From assembly GCA_017454855.1 (NCBI GenBank), contig JAFTCE010000149.1, forward strand, positions 1 to 39,577: a stretch of 39,577 bases of DNA, written 5' to 3'. The notes beneath the pieces were generated by a model. That model had not been told where the DNA came from and made no database searches. It was given only the letters and a program-made list of their open reading frames with translations. The stretch's first letter is position 1, and each line of letters opens with the position of its first letter. A program made the position numbers and the translations under genes. Source of the DNA: Desulfovibrio sp. (GTDB lineage Bacteria > Desulfobacterota > Desulfovibrionia > Desulfovibrionales > Desulfovibrionaceae). Below are positions 1-39,577 of the stretch, in pieces.

Positions 1-327
1 AATCTCTGGGGTGTTCTCTGGGGAACTCTTGTGTACGCCCTTGGGGGAATTCTTGGGCAGGGAAAGCGGCATGACGCCCAACTCCTGCAAGGAAAATCCA
101 CCGTCCACGCGCATATCAGGACTGACGCGCCCCATAGCGCGAAGAAAAAGCTCGCGCTCTTCTCTGCTGACCTCAGCTCCGCTGTCCTCTTGGCCCATGC
201 TGCGCCGCTCACGACGGGAACGTTTGACAACTTTTGGCTGCAAGGTTCGGCTCTTCTTCCGATCTGGAAATTGCTCGGCCTTCAACGCACGAAAAGGATT
301 GTCACCAAATGCTTCGTCATCGGACAT
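1..327 (-). CDS. Probable Smr-domain protein, N-terminal part only (runs off the left edge)
   Basis: An uninterrupted minus-strand frame of 109 codons starts with ATG at 327 and is still open at base 1. The start has a GAGG ribosome site about eight bases upstream and lies just after the secG terminator. The visible protein is charged and Arg/Lys/Glu-rich (begins MSDDEAFGDNPFRAL). Around residues 55-66 it carries REERELFLRAMGRV, which resembles the short leader helix found before the Smr domain in Smr/MutS-related proteins (typically 'LF..AM..V'). The Smr nuclease domain itself would lie outside the window, so the family call rests only on this leader and is tentative. Residues 85-109 are Ser/Pro/Lys-rich and look like a linker. 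Confidence 0.5.
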   Translation of the reverse strand, partial: MSDDEAFGDNPFRALKAEQFPDRKKSRTLQPKVVKRSRRERRSMGQEDSGAEVSREERELFLRAMGRVSPDMRVDGGFSLQELGVMPLSLPKNSPKGVHKSSPENTPEI

Positions 328-342
328 ACCACGTCCTCTGTT

Positions 343-371
343 GAAAAAAAAAGCCGCAGCAGAGCTGCGGC
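343..371 (-). terminator. Rho-independent terminator after secG
   Basis: Read on the minus strand, a perfect 7-bp stem (GCCGCAG / CTGCGGC, loop of five bases) is followed directly by about ten T residues. It sits 23 bases past the secG stop and 16 bases before the next minus-strand start. It therefore ends the rimI-tpiA-secG transcript and separates the downstream Smr-like gene. Confidence 0.9.
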
Positions 372-393
372 AACTACTATGGTCAATGACTTA

Positions 394-918
394 CTAGTTC
401 TTTTCGCCAGGTGTACGCGCAGCGGGCTTGGCTGGTTCTGCTGCTGGCTTGATTGGTTCCGCAGCGGGCTTGGCCGGAGTTACGGCTGGGGTAGCTGGGG
501 CCACTTCAGGCGACATCGCATCGGGCTTGGCCGATGCCTCATTGCCCGCTTGCCCAGGAGATTTTTCCGACTGTGAAGGCGCTGAAGCTCCAGTCTGTTC
601 AGGGGCAGCCTCCGGTTTTGCAGGAGAGGCGGCTCCGGATGCTGGCGCGGGTTCCTCAATTTTCACGTCAAGAATAGTAGATTCCTGTTTGGGGCGCGGA
701 CTTGTTACAAATGTGTAACTCAAGGATGTGGCAACAAAGATAACGGCCATGAAAGCCGTCAGCTTGGCCAGCATGCCACCGGCTCCGCTACTGCCGAAAA
801 CAGAGCTGTTCCCACCGCCGAAGATGACGCCCATACCTTCCTTGCCTGCCTGCAGCAGTACCAGGATCACGAGCATCACGCATACAATGATATGCAAAGT
901 GAGAATGAGTGTCTGCAC
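394..918 (-). CDS. secG: SecG, preprotein translocase subunit with an extended C-terminal tail
   Basis: Small membrane subunit of the SecYEG channel, which assists SecA-driven protein export. The 174-residue product shows the SecG pattern: a first membrane helix at about residues 3-22, the cytoplasmic segment LLQAGKEGMGVIFGGG with SSVFGSSGAGG, then a second helix at about 50-68. Start is GTG at 918, supported by AGGAGG a few bases upstream. The E. coli protein is about 110 residues. Here residues 75-174 form an added Ala/Pro/Lys/Glu-rich tail with repeated PAKPAAEP-like units, probably disordered. The gene is last in a rimI-tpiA-secG run and is followed by a terminator; tpiA-secG adjacency is common in bacteria. 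Confidence 0.95.
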   Translation of the reverse strand: MQTLILTLHIIVCVMLVILVLLQAGKEGMGVIFGGGNSSVFGSSGAGGMLAKLTAFMAVIFVATSLSYTFVTSPRPKQESTILDVKIEEPAPASGAASPAKPEAAPEQTGASAPSQSEKSPGQAGNEASAKPDAMSPEVAPATPAVTPAKPAAEPIKPAAEPAKPAARTPGEKN

Positions 919-967
919 AAATTCCTCCTCACCAGTGAACCGCCCGTAATAACGAGGCAGACAGCTT

Positions 968-1723
968 TTAGACGCCGACTATTTGCAAAAAGCTCTGCGC
1001 GTCCAAGGATGCCCCTCCTACCAGAAGGCCATCCACATTGTCAAGGGCCAGAATACCGGCGGCATTAGCGGGCTTAACGCTGCCCCCGTACAAGATGGGA
1101 AGGCGCTCTGCTGCGTTGCCGAGGACGCCTTGCAAGAGCGTACGCACCACGGCATGCGCCTCCAGCACTTCGGCATGTCCTGCCACCTTGCCCGTGCCAA
1201 TGGCCCACACGGGTTCATAGGCCACGGCAAATCGGCCATCAAGAGATTGTCCTTCGGGCATGGCTTCAAAGACACTGTGGATTTGCCGTTCCAGCACGGC
1301 GGACAGGTTTCCGGCTTCGCGCTCTTCCAGCTTTTCTCCGATGCACAGCATGACGTTTAGCCCCTTTTCCAGGGCAAAGATCGTCTTGCGGGCCACCAGG
1401 GCATCATCTTCGCCCAAAATATGCCGACGTTCGGAATGTCCGGTAAGCGCCCATGTGGCGCCGCAATCAAGCAGCATGGCCGGAGATATCTCACCGGTAA
1501 AGGCCCCCTCATCGGCAGGATAGCAATCCTGCCCCCCACAAGCCAGGGCCGGATTTTGAGCAAAAGCCTGGGCAACCACGTCAAGACACGTAAAAGGTGC
1601 AAAAACAAGGACACACCTTTCTGCCGGGACAGTGCGCAGGCCAGCAGCCAGGCTTGCGGCGCTTTGGGCAGCCTGGGCACGGGTTTTATACATCTTCCAG
1701 TTGGCAGCAATAATTTTTTGCAT
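968..1723 (-). CDS. tpiA: Triosephosphate isomerase
   Basis: Interconverts dihydroxyacetone phosphate and glyceraldehyde-3-phosphate in glycolysis/gluconeogenesis; cytoplasmic. The product is 251 residues, the usual length. Visible TIM features are the N-terminal AANWKMYK with the catalytic Lys, GHSERR with the catalytic His near residue 95, AYEPVWAIGTGK with the catalytic Glu and start of the mobile loop near residue 165, and the phosphate-binding YGGSVKP and GLLVGGASL near the end. I place the start at ATG 1723 (MQKIIAANWK), preceded by GAGG, rather than at an in-frame codon nine residues upstream that would overlap rimI. It lies 14 bases after the rimI stop and 49 bases before the secG start, in one apparent operon. 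Confidence 0.97.
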   Translation of the reverse strand: MQKIIAANWKMYKTRAQAAQSAASLAAGLRTVPAERCVLVFAPFTCLDVVAQAFAQNPALACGGQDCYPADEGAFTGEISPAMLLDCGATWALTGHSERRHILGEDDALVARKTIFALEKGLNVMLCIGEKLEEREAGNLSAVLERQIHSVFEAMPEGQSLDGRFAVAYEPVWAIGTGKVAGHAEVLEAHAVVRTLLQGVLGNAAERLPILYGGSVKPANAAGILALDNVDGLLVGGASLDAQSFLQIVGV

Positions 1724-1737
1724 GACATCCTCGCAGG

Positions 1738-2196
1738 TCACAGAGAACAAATGTAGATCAGGGCGTCTTCGCCAGTATCAACATAATACTTGCGGCGTTT
1801 GCCCGCACATGTGAAGCCGCAAGCATCATAGAGCGCAATGGCTGGCGCATTTCCTTCACGAACTTCAAGGGAAATTTTATTCATACCCATTTTTCGCGCA
1901 AGACGCAAGACCAGGCGCAGGAGGCGGCGGCCCAAACCCTTTCGGCGCATATCAGGGACAATGGCAATATTGAGTATTTCCACTTCGTCGCGAGTGTGGT
2001 AGACAGAAACATAGCCCGCAAGCCCTGTACGCCCCCAGAGTCCGAAGGCGGCGAAAGCCTCGTGCGTAAAGGCTGCTCGACATTGCGCTTCCGACCAGGG
2101 CAGGGAAAAACATTGCTGCTCCAGAGCCTGCATGGCGTCTGCATGGCACGATTCAAGCCGTATCAGGCGCAGATCTCGCTCGTTGGAAGTATTCAT
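1738..2196 (-). CDS. rimI: RimI-type ribosomal protein N-terminal acetyltransferase
   Basis: GNAT-fold enzyme expected to transfer an acetyl group from acetyl-CoA to a protein N-terminus (ribosomal protein S18 in E. coli). The 152-residue product has the RimI-like N-terminus with CFSLPWSEAQ, the core strand VEILNIAIVPDMRRKGLGRRLL containing the acetyl-CoA pyrophosphate loop (RRKGLG), and the C-terminal LEVREGNAPAIALYDACGF with the conserved Asn and Tyr. The ATG at 2196 shares the CATG at 2194-2197 with the divergent Nudix-like gene and has only a weak Shine-Dalgarno sequence. A possible minus-strand promoter (TTGCAT, 16 bases, TAAAGT) would leave almost no leader. The gene opens the rimI-tpiA-secG run. 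Confidence 0.9.
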   Translation of the reverse strand: MNTSNERDLRLIRLESCHADAMQALEQQCFSLPWSEAQCRAAFTHEAFAAFGLWGRTGLAGYVSVYHTRDEVEILNIAIVPDMRRKGLGRRLLRLVLRLARKMGMNKISLEVREGNAPAIALYDACGFTCAGKRRKYYVDTGEDALIYICSL

Positions 2197-2752
2197 GCAA
2201 CAGAGACTTTATTCCGATTCTGCCGCCATGCAAAATCTGTTAGAAGTTGTGGATGCCAGTAACAAAACGCTGTGCCTTATGCCTGTCCTCAGTGTACAAG
2301 AGCAGCATCTGCCCTGCAAGGCCGTCGGCCTTCTGCTTCGTGACCGGTCGGGCCGATTCCTGCTCACACATCGCCAGGAAGTCGGTTGGGATGTTTCCTC
2401 ATTTGACCTGCTGCGTGCCGGTCATTCCCATGAGCAGACGGCCAGTGAACTCCTGCATGGAGATTGGGGGCAGGAGGGATGCGTACATGCCCTAGGACTC
2501 GTCTCCCCTGACCCTGGCGGTTCGCCTACCTTTACTTACCTCTACGAAGCTCGCATTCCGACCACGCTGGCCCACAACGCTGCCCGCGACGCCGCCAGCC
2601 ATCTCCTCGTCGACTACGATGAGCTGCACGGTCTGACGGCAAATTTTGCCTCAATCTTCTCGCCTCTCCTGTGCAAGGCTGTGCAGGCCGGACTTGTCCG
2701 CCCGCGTTGCAGGACTATGGCAGCATCTTCAACTGCGGTAACGTCTGGATGA
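2195..2752 (+). CDS. Nudix-fold protein with a degenerate Nudix box
   Basis: 185 residues if started at ATG 2195, which has GGAAG upstream; an alternative ATG is at 2228. The region VGLLLRDRSGRFLLTHRQEVGWDVSSFDLLRAGH resembles the beta-strand framework of isopentenyl-diphosphate-isomerase-like Nudix proteins (HR...WD.S.AGH). The following Nudix-box position reads SHEQTASELLHGDWGQEG. It keeps one Glu in the SEL segment, but the REUxEE metal-binding core is replaced by SELLHGDWG. Classical Nudix hydrolysis is therefore doubtful, and the protein may bind rather than cleave its ligand. It diverges from rimI with overlapping start codons and converges on the ArgA-like gene 28 bases away. The fold call is moderate; the substrate is unknown. 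Confidence 0.6.
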   Translation: MQQRLYSDSAAMQNLLEVVDASNKTLCLMPVLSVQEQHLPCKAVGLLLRDRSGRFLLTHRQEVGWDVSSFDLLRAGHSHEQTASELLHGDWGQEGCVHALGLVSPDPGGSPTFTYLYEARIPTTLAHNAARDAASHLLVDYDELHGLTANFASIFSPLLCKAVQAGLVRPRCRTMAASSTAVTSG

Positions 2753-2780
2753 GCGTCCCTTCCCTTGTCCAATCAAACCG

Positions 2781-3329
2781 TCAGAGTATACGAATCATGC
2801 CAATTTCATCACAGCAGTAAAATTTGGGACATTTGCTGCATTCCACCCAGACGCTCGGCGGCATATCATCGCGTTTGAATTCCTTGAATCCGCAGCGAGT
2901 AAAAAACGGGGCCGCCAAGGTAAACACAAAGACCCTGGGCAATCCTAATTTTTTGCACCGGTCTACCAAGGATTCTACCAAACGGCGTCCAAAGCCCTGG
3001 CTGCGGCAGGCCGTATGCACAGCCACAGATCGGATTTCCGCCAAATCCTCCCAAAGTACATGCACAGCGCCACAAGCCACAACGACATCGCGACCATTGT
3101 CAGCGGCAGGGGCCGTGGCAACCATGTAATCTTGAATATGCTGATACAAATACTGCGGACCGCGTGCCAACATGACATTAGCCGAAGCATACTGATTAAT
3201 GAGTGCAGACATGCCATGCACATCACGTACCGTGGCAGGCCGGATGTCCAAGGCGGCAAGCTCCTTCACATGCACATCGGGAACAATGGATTGCTTTCGG
3301 TCACCAAAACGTGGAATATCAATGGGCAT
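2781..3329 (-). CDS. argA: Short ArgA-type N-acetylglutamate synthase (GNAT)
   Basis: Predicted to acetylate L-glutamate with acetyl-CoA, the first step of arginine synthesis. The 182-residue protein has only the acetyltransferase domain and lacks the amino-acid-kinase domain of classical ArgA. Supporting features are IRPATVRDVHGMSALINQYA near the N-terminus, the acetyl-CoA loop RSQGFGRRLV, and the C-terminal FFTRCGFKEF followed by MPPSVWVECSKCPKFYCCDE, a Cys-rich ending typical of short NAGS proteins. The ATG at 3329 is preceded by AAGAGG. About 30 residues come before the GNAT core, so a later start cannot be excluded. A single-domain enzyme should lack the classical kinase-domain arginine feedback site. 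Confidence 0.8.
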   Translation of the reverse strand: MPIDIPRFGDRKQSIVPDVHVKELAALDIRPATVRDVHGMSALINQYASANVMLARGPQYLYQHIQDYMVATAPAADNGRDVVVACGAVHVLWEDLAEIRSVAVHTACRSQGFGRRLVESLVDRCKKLGLPRVFVFTLAAPFFTRCGFKEFKRDDMPPSVWVECSKCPKFYCCDEIGMIRIL

Positions 3330-3455
3330 AACATATACCTCTTCTTCTCAAATGCAGCAGTGGGGAAAAAGACGCTCGCCTACCAAGACGTCCCCCCCCA
3401 AACATTGTGCAACAGAAGGACAAAGTCCTGTTCGGTGTTGGAATTGGTGTCGGAA

Positions 3456-3490
3456 AGAAAAAAGGGGCGAAGGTTTTGACCTTCACCCCC
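3456..3490 (-). terminator. Rho-independent terminator for tRNA-Glu
   Basis: On the minus strand a stem of about ten pairs (GGGG.GAAGG against CCTTC.CCCC, one mismatch, six-base loop TCAAAA) is followed by six T residues. It lies about 60 bases past the tRNA 3' end and upstream of the ArgA-like gene, so it should close the tRNA transcript. Confidence 0.8.
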
Positions 3491-3549
3491 CAGAGGAGAG
3501 CGATTTACACCTGAAGTTACACCTGGGGCAAATGCGTCCCCCAAAAAAG

Positions 3550-3625
3550 TGGCGTCACCAACGGGATTTGAACCCGTCTTAGCGGCTTGAGAGGCCGCCG
3601 TCCTAACCGGATAGACGATGGTGAC
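3550..3625 (-). tRNA. tRNA-Glu (anticodon CTC)
   Basis: 76 bases on the minus strand, with a 7-bp acceptor stem (GTCACCA / TGGTGAC), D-arm, an anticodon arm GCGGC-CTCTCAA-GCCGC with CTC at positions 34-36, and a T-arm with loop TTCAAAT. The discriminator base G and the CCA end are encoded at 3550-3553. The CTC anticodon reads GAG. The gene stands alone with its own promoter upstream and its own terminator downstream. Confidence 0.96.
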
Positions 3626-3634
3626 AACGGAATG

Positions 3635-3663
3635 TCCATACACAAAAATTGAAGCTGTGTCAA
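3635..3663 (-). promoter_or_regulatory. Sigma70-type promoter of tRNA-Glu
   Basis: Minus strand: perfect -35 TTGACA (3658-3663), a 17-base spacer, then -10 TATGGA (3635-3640). Transcription would begin around 3628, a few bases before the mature tRNA 5' end at 3625, the normal geometry for a strong tRNA promoter. Confidence 0.8.
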
Positions 3664-3867
3664 AATGTATTTTTCATGTGCGGCAATAAATCGCCAAAGA
3701 ATATCTGTGCGCCACATCTTGGTGTTTCCTTGCGGCAAGAGAGCTGTTCCCCCAAAAAAAGTAGAATACCTATAATATTTTCTATAAACTATCCAAGAAT
3801 ATCTTTTCGGGCAGAAAAACCACAGGCTCAAAACGATAACATATGGATTTTATAGATTCATTCACCT

Positions 3868-3883
3868 TGGCATAGCCTTTGAT
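3868..3883 (+). promoter_or_regulatory. Possible sigma54 promoter of rtcB
   Basis: TGGCAT-N5-TTGAT with the GG and the downstream G in exact -24/-12 register; only the -12 C is replaced by A. The predicted start near 3894 leaves a leader of about 18 bases containing the AAGGAG ribosome site of rtcB. E. coli rtcBA is driven by sigma54 with the activator RtcR, so the type is plausible; no rtcR is visible in this window. Confidence 0.5.
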
Positions 3884-3911
3884 AGTATGCGTACCAAACG
3901 AAGGAGTCTCT

Positions 3912-5393
3912 ATGATCAAGGGCGCAGAAATTCGCGAGGCAGGCATACCTGCCATGCAGGAAATCATCGTCAAAGTCATGAAAGCAGCCAATATCGCCGA
4001 AAGAGACGGCTATGCCAAGCCCGATATCCTGGCTTTTGTCCACTGTCTTACGCATGAGAAAAATTTCCCGGAAGGCTCGGAGGATTTGCAACACAGGTTC
4101 GCAGAAGTATCTGACTGGCTAGAGAGCCAACCTGCCTTTCAGCGCGACTTCTTGGCCAGGCAGGCTCCTGCCCCCTGGAAGCAATGGGGCAACACTGAAG
4201 ATTTGGCTGTGGAACAGATGCAGAACGCAAGCGAACTCCCTATTGCGGTTGGCGGCGCGCTCTTGCCTGATGCCCACACCGGATACGGACTGCCCATTGG
4301 CGGCGTTTTGGCAGTGCGCAATGCCGTCATACCCTATGCCGTTGGCATGGACATCGCCTGTCGCATGCGCATGACAGTCCTTGATGTTCCTTATGAGGAT
4401 TTTGAAAAAGAACAAGATGTCTTCGTTGAGGCCCTGGAAACCGAAACCCGTTTCGGCGTCGGGGCACAATTTGAACTCTGGCATCTGCGTCAACATCCTG
4501 TCATGGAGGAAGACTGGTCCGTAAGCCCTGTTACCGAAAAACAAAAAGGCAAGGCAGCGTTACAGCTGGGCACAAGTGGCTGTGGCAACCATTTCGTGGA
4601 ATTCGGCGAGCTGCATCTTTCGGAAGATGCCGTTGAACCTGGGTTTACGCTTCCTGCTGGGAGGTATCTGGCTCTTCTTTCCCATTCGGGCAGCAGGGGA
4701 ACAGGTGAGGCCGTAGCCACGCATTACAGCAAACTGGCCATGTCCATGCATCCCAACCTTCCAGACAAACTCAAGCATCTGGCTTGGCTTGCCCTCAATG
4801 CAGAACCAGGCCAGGAATACTGGGCAGCCATGCAACTCATGGGCAGATACGCGTCGGCCAATCATGAGCTTATTCATACGCATGTCCTGAAACATCTCGG
4901 AGTAAAATCCCTCGCCATGGCGGAAAATCATCATAACTTCGCATGGAGGGAATATGTGGACGGCGAAGAGCTGATTATCCACCGCAAGGGAGCAACGCCA
5001 GCCCACACAGGAAGAATTGGACTCATACCGGGATCCATGGCCACACCAGGATTCCTTGTCAGCGGGAAGGGCAATCCTGCCGCCTACAATTCATGCTCTC
5101 ACGGAGCAGGAAGGGCAATGAGCCGCCGTGCGGCCTATCAAAAGTTGTCAGAAAAACAACTAACGGATTTCCTGCACGAGCGTCACGTCAAACTGATTTC
5201 CGGTTCTCTGGATGAATCGCCTATGGCCTACAAGGATATTGAAAGCGTCATGGACTGCCAGCTTGATCTGGTGAATATTCTTGCCCGCTTTGACCCGAGG
5301 CTTGTAAAAATGGCGCCTGATCATGATGCCAAGCCTTTTTGGATGAAAAAAAAGAAAACCATGCCCAAGGAAGAGGAAGAAATTCAGGCATGA
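3912..5393 (+). CDS. rtcB: RtcB-family RNA ligase
   Basis: GTP/Mn-dependent ligase family that joins RNA 2',3'-cyclic phosphate (or 3'-phosphate) ends to 5'-OH ends in tRNA or rRNA repair. The 493-residue protein shows the family landmarks in order: LPDAHTGYGLPIGG, VGMDIACRM with the metal Asp and Cys, LGTSGCGNHFVEFG, HSGSRGTG, ENHHNFAWRE, RKGATPAHTG, and NSCSHGAGRAMSRR, which holds the His that is guanylylated in characterised RtcB. About 95 residues precede the first motif, and DIACRM differs from the common DIGCGM, so it is a divergent RtcB subgroup. The start at 3912 is fixed by AAGGAG five bases upstream; an in-frame codon at 3879 would lie inside the sigma54 element. No archease or rtcA gene is adjacent. 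Confidence 0.92.
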   Translation: MIKGAEIREAGIPAMQEIIVKVMKAANIAERDGYAKPDILAFVHCLTHEKNFPEGSEDLQHRFAEVSDWLESQPAFQRDFLARQAPAPWKQWGNTEDLAVEQMQNASELPIAVGGALLPDAHTGYGLPIGGVLAVRNAVIPYAVGMDIACRMRMTVLDVPYEDFEKEQDVFVEALETETRFGVGAQFELWHLRQHPVMEEDWSVSPVTEKQKGKAALQLGTSGCGNHFVEFGELHLSEDAVEPGFTLPAGRYLALLSHSGSRGTGEAVATHYSKLAMSMHPNLPDKLKHLAWLALNAEPGQEYWAAMQLMGRYASANHELIHTHVLKHLGVKSLAMAENHHNFAWREYVDGEELIIHRKGATPAHTGRIGLIPGSMATPGFLVSGKGNPAAYNSCSHGAGRAMSRRAAYQKLSEKQLTDFLHERHVKLISGSLDESPMAYKDIESVMDCQLDLVNILARFDPRLVKMAPDHDAKPFWMKKKKTMPKEEEEIQA

Positions 5394-5396
5394 TGC

Positions 5397-5470
5397 GGGA
5401 GGATCAACGGCTCCTATCCGCCACTGACGAACGCGGTCGGCGGATGGAGTCGACTGCGGAGTGAAACAGA
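5397..5470 (+). repeat. Dispersed structured repeat, copy A
   Basis: Begins four bases after the rtcB stop. It shares ordered blocks with copies B (16185-16271) and C (31673-31752): GGGAGG, ACGGCTCCTATCCGCC, GGTCGGCGGATGGAG, CGACTG and a terminal GTGAAAC. ATCCGCC pairs with GGCGGAT across a loop of about 15 bases. This is the most diverged of the three copies. Confidence 0.75.
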
Positions 5471-5487
5471 TATTCTCAACCTGTTTC
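5463..5487. repeat. Inverted repeat at the end of repeat copy A
   Basis: GAAACAG and CTGTTTC form a perfect 7-bp inverted repeat around an 11-base spacer. The left arm is the terminal GAAAC of repeat copy A. There is no T-run, so it is not a standard terminator; it may be an operator or part of the repeat structure. Confidence 0.5.
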
Positions 5488-5840
5488 ATCCCTGCCAGAC
5501 CAGATTTTCGTCTCGCGTAACTGCTTTGCCGCAAAGGCAGACAACAAGCCTGCGTGCAACGGCAAGAAATACCCTGTCTCTTGCCAATCTGCACACCCCT
5601 CTGCAACCTGTCAAAATTTTCCCGCACAAGAGGCGAATGCCCCTTACGCTCCTGCGGATGGCGTCGCGCAGCTGCGTGGGCAAAGACGCTTTTCCTGTGT
5701 CTCTGCCTCATGCCTTCCCGCTTGTTGCGGGCATCCCTGCTTGCGTTCAGGCGTCAAAAAGCGAACCCTTTTCGCGGAAAATTTTTCCTTTCCCAGGAAT
5801 ATATATCATTAACATATTGAAAATACATAATATTCTTATA
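5471..5840. other. Gene-free stretch between rtcB and flagellin
   Basis: I see no credible gene here. Open frames on both strands lack ribosome sites and recognisable composition. Small hairpins occur, for example CCCGC-TTGTT-GCGGG near 5717-5731. The last 80 bases become strongly AT-rich ahead of the flagellin promoter. A region this long upstream of a sigma54 promoter could hold enhancer-binding sites for an activator, but none is recognisable by eye. Confidence 0.4.
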
Positions 5841-5857
5841 TTGGCATGTATTCTGCA
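5841..5857 (+). promoter_or_regulatory. Sigma54 promoter of the flagellin gene
   Basis: TTGGCAT-N5-CTGCA with GG and GC exactly 12 bases apart, as required for -24/-12 recognition. The predicted start near 5868 gives a leader of about 30 bases containing AGGAGG. Sigma54 control of flagellin genes is known in several flagellated bacteria. Confidence 0.8.
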
Positions 5858-5899
5858 ATTTCAGGGGCACAGCTTAGAAAACATACTAGGAGGTTCCCC

Positions 5900-6793
5900 A
5901 TGTCTTTGGTCGTTAATCACAATATGATGGCTGCTAATGTTGCTAACAACCTGAACGCACATTATTCCAGACTTGCCACGTCTACCCAGCGCCTGTCCAC
6001 GGGCATGCGCATCAACAGCGCGGCCGACGACGCCGCAGGACTGGCCATTCGCGAACTGCAACGTGCGGACATCGCCGCCCTGCAGCAGGGCGCTCGCAAT
6101 GCCAACGACGCCATTTCCCTCATCCAAACGGCTGACGGTGCCTTGGGCATCATCGACGAAAAGCTGGTTCGCATGAAGGAACTGGCCGAACAGGCGGCCA
6201 CAGGTACATATGATTCCACCCAGCGCCTGATGATTGAATCCGAATATCAGGCCATGGCTTCAGAAATCACCCGAATTGCCAATGCCACGGATTTCAACGG
6301 CATCCATCTGCTCAACGGAAACTTGTCCAGCAGCGTGCATTCCGGCAGTAAGCTGACCCAAACTGGCAAGCTCAAGGTGCATTTTGGCTCAGGCAACGAT
6401 TCCGCAGAAGACTACTACTACATCCAGATCGGCACCAGCACGGCATCGGCCCTGGGCGTCGGAAATCAGACAGAGGTCGGCAGAGACGGCTATACAATTT
6501 CCACACAGGAGGCGGCGCAAAGGGCTCTCGTGGCCTTGACAGAGGCTGTTGTCTCCAAGGATAAGATTCGCGCAAGCCTTGGCGCCCTGCAAAATCGTCT
6601 GGAAAACACCATCACCAACCTGACAACACAGGCTGAAAACCTTCAGGCCGCAGAATCACGAATTTCAGATGTGGATGTGGCAACGGAAATGACCCAGTTT
6701 GTTCGCAATCAAATTCTCACGCAATCGGCTGTGGCTATGCTGTCGCAGGCCAACAGTATGCCACAGATGGCGATGCAGCTCATTGGCGGATAG
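5900..6793 (+). CDS. fliC: Flagellin
   Basis: Structural subunit of the flagellar filament, exported by the flagellar type III system. The 297-residue product has a conserved N-terminal domain (SLVVNHNMMAANVANNL, QRLSTGMRINSAADDAAGLAI, NDAISLIQTADGAL) and C-terminal domain (SLGALQNRLENTI, AESRISDVDVATEM, QILTQSAVAMLSQAN) flanking a short variable centre at about residues 135-200. No signal peptide is present, as expected. The start at 5900 has AGGAGG six bases upstream. The gene is alone, without other flagellar genes nearby, and has its own sigma54 promoter. It converges on rnc with a strong hairpin between them. Which of several possible flagellin paralogs it is cannot be told from this window. 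Confidence 0.96.
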   Translation: MSLVVNHNMMAANVANNLNAHYSRLATSTQRLSTGMRINSAADDAAGLAIRELQRADIAALQQGARNANDAISLIQTADGALGIIDEKLVRMKELAEQAATGTYDSTQRLMIESEYQAMASEITRIANATDFNGIHLLNGNLSSSVHSGSKLTQTGKLKVHFGSGNDSAEDYYYIQIGTSTASALGVGNQTEVGRDGYTISTQEAAQRALVALTEAVVSKDKIRASLGALQNRLENTITNLTTQAENLQAAESRISDVDVATEMTQFVRNQILTQSAVAMLSQANSMPQMAMQLIGG

Positions 6794-6831
6794 TTCGCCA
6801 TGCACTAAGCTGTGATAGACCAGAGACGGGA

Positions 6832-6854
6832 GGTCCGGGGGCTTGCCCCGGACC
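6832..6854. terminator. Strong hairpin between convergent flagellin and rnc genes
   Basis: A perfect 9-bp GC-rich stem (GGTCCGGGG / CCCCGGACC, loop GCTTG) lies 38 bases after the flagellin stop and 35 bases after the end of rnc on the other strand. Neither side has a T-run, so it is a probable bidirectional transcript-end or 3'-stabilising structure rather than a textbook terminator. Confidence 0.55.
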
Positions 6855-6889
6855 GCACGCCTCAAAGCACAGCAAGCTTGCCGAGAGTA

Positions 6890-7609
6890 TTAGTCCAAGG
6901 TCAGACGTTCCAGAGCTTGGCGTGCGGCATCCTGTTCGGCCTTCTTGCAACTGCTGCCTGTGGCGCGTATCTCCGTTCCATCGGGCAAACGCAGCAGGAT
7001 TTCAAAAATCCTGGCATGATCTGGCCCGCTTGCGCCCACGCGGACATACTGCGGAACACCGCCGAAACGCTGCTGCGTTATCTCTTGGAGGCGTGTCTTA
7101 CAGTCCTTGGGCATGGACGGCTCAGCGTTTTCCGGCCAGCGGTCAGCAAAGATCCGCGCCACGCAGTTCTGGGCCGCAACAAAGCCGCCGTCCTCGTATA
7201 CGGCTGCCAGTACGGCTTCCAGGGCGTCGCTCAACACGGTATCCCGGCTGCGCCCTCCCTGACTCTCCTCGCCGCGACCGAGCTTGAGCAGGGCGTCCAA
7301 GCCGAGCTTTCGTGCGCGTTCCGCAAGGCTCACCGTACTCACAAGATGGGCGCGCATTCTTGTTAGTTGCCCTTCCCGCATATGCGGAAATCGCCGGTAC
7401 AATTGTGCGGATACGCACAGTTCCAGCACGGCATCCCCGAGAAATTCCAGGCGTTCGTTGTGCGCATGCTCGCCACCGCCACGCTCATTGGCCCAAGAAC
7501 TGTGGGTCAGGGCAAGATCGAGCAAGTCAGGGCGCACAAAAACATGGCCGATTCTCTCTTCCAACGTGCGCCGCGAAGGCGCGTCATGGTTTGCATCATG
7601 TACTATCAT
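6890..7609 (-). CDS. rnc: Ribonuclease III
   Basis: Double-strand-specific endoribonuclease for rRNA and mRNA processing. It is 239 residues from ATG 7609; an in-frame GTG two codons upstream at 7615 is also possible. The signature NERLEFLGDAVLEL is near residue 50. The second catalytic cluster SDALEAVLAAVYEDGG follows near residue 125. A C-terminal dsRNA-binding domain includes DCKTRLQEITQQRFG and GSSCKKAEQDAARQAL. No Shine-Dalgarno sequence precedes either start, and a promoter-like element ends right at the start, so the mRNA may be leaderless. Era or other usual rnc partners are not adjacent. Confidence 0.95.
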   Translation of the reverse strand: MIVHDANHDAPSRRTLEERIGHVFVRPDLLDLALTHSSWANERGGGEHAHNERLEFLGDAVLELCVSAQLYRRFPHMREGQLTRMRAHLVSTVSLAERARKLGLDALLKLGRGEESQGGRSRDTVLSDALEAVLAAVYEDGGFVAAQNCVARIFADRWPENAEPSMPKDCKTRLQEITQQRFGGVPQYVRVGASGPDHARIFEILLRLPDGTEIRATGSSCKKAEQDAARQALERLTLD

Positions 7610-7615
7610 GCGCAC

Positions 7616-7643
7616 AGTGTAGTCTTTTCACGCTGCTTGGCAA
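7616..7643 (-). promoter_or_regulatory. Possible promoter giving a leaderless rnc mRNA
   Basis: Minus strand: TTGCCA (7638-7643), a 16-base spacer, then TACACT (7616-7621). Normal spacing from the -10 places the transcription start at about 7609, the A of the rnc ATG. This fits the absence of a ribosome-binding site. Confidence 0.4.
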
Positions 7644-7654
7644 CAGAAAAAGTC

Positions 7655-7683
7655 TTGACACAGTTCACGCCAGTGTCTAGGGA
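7655..7683 (+). promoter_or_regulatory. Possible promoter for the small gene at 7784
   Basis: Perfect -35 TTGACA (7655-7660), a 17-base spacer, and a weak -10 TAGGGA (7678-7683). The spacer lies in a short GACAC...GTGTC inverted repeat that could be an operator. The poor -10 keeps confidence low. Confidence 0.35.
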
Positions 7684-7783
7684 AAAACAGCGTTCATTGC
7701 ACCCCGGCCTTGAGCTTTTTCAACACAGAAGATGCTCGCCGTCTCTGCCAACACCGATGCTTGCAGCACGAGGAGGTTTGCGC

Positions 7784-8125
7784 ATGGCTTACGATATCCG
7801 ATTGATGAAACTGGTTACGGGCGAACTTGTCATTGGCAAATATGATGCCGAAAAGGACTGTCTGAATGAAGTAGCCGCCATCCAATCCATCCCCACCCAG
7901 CAAGGTGTGCAGATGGTTATGCTGCCCTATGGCTATCCCTTTGAACCCGAATTTACGGGCAGCATTGCGGGGAAGAATTTCCTCTACCGCTATGCCTCCA
8001 CGCCCAAGGAATTGCAGGATAAATACATTGAGGCCAGCAGTAACCTCACCGTGGCCGGTGGGCTTGGCAAACTGCAATTCAGTTCCGAACCCTTTGCCAA
8101 GACTGCCAGCGGCCTGATCAAGTAG
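7784..8125 (+). CDS. Small conserved protein of unknown function, possible Sm-like fold
   Basis: 113 residues; the start at 7784 is fixed by AGGAGG seven bases upstream. It begins MAYDIRLMKLVTGELVIGKY and continues with NEVAAIQSIPTQQGVQMVMLPYGYPFEP. The pattern of a TGE-x-x-IG turn, a short beta-rich core and a Pro-Tyr-Gly stretch is reminiscent of small Sm/Hfq-like beta-barrel domains found in phage and bacterial hypothetical proteins, but this is by eye and weak. There is no signal peptide or membrane segment. It lies between divergent rnc and the radical SAM gene 106 bases downstream, on the same strand as the latter. Function unknown. Confidence 0.75.
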   Translation: MAYDIRLMKLVTGELVIGKYDAEKDCLNEVAAIQSIPTQQGVQMVMLPYGYPFEPEFTGSIAGKNFLYRYASTPKELQDKYIEASSNLTVAGGLGKLQFSSEPFAKTASGLIK

Positions 8126-8231
8126 TCCTGTCCTTGCCACAGCTGACGGTTCGCAACGGCATCGTGGGGTGTCTTATGCTACGTTTACCCCGCAGATGCC
8201 GCCGAGCTGCTCGTCTCCACCCGGGAGAGTC

Positions 8232-10925
8232 ATGCGTTCCCTGTTGCCCTTGCTGCCCAAACCCAGCCACTATGTTGGCATTGAAGACAATGCCTGCCTC
8301 AAGGATCCCGACACTGTCCGCCTGCGTGTGGCCATGGCCTTTCCGGATACCTACGATGTGGGCATGTCCTACCTAGGGCAGAAGATTCTCTATGGCATTG
8401 TCAACAGCAATCCGCAGTGGTGGGCCGAACGCGTCATGGCCCCTGAACGCGAGGCAGCCCAAGTACTGCGCAGCCATCAGGCCAGGCTCAGTACACTAGA
8501 ATCCGACACAGAACTCGGCAGCATGCACTGCCTGTGCTTTTCCATTACCCACGAGCTGTGCTACACCAATGTTCTGTACATGCTCGACCTGGCAGGTCTG
8601 CCATTGCGTGCCGCTGATCGTCCCCAAGATCTCCATGCCTGTCCTCTTGTGATGGTCGGCGGTGGGGCCGTACTCAGTGCCGAACCTCTGGCGCCATTCG
8701 TGGACATGATGGTTTTGGGCGATGGCGAGGAAAGCCTGCCCGAAGTCCTGCACCTGTTAGAGAAGGCACGGGACGCAAGTTGGACGCGCCAGCACCTACT
8801 GGAGGCCAGCCGCCATATTCCAGGGGTCTATGTGCCTTCGCTCTTTGCGCAGGACTACGCTGAAGACGGCACACCACTGTTTCCGCTGCGGCCATTGTGT
8901 GCCGACTACTGCCGCCCTGCACGACGCATCGTACCTGACCTCAATAAGGCCAGCTATCCCACGAGGCAGGTCGTCCCGGTGGGGGCCGTACACAACCGTC
9001 TTTCTCTGGAGATTGCCCGCGGCTGCACTCGAGGCTGCCGTTTTTGCCATGCGGGCATGGTCTACCGACCGGCGCGGGAGCGCACGCCCAACAACATCGC
9101 CCAGCTACTGGAAGCCTGCCTGCAAGAAACGGGCTTCGACGAAATTTCCTTCCTCTCCCTGAGCAGCGGTGATTTTTCCGCACTGAAAACCTTAAGTCTT
9201 CATGTGCTTGACCGTTGCGCCCGCGAGCAGATCAGCCTTTCCCTGCCTTCACTGCGCGTGGGTTCCATTGACGATGCCATCCTGGAACGCATGGCAGACC
9301 TGCGCCGCACGGGCTGTACCCTGGCCCCGGAAGCGGGCAGTCAGCGCCTGCGCAATGTCATCAACAAGGGCATCAGCGAAGAGGATCTCTTGCTCCACGC
9401 CCAAAAACTGCTTGAACACGGTTGGCGTCTGGTCAAGCTCTATTTTATGATCGGCCTCCCAACGGAAACGGACGAGGATCTTCTGGCCATTGCCGATCTT
9501 TGTCGCAAAGTTCGCGACGCGGCAGGATCCAATGGGCCAAAATTACAAGTTACAGCTGCCCTTTCCCCCTTTGTGCCCAAGCCCTTTACGCCTTTTCAGT
9601 GGGCCGCGCAAATCAACGTGGGGGAAATGCAGCGCCGCGTGGACGTAGTGCGCCGCTGTTTCAAGGGACAAAAATTGCTGAAGCTGCGCTGGCACGAACC
9701 TGCTATGAGTCACCTGGAAGGCATTCTCTCACGGGCAGATCGACGCTTGGCTGACGTTGTGGAAAACGCCTACCGTAAGGGCGCCATTTTCGCGAGTTGG
9801 ATGGAACACTTTACCTTGCTTCCCTGGCTGGAGGCTCTTCAGGAATGCGGTCTGGATGCCGCAGCATTCACAGGCCCGCGCACGCCAGGCGCACCTTTGC
9901 CCTGGAGCCATCTGGAGGCCGGCATTGCCGAAGAATTTCTCCTGCGGGAACGCCAACGGGCATTGGAAGGCAAAATCACCAGCGATTGCCGCTACGCCGC
10001 CTGCCATCAGTGTGGCGTGTGCGACACTGCGGCCCGGGCTTCACTCCTGCCCCACACAGCAGGGCAGGCAGCAGAAAGGCATGGCAACAGACTGGTCTTT
10101 CCCGAACGCGATCAACAAGCGCATAGGCCCTCTCTTGACGCCAACGGACGCCTGCAGTGTCGTCCACAAACCAATTGTCCGCCCAGGGTCACAGCAGCAC
10201 TCACCGTTAAGGCCGTGCAATACCGCATCTGGCACAGCAAAACCGGGGGCAGCGCCTTCCTGAGCCAACTAGAATTGCAGTCCGTACTCGAACGGGCGCT
10301 CCGACGGGCGGGCCTGCCCTTGGCCTTCTCCTGTGGCTTCCACCCGCTGCCCCTGCTGTCCTTCGGACGGGCTCTGCCCGTGGGCGTGGAGAGTCTGGCC
10401 GAATGGTTTGCTCTCACCCTGCACCGCTACGTTAGCCCCAAGGACATTACGGATGTCCTCTCGCCCTGCTTGCCTCGCGGCATGTCCCTGCAGTGCGTGG
10501 AAGAAGTGGATAAGGCCCGACGCACGATGCAGTCCATTGCCGAAACCTTTATCCTGCGCATGCCTTCCCCGACAGAGAATGCTGCGGTCGCACGCTGCTT
10601 TGCCGCCTTTGCTGCCCAGGAAAGCCATCTCCTCACGCGCCAGACAAAAAAAGGCCAACGTACTGGAGATATACGCCCCGTACTGCGACAGTGGGAAGCC
10701 CTGAGCGGCGCTGACGGCTGCCCGGATCAGGCAGTGACATTTGTCGCCGATTGGAGTAACATGTACCTCTCTCCATTGCTTTTCTGCCTGGAGGTGCTGT
10801 CTCCTCTGGGCGCAGAAGAATCACTGCGTCCGCGCATGACAGTATGCAAAACAGCCCAGACATTCCCGGACGGCAGCACATGGCCGTCAGAAACATGTGG
10901 CCATGAAACCCTTAACCATATCTAA
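8232..10925 (+). CDS. Radical SAM protein (TIGR03960 type) fused to a DUF2344 domain
   Basis: 897 residues. The N-terminal part (begins MRSLLPLLPKPSHYVGIEDNA) has a cobalamin-binding-like segment (VAMAFPDTYDVGMSYLG...). The radical SAM core follows, with CTRGCRFC at residues 265-272 supplying the three Cys for a [4Fe-4S] cluster. A Cys-rich insertion (CRYAACHQCGVCD) near residue 590 may bind another metal. The C-terminal about 230 residues (VQYRIWHSKTGGSAFLSQLELQ..., FHPLPLLSFGRALPVG) match the radical-SAM-linked DUF2344 family. Elsewhere these two families are often adjacent genes; here they are one chain. The start at 8232 has GGGAG upstream and matches the family N-terminus; an in-frame upstream start at 8169 lacks support. 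Reaction unknown; an RNA-modification role has been suspected from context in other genomes. Confidence 0.88.
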   Translation: MRSLLPLLPKPSHYVGIEDNACLKDPDTVRLRVAMAFPDTYDVGMSYLGQKILYGIVNSNPQWWAERVMAPEREAAQVLRSHQARLSTLESDTELGSMHCLCFSITHELCYTNVLYMLDLAGLPLRAADRPQDLHACPLVMVGGGAVLSAEPLAPFVDMMVLGDGEESLPEVLHLLEKARDASWTRQHLLEASRHIPGVYVPSLFAQDYAEDGTPLFPLRPLCADYCRPARRIVPDLNKASYPTRQVVPVGAVHNRLSLEIARGCTRGCRFCHAGMVYRPARERTPNNIAQLLEACLQETGFDEISFLSLSSGDFSALKTLSLHVLDRCAREQISLSLPSLRVGSIDDAILERMADLRRTGCTLAPEAGSQRLRNVINKGISEEDLLLHAQKLLEHGWRLVKLYFMIGLPTETDEDLLAIADLCRKVRDAAGSNGPKLQVTAALSPFVPKPFTPFQWAAQINVGEMQRRVDVVRRCFKGQKLLKLRWHEPAMSHLEGILSRADRRLADVVENAYRKGAIFASWMEHFTLLPWLEALQECGLDAAAFTGPRTPGAPLPWSHLEAGIAEEFLLRERQRALEGKITSDCRYAACHQCGVCDTAARASLLPHTAGQAAERHGNRLVFPERDQQAHRPSLDANGRLQCRPQTNCPPRVTAALTVKAVQYRIWHSKTGGSAFLSQLELQSVLERALRRAGLPLAFSCGFHPLPLLSFGRALPVGVESLAEWFALTLHRYVSPKDITDVLSPCLPRGMSLQCVEEVDKARRTMQSIAETFILRMPSPTENAAVARCFAAFAAQESHLLTRQTKKGQRTGDIRPVLRQWEALSGADGCPDQAVTFVADWSNMYLSPLLFCLEVLSPLGAEESLRPRMTVCKTAQTFPDGSTWPSETCGHETLNHI

Positions 10926-10957
10926 CCTGAACACAGCCAACGACCAGAGGAGATGTC

Positions 10958-11188
10958 ATGGGATCCTGCATACCCTTTGCCGACGATGAACCCTTTTCCC
11001 AGCGCGTTAAGTCGCTGGCAGATGACGAACTGCTGGAAATATGGGAAGAAACCCAGCAGCTTGAACATATCCTCAGCAAGGCCCTGCATGCGGATTTGGA
11101 AATTTCCCCGGAATATGAAAAGGCCATTGTGGAAGAGCTTTTTCTCCGTTCCGGTCGCCGTTTGAGTACGCCACCGACGGCAAAATAA
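10958..11188 (+). CDS. Small acidic conserved protein, 76 residues
   Basis: Starts at ATG 10958 with GAGGAG upstream, 32 bases after the radical SAM gene, and is probably cotranscribed. The sequence is acidic and predicted mostly helical (LADDELLEIWEETQQLEHIL, then EYEKAIVEELFLRSGRR), with no membrane segment or Cys motif. I do not recognise the family. The good ribosome site, fit between neighbours and coding-like composition support a real gene. The helix-turn-helix-like spacing is not strong enough to call DNA binding. Confidence 0.7.
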   Translation: MGSCIPFADDEPFSQRVKSLADDELLEIWEETQQLEHILSKALHADLEISPEYEKAIVEELFLRSGRRLSTPPTAK

Positions 11189-11252
11189 CAGAGGCACATG
11201 GTCTCGCGCTTGTCCCGGATCCACTGCGGATTGTCCTGTCTGGAGGTGTCCC

Positions 11253-11708
11253 ATGCCCATAAGCGATGCTGTCTATACCCTGGATTTTCCCGTATGTGAC
11301 ACGGATATCGACATCCAGGGCCGCGTAAGCAATGTGCGTTATGTGGCCTGGATGCAGGATGTGGCCATCGCGCACTCGACAGCGTGCGGCTGGAGCATGG
11401 AACGCTATGCCGCCCTCGGCCAAAGCTGGGTCGTGCGCCAGCACGTCATAACCTACAGACGCCCGGCCATTATCGGCGACGTCGTGACTGCTGCGACCTG
11501 GATTGTCGGCCATGCCCCACGGCGTTGCCTGCGGCGCTACGCCTTCTGGCTGCGCACAGATCCTGCCTTGCTGGCCGATGCCGAGACACAGTGGGTCTAC
11601 ATTAACGTGACCAATGGCAGGCCCCTGACCGTCCCACCTGAACTCTTGGACGCCTTCGCCGTAGAAGATGCCGACGCCCACGCCGTCTTTCACGCGCTCA
11701 CGTCTTGA
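11253..11708 (+). CDS. Acyl-CoA thioesterase-like protein (4HBT hotdog fold)
   Basis: 151 residues. The N-terminal segment VCDTDIDIQGRVSNVRYVAWMQDVAI matches the hotdog-fold 4HBT/YbgC signature, with the catalytic-position Asp followed by G-x-V-x-N-x-x-Y. The later WVVRQHVITYRRPAIIGDVV is the conserved strand pair of the fold. Such enzymes hydrolyse acyl-CoA or acyl-ACP thioesters; the substrate here is unknown. The start is supported by GGAGG six bases upstream. It sits 78 bases before the giant CoA-dehydratase activase, on the same strand, suggesting a shared role in CoA-thioester chemistry. Confidence 0.85.
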   Translation: MPISDAVYTLDFPVCDTDIDIQGRVSNVRYVAWMQDVAIAHSTACGWSMERYAALGQSWVVRQHVITYRRPAIIGDVVTAATWIVGHAPRRCLRRYAFWLRTDPALLADAETQWVYINVTNGRPLTVPPELLDAFAVEDADAHAVFHALTS

Positions 11709-11786
11709 GCTGTTTGCCTCTTTTCCGTCGCCGCAACGCTTGTATTCTTTTACCAATGACGTATAGTTGTCGGCGAGGATGTGTGC

Positions 11787-14700
11787 ATGTCTGCTTCAGA
11801 TACCTATTTTCTTGGTCTGGACATTGGCTCCACCACTGTCAAGCTGGCCTTGCTGAACAGCCAGGGTCAGGTCGTCGCCACACGCTACGAACGCCACGGC
11901 ACAGCAGTACGCGCCACGCTCGCAGCCTTATTGGAAGACGCCGCAACGCGTTTTCCAAACATTGCTGTGCGCTGTGCCATGACGGGTTCCGGGGCCTTGG
12001 ATCTCAGTAAACGTCTTGGCCAGCCCTTCATTCAGGAACTGCTGGCCACTGCCCGCGCCGTGGCCTTCTGTGCACCGGACACCACGGTGGCCGTGGAACT
12101 GGGCGGCGAAGACGCAAAACTGCTCTACCTCGGTCAGGACGTGGAATTGCGCATGAACGAATCCTGCGCCGGCGGCACAGGAGCCTTCATTGATCAAATG
12201 GCCCGCCTCCTCAACACCGACGCTGGCGGTCTCAACGATTTGGCCGCACGCCACACCACGCTCTATCCTATCGCTTCCCGCTGCGGCGTCTTCGCCAAGA
12301 CAGATATTGTCCCGCTGCTCAACGGTGGCGTACCACGAGAGGATATTGCCGCCTCCATCTTTCAGGCCGTTGTGGAGCAAACCATCGGGGGATTGGCCTG
12401 TGGCAGACCCATCGCGGGCAAGGTGGCCTTTCTCGGCGGGCCCTTGCACTTTCTGCCTGAGTTAAAAAAACTGTTCATAGAAACCCTGGCCCTGACCGAC
12501 AAAGATATTGCCCATCTGCCGGACGCGCAATGTACGGCAGCCTTGGGCGCGGCGCGTTGCGCCATGGCCGACGCCAAGTCCGAGCCTATCCCTCTTGCCG
12601 AACTGAATCGGCAAGCGGCAGCGCTGGCGCACGAAGCGCTTACGGCCCATGTTACGCCCCTGCGGCCCCTCTTTGTCGATCCAACGGAATACGCCGCCTT
12701 CCGCCAACGTCACGCCACTGCCAATGCTCTTCCCGTGGGCGACATCGGTACGGCCTCCGGTCCGCTCTACCTGGGACTCGACCTGGGCTCCACCACTGTC
12801 AAGGGCGTTTTGGTTGACAGCGAAGGCAGCATCCTTGCTTCCTGCTATGCCTCAAATGGTGGCAATCCTTTGCAAACGCTGCTGCCACAACTGGCTGACA
12901 TGCTGGGCCGCATTCCGAAGCAGGCATGGTTGGCCGCTGCCGGGGCAACGGGCTACGGAGCGCGCCTGGCGGCTTCTGCCCTGGGCGTGGACGTCACGCC
13001 GGTGGAAACCCTTGCCCATTTCAAGGCCGCCGCCCGTTTGGTTCCCGATGTCAGCTACGTCATTGACATCGGCGGGCAGGACATGAAATGCCTCAAGGTG
13101 GAAAATGGCGTCATCAGCGACGTCAACCTGAACGAGGCATGCTCCGCCGGATGTGGGGCCTTTTTGGAGAGCTTTGCGCGCGGCCTTAACTTGGACATGG
13201 AAGAGTTCGTGCGCATCGCCCTCTTTGCCGAGCATCCGGCGGATCTGGGTTCGCGCTGCACCGTGTTCATGAATTCACGGGTCACGCAAGCCCAGAAGGA
13301 CGGCATGCACGTGGCCGACATTGCCGCTGGCCTGTGCTATTCCGTGGTGCGCAATGCCCTGGACAAGGTGCTGCGCATCAAAAATCTCGAGGAACTGGGG
13401 CCGCATGTGGTTGTCCAGGGCGGTTCCTTTCTCAACGACGCCTTGCTCTGCGCCATGGAGCGAACACTGGGGCGGCATGTGCATCGTCCTGCCTCTTCTG
13501 GTCTCATGGGCGCCTACGGGGCAGCGCTGGAAGCCCAGGCCAGCCCATCCTCTCGTTCGGCCATCACTCCCGCAATGATTCGCAGCCTTGACATGCGAAC
13601 ACGGGGTTTTCGATGCCGCGAATGTGGCAACCGTTGTCTGTTGACGGAAACGCGCTTTTCCAATGGCGCACGTCACATTGCCGGCAACCGCTGTGACAAG
13701 TTCAGCGAAGCCCGCAGCGGGAATAGCGCCCCCAATCTCTTTGCCTGGAAATACCAACGTCTGTTCGACTACGAACCCCTGCCCATGCCCCAAGCCCCAC
13801 GGGGGAGGCTGGGCATTCCCCGCGTACTCAATATCTACACGCACTATCCCTTCTGGTTTACCCTCTTCACAACGCTGGGCTTCAGGGTGGAACTCTCCCC
13901 GCCCACGAATAGGGCGCTCTTTGCCGCTGGCCTGTCCTCGGTGCCGTCCCAGAGCGTCTGTTATCCGGCCAAACTAGCCCACGGCCATGTGCTGGCCTTG
14001 CTGGAACAGGGCGTCAAGCGCATCTTCTTTCCCTGCATCCCGCGCGAGACCAGGGAATATCCCGAAATGTGCGATTCCTTCTCCTGCCCCGTTGCCTGCG
14101 GCTACCCGCAGGTCGTTCGCGACAACCTGCCGGACATCAAGGATAAGGGGGCCATCGTACACACTCCCTTTGTCACCCCGACGCACACGGCCTCGCTGAC
14201 ACGCAACCTGTGTCGGGAATTCAGTTTGCCGCGGGGAGAAGTCCGAAACGCCATCCGAGCTGCCAAGGAAGCGCAGGCAAGCTATCAAAACGAACTGCGC
14301 CTTGAAGCCCGACGACTCTATGAAGATGTGCTGCGCCACAAGGGGGCACTGGTTGTTTTGGCGGGCAGGCCCTATCACGTGGATCCGCAGGTGCATCACG
14401 GCCTACCGGATTTCATTGCCTCCCTAGGAGCCACGGTTCTCAGCGAGGATGCCCTGCCCGAGGAAAGGAAGCGCTGCCTGGACATTCCCCTGCGTGTCCG
14501 CAATCAGTGGACATATCCGGCACGGCTGTACAGGGCCGCCGCCTGGGTGGCAAAGGCAGACCATGGCGATGCGCGCGTTGAGCTGGTGCAGCTTACCTCC
14601 TTCGGCTGCGGCATTGACGCCATTACTACGGATCAGATGAAGGAACTGCTGCGTTCCCACGGCAAGCTGTACACCCTGATCAAAATGGACGAGGGTAATG

Positions 14701-16085
14701 CCCTTGCTTCGGCACGCATCCGCATCCGATCTTTGCTGGCGGTCAGCCACCATACGCGGCAGGAAGTTGCGGCACAAAGATCCTCCCCTGCCGTCCTCAG
14801 ACGTTCCAAAGGCATCCATACGATTCTCGTGCCGCAGATGGCCCCCCTGCACTTTCCCCTTATTGTGAGCGCACTGGCTGCCGGGACGCGCCAAGTGCGC
14901 CTGCTGCCAGAAGTTTGCCCGGAAGCCGTCAGCCTGGGGCAGGCATATGTCAACAACGATGCCTGTTATCCGGCCATCGTGGCCATTGGTCAGCTCCTGC
15001 ACACACTGCAAAAAGAAAATGTGGATCGCGACGGCACAGCCCTGCTGCTGTCACAGACGTGCGGCCCATGCCGAGCCAGCAATTATCCGGGGCTGCTGCG
15101 CAAAGCCCTGCGGGAAAGCGGCCACGGCGACATGACGGTTCTCACACTGGCCGCCTCCGGCGGAGAAGAACACACGGGCCTGCGCCTCGACAGAGCCATG
15201 CTCTGGCGTCTGCTTCTGGGCATGCTGGCGGGCGACATGGTACAAAGGCTGGCCATGTATACGGGAACCTACGAACGGCACAAGGGGCAAACCGAGGATG
15301 TGACGCAACACTGGCTCAAACGCCTCACGCCCGTCGTTGCCGCCGGTGATGAAAGCACTCTGCGCCATCTGCTGCCGGTGCTGACACGCGACTATGCCGC
15401 CATTCCCACGGAGGAGGGGCAACGCCCCCGTGTGGCCGTCGTAGGAGAAATTCTCCTCAACTACCATCCCGATGCCAATAGGCACATTGCTGCCCAGATC
15501 CGTCGCGAAGGCGGTGAACCCCTGCTGCCCGACCTCGCCAACTTCATGCTCTATTGCCTTCGAGATGCCATCTATGACTGGCGTCATCAAGGAGGCAGCC
15601 TGTGGCCCGCGCTGGGCAATGGCCTGGCCATGCGGCGTATAGAAGGCATGCGACGGCACATGCGCGCGGCGCTCAATACCTCGCCCATGAGCGAGCATGT
15701 CATGCCCATAGCCCATATCGACGGCTTGGCCAGTCTCGGCGAACGCGTGCTTTCCCTGGGCAACGCCGCCGGCGAAGGCTGGCTCCTGCCTGCGGAAATG
15801 CTGGAATTTCTGGAACACGGAACGAATAATATCCTCTGTTTGCAACCCTTTGGCTGCTTGCCCAACCATGTGGTGGGCCGAGGCTCGTTCAAGGCCGTGC
15901 GCCGACAGCGGCCCGAGGCCAACATCATGGCCCTGGACTACGACCCGGGCAGCAGCGAAGCCAATCAGATCAACCGCATCCGCCTGTTCATGGCCATCGC
16001 TAGAGAACGTGAGGAAGAACGGAGGCAGACTGCGCGCCAGGCACGCCGTAGCATTGTGGATCTGGGGGCGCCTGCCCTGGGCTAG
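11787..16085 (+). CDS. Giant acyl-CoA dehydratase activase-related protein (tandem BcrAD/BadFG ATPase, DUF2229, HgdB-like)
   Basis: 1432 residues. Two ASKHA-type activase domains lie in tandem. The first has FLGLDIGSTTVKLALL near residue 10 and the cluster-binding NESCAGGTGAF near 122. The second has YLGLDLGSTTVKGVLV near 330 and NEACSAGCGAF near 448. A short Cys-containing segment follows (FRCRECGNRC, near 608), then DUF2229 (IPRVLNIYTHYPFWFT near 676, SVCYPAKLAHGHV), then a C-terminal region like the dehydratase subunit (LLPEVCPEAVSLGQAYVNND, TCGPCRASNYPG). HgdC-type activases use ATP to deliver a low-potential electron to 2-hydroxyacyl-CoA dehydratases; this large single-chain form is widespread in anaerobes and its substrate is unknown. 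The start at 11787 is favoured by GAGG eight bases upstream; GTG 11781 is an alternative. No hgdAB-type dehydratase genes are adjacent. Confidence 0.92.
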   Translation: MSASDTYFLGLDIGSTTVKLALLNSQGQVVATRYERHGTAVRATLAALLEDAATRFPNIAVRCAMTGSGALDLSKRLGQPFIQELLATARAVAFCAPDTTVAVELGGEDAKLLYLGQDVELRMNESCAGGTGAFIDQMARLLNTDAGGLNDLAARHTTLYPIASRCGVFAKTDIVPLLNGGVPREDIAASIFQAVVEQTIGGLACGRPIAGKVAFLGGPLHFLPELKKLFIETLALTDKDIAHLPDAQCTAALGAARCAMADAKSEPIPLAELNRQAAALAHEALTAHVTPLRPLFVDPTEYAAFRQRHATANALPVGDIGTASGPLYLGLDLGSTTVKGVLVDSEGSILASCYASNGGNPLQTLLPQLADMLGRIPKQAWLAAAGATGYGARLAASALGVDVTPVETLAHFKAAARLVPDVSYVIDIGGQDMKCLKVENGVISDVNLNEACSAGCGAFLESFARGLNLDMEEFVRIALFAEHPADLGSRCTVFMNSRVTQAQKDGMHVADIAAGLCYSVVRNALDKVLRIKNLEELGPHVVVQGGSFLNDALLCAMERTLGRHVHRPASSGLMGAYGAALEAQASPSSRSAITPAMIRSLDMRTRGFRCRECGNRCLLTETRFSNGARHIAGNRCDKFSEARSGNSAPNLFAWKYQRLFDYEPLPMPQAPRGRLGIPRVLNIYTHYPFWFTLFTTLGFRVELSPPTNRALFAAGLSSVPSQSVCYPAKLAHGHVLALLEQGVKRIFFPCIPRETREYPEMCDSFSCPVACGYPQVVRDNLPDIKDKGAIVHTPFVTPTHTASLTRNLCREFSLPRGEVRNAIRAAKEAQASYQNELRLEARRLYEDVLRHKGALVVLAGRPYHVDPQVHHGLPDFIASLGATVLSEDALPEERKRCLDIPLRVRNQWTYPARLYRAAAWVAKADHGDARVELVQLTSFGCGIDAITTDQMKELLRSHGKLYTLIKMDEGNALASARIRIRSLLAVSHHTRQEVAAQRSSPAVLRRSKGIHTILVPQMAPLHFPLIVSALAAGTRQVRLLPEVCPEAVSLGQAYVNNDACYPAIVAIGQLLHTLQKENVDRDGTALLLSQTCGPCRASNYPGLLRKALRESGHGDMTVLTLAASGGEEHTGLRLDRAMLWRLLLGMLAGDMVQRLAMYTGTYERHKGQTEDVTQHWLKRLTPVVAAGDESTLRHLLPVLTRDYAAIPTEEGQRPRVAVVGEILLNYHPDANRHIAAQIRREGGEPLLPDLANFMLYCLRDAIYDWRHQGGSLWPALGNGLAMRRIEGMRRHMRAALNTSPMSEHVMPIAHIDGLASLGERVLSLGNAAGEGWLLPAEMLEFLEHGTNNILCLQPFGCLPNHVVGRGSFKAVRRQRPEANIMALDYDPGSSEANQINRIRLFMAIAREREEERRQTARQARRSIVDLGAPALG

Positions 16086-16142
16086 AGCGTTTTCCCGTAA
16101 AAGGGAAAAAGATGTATCCCAATTCGACGCTTTCCTTTTATC

Positions 16143-16172
16143 AGCCTGTTACGACGCAGGAAGTTACAGGCT
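16143..16172. repeat. Inverted repeat downstream of the activase gene
   Basis: AGCCTGTTAC and GTTACAGGCT pair at nine of ten positions around a 10-base loop, 57 bases after the activase stop and 12 bases before repeat copy B. A weaker hairpin (TTTTCCC / GGGAAAA) is at 16090-16109. Neither has a T-run of terminator type. Confidence 0.6.
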
Positions 16173-16184
16173 GTTATGCAGAGT

Positions 16185-16271
16185 CTTCCTCTGCCAGGGA
16201 GGGCCGCACGGCTCCTCTCCGCCGGTTGCGGAGTCAGTCGGCGGACGGAACCGACTGTGGATTGAAACATC
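16185..16271 (+). repeat. Dispersed structured repeat, copy B
   Basis: Shares long identical blocks with copy C: GCACGGCTCCTCTCCGC, CGGAGTCAGTCGGCGGA and TGTGGATTGAAACATC. Two hairpins are possible: CTCCGC-CGGTT-GCGGAG and CAGTCGG-(9)-CCGACTG. The second is followed directly by TGGATTGAAAC. It lies 99 bases after the activase stop, on the same strand as that gene. Confidence 0.85.
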
Positions 16272-16514
16272 GTCGGAGTAAACGTGCAGGCAGGCCGCAT
16301 CCATTGTCGGTGTTGCGACATTGCACCCCTGGGCCAAATCAGGATGTGCCTGAAGCACTGTTTTGGCATATCTTCATTTATTTTTGCCCAAGAGACGGGC
16401 TGCAGTTTCTTCGGTGTTTTCTTTTTCGACCAGGCGCTTTCTTCTCTCAATACCAATTCCCCCCTACAGGGGGAGGTTTCCACCTACCTGCTGCAATCTG
16501 CCCACAGGATGGCC
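16272..16514. other. Gene-free stretch between repeat B and the PP0621-type gene
   Basis: No convincing gene on either strand; open frames cross the repeat and have no ribosome site. A short perfect hairpin CCCCC-TACA-GGGGG lies at 16460-16473, about 40 bases past the end of the minus-strand gene at 16515. It could mark that gene's transcript end, although no T-run follows. Confidence 0.4.
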
Positions 16515-16820
16515 TTACGCGTCCCCCTCGTGATGGAGAGGCAATTCGCGGCCACCTTCTTTAAGATGCTGCAAATATTTGTCCCGACACTCATAACTGC
16601 AAAAGCGGTAGACCTTGTCGCCATCACGCACAGATATGGATTCTTCGGCATCGACGTAGGCCCCACATTGCGGATCCTTGACCATTTCCCCGGCAGCGAC
16701 CTTGCGCTCCATATCTGCGGCTTGTGTCTTCGCATCTTCTTTTTTCTTTTTCAAAAAATCATTGGCAAAAAGCCGATACAGCGCATAGACGGCAATGATC
16801 AGGATAAGCCATTTCCACAT
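16515..16820 (-). CDS. Membrane-anchored PP0621/YHS-like zinc-ribbon protein
   Basis: 101 residues from ATG 16820, which has AAGGAGG upstream; a longer frame to 16865 lacks a ribosome site. One N-terminal membrane helix (WKWLILIIAVYALYRLF, residues 2-18) is followed by a Lys-rich stretch and a compact C-terminal domain with MVKDPQCGAYV and VYRFCSYECRDKYLQHL. The C-x-x-x...C-x-x-x-C spacing matches the small PP0621 family, a TRASH/YHS-like metal-binding module. Topology would put the domain in the cytoplasm. Its function is unknown; metal sensing or binding is an inference. It lies 60 bases after folK on the same strand. Confidence 0.8.
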   Translation of the reverse strand: MWKWLILIIAVYALYRLFANDFLKKKKEDAKTQAADMERKVAAGEMVKDPQCGAYVDAEESISVRDGDKVYRFCSYECRDKYLQHLKEGGRELPLHHEGDA

Positions 16821-16880
16821 ACTACTCCTCCTTGTGCAGCGACGTCCCTGTCTGCAAGATAGCATACGGGAAGCCGTTCG

Positions 16881-17396
16881 TCACTGATAAATCCTGTTCC
16901 CTTCCCTGCGGAAGGAAAGACGCTGCAGCCACAGCAGAGCCGGTCGACCGTCGATATCCACCTCCGGGGCCACATCCAGAAGCGGTATCAGAGCGAAGGC
17001 GCGCCTGGTCAGCCTGGGATGCGGCAGCGTACAATGCGGATGTGTGCTGCGCTCTCGTCCGAAAAGCAGCAAGTCTGCATCAATGACGCGAGGCCCGAAA
17101 CGCAGCTCGGCGTCAGGGCTGCGCACCCGTCCAAGTTCTGCCTCCATGCCGAGCAACGCGTCCACGAGCATGCAGGGCCGCCAGGAAGGGCCAGGCAGCA
17201 TTTCCAACACTTGGTTACAAAACCACGGCTGCTCGGCATACTCTTGGGGTTCCGTAAGGTAGACGGGAGAAACTCCTCCCGTGCGCATGTCCGGCAAGCG
17301 CCCGAGAGCTTCCCTGGCACGTTCGAGCATGGCAAGGGCATACGCACAGTTGGAACCAAGACAGACGTATGCCCGAAGCGTATTTTCTGCAAGCAT
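16881..17396 (-). CDS. folK: HPPK, 6-hydroxymethyl-7,8-dihydropterin pyrophosphokinase
   Basis: Transfers pyrophosphate from ATP to 6-hydroxymethyl-7,8-dihydropterin in folate synthesis. The 171-residue product has AYVCLGSNCAYALAMLERA at the N-terminus, SPVYLTEP, QPWFCNQVLEM, the motif LRFGPRVIDADLLLFG (family: R.gPR.iDlDiLly.) with the two metal-binding Asp residues, and LPHPRLTRRAFALIPL. The ATG at 17396 is preceded by GGGAG. It is followed on the same strand by the PP0621-type gene and diverges from xerD. The chain is slightly longer than E. coli HPPK (159 residues). Confidence 0.95.
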   Translation of the reverse strand: MLAENTLRAYVCLGSNCAYALAMLERAREALGRLPDMRTGGVSPVYLTEPQEYAEQPWFCNQVLEMLPGPSWRPCMLVDALLGMEAELGRVRSPDAELRFGPRVIDADLLLFGRERSTHPHCTLPHPRLTRRAFALIPLLDVAPEVDIDGRPALLWLQRLSFRREGNRIYQ

Positions 17397-17512
17397 AGAC
17401 GACTCCCTGCGGTCTCTGTTTCATGCAGCATATTGCCCCATTGCGCAAGGCGAAAAAAATAGACCAGGGCAAACAGCTTGCCCACACGGGCCAAGACGGC
17501 TAGCATTGCTGC

Positions 17513-18421
17513 ATGGACACGCATACTCTCGACGATCTCGTTCCCCTGTGGTGTGACAGTCTACTGACGCAGCGCGGGCTTTCCCCCAAAACCGTGGAAG
17601 CCTACGGACAGGATATGGAAAGTTTCTTACGATACCGGCAGGAACTGGCACAGTCCGGCTCCACAAACACTGCGCCCGACGAACAGGAAATCTTTCTCTA
17701 CCTCGCCTGGCTGCGGGCACATGGCAATACCCCAAGAACCCTGGCCAGACGCCTTTCGGCACTGCGCGCCTTTTTTTCCTTTGCCGTGGACGAAGGCAGA
17801 TTGGCAAAAAATCCCACGGAGCTGCTAGAAAATCCCAAACAGCCGCTGCACCTGCCGGAAGTCCTGACGCAAGAAGAAATGGAAACCTTGCTCGCACAAC
17901 CGGACATGAGTACAAAAAATGGCTGGCGGGACAGATGCATGCTTGAACTCCTGTACGCTGCCGGCCTGCGCGTTTCTGAACTGTGTATGCTCTGTGTGCC
18001 CGATCTTGACCTCCAGCGCGGCCTTGTGCGCGTCTTTGGCAAGGGTTCTAAAGAGCGCCTTGTGCCTCTTCACAACGCCATGCTGGGCTTGCTGACAGAC
18101 TACCTGCGCCTATGGCGTCAACAATTTGCACCCACAGGAAAGCAGCTCTTCGTCAACCGCCGGGGGCAAGCGCTGACGAGGCAGTATGTCTGGAAGATGG
18201 TCAAAAAATACGCCCTCCAGGCAGGCATATGCCGTGCCATTTCGCCCCATACCTTTAGGCATTCCTTTGCCACGCATCTGCTGGAGAGGGGGGCAGATCT
18301 CCGAGCAGTGCAGCTTCTGCTGGGCCACGCCGACATCAGCGCCACGGAAATTTACACCCATGTGCAAACGGAACGCCTGCTCAACATACACCGCCAATTT
18401 CATCCCCGGAGCCGCATGTGA
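17513..18421 (+). CDS. xerD: Tyrosine recombinase XerD (or XerC)
   Basis: Site-specific recombinase that resolves chromosome dimers at dif together with its partner. The 302-residue protein has the N-terminal SAM-like core-binding domain (GLSPKTVEAYGQDM, RTLARRLSALRAFF) and the catalytic domain with all expected residues: Arg in AAGLRVSEL, Lys in GKGSKERLVPL, His and Arg in SPHTFRHSFATHLL, His in LLGHADISATEIYTHV, and the nucleophile Tyr in that same motif. Length and motifs fit XerC/XerD and not a phage integrase. No dif-like site was recognised nearby. The 3' end overlaps the next gene by four bases (GTGA), indicating translational coupling. Confidence 0.92.
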   Translation: MDTHTLDDLVPLWCDSLLTQRGLSPKTVEAYGQDMESFLRYRQELAQSGSTNTAPDEQEIFLYLAWLRAHGNTPRTLARRLSALRAFFSFAVDEGRLAKNPTELLENPKQPLHLPEVLTQEEMETLLAQPDMSTKNGWRDRCMLELLYAAGLRVSELCMLCVPDLDLQRGLVRVFGKGSKERLVPLHNAMLGLLTDYLRLWRQQFAPTGKQLFVNRRGQALTRQYVWKMVKKYALQAGICRAISPHTFRHSFATHLLERGADLRAVQLLLGHADISATEIYTHVQTERLLNIHRQFHPRSRM

Positions 18422-21093
18422 ATGCCACCACGCTCATCACCTGCCACGCCAATGCGGATTTCGACGCCTTTGCCGCCATGCTGGCCGTACGGCATTTATA
18501 CGTCCCTCATGTGTTGCTGTTCCCTGGCACGCAGGAACGTAACCTGCAGCAACTTGTTGCACAGCTAGACGCAAAAGCCCTGGGCTTTGCGGATCATGCC
18601 GACATTGACATGGAATCCATCGCTCGCCTTGTGCTGGTAGACACACGCCAAAAAGGCCGTGTGCCCCATGTAGCCCAACTCCTCGCACGCCCCACGCTGG
18701 AAACGGAAATCTGGGATCATCATCCTGATTCCCCGGACGACATTGCATCCTCTCACCTGCATCTGGCCCAAGTGGGCGCCGTGACCAGCCTTATCGTGCA
18801 GACTCTGAGCGCACGCGGCATCACGCTCAATGCCGAAGAGGCGACACTCCTGGGCCTGGGCATTTATGGCGACACAGGTTCCTTCACCTACTCTTCCACA
18901 ACGCAGGAAGACTTTCAGGCTGCTGCTTGGCTGCTGGGACAAGGCATGGATGTCAACCGCATCGACGCGCTGGCCTCGCACGAGCTGACCAGCCTGCACA
19001 TCCATGCTCTCAACAACTTGTTGGAATCCACGCAAACGTACACCATCAACAATGTGCATGTGGCCATCTCGGAAGCAGCCATGGAACACTACCTGGGCGA
19101 TTTTGCCTACCTGGCCCAGCGTCTCATGGAAATGGAAAAATTTCAGGTGCTTTTTGCCATCGGTATCATGGATGACCGTATTCAAGTTGTGGCTCGCAGC
19201 CGCAATGACGCCGTCAATGTGGGGGACATTTGTGCCGCCCTGGGCGGCGGTGGACACACCTATGCGGCCTCGGCCTCCATACGCTCCATGATGGTCGGCG
19301 AGGTACGCGACGCCATAATCCGCAATCTGTACTCCCAGGCATTGCCCGACAAAACAGCCCGTGAGTACATGTCTGCGCCGGCAGTAGGTATTGAATCCAG
19401 GGCTACCATCCGTCAGGCCGACGAACTCATGCTCCACTTCGGCCTGAAGTCCGTGCCGGTCTTCGCCCCAGGCACGCGTCGCCCTGTGGGCTTGCTGGAT
19501 GCGCATACCGCCATGCGCGCCACAGCCCACGGCCTGGGCGACAGCCTTGTAGAAGAATACATGCTGCGGCGTATCCAAACCTTGCCGCCCGAGGCCAGCC
19601 TGCAGGATATCATGGGAGTCATCGTCAACGGTCGCCAGCGCCTCGTCCCCATCATTGAAGGCCATAGCATCCTCGGCGTGGTCACGCGCACTGACCTCAT
19701 CAATGTTTTCGCCGAAGATCCCGCACGCATGCCGACCCAGGAGACAACCGCCCCCAAGGAACGAAACATCTCCCGAGCCATTATTGAGCGCCTGCCCCCG
19801 GCCACGCGCGAACTTTTACTGCTGGCAGGCAAACTGGGCAGGGAATTACGCATGCCTGTCTACGCTGTGGGTGGCTTCGTGCGTGACATCCTTATGCACA
19901 AGCCCAACCAGGACATCGACCTGGTTGCCGAAGGCAACGGCATTGCGCTGGCCAAAGCTCTGGCCAAGGAACTGAACGGTCGCGTCCGCATACACCCCCA
20001 ATTTCTCACCTCCATGGTCATCTTTCACGATGCCAAGGGTGGGGAACAGCGCATTGACGTGGCCACGGCCCGTCTGGAATACTATGAATCCCCCGGAGCG
20101 CTGCCCACGGTAGAGCTGTCCTCCATCAAAATGGATCTTTACAGACGCGATTTTACCATCAACGCTCTGGCCCTGCGCCTGGACTGCACGCCTTTTGGCA
20201 AAATTGTCGATTTTTTTGGCGGACGCCGCGACATCAAAGAAAAAGTCATTCGCGTACTGCACACGCTAAGTTTTGTGGAAGATCCCACGCGCTGCCTCAG
20301 GGCTGTGCGTTTCGAGCAGCGCTACGGCTTCCGCATCGGGCAGGGGTCAGAAAAATTGATCAAAAATGCCCTCAAACTCAACCTCATGGACAGGCTTTCC
20401 CCCTGCCGACTGTTTCATGAATTTCAGCATATCTGTGCAGAAGAAAATCCGCCTGCCTGCATTTTCCGCTTGAACCAGCTGGGCATTTTGCAAGCCATCT
20501 CGCCGACGCTCAGACTGAATCCCACACGCAATGCCCTCTTGCAGCGCATTCACGACATGCTTGTCTGGTATCGTCTGCTCTATTTTGAAGAACAACCCCA
20601 GGCTTGGCTGATCTTCTTTCTTGGTTTGAACCAAAACCTCAATTACGCCGAAACGGCTGCCAACTTTCAGCGCATGGGCCTGCCAGAAAGCAAGCGCACG
20701 GACATTCTGAACCAACGTGAGCAGATACGTGCGCTTCGCTTCCGACTGGATGCCTGGCAAAAAGATGAAGCCGCAGGTACGGCCAAGGTCAGCACGCTTT
20801 GCGCGCACTTGAAGCCTCTGACCCTGGATTCCCTGCTCTATCTCATGGCTGGAACATCCAGCGCAGCTCTTGAAAAAAGCCTTTCGCGGTACATCAACCA
20901 GTGGCGCAAAGAAACCGCAGATATCAACGGCACAGACCTGCAGAGTCTCGGCCTAGCTCCAGGCCCCGCCTACGGAAGAATTCTGCGTGCCGTGCTGCGC
21001 GCCAAACTGGACGGCGAGGCCCCGAGTCAGGAACAACAAATGGATCTCGCGCGCACCTTGGTCAAAAAAGAAACAATTCTGCATGGCAGGTGA
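18418..21093 (+). CDS. DHH phosphoesterase - CBS pair - tRNA nucleotidyltransferase/poly(A) polymerase fusion
   Basis: 891 residues, starting at GTG 18418 inside the xerD stop. Residues 1-300 are a DHH/DHHA1 phosphoesterase-like unit (ANADFDAFAAM, VLVDTRQKGRV, WDHHPDSPDD, YGDTGSFTY, GGGGHTYAASASI). Two CBS domains follow at about 314-440. From about residue 475 comes a class II nucleotidyltransferase: YAVGGFVRDILMHKPNQDID with the G-G and D-x-D motif, YRRDFTINALAL, and VEDPTRCLRAVRF, then a helical C-terminus. Such fusions are known in Aquifex and other bacteria, where they can be A-adding enzymes that work with a separate CC-adding enzyme. CCA, A-only or poly(A) specificity cannot be decided from sequence by eye. 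CBS domains suggest adenylate sensing (inference). Confidence 0.9.
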   Translation: MNATTLITCHANADFDAFAAMLAVRHLYVPHVLLFPGTQERNLQQLVAQLDAKALGFADHADIDMESIARLVLVDTRQKGRVPHVAQLLARPTLETEIWDHHPDSPDDIASSHLHLAQVGAVTSLIVQTLSARGITLNAEEATLLGLGIYGDTGSFTYSSTTQEDFQAAAWLLGQGMDVNRIDALASHELTSLHIHALNNLLESTQTYTINNVHVAISEAAMEHYLGDFAYLAQRLMEMEKFQVLFAIGIMDDRIQVVARSRNDAVNVGDICAALGGGGHTYAASASIRSMMVGEVRDAIIRNLYSQALPDKTAREYMSAPAVGIESRATIRQADELMLHFGLKSVPVFAPGTRRPVGLLDAHTAMRATAHGLGDSLVEEYMLRRIQTLPPEASLQDIMGVIVNGRQRLVPIIEGHSILGVVTRTDLINVFAEDPARMPTQETTAPKERNISRAIIERLPPATRELLLLAGKLGRELRMPVYAVGGFVRDILMHKPNQDIDLVAEGNGIALAKALAKELNGRVRIHPQFLTSMVIFHDAKGGEQRIDVATARLEYYESPGALPTVELSSIKMDLYRRDFTINALALRLDCTPFGKIVDFFGGRRDIKEKVIRVLHTLSFVEDPTRCLRAVRFEQRYGFRIGQGSEKLIKNALKLNLMDRLSPCRLFHEFQHICAEENPPACIFRLNQLGILQAISPTLRLNPTRNALLQRIHDMLVWYRLLYFEEQPQAWLIFFLGLNQNLNYAETAANFQRMGLPESKRTDILNQREQIRALRFRLDAWQKDEAAGTAKVSTLCAHLKPLTLDSLLYLMAGTSSAALEKSLSRYINQWRKETADINGTDLQSLGLAPGPAYGRILRAVLRAKLDGEAPSQEQQMDLARTLVKKETILHGR

Positions 21094-21180
21094 ATCTTCC
21101 AAAGAAATTCTGCTGAAATGCCGCAGAGCGAGCGCTTTCCCCCTTGCCCGACGCGTGCAAGCAGTGTAATATAGATTGCC

Positions 21181-21732
21181 ATGAAACAACTCTGGACACC
21201 ATGGCGCATTGCCTACATTCTTGGCCCCAAGCCGGATGCCTGCGTATTTTGTGTGCCTGAACACAGGCAAGAAGATGCCGAGCGGCTGATACTCTACCGA
21301 GGACAACGGGCCTTTGTCATCATGAACAAATTCCCGTACAGCAATGGCCATCTCATGGTCTGCCCGTACAGGCATGTGATGCAGTTAGCCGATCTGCACC
21401 AGGAAGAAACCCATGAAATCATGGATCTCATGCAGGTCTGTACTGGCATACTGCAGCAGCATTTTCACTGCGAAGGCATCAATATTGGTCTGAATCAGGG
21501 TCAGGCCGCCGGCGCTGGCGTTCGCGAACATTTACATTTTCACCTTGTGCCGCGCTGGAATGGTGACTCCTCCTTCATGGCCGTGATGGACGAAGTGCGC
21601 ACCATTCCCCAATATCTGGAAGAAACGTACGCAGCTCTGAAACCGTATTTCAGCCCAGCCGCCATCTCCGAACAAATCCTTGCCCATTCCCATTCGTTGA
21701 CGGCACAGCATACGGGAGGCAACGCACCCTGA
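21181..21732 (+). CDS. HIT-family nucleotide hydrolase/phosphorylase
   Basis: 183 residues. The N-terminal LWTPWRIAYI and CVFC, the central NKFPYSNGHLMVCPYRHV, and the histidine triad HLHFHLVPRW (near residue 120) place it in the HIT superfamily, in the Ap4A-phosphorylase-like subgroup common in bacteria (W.PWR.Y start). Expected substrates are dinucleoside polyphosphates or nucleoside phosphoramidates. The ribosome site is weak; the start is supported by the family N-terminus. It lies 87 bases after the tRNA nucleotidyltransferase fusion, probably in the same transcript. Confidence 0.9.
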   Translation: MKQLWTPWRIAYILGPKPDACVFCVPEHRQEDAERLILYRGQRAFVIMNKFPYSNGHLMVCPYRHVMQLADLHQEETHEIMDLMQVCTGILQQHFHCEGINIGLNQGQAAGAGVREHLHFHLVPRWNGDSSFMAVMDEVRTIPQYLEETYAALKPYFSPAAISEQILAHSHSLTAQHTGGNAP

Positions 21733-21834
21733 TTGGAGGTATCCGGCCGACACTGCCATGCCTGGCCCAAAGATGGTCGGTGTGCGCACAAGGCCTGTCT
21801 TGTTGGATGAATTTTAAGCTTGAGGAGTCTTTTT

Positions 21835-22290
21835 ATGCGTTACATTAAGGTTCTTTTGCTCGCCATTTTCTTCTTTCTAGCCCTGGTCTTCTTCTTTCAG
21901 AACCAGACGGCGCTCTCGCAAAGCGTGGTACTCACGCTCAACCTCTTTTTCTTGCCTGCCATGTCTTCCATTGCCCTGCCCTTTTACTTTCTCATCATTG
22001 CCGGTTTCGCCTGTGGCGCCCTGCTGACACTGGCCTTCCTCGTCTGGGACAAGCTCAATTCCAGCGCCAAATTGGTAAAGCAGAAGTGGCAGATCAACTC
22101 GCTTGAGCGAGCCGTGGCCAAGGGCAAGAAGAAGGTCGAAGCTGAGGCCGCCCGCGCCGTTTTTCTGGAAAAGACTGCTAAGGAACAACAAACCACGCCT
22201 TCTACCGACGATGCCAAGGCCGTAGCGACAAATGAACACACGCCCGACGATGGCAAGGGCGATGACAAGGCCGCTACTGACAAGCAATAA
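21835..22290 (+). CDS. lapA: LapA-domain (DUF1049) inner-membrane protein
   Basis: 151 residues from ATG 21835, with GAGGAG upstream. Two membrane helices (RYIKVLLLAIFFFLALVFFFQNQ, residues 2-24, and about 45-68) enclose a short loop, as in LapA/YciS proteins. The FFQNQ after helix one is typical of the family. A coiled-coil stretch (residues 80-115) and a hydrophilic Asp/Lys/Ala-rich tail follow. E. coli LapA works with LapB in regulating LPS synthesis; no lapB is next to it here. It is followed by a strong terminator. Confidence 0.85.
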   Translation: MRYIKVLLLAIFFFLALVFFFQNQTALSQSVVLTLNLFFLPAMSSIALPFYFLIIAGFACGALLTLAFLVWDKLNSSAKLVKQKWQINSLERAVAKGKKKVEAEAARAVFLEKTAKEQQTTPSTDDAKAVATNEHTPDDGKGDDKAATDKQ

Positions 22291-22301
22291 TCCACATCTG
22301 G

Positions 22302-22340
22302 AGCAGCCCCGCAGCCACATTGGGGCTGCTTCCTTTTTCT
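22302..22340 (+). terminator. Rho-independent terminator after lapA
   Basis: A perfect 9-bp stem AGCAGCCCC / GGGGCTGCT (22302-22310 and 22322-22330) with an 11-base loop is followed by TCCTTTTTCTT. It ends the xerD-to-lapA transcript 11 bases after the lapA stop and 17 bases before mutS. Confidence 0.92.
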
Positions 22341-22356
22341 TGCCTACCTTGTTCCC

Positions 22357-25062
22357 ATGTCCGAAGCGCCCCCGCAAATGACCCCCATGTTCGAACAGTA
22401 CGCACGCATTAAGGCGGAACATCCTGATGCGCTGCTTTTTTACCGCATGGGTGATTTTTACGAACTTTTCTTTGATGACGCCCGCGTGGCAGCGCGAGAA
22501 TTGCAGCTCACACTGACAAGCCGCAATCGCGAAGCCGAAAATCCCGTTCCCATGTGCGGTGTACCCTGGCATTCCGCCAGTACCTACGTAGCCCAGCTCG
22601 TGGACAAGGGGTATCATGTGGCCATCTGTGACCAGACAGAAGACCCCAAGACTGCCAAAGGGCTTGTCAAGCGAGCCGTAAGCCGTGTCATTACGCCGGG
22701 CACCATTCTTGAGGATGATAACCTCAACAGCAAAAGCCACAACTTTCTTGCCGCCCTCTTTCCCAAGTCCGGCGGCGGAGGCGGTCTTGCCTGGGCCGAT
22801 GTTTCCACCGGCCAGTGGTCAGGTGTGGAATTTCGCCGGGACGACGAACTATGGCAGTGGGCACAGAAACTGGCCCCACGTGAACTGCTGCTGCCCGAAG
22901 GCACGAATCCTCCCCCGCACTGTCTGTTGGAAGGTGTGCGCGTGGTGCGCATGGCACGTGCGCATTTCGCCGCAAAACGCGCCGAAGAGCGCGTACTGAC
23001 GGCGCAAGGCGTGCAGGAAACCGCAGCACTGGGCCTGGAGGACAAGCCGTGTACGCTCTGCGCCTGTGGCGCACTGTTGGCCTATCTTGAGCAGACGCAG
23101 CTACGCGCACCAGAACAAATCCTGCCCTTCGTCCCCCTGAATCTGAGCCGCCGCATGCTCATCGACGATGTGACGGAACGCAATCTAGAAATCTTTGTCC
23201 GCCTGAACGGACGCAAAGGCAAGGGTACACTGCGGCATGTGCTGGATCGCACCATGACGCCCATGGGGGGACGCCTCTTGGAAGACATGTTGCGCCACCC
23301 CTGGCGCGATGTGGACGCTATACTGCGCATTCAGGATGCCGTGGAATTTTTTTGCCACGACGCAGGCCGCAATGCACTGCGCGAGGCCCTCGCTGACGTC
23401 TGTGATCTGGAACGTCTTTCCACCCGCATCAGCCTCAATCAAGGCAGCCCCCGCGACTTTATTGCCCTACGCAACAGCCTTGCCGCCTTGCCCCATGTCC
23501 TTGCGGTACTCCAAAGCCAGACGCACTGCGACGCGCAGGACAATGCCGACGAACCTGCCAACCCGCCACCACCTGCGGACATTGTCGAAATCATGACCTC
23601 ATGGGATGGCCTGGAAGACTGCGCAACGCTGCTGCAGAGCGCTCTGGTTGACAATCCGCCCATGACCATCAGCGATGGCGGATTGTTCCGCCAGGGCTAC
23701 AATGCGGAACTGGATCGTCTGCTCAATCTTGCCGAACACGGCGAGCAGCAGTTGCAAGCCATGCTGGAGCAGGAACAGGCTAAAACCGGCATCAGTAAGC
23801 TCAAGTTGGGGCATCATCGGGCTTTTGGCTATTATTTTGAATGCTCACGCGCCGCGCACAAGGGTCCTGTGCCCGAGCATTTCATCCGCCGCCAAAGCCT
23901 TGCCAACGTAGAACGCTTCACCACTGAGGCGCTGAAAGCCCTGGAGGATTCCCTGATCTCCGCCGCCGACAAACGCAAGGCCCTGGAATATACCCTGTTT
24001 CAGGAACTGCGGGATCAGGTCGCCGCCAGGCGGGAACGCATTATCCATGCTGCCGATGTCATAGCACACCTGGACTACTGGCAGACACTCTCCGATGTCG
24101 GTCGACGCAATGGCTGGAGCCGCCCCGAGTTGACGACGGAACCTCTCCTGGACATCCGCGAAGGACGGCATCCCGTCGTGGAAGACATCAAGGGACAAGC
24201 CAATTTTGTGCCCAATGACATTCGCCTCGGATCAGGCCACCATCTCTGCCTGCTCACTGGACCCAACATGTCGGGCAAGTCCACGATCTTGCGGCAGGTG
24301 GCCATTATTTGCCTCTTGGCCCAGATGGGTTCCCTAGTACCGGCAAGCCGCGCTCGCCTGGGGCTGGTGGATCGTCTGTTTTCCCGCGTGGGCGCGTCGG
24401 ACAATCTGGCGCAGGGCCAAAGTACCTTTATGGTGGAAATGATGGAAACGGCCCGCATCTTGCGCCAGGCGACCTCGCGCAGCCTGATTATTCTGGACGA
24501 AATCGGTCGCGGCACAAGCACCTACGATGGCGTTGCCCTGGCCTGGGCCGTCGTGGAGGATTTGGCCAAGCGTGCCAAAGGAAGCCTGCGCACACTGTTT
24601 GCGACACACTACCATGAACTCACGGGACTCGAAGGCAACATCAAGGGCGTGTTTACCATGAATATCGCCATACGCGAGTACAAGGGCGACATCCTCTTTC
24701 TGCACAAACTGCTGCCTGGGCCATCGGATCGCAGCTATGGCGTGGAAGTGGCCCGCCTGGCAGGCGTACCCGGGCCTGTCGTCCAGCGAGCCAGGGTCAT
24801 CCTCGCCGACCTTGAACGCAACAGGGAACCCGCACGGAAAACCATGGCCTTAGCCATGACGCTGCCTGGCGTGGACATGCCATTGCCCCAAGAAAAAACC
24901 ACGCCGCAGATTTCCGCAGCCCCCCCGAACACGGAACATCCCCTCGTCCTGCTCCTGCGCGACCTGCAACCCGAAAATCTCAGCCCTCTGGAAGCCCTCA
25001 AGCTGATTATGGAATGGAAAAATCTCTGGGGACAAAACCACAGCGAGGATATTCATGAGTAA
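22357..25062 (+). CDS. mutS: DNA mismatch repair protein MutS
   Basis: Recognises mismatches and small loops and recruits MutL. The 901-residue protein has the mismatch-reading motif FYRMGDFYELFFDDA (Phe and Glu of F-x-E) near residue 30, the connector and clamp regions, Walker A TGPNMSGKST near residue 634, the Walker B region RSLIILDEIGRGTS, and LFATHYHELTGLE. The C-terminal NLSPLEALKLIMEWK is the typical dimer/tetramer-end motif. The ATG at 22357 has a weak ribosome site, but the distance to the first motif matches other MutS1 proteins. It overlaps the following DUF1992 gene by eight bases. No separate promoter was recognised after the lapA terminator. Confidence 0.98.
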   Translation: MSEAPPQMTPMFEQYARIKAEHPDALLFYRMGDFYELFFDDARVAARELQLTLTSRNREAENPVPMCGVPWHSASTYVAQLVDKGYHVAICDQTEDPKTAKGLVKRAVSRVITPGTILEDDNLNSKSHNFLAALFPKSGGGGGLAWADVSTGQWSGVEFRRDDELWQWAQKLAPRELLLPEGTNPPPHCLLEGVRVVRMARAHFAAKRAEERVLTAQGVQETAALGLEDKPCTLCACGALLAYLEQTQLRAPEQILPFVPLNLSRRMLIDDVTERNLEIFVRLNGRKGKGTLRHVLDRTMTPMGGRLLEDMLRHPWRDVDAILRIQDAVEFFCHDAGRNALREALADVCDLERLSTRISLNQGSPRDFIALRNSLAALPHVLAVLQSQTHCDAQDNADEPANPPPPADIVEIMTSWDGLEDCATLLQSALVDNPPMTISDGGLFRQGYNAELDRLLNLAEHGEQQLQAMLEQEQAKTGISKLKLGHHRAFGYYFECSRAAHKGPVPEHFIRRQSLANVERFTTEALKALEDSLISAADKRKALEYTLFQELRDQVAARRERIIHAADVIAHLDYWQTLSDVGRRNGWSRPELTTEPLLDIREGRHPVVEDIKGQANFVPNDIRLGSGHHLCLLTGPNMSGKSTILRQVAIICLLAQMGSLVPASRARLGLVDRLFSRVGASDNLAQGQSTFMVEMMETARILRQATSRSLIILDEIGRGTSTYDGVALAWAVVEDLAKRAKGSLRTLFATHYHELTGLEGNIKGVFTMNIAIREYKGDILFLHKLLPGPSDRSYGVEVARLAGVPGPVVQRARVILADLERNREPARKTMALAMTLPGVDMPLPQEKTTPQISAAPPNTEHPLVLLLRDLQPENLSPLEALKLIMEWKNLWGQNHSEDIHE

Positions 25063-25447
25063 TCTCAATCCCATGTCAGCCATCCAGCTCATTGCGGAAA
25101 AACGCATTGAAGAAGCCCAGGCCCAAGGCGCTTTTGACAACCTGCCCGGCCAGGGACAGCCTCTGGAACTGGAAGATTTGAGCCATGTCCCAGAGGAACT
25201 GCGCATGGCCTACAAAGTCCTGCGCAATGCCGGCTGCCTTCCGCCCGAACTGGAAGAACGCAGAGAATTAAACCGACTCGTGGACATGCTGGATGCCTGC
25301 GAGGACGAACAAGAACGTGTGCGGCAAATGCAACGCTTGCGCTTTATGATTACGCGCGCAAAAATGCGTTTCCCCAAATCACTTCACCTCGAGGAGGACG
25401 ATCCCTATTATGACCGACTTCTGGATCGCATTCAGTTGCAGCGCTAA
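25055..25447 (+). CDS. DUF1992 (DnaJC28-like) family protein
   Basis: 130 residues; begins at ATG 25055, overlapping the end of mutS by eight bases (ATGAGTAA). The N-terminal AIQLIAEKRIEEAQAQGAFDNLPGQGQPLEL is the DUF1992 signature (eeri.eA...GeFd.LpG.GkPl), followed by helical RMAYKVLRNAGCLPPELEERRELNRL. This conserved domain is also found in eukaryotic DNAJC28, there together with a J domain. The bacterial role is not established. The overlap implies cotranslation with MutS, but no functional link is known. Confidence 0.9.
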   Translation: MSNLNPMSAIQLIAEKRIEEAQAQGAFDNLPGQGQPLELEDLSHVPEELRMAYKVLRNAGCLPPELEERRELNRLVDMLDACEDEQERVRQMQRLRFMITRAKMRFPKSLHLEEDDPYYDRLLDRIQLQR

Positions 25448-25540
25448 TATCCCCCGACATTTTTTCCTCACAAGCGAGGCGAGGAAAGCGTTTGCCTGAA
25501 GTTTTTCAATGTATTGATATAAAAAACATTTTTTACCTGA

Positions 25541-25569
25541 TTGCCAGTATTTTGCCATCGACCTGGCAA
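25541..25569. promoter_or_regulatory. Possible operator: two TTGCCA boxes and an inverted TGGCAA
   Basis: TTGCCA at 25541-25546 and 25552-25557 form an 11-base-spaced direct repeat. TGGCAA at 25564-25569 is inverted relative to the second box with a six-base gap. The cluster is about 30-45 bases upstream of the TPR gene start. A weak inverted repeat TTTCCTC...GAGGAAA is nearby at 25463-25487. Function is inferred only from arrangement. Confidence 0.35.
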
Positions 25570-25597
25570 GCCAGCACCTTGCTATTCCATGTGAATA

Positions 25598-26494
25598 ATG
25601 TACATTTCCCCCATGCGACGTTCCAAATTCATTGGTGTGTATTCCCTCGTTCAGCAGACAGAAAGGCATGGCAAAAAGCACTACTTCGCGTGGGGGCTTT
25701 CGGGCGATGCTTATGCGGTGCAGGAACTCAATGCCGCATTTCGGCCTGTGGCTGAAGCGGAACTGGTTGAGAGCCGTACCTTTATCCAAAATTTCCAGAA
25801 CGAGCCTTCCATCTTGGCCGTACCCGTTGTCACGCCAGACTTCGGCAATCTAGAATCCGTTGCAACGAGACAGAGGGGAAAGGGCACTCTCCAGCAGGAC
25901 GCAACGCAAGGAGTATTCGATTTCTATCAACAGAAAACCGTGCGCGACCAGGCCAGGCAAACAGCCAGGGTCGAAGCAACGCCGCCGTTCGGTGTCCAGC
26001 CCACAAAGCCGCGCTCCGAACCTGAAACACCCCCCAAACAAGGCGCTTTTGACCTAGAGGCCGCACGCAAGGCCAAGGTTTTGGAAACACATATGCGTGA
26101 GACCTTTCGTCAAATCTTGTTGCGCCTCAAAAGGCCGCGCGAACGCCAGGCGGCCATGCTGGCATTGAAGCAGCTTGCCAGCGCTACAGAAGGCATTGTC
26201 CCTGAGCACAAACATATGTTCCGCGATTTTGGCGTGCGGCTGCGTCAAAGTCTCCAGCCGGAGCTGGCCTTGCTCTTTAACCGCAAGACAGTAGAACTTG
26301 CGCCCAATGACGATCATGCACGCTTCAACCTCGCCAGAATTCTTTGTATTCTCGGTCAGTACGATGAAGCCGCCACACAAGTGCGCGCTGCCATGAACAT
26401 GGATCAGAATGAACCGATCTATGGAAAAATGTTGGCACATATTCTCGCGCTGCAACAAGAGGATGCCTCACCCTCATCCACTGGCCGGAGCTAA
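25598..26494 (+). CDS. TPR-containing protein of unknown function
   Basis: 298 residues from ATG 25598; ATG 25613 (MRRSKFIGVYSL) is an equally plausible start, and neither has a clear ribosome site. The N-terminal about 90 residues (KHYFAWGLSGDAYAVQELNAAF, then ESRTFIQNFQNEPSILAVPV) form a small domain I do not recognise. A Pro/Gln/Lys-rich linker (about 95-155) follows. The C-terminal about 140 residues are helical and end in a TPR-like repeat (KTVELAPNDDHARFNLARIL, then GQYDEAATQVRAAMNMDQNEP). No signal peptide. It starts a run of plus-strand genes (AMIN protein, ACT, DUF711, YpfJ). A scaffold or adaptor role is inferred only from the TPR. Confidence 0.8.
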   Translation: MYISPMRRSKFIGVYSLVQQTERHGKKHYFAWGLSGDAYAVQELNAAFRPVAEAELVESRTFIQNFQNEPSILAVPVVTPDFGNLESVATRQRGKGTLQQDATQGVFDFYQQKTVRDQARQTARVEATPPFGVQPTKPRSEPETPPKQGAFDLEAARKAKVLETHMRETFRQILLRLKRPRERQAAMLALKQLASATEGIVPEHKHMFRDFGVRLRQSLQPELALLFNRKTVELAPNDDHARFNLARILCILGQYDEAATQVRAAMNMDQNEPIYGKMLAHILALQQEDASPSSTGRS

Positions 26495-26532
26495 AACAAG
26501 CACTCCGGACATCATTGCAGGAGCCTGTCGGT

Positions 26533-27396
26533 ATGAATAAAATATTTCTCAGTCTACTTGTGGCTGTCTGTGTTCTCGGCATGGTTTTGATCATGCTCAA
26601 TGAACGACTGCGCAAGCCAGATTCCACTCCAGCCCCGCCCAATCTCACAGAACCAGCCACGCAGGCCGACATGACGCCCTTGCCTTCTTCTCCTGCCGAC
26701 AGGCCGACATATCCACCCATTGCCAAACCCGAACCCCCGTCCGCCGTTCAGACGCCTGCAGCCCGCCTTGAAGCAACGGAGCAACGTCAGGAACGCGCCG
26801 CGCAAGCGCCCCGTCAGGAAAGAACTCCCGCGCAGCAAAAGCCTGAAAAAGCTGCCGAGACCGCGCACGCGCCGCAACCTTCTGCTTCATTGAAAGCAGA
26901 AAAACCTCATGCCACGCCAGCAACACCGCCCAAGCAGGAATCTGCGGTCAAACCGGCCGTCAAACCGGAAGCACCTAAGCAGGATCCTACGCCCAGCGTC
27001 AAGCCTGAAACCGCCAAGCCCCTTGTCAAAGAGGAAGCTCCCCGCCAAAGCCCAGCGGAAAAAGAAAAGGAAAAGGCAGACATTCCGCAGCAACGCAGCA
27101 TCAGCAAATTTGTGGTTTTCGCCCGTGACAAGGGGGCCACGGTTCGTTTGGTCGCTACTGCGCCCATCACGTACAAAAGCATGGCATTGGCAGATCCCCC
27201 GCGCCTGGTGGTGGATCTGGAAGGCGTATGGCAGATCAAGGCCCCGGGCGTCCCCAAAAATGTCATGGTGACCAATGTCCGTCTTGGCAAGGAAAGCAAA
27301 AGAACGCGCATAGTCATTGACTTAAAAGAAAAAGGGCGCACTCGCTACATCCTTTCCAAGGATCTCAAAACCCTGGACATACGCCTGGATCAATAA
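26533..27396 (+). CDS. Membrane-anchored AMIN-domain protein with long Pro/Ala/Lys linker
   Basis: 287 residues from ATG 26533. An N-terminal hydrophobic segment (IFLSLLVAVCVLGMVLIML, residues 4-22) anchors the protein with its bulk outside. Residues about 25-190 are a low-complexity Pro/Ala/Lys/Glu linker with repeated KPE/KP units, long enough to cross much of the periplasm. The last about 95 residues (SKFVVFARDKGATVRLVATAP..., PPRLVVDLEGVW, KRTRIVIDLKEKG) match an AMIN domain, which in other proteins binds peptidoglycan or directs localisation. No amidase or secretin domain is attached. It could be a cell-envelope linker protein; the domain call is good, the role inferred. Confidence 0.82.
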   Translation: MNKIFLSLLVAVCVLGMVLIMLNERLRKPDSTPAPPNLTEPATQADMTPLPSSPADRPTYPPIAKPEPPSAVQTPAARLEATEQRQERAAQAPRQERTPAQQKPEKAAETAHAPQPSASLKAEKPHATPATPPKQESAVKPAVKPEAPKQDPTPSVKPETAKPLVKEEAPRQSPAEKEKEKADIPQQRSISKFVVFARDKGATVRLVATAPITYKSMALADPPRLVVDLEGVWQIKAPGVPKNVMVTNVRLGKESKRTRIVIDLKEKGRTRYILSKDLKTLDIRLDQ

Positions 27397-27414
27397 GCAA
27401 AGGACACAGCAGGC

Positions 27415-27975
27415 ATGCCCAAATACACAGCCTCTTTTTTGGGACGCGATTGTCCCGGCGTGGTCGCCACCATCGGTCATATTCTGGAAGAAGCCGGTTG
27501 CAACATTGAGGAAGTGACCCAAACCATCCTTTCCGGAGAATTTGCCGCCATTTTTGTGGTGGCAGCTCCGCTCGCAGATGCAGATGCCTTACGCGCCAGG
27601 TTTTGCGCTGGTCTAGCCCAGGCCCAGGTAGACCTTTCCGTTCTGGTGCGACCGGCCATTGAAGGACAGTGGGGCGTCGGGCTACACTACGAACCCTTTG
27701 TCGTCACTGCCGACGGCGCGGACAGACCGGGACTGATTGCCTCCATGAGCCGCGTTTTCGCCAGGCACGGTGTGAATATTGAAAGCCTCAAGGCCATCTT
27801 GGGGGAAGGAGGCGCCCATCACGCGCTCTTTGCCTTTGAAGTCATGGTGCCCGACAGTGTGGATTTGGGCCGCCTGCGCCGTGAACTGGCCTGCGAAGCC
27901 CAGAACCACGGACTGCGGGTGAGTGTGCAGCATCGGGATATTTTCGAAGCCGTCCACAGGGTCAATTCCTTTTAG
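27415..27975 (+). CDS. Tandem ACT-domain protein (GcvR-like)
   Basis: 186 residues with two ACT domains: ASFLGRDCPGVVATIGHILEEAGCNIEE at the N-terminus and VTADGADRPGLIASMSRVFARHGVNIESL from about residue 97. Both have the D-x-PG turn and the helix of ligand-binding ACT domains. This two-ACT layout is that of glycine-cleavage repressor-like (GcvR) proteins, which bind amino acids and have no DNA-binding domain of their own. It is 12 bases upstream of the DUF711 gene. An ACT-domain protein beside DUF711/UPF0210 is a recurring bacterial pairing, so the two probably work together. Confidence 0.88.
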   Translation: MPKYTASFLGRDCPGVVATIGHILEEAGCNIEEVTQTILSGEFAAIFVVAAPLADADALRARFCAGLAQAQVDLSVLVRPAIEGQWGVGLHYEPFVVTADGADRPGLIASMSRVFARHGVNIESLKAILGEGGAHHALFAFEVMVPDSVDLGRLRRELACEAQNHGLRVSVQHRDIFEAVHRVNSF

Positions 27976-27987
27976 CGGGGGTACGCC

Positions 27988-29373
27988 ATGCTTTCAGAAC
28001 GTGAAGTCATCAGCACACTGAACATGCTCCGCAATGAACATCTGGACGTGCGCACCGTCACCCTGGGTGTGAGCCTCTTTGATTGCGTCAGCCACGATTT
28101 GGATCTCTTTACCGCCAACGTGCGGGCCAAGATCAGGCGTTATGCCGCACAACTTGTGACCGTATGCAATGAAGTGGGCGACAAGTATGGCATCCCCGTG
28201 GTCAATAAGCGCATTAGCGTCAGCCCTGTGGCTGTGGTCGGAGCGCCTTTCGGACCAGCAGGCATGGTGACCATAGGCAAATCTCTGGACGAAGCCGCCA
28301 AGGAGTGCGGCGTGGACTTTTTAGGCGGCTTTTCCGCCTTGGTCGAAAAGGGTTTTGCCAAGGGAGACCGTGCCCTCATTGACGCCCTTCCCCAGGCTCT
28401 GGCCGAAACAGACCGCATCTGTTCCTCCATCAATGTGGCTTCCTCCCGTAGCGGCATTAACATGGATGCCGTGGCCCTCATGGGCGAGCAGATACTCAAG
28501 GTTGCCCGGGCCACGGCTGACCGTGGCGGCATAGGTTGCGCCAAACTCGTTGTCTTTGCCAACATCCCGCAGGATATCCCCTTCATGGCTGGGGCCTATC
28601 TGGGCGTCGGCGAACCCGACGTGGTCATCAACGTGGGCGTCTCCGGTCCGGGTGTGGTCAAGAAAGCCCTGGAGCGCGCCCGCGAGGCTGGTCACAATGC
28701 GGACGGGACGCCCATGACCCTGCTGGATATGGCCGAGGTCATCAAACGCACGGCCTACAAGGTGACTCGCGTCGGTGAGATGATCGGCTCAGAAGTGGCC
28801 GGTCGTTTGGGCATCCCCTTCGGCGTGTGCGACCTTTCCCTGGCCCCTACGCCTGCTGTGGGCGATTCCGTGGGCGAAATATTCCAGACGCTCGGCCTTT
28901 CCAGCATAGGCGCGCCCGGCAGCACCGCCGTGTTGGCCATGCTCAATGACGCGGTGAAAAAGGGCGGGGCCTTTGCCTCATCTTCCGTGGGCGGACTGTC
29001 CGGAGCCTTTATCCCCGTATCCGAAGATTCCAGCATCGAAGCCGCCGCCACGTCCGGCTTGTTGAGCCTGGAAAAGCTGGAAGCCCTGACGAGCGTGTGT
29101 TCCGTGGGCCTGGATATGATTGCCATACCTGGCGACACGTCGGCTGCCACCATTGCCGGCATGATTGCGGATGAAATGGCCATAGGCATGATCAATCACA
29201 AAACAACAGCCGTGCGCCTTATACCCGCTCCCGGGAAGCGCGTGGGTGAGGAAGTTGTCTTTGGCGGTCTCCTGGGACGAGCTGCTGTCATCCCCGTGCC
29301 CAAGGGCGATTCCAGCGTGTTTATCGGTTTGGGCGGACGCATCCCAGCGCCCATCCACAGCCTGAAGAATTAA
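27988..29373 (+). CDS. DUF711/UPF0210 (PFL-like fold) family protein
   Basis: 461 residues, the usual family size. Characteristic stretches include [20 protein letters not shown] at the start, [73 protein letters not shown] and the C-terminal [18 protein letters not shown]. The family is related in fold to pyruvate formate-lyase/ribonucleotide-reductase barrels, but I see no glycyl-radical motif, so radical catalysis should not be assumed. The reaction is unknown. It follows the tandem ACT gene by 12 bases in a clear operon; amino-acid-responsive control through the ACT protein is the natural hypothesis. Confidence 0.92.
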
Positions 29374-29404
29374 CCGCAGAACTTTGACATCGCGAGGTAA
29401 CACT

Positions 29405-30259
29405 ATGCGCTGGCAGCACATGGCAGGAAGCAGCAATGTGGAAGACCGCAGAGGACACCCAGCACGTGGCCTGCGAGGCATGCCCATGGGGGGCAAGAGC
29501 AGCGTTCTCGTGCTGCTGGTGGTGCTTGTGGCTGGCTATTACGGCGTGGATCTCACGGGGCTGCTTTCCGACGGCAGCGTCGTAGCGCCCGTCGCCACGA
29601 GCAACATTTCTTCGCCCCAGGAACAAGAACTTGCGCGCTTCACCTCTGTGGTACTCAAGACCACAGAAGACGCCTGGCAAAACATCTTTCGGCGCGCAGG
29701 CAACGCCTATCCGCCCCCAACCCTGGTGCTGTACACCGGTGCCACGGAAACGGCCTGCGGTTATGGACAATCGGCCATGGGACCTTTCTATTGCCCGGGT
29801 GATGGCAAGGTGTATATTGACCTTGCCTTTTACCGTGACATGCAAAGCCATCTTGGCGGTGGCGGCGATTTTGCCCTCGGTTATGTGCTGGCCCATGAGG
29901 TAGGCCATCATGTGCAGAACGTCTTGGGCATCGCGCAAAAAGTACGCGAGATGCAGCGTGGCGCTTCCCAGGCTGAAGCCAACCGTCTTTCCGTCATGAT
30001 GGAATTACAGGCAGACTGCTTTGCCGGCGTTTGGGGACGCAGCGTCCAACGCCAGGGTTTGCTGGAACATGGCGATCTTGAAGAAGCCCTGAATACGGCT
30101 ACGGCCATTGGCGACGACAGACTGCAGCGCCGTCAGACAGGCCGCGTGGTGCCGGACAGTTTCACCCACGGCACATCACAGCAGCGCTATGCCTGGTTCA
30201 AATGGGGCTTTGACTCCGGCGACCCAGGCCAATGCAATACCTACGGAACTCTGCGCTAA
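29405..30259 (+). CDS. ypfJ: YpfJ-type neutral zinc metallopeptidase, membrane-anchored
   Basis: 284 residues from ATG 29405 (GAGG upstream); a longer frame from 29384 lacks support. The start [17 protein letters not shown], a single hydrophobic segment ([19 protein letters not shown], about residues 32-50), [27 protein letters not shown], the zinc motif HEVGHH near residue 168, and [11 protein letters not shown] with the probable third ligand all match the YpfJ/KPN_02809 putative peptidase family. Topology places the catalytic domain in the periplasm. The ending GDPGQCNTY is typical. Natural substrates are not known. It is the last plus-strand gene before a switch to minus-strand genes. Confidence 0.93.
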
Positions 30260-30300
30260 GTTGCTGCCATTCTCAGGAAAAATTATTCCCCGGCTAAGCC

Positions 30301-30936
30301 TTACAGGCTCTTGCCCAGAGTGTATGCTTGCTGCGGATAGGACGTGCTATTGATGGCCCCAGCAGGCCAAACGCCAGGGGCAATGACACGGCCAGCATCC
30401 GTCCAGCCTAGATACTCGAGAAGCATTTCGTAATGCGTCACGAGAGGCTGTTCTTTACGTGCGGCATTGTCCGCATAGGTCATGAGCAAAACGGCCTTCT
30501 TTGCCCTGTGGATTTTGCCGTTGATGGCGTAAAAGCGGTCAATGACTGCTTTGAGCTGTGATGAAAAGCCGAAATAATACAGAGGTGTGGCAAAAACCAC
30601 TCCTTCAGCAGCGATGATGTGTTCACGCACGAATTGAAAATCGTCTTGGAACACGCATGGCCCGTCCATGCCGCAGGAATTGCAAGCTGTGCAGGGATGG
30701 ACATCCTTGAAGGCAGCATCAAAGCGGCGCACACTGTGTCCGGCTTCCTCAGCTCCCTTGGTAAACCATGCGGCCAGCGTTGCAGAATTGCCATTCTTCC
30801 TGGGACTTCCGGTCAATACCAAGATGTTCATATGTGTTCTCTTTGCCTCTGCAGTTGACGTACCGCCAAGGACAGGCGCAAGCCCCACAGCAGCAGTAGC
30901 GGCCAGCGAAGCGGCCACGAACTGACGTCGGTTCAT
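30301..30936 (-). CDS. Tat-exported iron-sulfur flavoprotein-like NAD(P)H oxidoreductase
   Basis: 211 residues from ATG 30936. The N-terminus NRRQFVAASLAATAAVGLAP with a likely cut near STAEA is a twin-arginine signal. The mature domain starts MNILVLTGSPRKNGNSA (FMN phosphate loop of flavodoxin-like FMN reductases). It contains HPCTACNSCGMDGPC, the compact CX2CX2CX5C arrangement of iron-sulfur flavoproteins, and then FATPLYYFGFSSQLKAVIDRFY (FMN loop). Isf proteins are usually cytoplasmic electron carriers or reductases acting on quinones, O2 or peroxide. Tat export of a folded flavin/Fe-S protein is sensible but unusual for the group. It lies 11 bases after the monooxygenase-like gene in the same operon. 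Confidence 0.88.
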   Translation of the reverse strand: MNRRQFVAASLAATAAVGLAPVLGGTSTAEAKRTHMNILVLTGSPRKNGNSATLAAWFTKGAEEAGHSVRRFDAAFKDVHPCTACNSCGMDGPCVFQDDFQFVREHIIAAEGVVFATPLYYFGFSSQLKAVIDRFYAINGKIHRAKKAVLLMTYADNAARKEQPLVTHYEMLLEYLGWTDAGRVIAPGVWPAGAINSTSYPQQAYTLGKSL

Positions 30937-30947
30937 GCTCAACGCCC

Positions 30948-31337
30948 CTAACGCCATTTGTCCTGTAGTTCCACTGGCACGGTTTCCAGCAAGGACTTGG
31001 CAAGGGACATATCCTTGGTCGTTTCGATATATTTCTTGAAATGCGACGTAGCGCGGTGCGCCTGATATGCCTGCTCGCTGGTGTACATTTCAAAAAAAAT
31101 CAATGCATCCGGGTTTCTCTTGTCTGCCACGCAGTAAAGCGCGAGTACACCCGGCTCTGTCCGCACGGACGTGCGCATCCCTTCGGTAACGGCGGCAATA
31201 AAGGCATCCTGCAGCCCCGGCTTGACCGTGATGTAGGCCATACGCACTAGAGGCTGTTCTTCTGCGGCATGGCCTTGAGCGGCAGGCAAAAGGAAAAGAC
31301 TCACAGCTATCAGCCCCACTATCAACGCTCTTTTCAT
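30948..31337 (-). CDS. Exported antibiotic-biosynthesis-monooxygenase (ABM) domain protein
   Basis: 129 residues from ATG 31337. A Sec signal peptide (KRALIVGLIAVSLFLLPAAQGHA) is followed by an ABM/dimeric alpha-beta barrel domain: VRMAYITVKPGLQDAFIAAV, EPGVLALYCVADKRNPDALIFFEMYTSEQAYQAH, SHFKKYIETTKDM. The relatives (YgiN-like) act on quinols or other electrophiles. An in-frame ATG at 31427, 20 bases beyond the tautomerase stop and with AAGGGAG upstream, would add 30 residues including LSRRTAMKALAMMGLG, which looks like a broken Tat signal. I prefer 31337 because it gives a clean signal peptide, but the longer start has the better-spaced ribosome site. Confidence 0.82.
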   Translation of the reverse strand: MKRALIVGLIAVSLFLLPAAQGHAAEEQPLVRMAYITVKPGLQDAFIAAVTEGMRTSVRTEPGVLALYCVADKRNPDALIFFEMYTSEQAYQAHRATSHFKKYIETTKDMSLAKSLLETVPVELQDKWR

Positions 31338-31446
31338 GCTCCCTCTGCTTCCACTCACATTCTCACGGCTGTGGCCCAAGCCCATCATGGCAAGGGCTTT
31401 CATGGCCGTCCGGCGTGAAAGAACCATGGCTGCCACTCCCTTATGC

Positions 31447-31647
31447 TCAAACGACCATCTTGCCTGGCAGCTCCGACACCAGAACGCCGCCAACGCCCAC
31501 ATTGTCGGCGCTGTTCTCCTTGAGGAAGACAAAAATGGTTTCCTTGGGCAAGCCGGTTATGCGTGCGGCTGTTTCCGTGAACTCTGCCACAAGTTGACGC
31601 TTTTGCTCCTTATTCAGGCCCGCCGCTTCAAAAGTGACGACCGGCAT
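31447..31647 (-). CDS. 4-oxalocrotonate tautomerase-family protein
   Basis: 66 residues, starting MPVVTFEAAGLNKEQKRQLV, so Pro would be the N-terminal catalytic base after Met removal. The helical FTETAARITGLPKETIFVFLKE and ENSADNVGVGG follow the 4-OT fold pattern (DmpI-like short subunits that form hexamers). AAGGAGGTG just upstream is the strongest ribosome site in this region. It is the first gene of a probable operon with the exported ABM protein and the Tat-exported flavoprotein. Its own substrate is unknown; promiscuous keto-enol tautomerisation is typical of the family. Confidence 0.9.
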   Translation of the reverse strand: MPVVTFEAAGLNKEQKRQLVAEFTETAARITGLPKETIFVFLKENSADNVGVGGVLVSELPGKMVV

Positions 31648-31672
31648 ACTGCACCTCCTTGATGGTGTTCCA

Positions 31673-31752
31673 GATGTTTCAATCCACAGCCCATCCGCCG
31701 ACTGACTCCGTCACCGTGCGGAGAGGAGCCGTGCAGCCATCCCTGAAGGAAG
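31673..31752 (-). repeat. Dispersed structured repeat, copy C
   Basis: On the minus strand it runs from CTTCCT through GCACGGCTCCTCTCCGC and CGGAGTCAGTCGGCGGA to TGTGGATTGAAACATC, colinear with copy B except for small deletions. TCCGC pairs with GCGGA, and CAGTC pairs with GGCTG just before the TGGATTGAAAC end. It starts 33 bases past the proC stop and ends 25 bases before the tautomerase start. A small ATCCCT/AGGGAT hairpin (31739-31756) overlaps its 5' end. Confidence 0.85.
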
Positions 31753-31785
31753 GGATTATGAAGAAGAACGCCCCATCAACGCCGT

Positions 31786-32586
31786 CTATTCCTTTTCCAT
31801 ATCTCTGCCCCTGGCGTCCGCCGCAAGCACCGCCGACACCAGCAAGCCTGTCAGACCGGCCCGATCCAGCACATTGACGCCAGCAATGGTCAATCCCGCC
31901 GGCGAACAGACATCGTCGCGCAACTGCATGAAATGTTTTGTCCCGCTGGCCGCCATGGCGGCGCAGCCATCAAACAAGGCCGCGACCATGGCATGTGCCT
32001 CGGCATGCTGAAATCCCAGCGTAACACCAGCCTGAGCAAGCCCCTGCATCATGGCGAAAACGTAAGCCGGTCCGGCACCAATGAGCGCGGAAAAGGCCGT
32101 GAACTTACTCTCCGGCATGTCTATGCACAGGCCCAGAACCGCAAAAACATCACGCACAACTTGCTTGTGTGCCGCTGTCAACGTCGGGTCTTCCAGGCAC
32201 AGGGCAAACAAACCTTTGCCCACCAGGGCCGGCGTGTTGGGCATGCAACGCACAACAGGACAGGCATTGTCCGTGAACGCGGCCAGACGTTGACGACGGA
32301 TGCCAGCCGCTATGGAGACAACTACCTTGTCCCTGTTCAAGGCCGGACGCACTTCCCGCAGCACGGCTTCCACCTGATAGGGCTTGACGGCCACAAGCAC
32401 CAAGTCTGCAGCCTGGGCCACGGCCAAGGGACTTTTCAGCACGTGTACGCCCTGCTGTTCCAAGGGCTGCATGCGTTCAGGGCTGCGATTGTAGCCGCAC
32501 AAGTCATATCCGCCATGTCTCGCCAATCCGGATAACATGGCTCCGCCCATGTTCCCGCACCCAATGCAACCGATGGTCAACGTCAT
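31786..32586 (-). CDS. proC: Pyrroline-5-carboxylate reductase
   Basis: Final step of proline synthesis, reducing delta1-pyrroline-5-carboxylate with NAD(P)H. 266 residues from ATG 32586 (GGAG upstream); a longer frame runs back into manC and is not supported. The N-terminal dinucleotide-binding loop is IGCIGCGNMGGAMLSGL. The conserved CMPNTPALVGKG and the C-terminal signature (GAGPAYVFAMMQGLAQAG, then LRDDVCSPAGLTIAGVNVLDRAG) are all present. It is 49 bases downstream of manC and may be read from the sugar-nucleotide operon or its own promoter. Confidence 0.96.
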   Translation of the reverse strand: MTLTIGCIGCGNMGGAMLSGLARHGGYDLCGYNRSPERMQPLEQQGVHVLKSPLAVAQAADLVLVAVKPYQVEAVLREVRPALNRDKVVVSIAAGIRRQRLAAFTDNACPVVRCMPNTPALVGKGLFALCLEDPTLTAAHKQVVRDVFAVLGLCIDMPESKFTAFSALIGAGPAYVFAMMQGLAQAGVTLGFQHAEAHAMVAALFDGCAAMAASGTKHFMQLRDDVCSPAGLTIAGVNVLDRAGLTGLLVSAVLAADARGRDMEKE

Positions 32587-32635
32587 ATGCGCACACTCCA
32601 TTTTGACGACATGGGCAATACAGCGCCGTGTACCC

Positions 32636-34063
32636 CTATGTTGCGGCAGCGCCCTCCCCTTCTCGGCCATTGGCATCGGCAAAGCGGACAATGTCGTCCT
32701 CACCCAGATAGGCGCCGGACTGTATTTCGATCAGTACCAGAGGGATGACGCCAGGATTTTTGAGCCTGTGCTTCACGCCCAGAGGGATATAGGTAGACTG
32801 GTTTTCCGTCAAGAGCTGCGTTGTACTTCCGTTGGTCACCTGGGCCGTTCCACTGACCACAATCCAGTGTTCAGCGCGGTGGTGATGCAGTTGCAACGAG
32901 AGTTCAGCGCCCGGGGTGACAACAATGCGCTTGACCTGGAAGCGTTCGCCCAGGGCAAGCGTTTCATAACTGCCCCACGGTCGGAAGACCTGGGGATGCT
33001 GACGATATTCCTGTCGTCCTGCCTGGCGCAAGCGCTGCACGATCTTCTTGACGTCCTGAGCGCACGTGCGCGGCGCCACCAGCACGGCATCGCGCGTTTC
33101 CACGATGAGCATGTCTTTCAGGCCAATGGCCGCAATCATGCGGTGTCGGGCATTGCAGTAGCAGTTGGCCACATCTTCGGCAATGACATCCCCGAGGCAC
33201 ACATTACCCTTGTCGTCCGAGGCCCCCTCCTGATAAAAGGCTTCCCAGGAACCCAGATCGCTCCAGGCAGTGGCCAGGGGCGCCACAGCGGCCAGCCTGG
33301 TGTGTTCCATGACGGCATAGTCCACGGAATCAGCTGGTGAGGCGAGAAATGCCTGTTTTGCGGGCCGCGTGAAGGCGCCGTCCTCACAACGGCCTTCCCA
33401 AGCGCTGGCGCAGGCGGCATGGATGTCCGGGGCATGGGACTCAAGCTCATCCAGGTATGTGGCCACGGACATAAGAAACATGCCGCTATTCCAGAAATAG
33501 TCCCCCTGGGCCAGCATTTCCTTGGCCGCCGACAGGGCGGGTTTTTCCACGAAGCGGGCCACGCGGTAGATGCCCTCGCCCAAGGCTGCCCCTTGCTGGA
33601 TATAGCCATAGCCCGTAGCTGGCTCGGTAGGCACAATGCCAAAGGTGACGATGTTGCCCGCTTCGGCAATAGGTTTGGCCTGCATGACTCCTGAAATCAG
33701 GGCCTGCACATTGCCCACGGCGTGGTCGGCAGGCAGGGCCAACAGGAGTGCGTCACGTTCCTTGGCTGCCAATGCGGCCAGAGCCAGGGCCGGTGCCGTG
33801 TTCCTGCCTTCCGGCTCCAGCAGAATGCGGCATCTCTTTCCCCGACGGTACAGCTCTGCCGCCACATAAAAGCGATGGGCTTCGTTGCAGACCACAATGG
33901 GTTCCTGTGCATCGGGCAGGCGCAGTGCGCGATCCCAGGTGTCGCCAAACAGCGTTCTGCCCTCGCCCATGTCCACGAACTGTTTGGGATAGCTTTCCCG
34001 CGACAGCGGCCACAGGCGGGTACCGCTGCCGCCGCAAAGAATGACGGGGATGATGTGCCCCAT
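32636..34063 (-). CDS. manC: Mannose-1-phosphate guanylyltransferase / mannose-6-phosphate isomerase
   Basis: 475 residues, type II bifunctional enzyme. The N-terminal nucleotidyltransferase domain has the pyrophosphorylase signature GGSGTRLWPLSRESYPKQF and FVEKPALSAAKEML. The C-terminal cupin domain (FQVKRIVVTPGAELSLQLHHHRAEHW, ITENQSTYIPLG-type region, KHRLKNPGVIPLVLIEIQSG) is the mannose-6-phosphate isomerase part. It would convert fructose-6-P to mannose-6-P and mannose-1-P plus GTP to GDP-mannose. AAGGGG is upstream of ATG 34063. The start is 15 bases after manB, in the gmd-fcl-GT-manB-manC run. Confidence 0.96.
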   Translation of the reverse strand: MGHIIPVILCGGSGTRLWPLSRESYPKQFVDMGEGRTLFGDTWDRALRLPDAQEPIVVCNEAHRFYVAAELYRRGKRCRILLEPEGRNTAPALALAALAAKERDALLLALPADHAVGNVQALISGVMQAKPIAEAGNIVTFGIVPTEPATGYGYIQQGAALGEGIYRVARFVEKPALSAAKEMLAQGDYFWNSGMFLMSVATYLDELESHAPDIHAACASAWEGRCEDGAFTRPAKQAFLASPADSVDYAVMEHTRLAAVAPLATAWSDLGSWEAFYQEGASDDKGNVCLGDVIAEDVANCYCNARHRMIAAIGLKDMLIVETRDAVLVAPRTCAQDVKKIVQRLRQAGRQEYRQHPQVFRPWGSYETLALGERFQVKRIVVTPGAELSLQLHHHRAEHWIVVSGTAQVTNGSTTQLLTENQSTYIPLGVKHRLKNPGVIPLVLIEIQSGAYLGEDDIVRFADANGREGEGAAAT

Positions 34064-34078
34064 GATGGACCCCTTGGG

Positions 34079-35470
34079 TTATACGGTAATGGCACCGCCC
34101 TGCTCCAGGCGGCGCACCAGTTCGGCTGTCTTCTCTGTCAGCAAATTTTTGTCGCCGCGTGTTTCCACGTTCAGGCGTAACAGGGGTTCGGTGTTGGACA
34201 TGCGCACGTTGAAGCGCCAATGCTCAAATTCAAGATTGAGACCGTCCAGATGATCTTCGTGGCTGGCCGAACCCGCATAGGCGTCACGTAGCTGCTGCAT
34301 GAGGCCCTTGGCATCGGGAACGCGGAGGTTGATCTCCCCGCTGCAGGGATAGGCGGCCATGCGCTCCGCCACCAGATCCGCCAACGTACGGCCTGTACGC
34401 TGCACCAGGGCCGCCACCAGCAACCAGGGCAACATGCCAGAATCGCAGTAGGCAAAATCTCGGAAGTAGTGATGTGCGCTCATTTCGCCCCCATACAGGG
34501 CATCCTCGGCGCGCATGCGTTCCTTGATGAAGGCGTGCCCTGTCTTGCCCATGACGGGACGACCGCCTGCTGCAAGCACAAGCTCCCGCGTATTCCAGTA
34601 GACGCGTGGATCGTGAACGATCTTCGCCCCAGGATGCCCGGCCAGCAGCTCCACGGCCAGTAAGCCCACACAATAATAGCCTTCCACGAAATTGCCGTCC
34701 CCGTCATAGAGAAAACAACGGTCAAAATCGCCATCCCAGGCTACCCCCATGTCCGCATTCGCCTCGCGCACGGCCCTGGCCGTGCTTGCCCGGCGTTCCG
34801 GCAACAGGGGATTAGGCACGCCGTTGGGGAAGGTGCCGTCAGGTTCCCAGTGCAGGGCTACGATGTCCAGGGGCAGGTGTGGCGCCAGTTCCCGTAACGC
34901 CAGGCCGGCGCAGCCATTGCCGGCATCGGCCACGATTTTCAGCGGGCGGCCCTTGCGTTCAATGCCTGTCAGACCACTGGCGCGCAGCAGCCACTGTACA
35001 TAGTCTGCCCGGAAGGAACGGTGCTGCGTCGGCGCTGGCTTTTCGCAGGAAGCCCCGTCTTCGGCCAGGAGCTGCGCCACCCTGTCGCGCACTTCGTGCA
35101 GGCCGGAGTCCCCACTGACAGGTATGGCCCCGCCGCGCACGATTTTGAATCCGTTTTCATCTACCGGATTATGGCTCCCCGTGATCATGACCCCGGCGTC
35201 AAAGGAATACTTGGCCGCAGCATGGTAGATTTCCTCCGTGCCACACATGCCCAAATCCGTGACGCTGGCGCCAGCGGCCTGCAAGCCGACAGTGAGGGCC
35301 TCGGCCAGCATGGATCCGGAAAGGCGTGCGTCGCGCCCCAGAACCACATTTTTGGCCGGAAGCGTTTCGGCCAAAGCCCGGCCCAGGGCCTGGGCCAGGC
35401 CGACGTCCAGCGCTGCCGGAACCTTGCCGCGGATATCGTATGCCTTAAACGAAGAAAGTCGCGTATCCAT
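34079..35470 (-). CDS. manB: Phosphomannomutase/phosphoglucomutase
   Basis: 463 residues. Interconverts mannose-6-P and mannose-1-P (often also the glucose phosphates) for GDP-mannose synthesis. The start SSFKAYDIRGKVPAALD is the family opening. The phosphoserine loop is MITGSHNPVDENGFK, the metal-binding loop is AWDGDFDRCF, the sugar-binding loop is YGGEMSAHHYFRDF, and the phosphate-binding C-terminus is RMSNTEPLLRLNVE. All four domains are present. It starts two bases after the glycosyltransferase stop, implying translational coupling. Confidence 0.95.
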   Translation of the reverse strand: MDTRLSSFKAYDIRGKVPAALDVGLAQALGRALAETLPAKNVVLGRDARLSGSMLAEALTVGLQAAGASVTDLGMCGTEEIYHAAAKYSFDAGVMITGSHNPVDENGFKIVRGGAIPVSGDSGLHEVRDRVAQLLAEDGASCEKPAPTQHRSFRADYVQWLLRASGLTGIERKGRPLKIVADAGNGCAGLALRELAPHLPLDIVALHWEPDGTFPNGVPNPLLPERRASTARAVREANADMGVAWDGDFDRCFLYDGDGNFVEGYYCVGLLAVELLAGHPGAKIVHDPRVYWNTRELVLAAGGRPVMGKTGHAFIKERMRAEDALYGGEMSAHHYFRDFAYCDSGMLPWLLVAALVQRTGRTLADLVAERMAAYPCSGEINLRVPDAKGLMQQLRDAYAGSASHEDHLDGLNLEFEHWRFNVRMSNTEPLLRLNVETRGDKNLLTEKTAELVRRLEQGGAITV

Positions 35471-35472
35471 AG

Positions 35473-36567
35473 CTAGCTACCTTGCTCTCTGTCCAGCGTA
35501 CACATATTGACGAACATACGCGCTGCTAGTGTGCCATGTTTTTGGCATTTACGCAAAAGATTCTCTTCTGTCTCGGTCAAGGGACGGTGCAGGTTTTTCA
35601 GGCGCACACAGGCTGCCAGGGACAGATATTCCTCCAAATCCAGGCCAAGCCTGAAGGCCATGTACTTCTGAATCACGCGCTGCTCAACGGCCAAGGGGGT
35701 GCCAGTGCAGGACTTGCCCCCTACTCTGAAGCGCACAAGGCGCTCAGGCACATGCAGCGCCGTGAAGCCCATTTCGTGCAGCTTGACGCAGAGCGGCCAT
35801 TCCGTGATTTGAAAATGCTCGTCATAGCGCAGCACGGCATAACAGCGCTTGCGGCACAACAAGGTCTGGTGACAGTAAGGCGTGCCAAAAAACACGGCGC
35901 GGCCATTGCCCACATGTGTGCCCACGACTTCCCCGCTCTCGTCATAACGCAGGACATCGGCATAGGCGTAATCTACCCCCTGGCGCACAATACCCTGCAC
36001 AAGCAGCTCCAGGGCTTGCGGCTCCAGGGCGTCGTCCGAGTTGAGGAAGAGCATGGCATCCCCTCGGGCCTGGCACAAGCCCCGATTCATGGCCTCATAC
36101 ACGCCCGTGTCCGGCTTGCTGACCAGGGCCTGGATTTTTCCCTCCGCCAATAGGCGTTCCAGAAATTCTGGTGTGCCGTCCGTGGAAGCTCCGTCAACTA
36201 CAAGATGCTCGATTTTTTCCTGCGGCCAGGTCTGCTCCTGAACCGAGTCCAGCATCTTCAAGAACATCCCCATTCTGCCCGCCGCCACAAGATCCTTGAC
36301 CACGGTGATGACGCTGACCAGCCCGATGTCGTCGTGGCAGCCGACGCGATCAGCACGGGGCAAGGAAAAAATCCCGTCCTGCCAGGCAAAGAGCGGCAGG
36401 CAGGCCCCATTGAGTCCCAAGCGTTGCAGGAGCAGCGGCATGTAGGCCAGGGCGCTGCGCGCCTCTGTCGGCTCGTAGAGCAGTGTGGACAGACACGCCT
36501 GCAGGGCCGCGCCATAGTCCTGGGCAAGAAAGGCCGTATGGATAGCGGACAGAGGGGAAGACTTCAT
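35473..36567 (-). CDS. Family 2 glycosyltransferase
   Basis: 364 residues. An N-terminal extension of about 85 residues precedes a GT-A domain: VSVITVVKDLVAAGRMGMFLKMLDSV, HLVVDGASTDGTPEFLERL, VSKPDTGVYEAMNRGLCQARGDAMLFLNSDD (the DxD-equivalent metal site) and TPYCHQTLLCRKRCY. No membrane helices, so it is probably a peripheral cytoplasmic enzyme. The cassette makes GDP-mannose and GDP-fucose, so one of these is the likely donor, but donor and acceptor cannot be read from sequence. The C-terminal about 80 residues are helical and unassigned. Confidence 0.88.
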   Translation of the reverse strand: MKSSPLSAIHTAFLAQDYGAALQACLSTLLYEPTEARSALAYMPLLLQRLGLNGACLPLFAWQDGIFSLPRADRVGCHDDIGLVSVITVVKDLVAAGRMGMFLKMLDSVQEQTWPQEKIEHLVVDGASTDGTPEFLERLLAEGKIQALVSKPDTGVYEAMNRGLCQARGDAMLFLNSDDALEPQALELLVQGIVRQGVDYAYADVLRYDESGEVVGTHVGNGRAVFFGTPYCHQTLLCRKRCYAVLRYDEHFQITEWPLCVKLHEMGFTALHVPERLVRFRVGGKSCTGTPLAVEQRVIQKYMAFRLGLDLEEYLSLAACVRLKNLHRPLTETEENLLRKCQKHGTLAARMFVNMCTLDREQGS

Positions 36568-36608
36568 GACGTTTTTTCCTGCTCTAGAACGCGTCCCTCT
36601 TACCCCCT

Positions 36609-37601
36609 CTACCCTGGTGAACGTGATGCATGTGCCAGGTCAGCCCCAGAAGAAGACCTGTGTTGCTCGCTAAAATCGCGATAACATTCCTCCAAGCCTT
36701 GTTGTAGGGATATTTTTGGCCTCCAGCCCATGCCAAATAATTTGGCAGAATCCATGAGCTTTCTCGGCGTACCGTCGGGCTTGGAGGTGTCCGTCACAAT
36801 CTCCCCTGTAAAAGCAGCTATTTGGGCAATGCGCTGCGCAAGTTCCAGAATGGTACATTCCTTGCCGCTGCCCACATTGACGTGTTCAGCACCGGAATAG
36901 TTTTCGAGCAGAAAGACGCAGGCATCGGCCATGTCGTCTACATGTAAAAATTCACGCAGCGCCCTGCCCGTGCCCCAAAGGGTCACGCTTGCGTCCTTGT
37001 TGTGGACGGCTTCAGAAAACTTGCGAATCAGGGCCGGAACAACGTGGCTGTTCTCTGGATGGTAGTTATCGCCAGGGCCATACAGGTTGGTAGGCATGGC
37101 GGCAATGGCGTCAAAGCCGTACTGCTTGCGGTACGCCTGGCACATTTTAATGCCAGCGATTTTGGCCAGGGCGTAGGCGTCATTGGTGGGTTCCAGGGAT
37201 CCTGTGAGCAAGTATTCTTCCTTGATGGGTTGCGGGCAGAGCTTGGGGTAAATGCAGGATGATCCCAAAAAAAGAAATTTTTTGCAGCCATTGCGCCAGG
37301 CGCTGTCAATGACATTGTTCTGTATTTGAAGATTTTGGTAAATGAATTCCGCAGGATAGGTGGCGTTGGCGTAGATACCACCTACTTTTGCTGCGGCGAG
37401 TATGACGATTTCGGGCCGTTCAAGGGCAAAAAAGGCTCTTACGGCCTGCTGTTCGCAGAGATCCAACTCTGCATGTGTGCGCGTGACAAGGGTTCCATAG
37501 CCTTTGCGTTTCAGGGCGCGACACAGGGCGCTACCCACAAGCCCACGATGGCCGGCAACGTACACTTTCATCTCTTTTGTGATGTGCGCGTTCAATGTCA
37601 T
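36609..37601 (-). CDS. fcl: GDP-L-fucose synthase
   Basis: NADPH-dependent 3,5-epimerase/4-reductase making GDP-L-fucose from GDP-4-keto-6-deoxymannose. 330 residues if started at 37601. [19 protein letters not shown] is the nucleotide-binding loop, [19 protein letters not shown] and the catalytic YALAKIAG (YxxxK) follow, then [20 protein letters not shown] and [13 protein letters not shown]. The start is ambiguous: 37601 ATG is four bases after the gmd stop, a TTG (37595) has AGGGG at good spacing, and ATG 37571 ([10 protein letters not shown]) best matches the family. The last about 20 residues ([19 protein letters not shown]) look non-conserved. Confidence 0.95.
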
Positions 37602-37604
37602 CCC

Positions 37605-38753
37605 CTATTCGTTATGGCTGAAGGTTTTGAAACCAGCCGCACTGCTCACGGCATCGCGCATGGTGAGCTGCAGATCTTCCTGGGCCATCTCGGCAACCAT
37701 ATCCCCAAAGGGGATTTCGGGTTTCCAGTCCAATTTTTCCGCTGCCAAGGACGCGTCGCCCAAAAGGGTTTCCACTTCCGTGGGCCGGAAATAGCGCTGA
37801 TCCACGCGTACAATGATGTCCCCGGGTTTGCAATGACACTTCAAAGCAGTGCGGCCTCCGGCGCACCTTTGTATTTTTCTGTCGTCTGTCTGCTCCACGA
37901 TGCCTTTTTCTTCAACGCCCGATCCTTCCCAAGCAAGGACAAGCCCGTATTCCGCAGCTGCAGCATTGACAAAATCCCTCACGCTGTACTGCTGGCCAGA
38001 AGCAATAACGAAATCGTGTGCTTCTTCCTGCTGCAACATGAGCCATTGCATGCGCACATAATCGCGGGCATGGCCCCAGTCCCTTTTGGCGTTGAGGTTG
38101 CCCAGGTACAGGCAGTCATTGAGTCCTAACACAATGCGGGCAAGGCCGCGCGTGATCTTGCGGGTGACAAAGGTCTCCCCTCGCACTGGGGATTCGTGGT
38201 TAAAGAGAATGCCGTTGCAGGCGTACATGTTGTACGCCTCACGGTAATTCACCGTAATCCAGTAGGCGAAAAGCTTGGCGCAGGCATAGGGCGAACGGGG
38301 ATAAAATGGTGTGGCCTCGCGCTGGGGGATTTCCTGAACCTTGCCAAAAAGCTCGCTGGTCGAAGCCTGGTAGAAACGCGCTTTGTCGCCAAGCCCTACG
38401 GCTCGGATGGCCTCCAACAAGCGCAGTGTTCCCAGTCCGTCCACATTGGCCGTGTACTCTGGCATGGAAAAACTTACCTGCACATGACTCTGCGCCCCCA
38501 GGTTGTACACTTCATCCGGCTGCACTTCGGCCATGATGCCCATAAGATTGGCCGCGTCCGTAAGATCGCCATAGTGCAGGATAAAGCGCTGATCTGCCGT
38601 GTGCGGGGACTGGTAGAGATGATCAATGCGATCCGTGTTTAACAGGGACGTGCGGCGTTTGATGCCATGCACTTCGTAGCCTTTGGACAGCAAAAATTCG
38701 CTGAGATAGGCGCCGTCCTGACCGGTGATGCCAGTAATCAAGGCTTTTTTCAT
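37605..38753 (-). CDS. gmd: GDP-mannose 4,6-dehydratase
   Basis: First committed step to GDP-L-fucose and other 6-deoxy sugars. 382 residues from ATG 38753 (GAGGG upstream). [20 protein letters not shown] is the NAD(P) loop, then [18 protein letters not shown], the active-site region [17 protein letters not shown], and the catalytic [10 protein letters not shown] (YxxxK). [22 protein letters not shown] and [20 protein letters not shown] are typical Gmd signatures. It is the first gene of the gmd-fcl-GT-manB-manC run. Confidence 0.97.
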
Positions 38754-39028
38754 GAATATACCCTCACATAGTGTTGCCATAAAGGGCCGCATAAGCGCGA
38801 TTTTTCATCCGCTTTGACAGCTTGCCGCCATGCACAAAATTTCTGTATTTGCAATTTTTTATAGCGAATGCGTAATTTTTGGAGCCGCGCATGTGTCACG
38901 ACAAGGAGACAATTCAGAAATTGTAAGCTTTGCGTTGCACGTACGTAGCTGTAGAAAAAAGGGATTTGCCCTTGCCGAACAGGACGACTTCGGGTACTTG
39001 TAACACTAGGAAAAGCAAGGAAATATAC
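38754..39028. other. AT-rich leader of the GDP-sugar run and edge of the Rpn remnant
   Basis: No gene is supported here. It should contain the minus-strand promoter for gmd, but I find no clean -35/-10 pair. The plus strand just before 39029 continues in frame with the Rpn fragment for about 30 codons (for example NTRKSKEIYMVSG), so decayed Rpn sequence probably reaches back to about 38930. Confidence 0.4.
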
Positions 39029-39304
39029 ATGGTCAGCGGCACGGTGCAGGGCGAGTTCGTGGCAGCATTGGATGCCGAAGTACAACGTATCAAAGCTGAT
39101 GAGCAGCAAAGGAAAAAGTATATGACACTTGCCATGTATATTGAAGACGAACGTGAAGAAAGTTATGCCGAAGGCAAGGCTGAGGGCGAAGAAAAGCGCA
39201 GCCGGGATATTGCACAACGCATGCTTGACGGCGGTCTGCCACTGGAGCAAATTGCCACATTTACTGGCCTCAGCGTGGAGCAAGTGCAAAAACTCCAGCG
39301 TTGA
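39029..39304 (+). pseudogene. C-terminal remnant of an Rpn-family nuclease/putative transposase
   Basis: 91 residues from ATG 39029. The chain (MVSGTVQGEFVAALDAEVQR, then DEQQRKKYMTLAMYIEDE, EESYAEGKAEGEEKR, DGGLPLEQIATFTGLSVEQV) matches the C-terminal tail of Rpn/PD-(D/E)XK transposase-like proteins, whose catalytic domain would precede it. No catalytic domain is found upstream on this strand, so this is a truncated copy. The KAEGEEKR/GLSVEQVQKLQ helix pair is the family's characteristic variable tail. An AAGGA site precedes the ATG, so a short peptide could still be made. Confidence 0.7.
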
Positions 39305-39308
39305 GTCG

Positions 39309-39357
39309 AAGTTGACCAAGCCTGCCGGTGTACATGCATGTGTACTGGCGTCAACTT
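39309..39357. repeat. Long imperfect palindrome between Rpn copies
   Basis: AAGTTGAC (39309-39316) pairs with GTCAACTT (39350-39357). Inside, GCCGGTGTACATG pairs with CATGTGTACTGGC, 13 positions counting G-U. The two stems are separated by a seven-base bulge on the left side only. It lies five bases after the remnant's stop and 67 bases before the next Rpn start. Confidence 0.7.
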
Positions 39358-39424
39358 GCACAGCCATGCAGACTTTAGTATTTTCCACAGTGTTTTGCGT
39401 ACACCTTGTGTAAGGATTTGGCGC

Positions 39425-39577
39425 ATGCGCAAAAGAAAAACATGGAAAGAACTGACGCTCAATGACCACTTTATCTTTGAGCTGGTCATGCAAAATGTTG
39501 CTCTGTGCCGCAGCTTTCTCTCCTGCGTCTGCAAGAGGCCCATCGGCCCGCTCGCCATTCCGCCCCAAGCAGAAAAA
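39425..39577 (+). CDS. Rpn-family recombination-promoting nuclease/putative transposase, N-terminal part
   Basis: 51 codons from ATG 39425 to the window edge, still open; AAGGA lies eight bases upstream. The sequence MRKRKTWKELTLNDHFIFEL followed by VMQNVALCRSFLSCV fits the start of PD-(D/E)XK Rpn-like transposase proteins, which typically read '..W.eLT..DdFmF..VM.d..lc..lL'. These proteins have a nuclease fold, can promote RecA-independent recombination in E. coli (Rpn proteins), and often occur in multiple copies. The catalytic residues lie outside the window. Together with the remnant at 39029 it forms a head-to-tail pair. Confidence 0.75.
   Translation, partial: MRKRKTWKELTLNDHFIFELVMQNVALCRSFLSCVCKRPIGPLAIPPQAEK

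Follow-up and report, generated by a model that had tools for sequence, protein, structure and literature searches.

Copy B, a decayed member of a gene-less, probably IS200/IS605-like mobile family of Desulfovibrio and Mailhella with a type I-C CRISPR-repeat-like right end

Copy B and the other copies in the window

Copy B lies in the window, i.e., the whole stretch of 39,577 nt that was analysed, where the preceding gene (11781-16085, +) is CoA-activase-like and the next is a small gene (16515-16865, −) that has a weak YHS-domain match. The first-pass annotation described a two-hairpin repeat at 16185-16271. The repeat is real, but this interval does not cover the whole element: similarity to the form-Y element (see below) from locus L002 spans 16127-16270, with 95.8% identity across 144 nt. 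Copy B (16127..16270, +) is thus a form-Y element with a complete right end and a missing or decayed left end. The stem and tail at that right end had been placed correctly. As read from the sequence, arm CAGTCGG (16235..16241, +) and arm CCGACTG (16251..16257, +) are followed by the 11-nt tail TGGATTGAAAC (16258..16268, +), the would-be crRNA 5′ handle, whose bases are each conserved at 91-98% in 144 right junctions. Positions 16237..16268 (+) form a 32-nt stretch resembling a type I-C repeat (GTCG...GTGGATTGAAAC), with 18/32 positions equal to the host repeat by a count made by eye.

Two further copies are present. Copy A (5397..5468, +) consists of the right part only and has a mutated tail (CGGAGTGAAAC); copy C (31674..31786, −) is without a left end and its second stem arm is short of bases, while its tail is intact. 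The sequence blocks said to be common to copies B and C were recovered as near-exact matches on opposite strands (28 nt, 93%; 26 nt, 88%; 17 nt, 100%). An Rfam search of the window gave one tRNA at gathering scores, and for three element loci it listed 54 matches (E up to 5), all of them below the gathering score of their own families.

Forms and spread of the element

BLAST analysis of the window's genome (G000; 2,953,330 bases, 174 contigs) revealed 41 places for the element, some of which are pieces of one copy. The full-length copies extracted are of two forms, X (185 bp) and Y (about 230 bp), which differ in the middle, and the copies carry no gene. When the genus was surveyed with form X, scoring as a rule no more than ten candidates per genome, matches at E <= 1e-5 were found in 16/79 same-genus genomes and in 12/55 good assemblies. 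Among the named records with copies are Desulfovibrio piger PG-251-APC-1, Desulfovibrio sp. An276, Ca. Mailhella excrementigallinarum, and an uncultured Mailhella. A pattern search of genome contigs gave 46 matches, 4 of them unrelated 20-mers (L166, L169, L170, and L178); in viral contigs it gave 2 matches, of which L197, from IMG/VR, is a real copy and L198 another unrelated 20-mer. One Mailhella genome contained near-identical copies at separate places (L168, L179, L186, and L196).

Several arrangements were seen among individual copies. In G056, seven loci (L314, L315, L317, L319, L321, L322, and L326) consist of the right-end hairpin alone, mostly preceded by TTCA, and resemble minimal versions of the element. 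At L096, L107, and L108 a right-end fragment lies inside an apparent short secreted-protein gene, and by eye the fragment seems to be in frame in some of these copies. A DDE-type insertion sequence, identified by eye as having an IS5-like gene, lies within the copy at L133 (G061:C1:803500-806800), and two copies stand tail to tail at L204:1320-1682 (G000:C100), their right ends separated by two to three bases.

Target site and mobility

For 28 filled loci, the 90-nt sequences on either side were joined and searched against 79 genomes. Six of these loci had matches spanning the junction, and for them 15 empty orthologues were read, each place counted once; the uninterrupted sequence was TTCAT in 12, TTCCAT in 2, and TTTAT in 1; the filled alleles read TTCAT-CAAAAATTCC...GGATTGAAACAT. 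No target duplication longer than CAT was observed at the empty and filled sites compared. For copy L016, whose right end is not CAT, the right flanks of the empty sites gave no alignment. Because the empty orthologous sites share one target, the family is very likely a mobile element. The first-pass suggestion of an undescribed mobile repeat was thereby strengthened as to mobility, and no description of the family was found in the literature searched.

At the left junctions (n=111) the bases of TTCAT were each conserved at 85-94%, while the outer flank was near random with a mild T excess; the exact 5-mer TTCAT was present at 70/112 sites. At the right junctions (n=144) the bases of GTGGATTGAAAC were each conserved at 91-99%, followed by A (90%), T (81%), and random sequence. 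On the opposite strand TTCAT reads ATGAA, and 87/110 sites begin with ATG. Insertion at start codons was considered, yet there was no clear enrichment: frames of at least 60 codons were opened at 49/103 element sites, compared with 41% of 2102 control TTCAT sites. We therefore do not claim start-codon insertion. The left end of all forms, read on the opposite strand, is AAAGGAATTTTTGATGAA, which resembles a ribosome-binding site with the start codon at the target.

Mode of transposition

Movement in the IS200/IS605 manner is likely, as judged from the junctions and hairpins. The element inserts 3′ of a short fixed motif, a habit described for IS200/605 elements (PMC10711439), and it has subterminal hairpins; the left-end hairpin is visible in the alignment of copies. 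The element thus resembles IS200/IS605 and its non-autonomous derivatives (PATEs, MITE-like) in its short fixed target, lack of a long duplication, and hairpins near both ends. It differs in that its ends were not matched to those of any transposase, and in the likeness of its right end to a type I-C repeat. The element would move as single-stranded DNA, cut in trans by a Y1-type transposase. On the other hand, CAT at both ends could also arise if a transposase of a different kind duplicated 3 bp.

The enzyme was not found among the Y1 and TnpB loci covered. Y1 matches were present in 11/16 element genomes, and among 29 Y1 loci (7/35 Y1 places of G061 included; two G061 Y1 types left out) there was no autonomous element with the same ends. 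At five Y1 loci, a stretch beside the gene is 90-95% like a 21-nt stretch containing the element's left-end hairpin. Locus L241 of G061, together with six loci alike, is a multicopy Y1 insertion sequence with ends of its own (start TTTATTGTCCC, end TGTTCAAT).

The same ends were likewise missing from 11 TnpB loci. PF07282 was found in 4/12 element-related genomes (3 above cut-off), with no match in G040, G053, G054, G055, G056, or G060. Copy L276, which follows a TnpB gene at a distance of about 170 bp, was considered as a TnpB partner and interpreted as an insertion that is nested or simply adjacent. The element is not itself a TnpB element: it contains no TnpB gene, and PF07282 is missing from several element-related genomes.

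REP/REPIN sequences with TnpA-REP are alike in being dispersed palindromes after a conserved short motif, and the short forms of G056 start with TTCA. A REP is a palindrome of 20-50 nt preceded by a GTAG-type motif (PMC8266576), whereas the element has TTCA(T) and a full length of 185 bp; neither the 185 bp form nor the TTCAT motif fits the REP definition.

Likeness of the right end to the host type I-C repeat

The first-pass annotation noted neither an array nor a cas gene, which holds for the window but not for the genome: G000 has a complete type I-C operon (cas3, cas5c, cas8c, cas7, cas4, cas1, and cas2) and an array at a contig edge (C106) with the 32-nt repeat GTCGCGCCCCACGCGGGCGCGTGGATTGAAAC, ending in GTGGATTGAAAC. 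G000 contains further Cas1 genes, namely a type I-E Cas1 accompanied by Cas5e, another Cas1 close to the gene of a CARF protein, and a 783-aa Cas1-domain protein (L059, L065, and L067). The host repeat and positions 16237-16268 of copy B have the same length (32 nt), GTCG at the start, and the same last 12 nt. Repeats sharing nothing beyond ATTGAAAC had been named as the outcome that would speak against a CRISPR-like end, and the likeness observed exceeds this motif. The 12-mer GTGGATTGAAAC occurs 26 times in G000, twice in the array and 24 times in element-matching loci, and the reversed 12-mer, used as control, 0 times; the recurrence of this end in the genome is therefore more than chance.

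We take TGGATTGAAAC to be the 5′ handle of type I-C crRNA. The element end is like a type I-C repeat in the GTCG start, the stem closed just before TGGATTGAAAC, and, in form X and copy B, the length of 32 nt. It is unlike it in being single, dispersed, and spacerless, and the stem sequence differs (18/32 identical in copy B). The copies do not form a type I-C array: they are dispersed, not regularly spaced with spacers, and the true array is at C106. In the type I-C Cascade, Cas5c and Cas7 are reported to clamp the 5′ handle U1-G12, of which C11 and G12 adjoin the PAM side (PMC7684278). Because the host has a type I-C system whose repeat shares the 12-nt end, GTCG, and 32-nt length, the first-pass suggestion that right-end RNA could be seen by the CRISPR machinery becomes more plausible.

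Folding predictions were in partial agreement with this likeness. In consensus right ends and in the host repeat, the predicted stem closes directly before the 11-nt tail. In copies B and C no such fold was obtained by minimum energy; both arms of copy B are present as first described, but the minimum-energy structure predicted for its last 34 nt is not this stem. Hairpin statistics were calculated for 50 copies out of 58 distinct full-length copies collected. The CRISPR-like stem had 93.0% of cells paired and 3 cells changed on both sides, and a longer competing hairpin had 90.7% paired and 17 changed on both sides. RNAalifold gave a weak value for the whole element (-8.19 kcal/mol).

We also compared the distribution of the 12-mer with that of cas5c. 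Arrays were read from nine genus genomes and were located via the 12-mer, so that their 12-mer ends are by construction. Five genomes with a cas5c match above cut-off (G001, G005, G042, G065, and G077) had no exact 12-mer; other I-C repeat ends therefore exist in the genus, and the end is not fixed. G056 (99% complete) had 39 exact 12-mers and no cas5c match. The G056 12-mers that were read are mostly element copies, with a few orphan I-C repeats (L309 and L310) and some that are neither. Orphan type I-C-like repeats were also seen at L300 (G055) and L304 (G053), likewise genomes in which no cas5c was found, and a former CRISPR system is therefore possible in these three genomes.

The PAM and the insertion target

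Arrays yielded 590 distinct spacers, of which 151 were searched against 79 genomes. Protospacer loci were those returned plus 20 picked from the list, and array self-matches were dropped. For the 21 spacers with a readable protospacer (best for each), the three bases just 5′ were TTC in 12, TTT in 3, and TCC, CCG, CTC, TAT, GCG, and TGC in 1 each; all 38 distinct protospacers among the loci fetched gave TTC 14, GCC 8, and CTC 4. TTC is the I-C PAM reported in Xanthomonas and Pseudomonas. The spacers of two arrays had no match in phages; against plasmids, one 28-nt match to 16 Pseudomonas records was taken as chance.

At the empty sites, the three bases directly before the would-be protospacer were TTC in 12/15 (TCC, TCC, and TTT in the others), whereas at filled sites they are AAC. 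Since TTC precedes the empty-site flank and TTC is the I-C PAM of the genus, a crRNA-like transcript of the right end plus flank would match the empty allele with a PAM, and not the filled one.

Discussion

Copy B is probably a decayed member of a gene-less mobile family of Desulfovibrio and Mailhella that has fixed ends and subterminal hairpins and would move as single-stranded DNA in the IS200/IS605 manner. This explanation does not need any role for the CRISPR likeness. Claims about CRISPR add to that of a mobile element and are not exclusive of it, so the odds of the explanations discussed here overlap.

The likeness may be a coincidence, an ordinary transposon end happening to match the end of an I-C repeat, and we give this about even chances. 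The genome distribution agrees with coincidence and argues against a functional link. cas5c was matched in 6/16 element genomes and 15/63 others (p = 0.34; 2 of the 21 cas5c genomes lie below cut-off), and, among good assemblies, in 5/12 element genomes and 13/43 others (p = 0.50), i.e., element and cas5c were not associated. When array relics were included the value was p = 0.05; relics had been inspected unevenly and this figure was set aside. The cas5c genomes without the exact 12-mer and the larger number of two-sided changes in the competing hairpin point in the same direction. Against coincidence, a 12-nt match placed precisely at the terminus would have to combine with GTCG and with a PAM in register, which is unlikely by our estimate; this estimate leaves uncounted the places at which a likeness could have been noticed.

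If the likeness is functional, the gene-less element might be retained with the assistance of host CRISPR-Cas, its right end acting as a type I-C repeat and its target as an I-C PAM, so that uninserted alleles would be destroyed; we regard this as unlikely though worth setting out. Cas5c would make a crRNA-like guide from the handle plus the right flank. Loss of the element would restore TTC|AT-flank, i.e., PAM plus protospacer, which would be cut, and the element would then be copied back or the cell lost; the filled site AAC|AT-flank would be spared. TnpB retention was reportedly the subject of work by Meers et al. in 2023. IS200/605 TnpB elements are described with the same arrangement of TAM and guide (PMC10711439). 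Like the TnpB omega-RNA/TAM system, the element has its target motif to the left and the would-be guide to the right; unlike it, the element is without TnpB, and the nuclease would be the host type I-C system. Such retention is consistent with the I-C operon and repeat in G000, the 12-nt end and closing base common to element and repeat, the TTC PAM in the genus (12/21 spacers) and in I-C systems elsewhere, and the TTC adjoining the would-be protospacer at 12/15 empty sites. A promoter-like TTGACG-17-TATCAT is present upstream of the right end in L328, the sole copy scanned; however, other forms judged by eye match less well. The lack of association with cas5c argues against retention, as does G056 with its 39 exact 12-mers yet no cas5c match. 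TTC may merely reflect a T-rich target of the transposase, and the copies in the window are decayed.

Right-end transcripts acting instead as an RNA anti-CRISPR, i.e., solitary repeat units that would tie up Cas5c and Cas7, appear very improbable. Their architecture is like that of viral solitary repeat units, and one real copy lies on an IMG/VR contig (L197), but only 1/2 viral-contig matches is a real copy, and the copies read are mostly in bacterial contigs, many of them decayed. Viral solitary repeat units often lie just downstream of a promoter, and SRUFinder applies a cut-off of similarity to a known repeat in calling them (PMC10651486). The element end is like solitary repeat units and RNA anti-CRISPRs (Racr) in being a single CRISPR-like repeat with no adjoining cas genes; it is unlike them in being part of a high-copy chromosomal transposable element, and the inhibition role is putative.

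In the literature searched, which left most subscription journals outside its scope, and in the portions of the sources available, we recognised no description of this element family or of any transposon with an end identical to a type I repeat. Some of the bacterial stem-loop families in a survey from 2008 contain CRISPR repeats, and Desulfovibrio is unmentioned in the portion available (PMC2267715).

If the likeness is not functional, Desulfovibrio and Mailhella still have in this family a mobile repeat with clear boundaries, and its ends could pass for orphan CRISPR repeats. A functional likeness would mean that a class 1 CRISPR system does for selfish DNA what TnpB does, with repeat and PAM as the two sides of a single insertion. 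Should retention also prove true, the element would, like TnpB, be a device for homing and retention, driven by adaptive immunity that it has hijacked.
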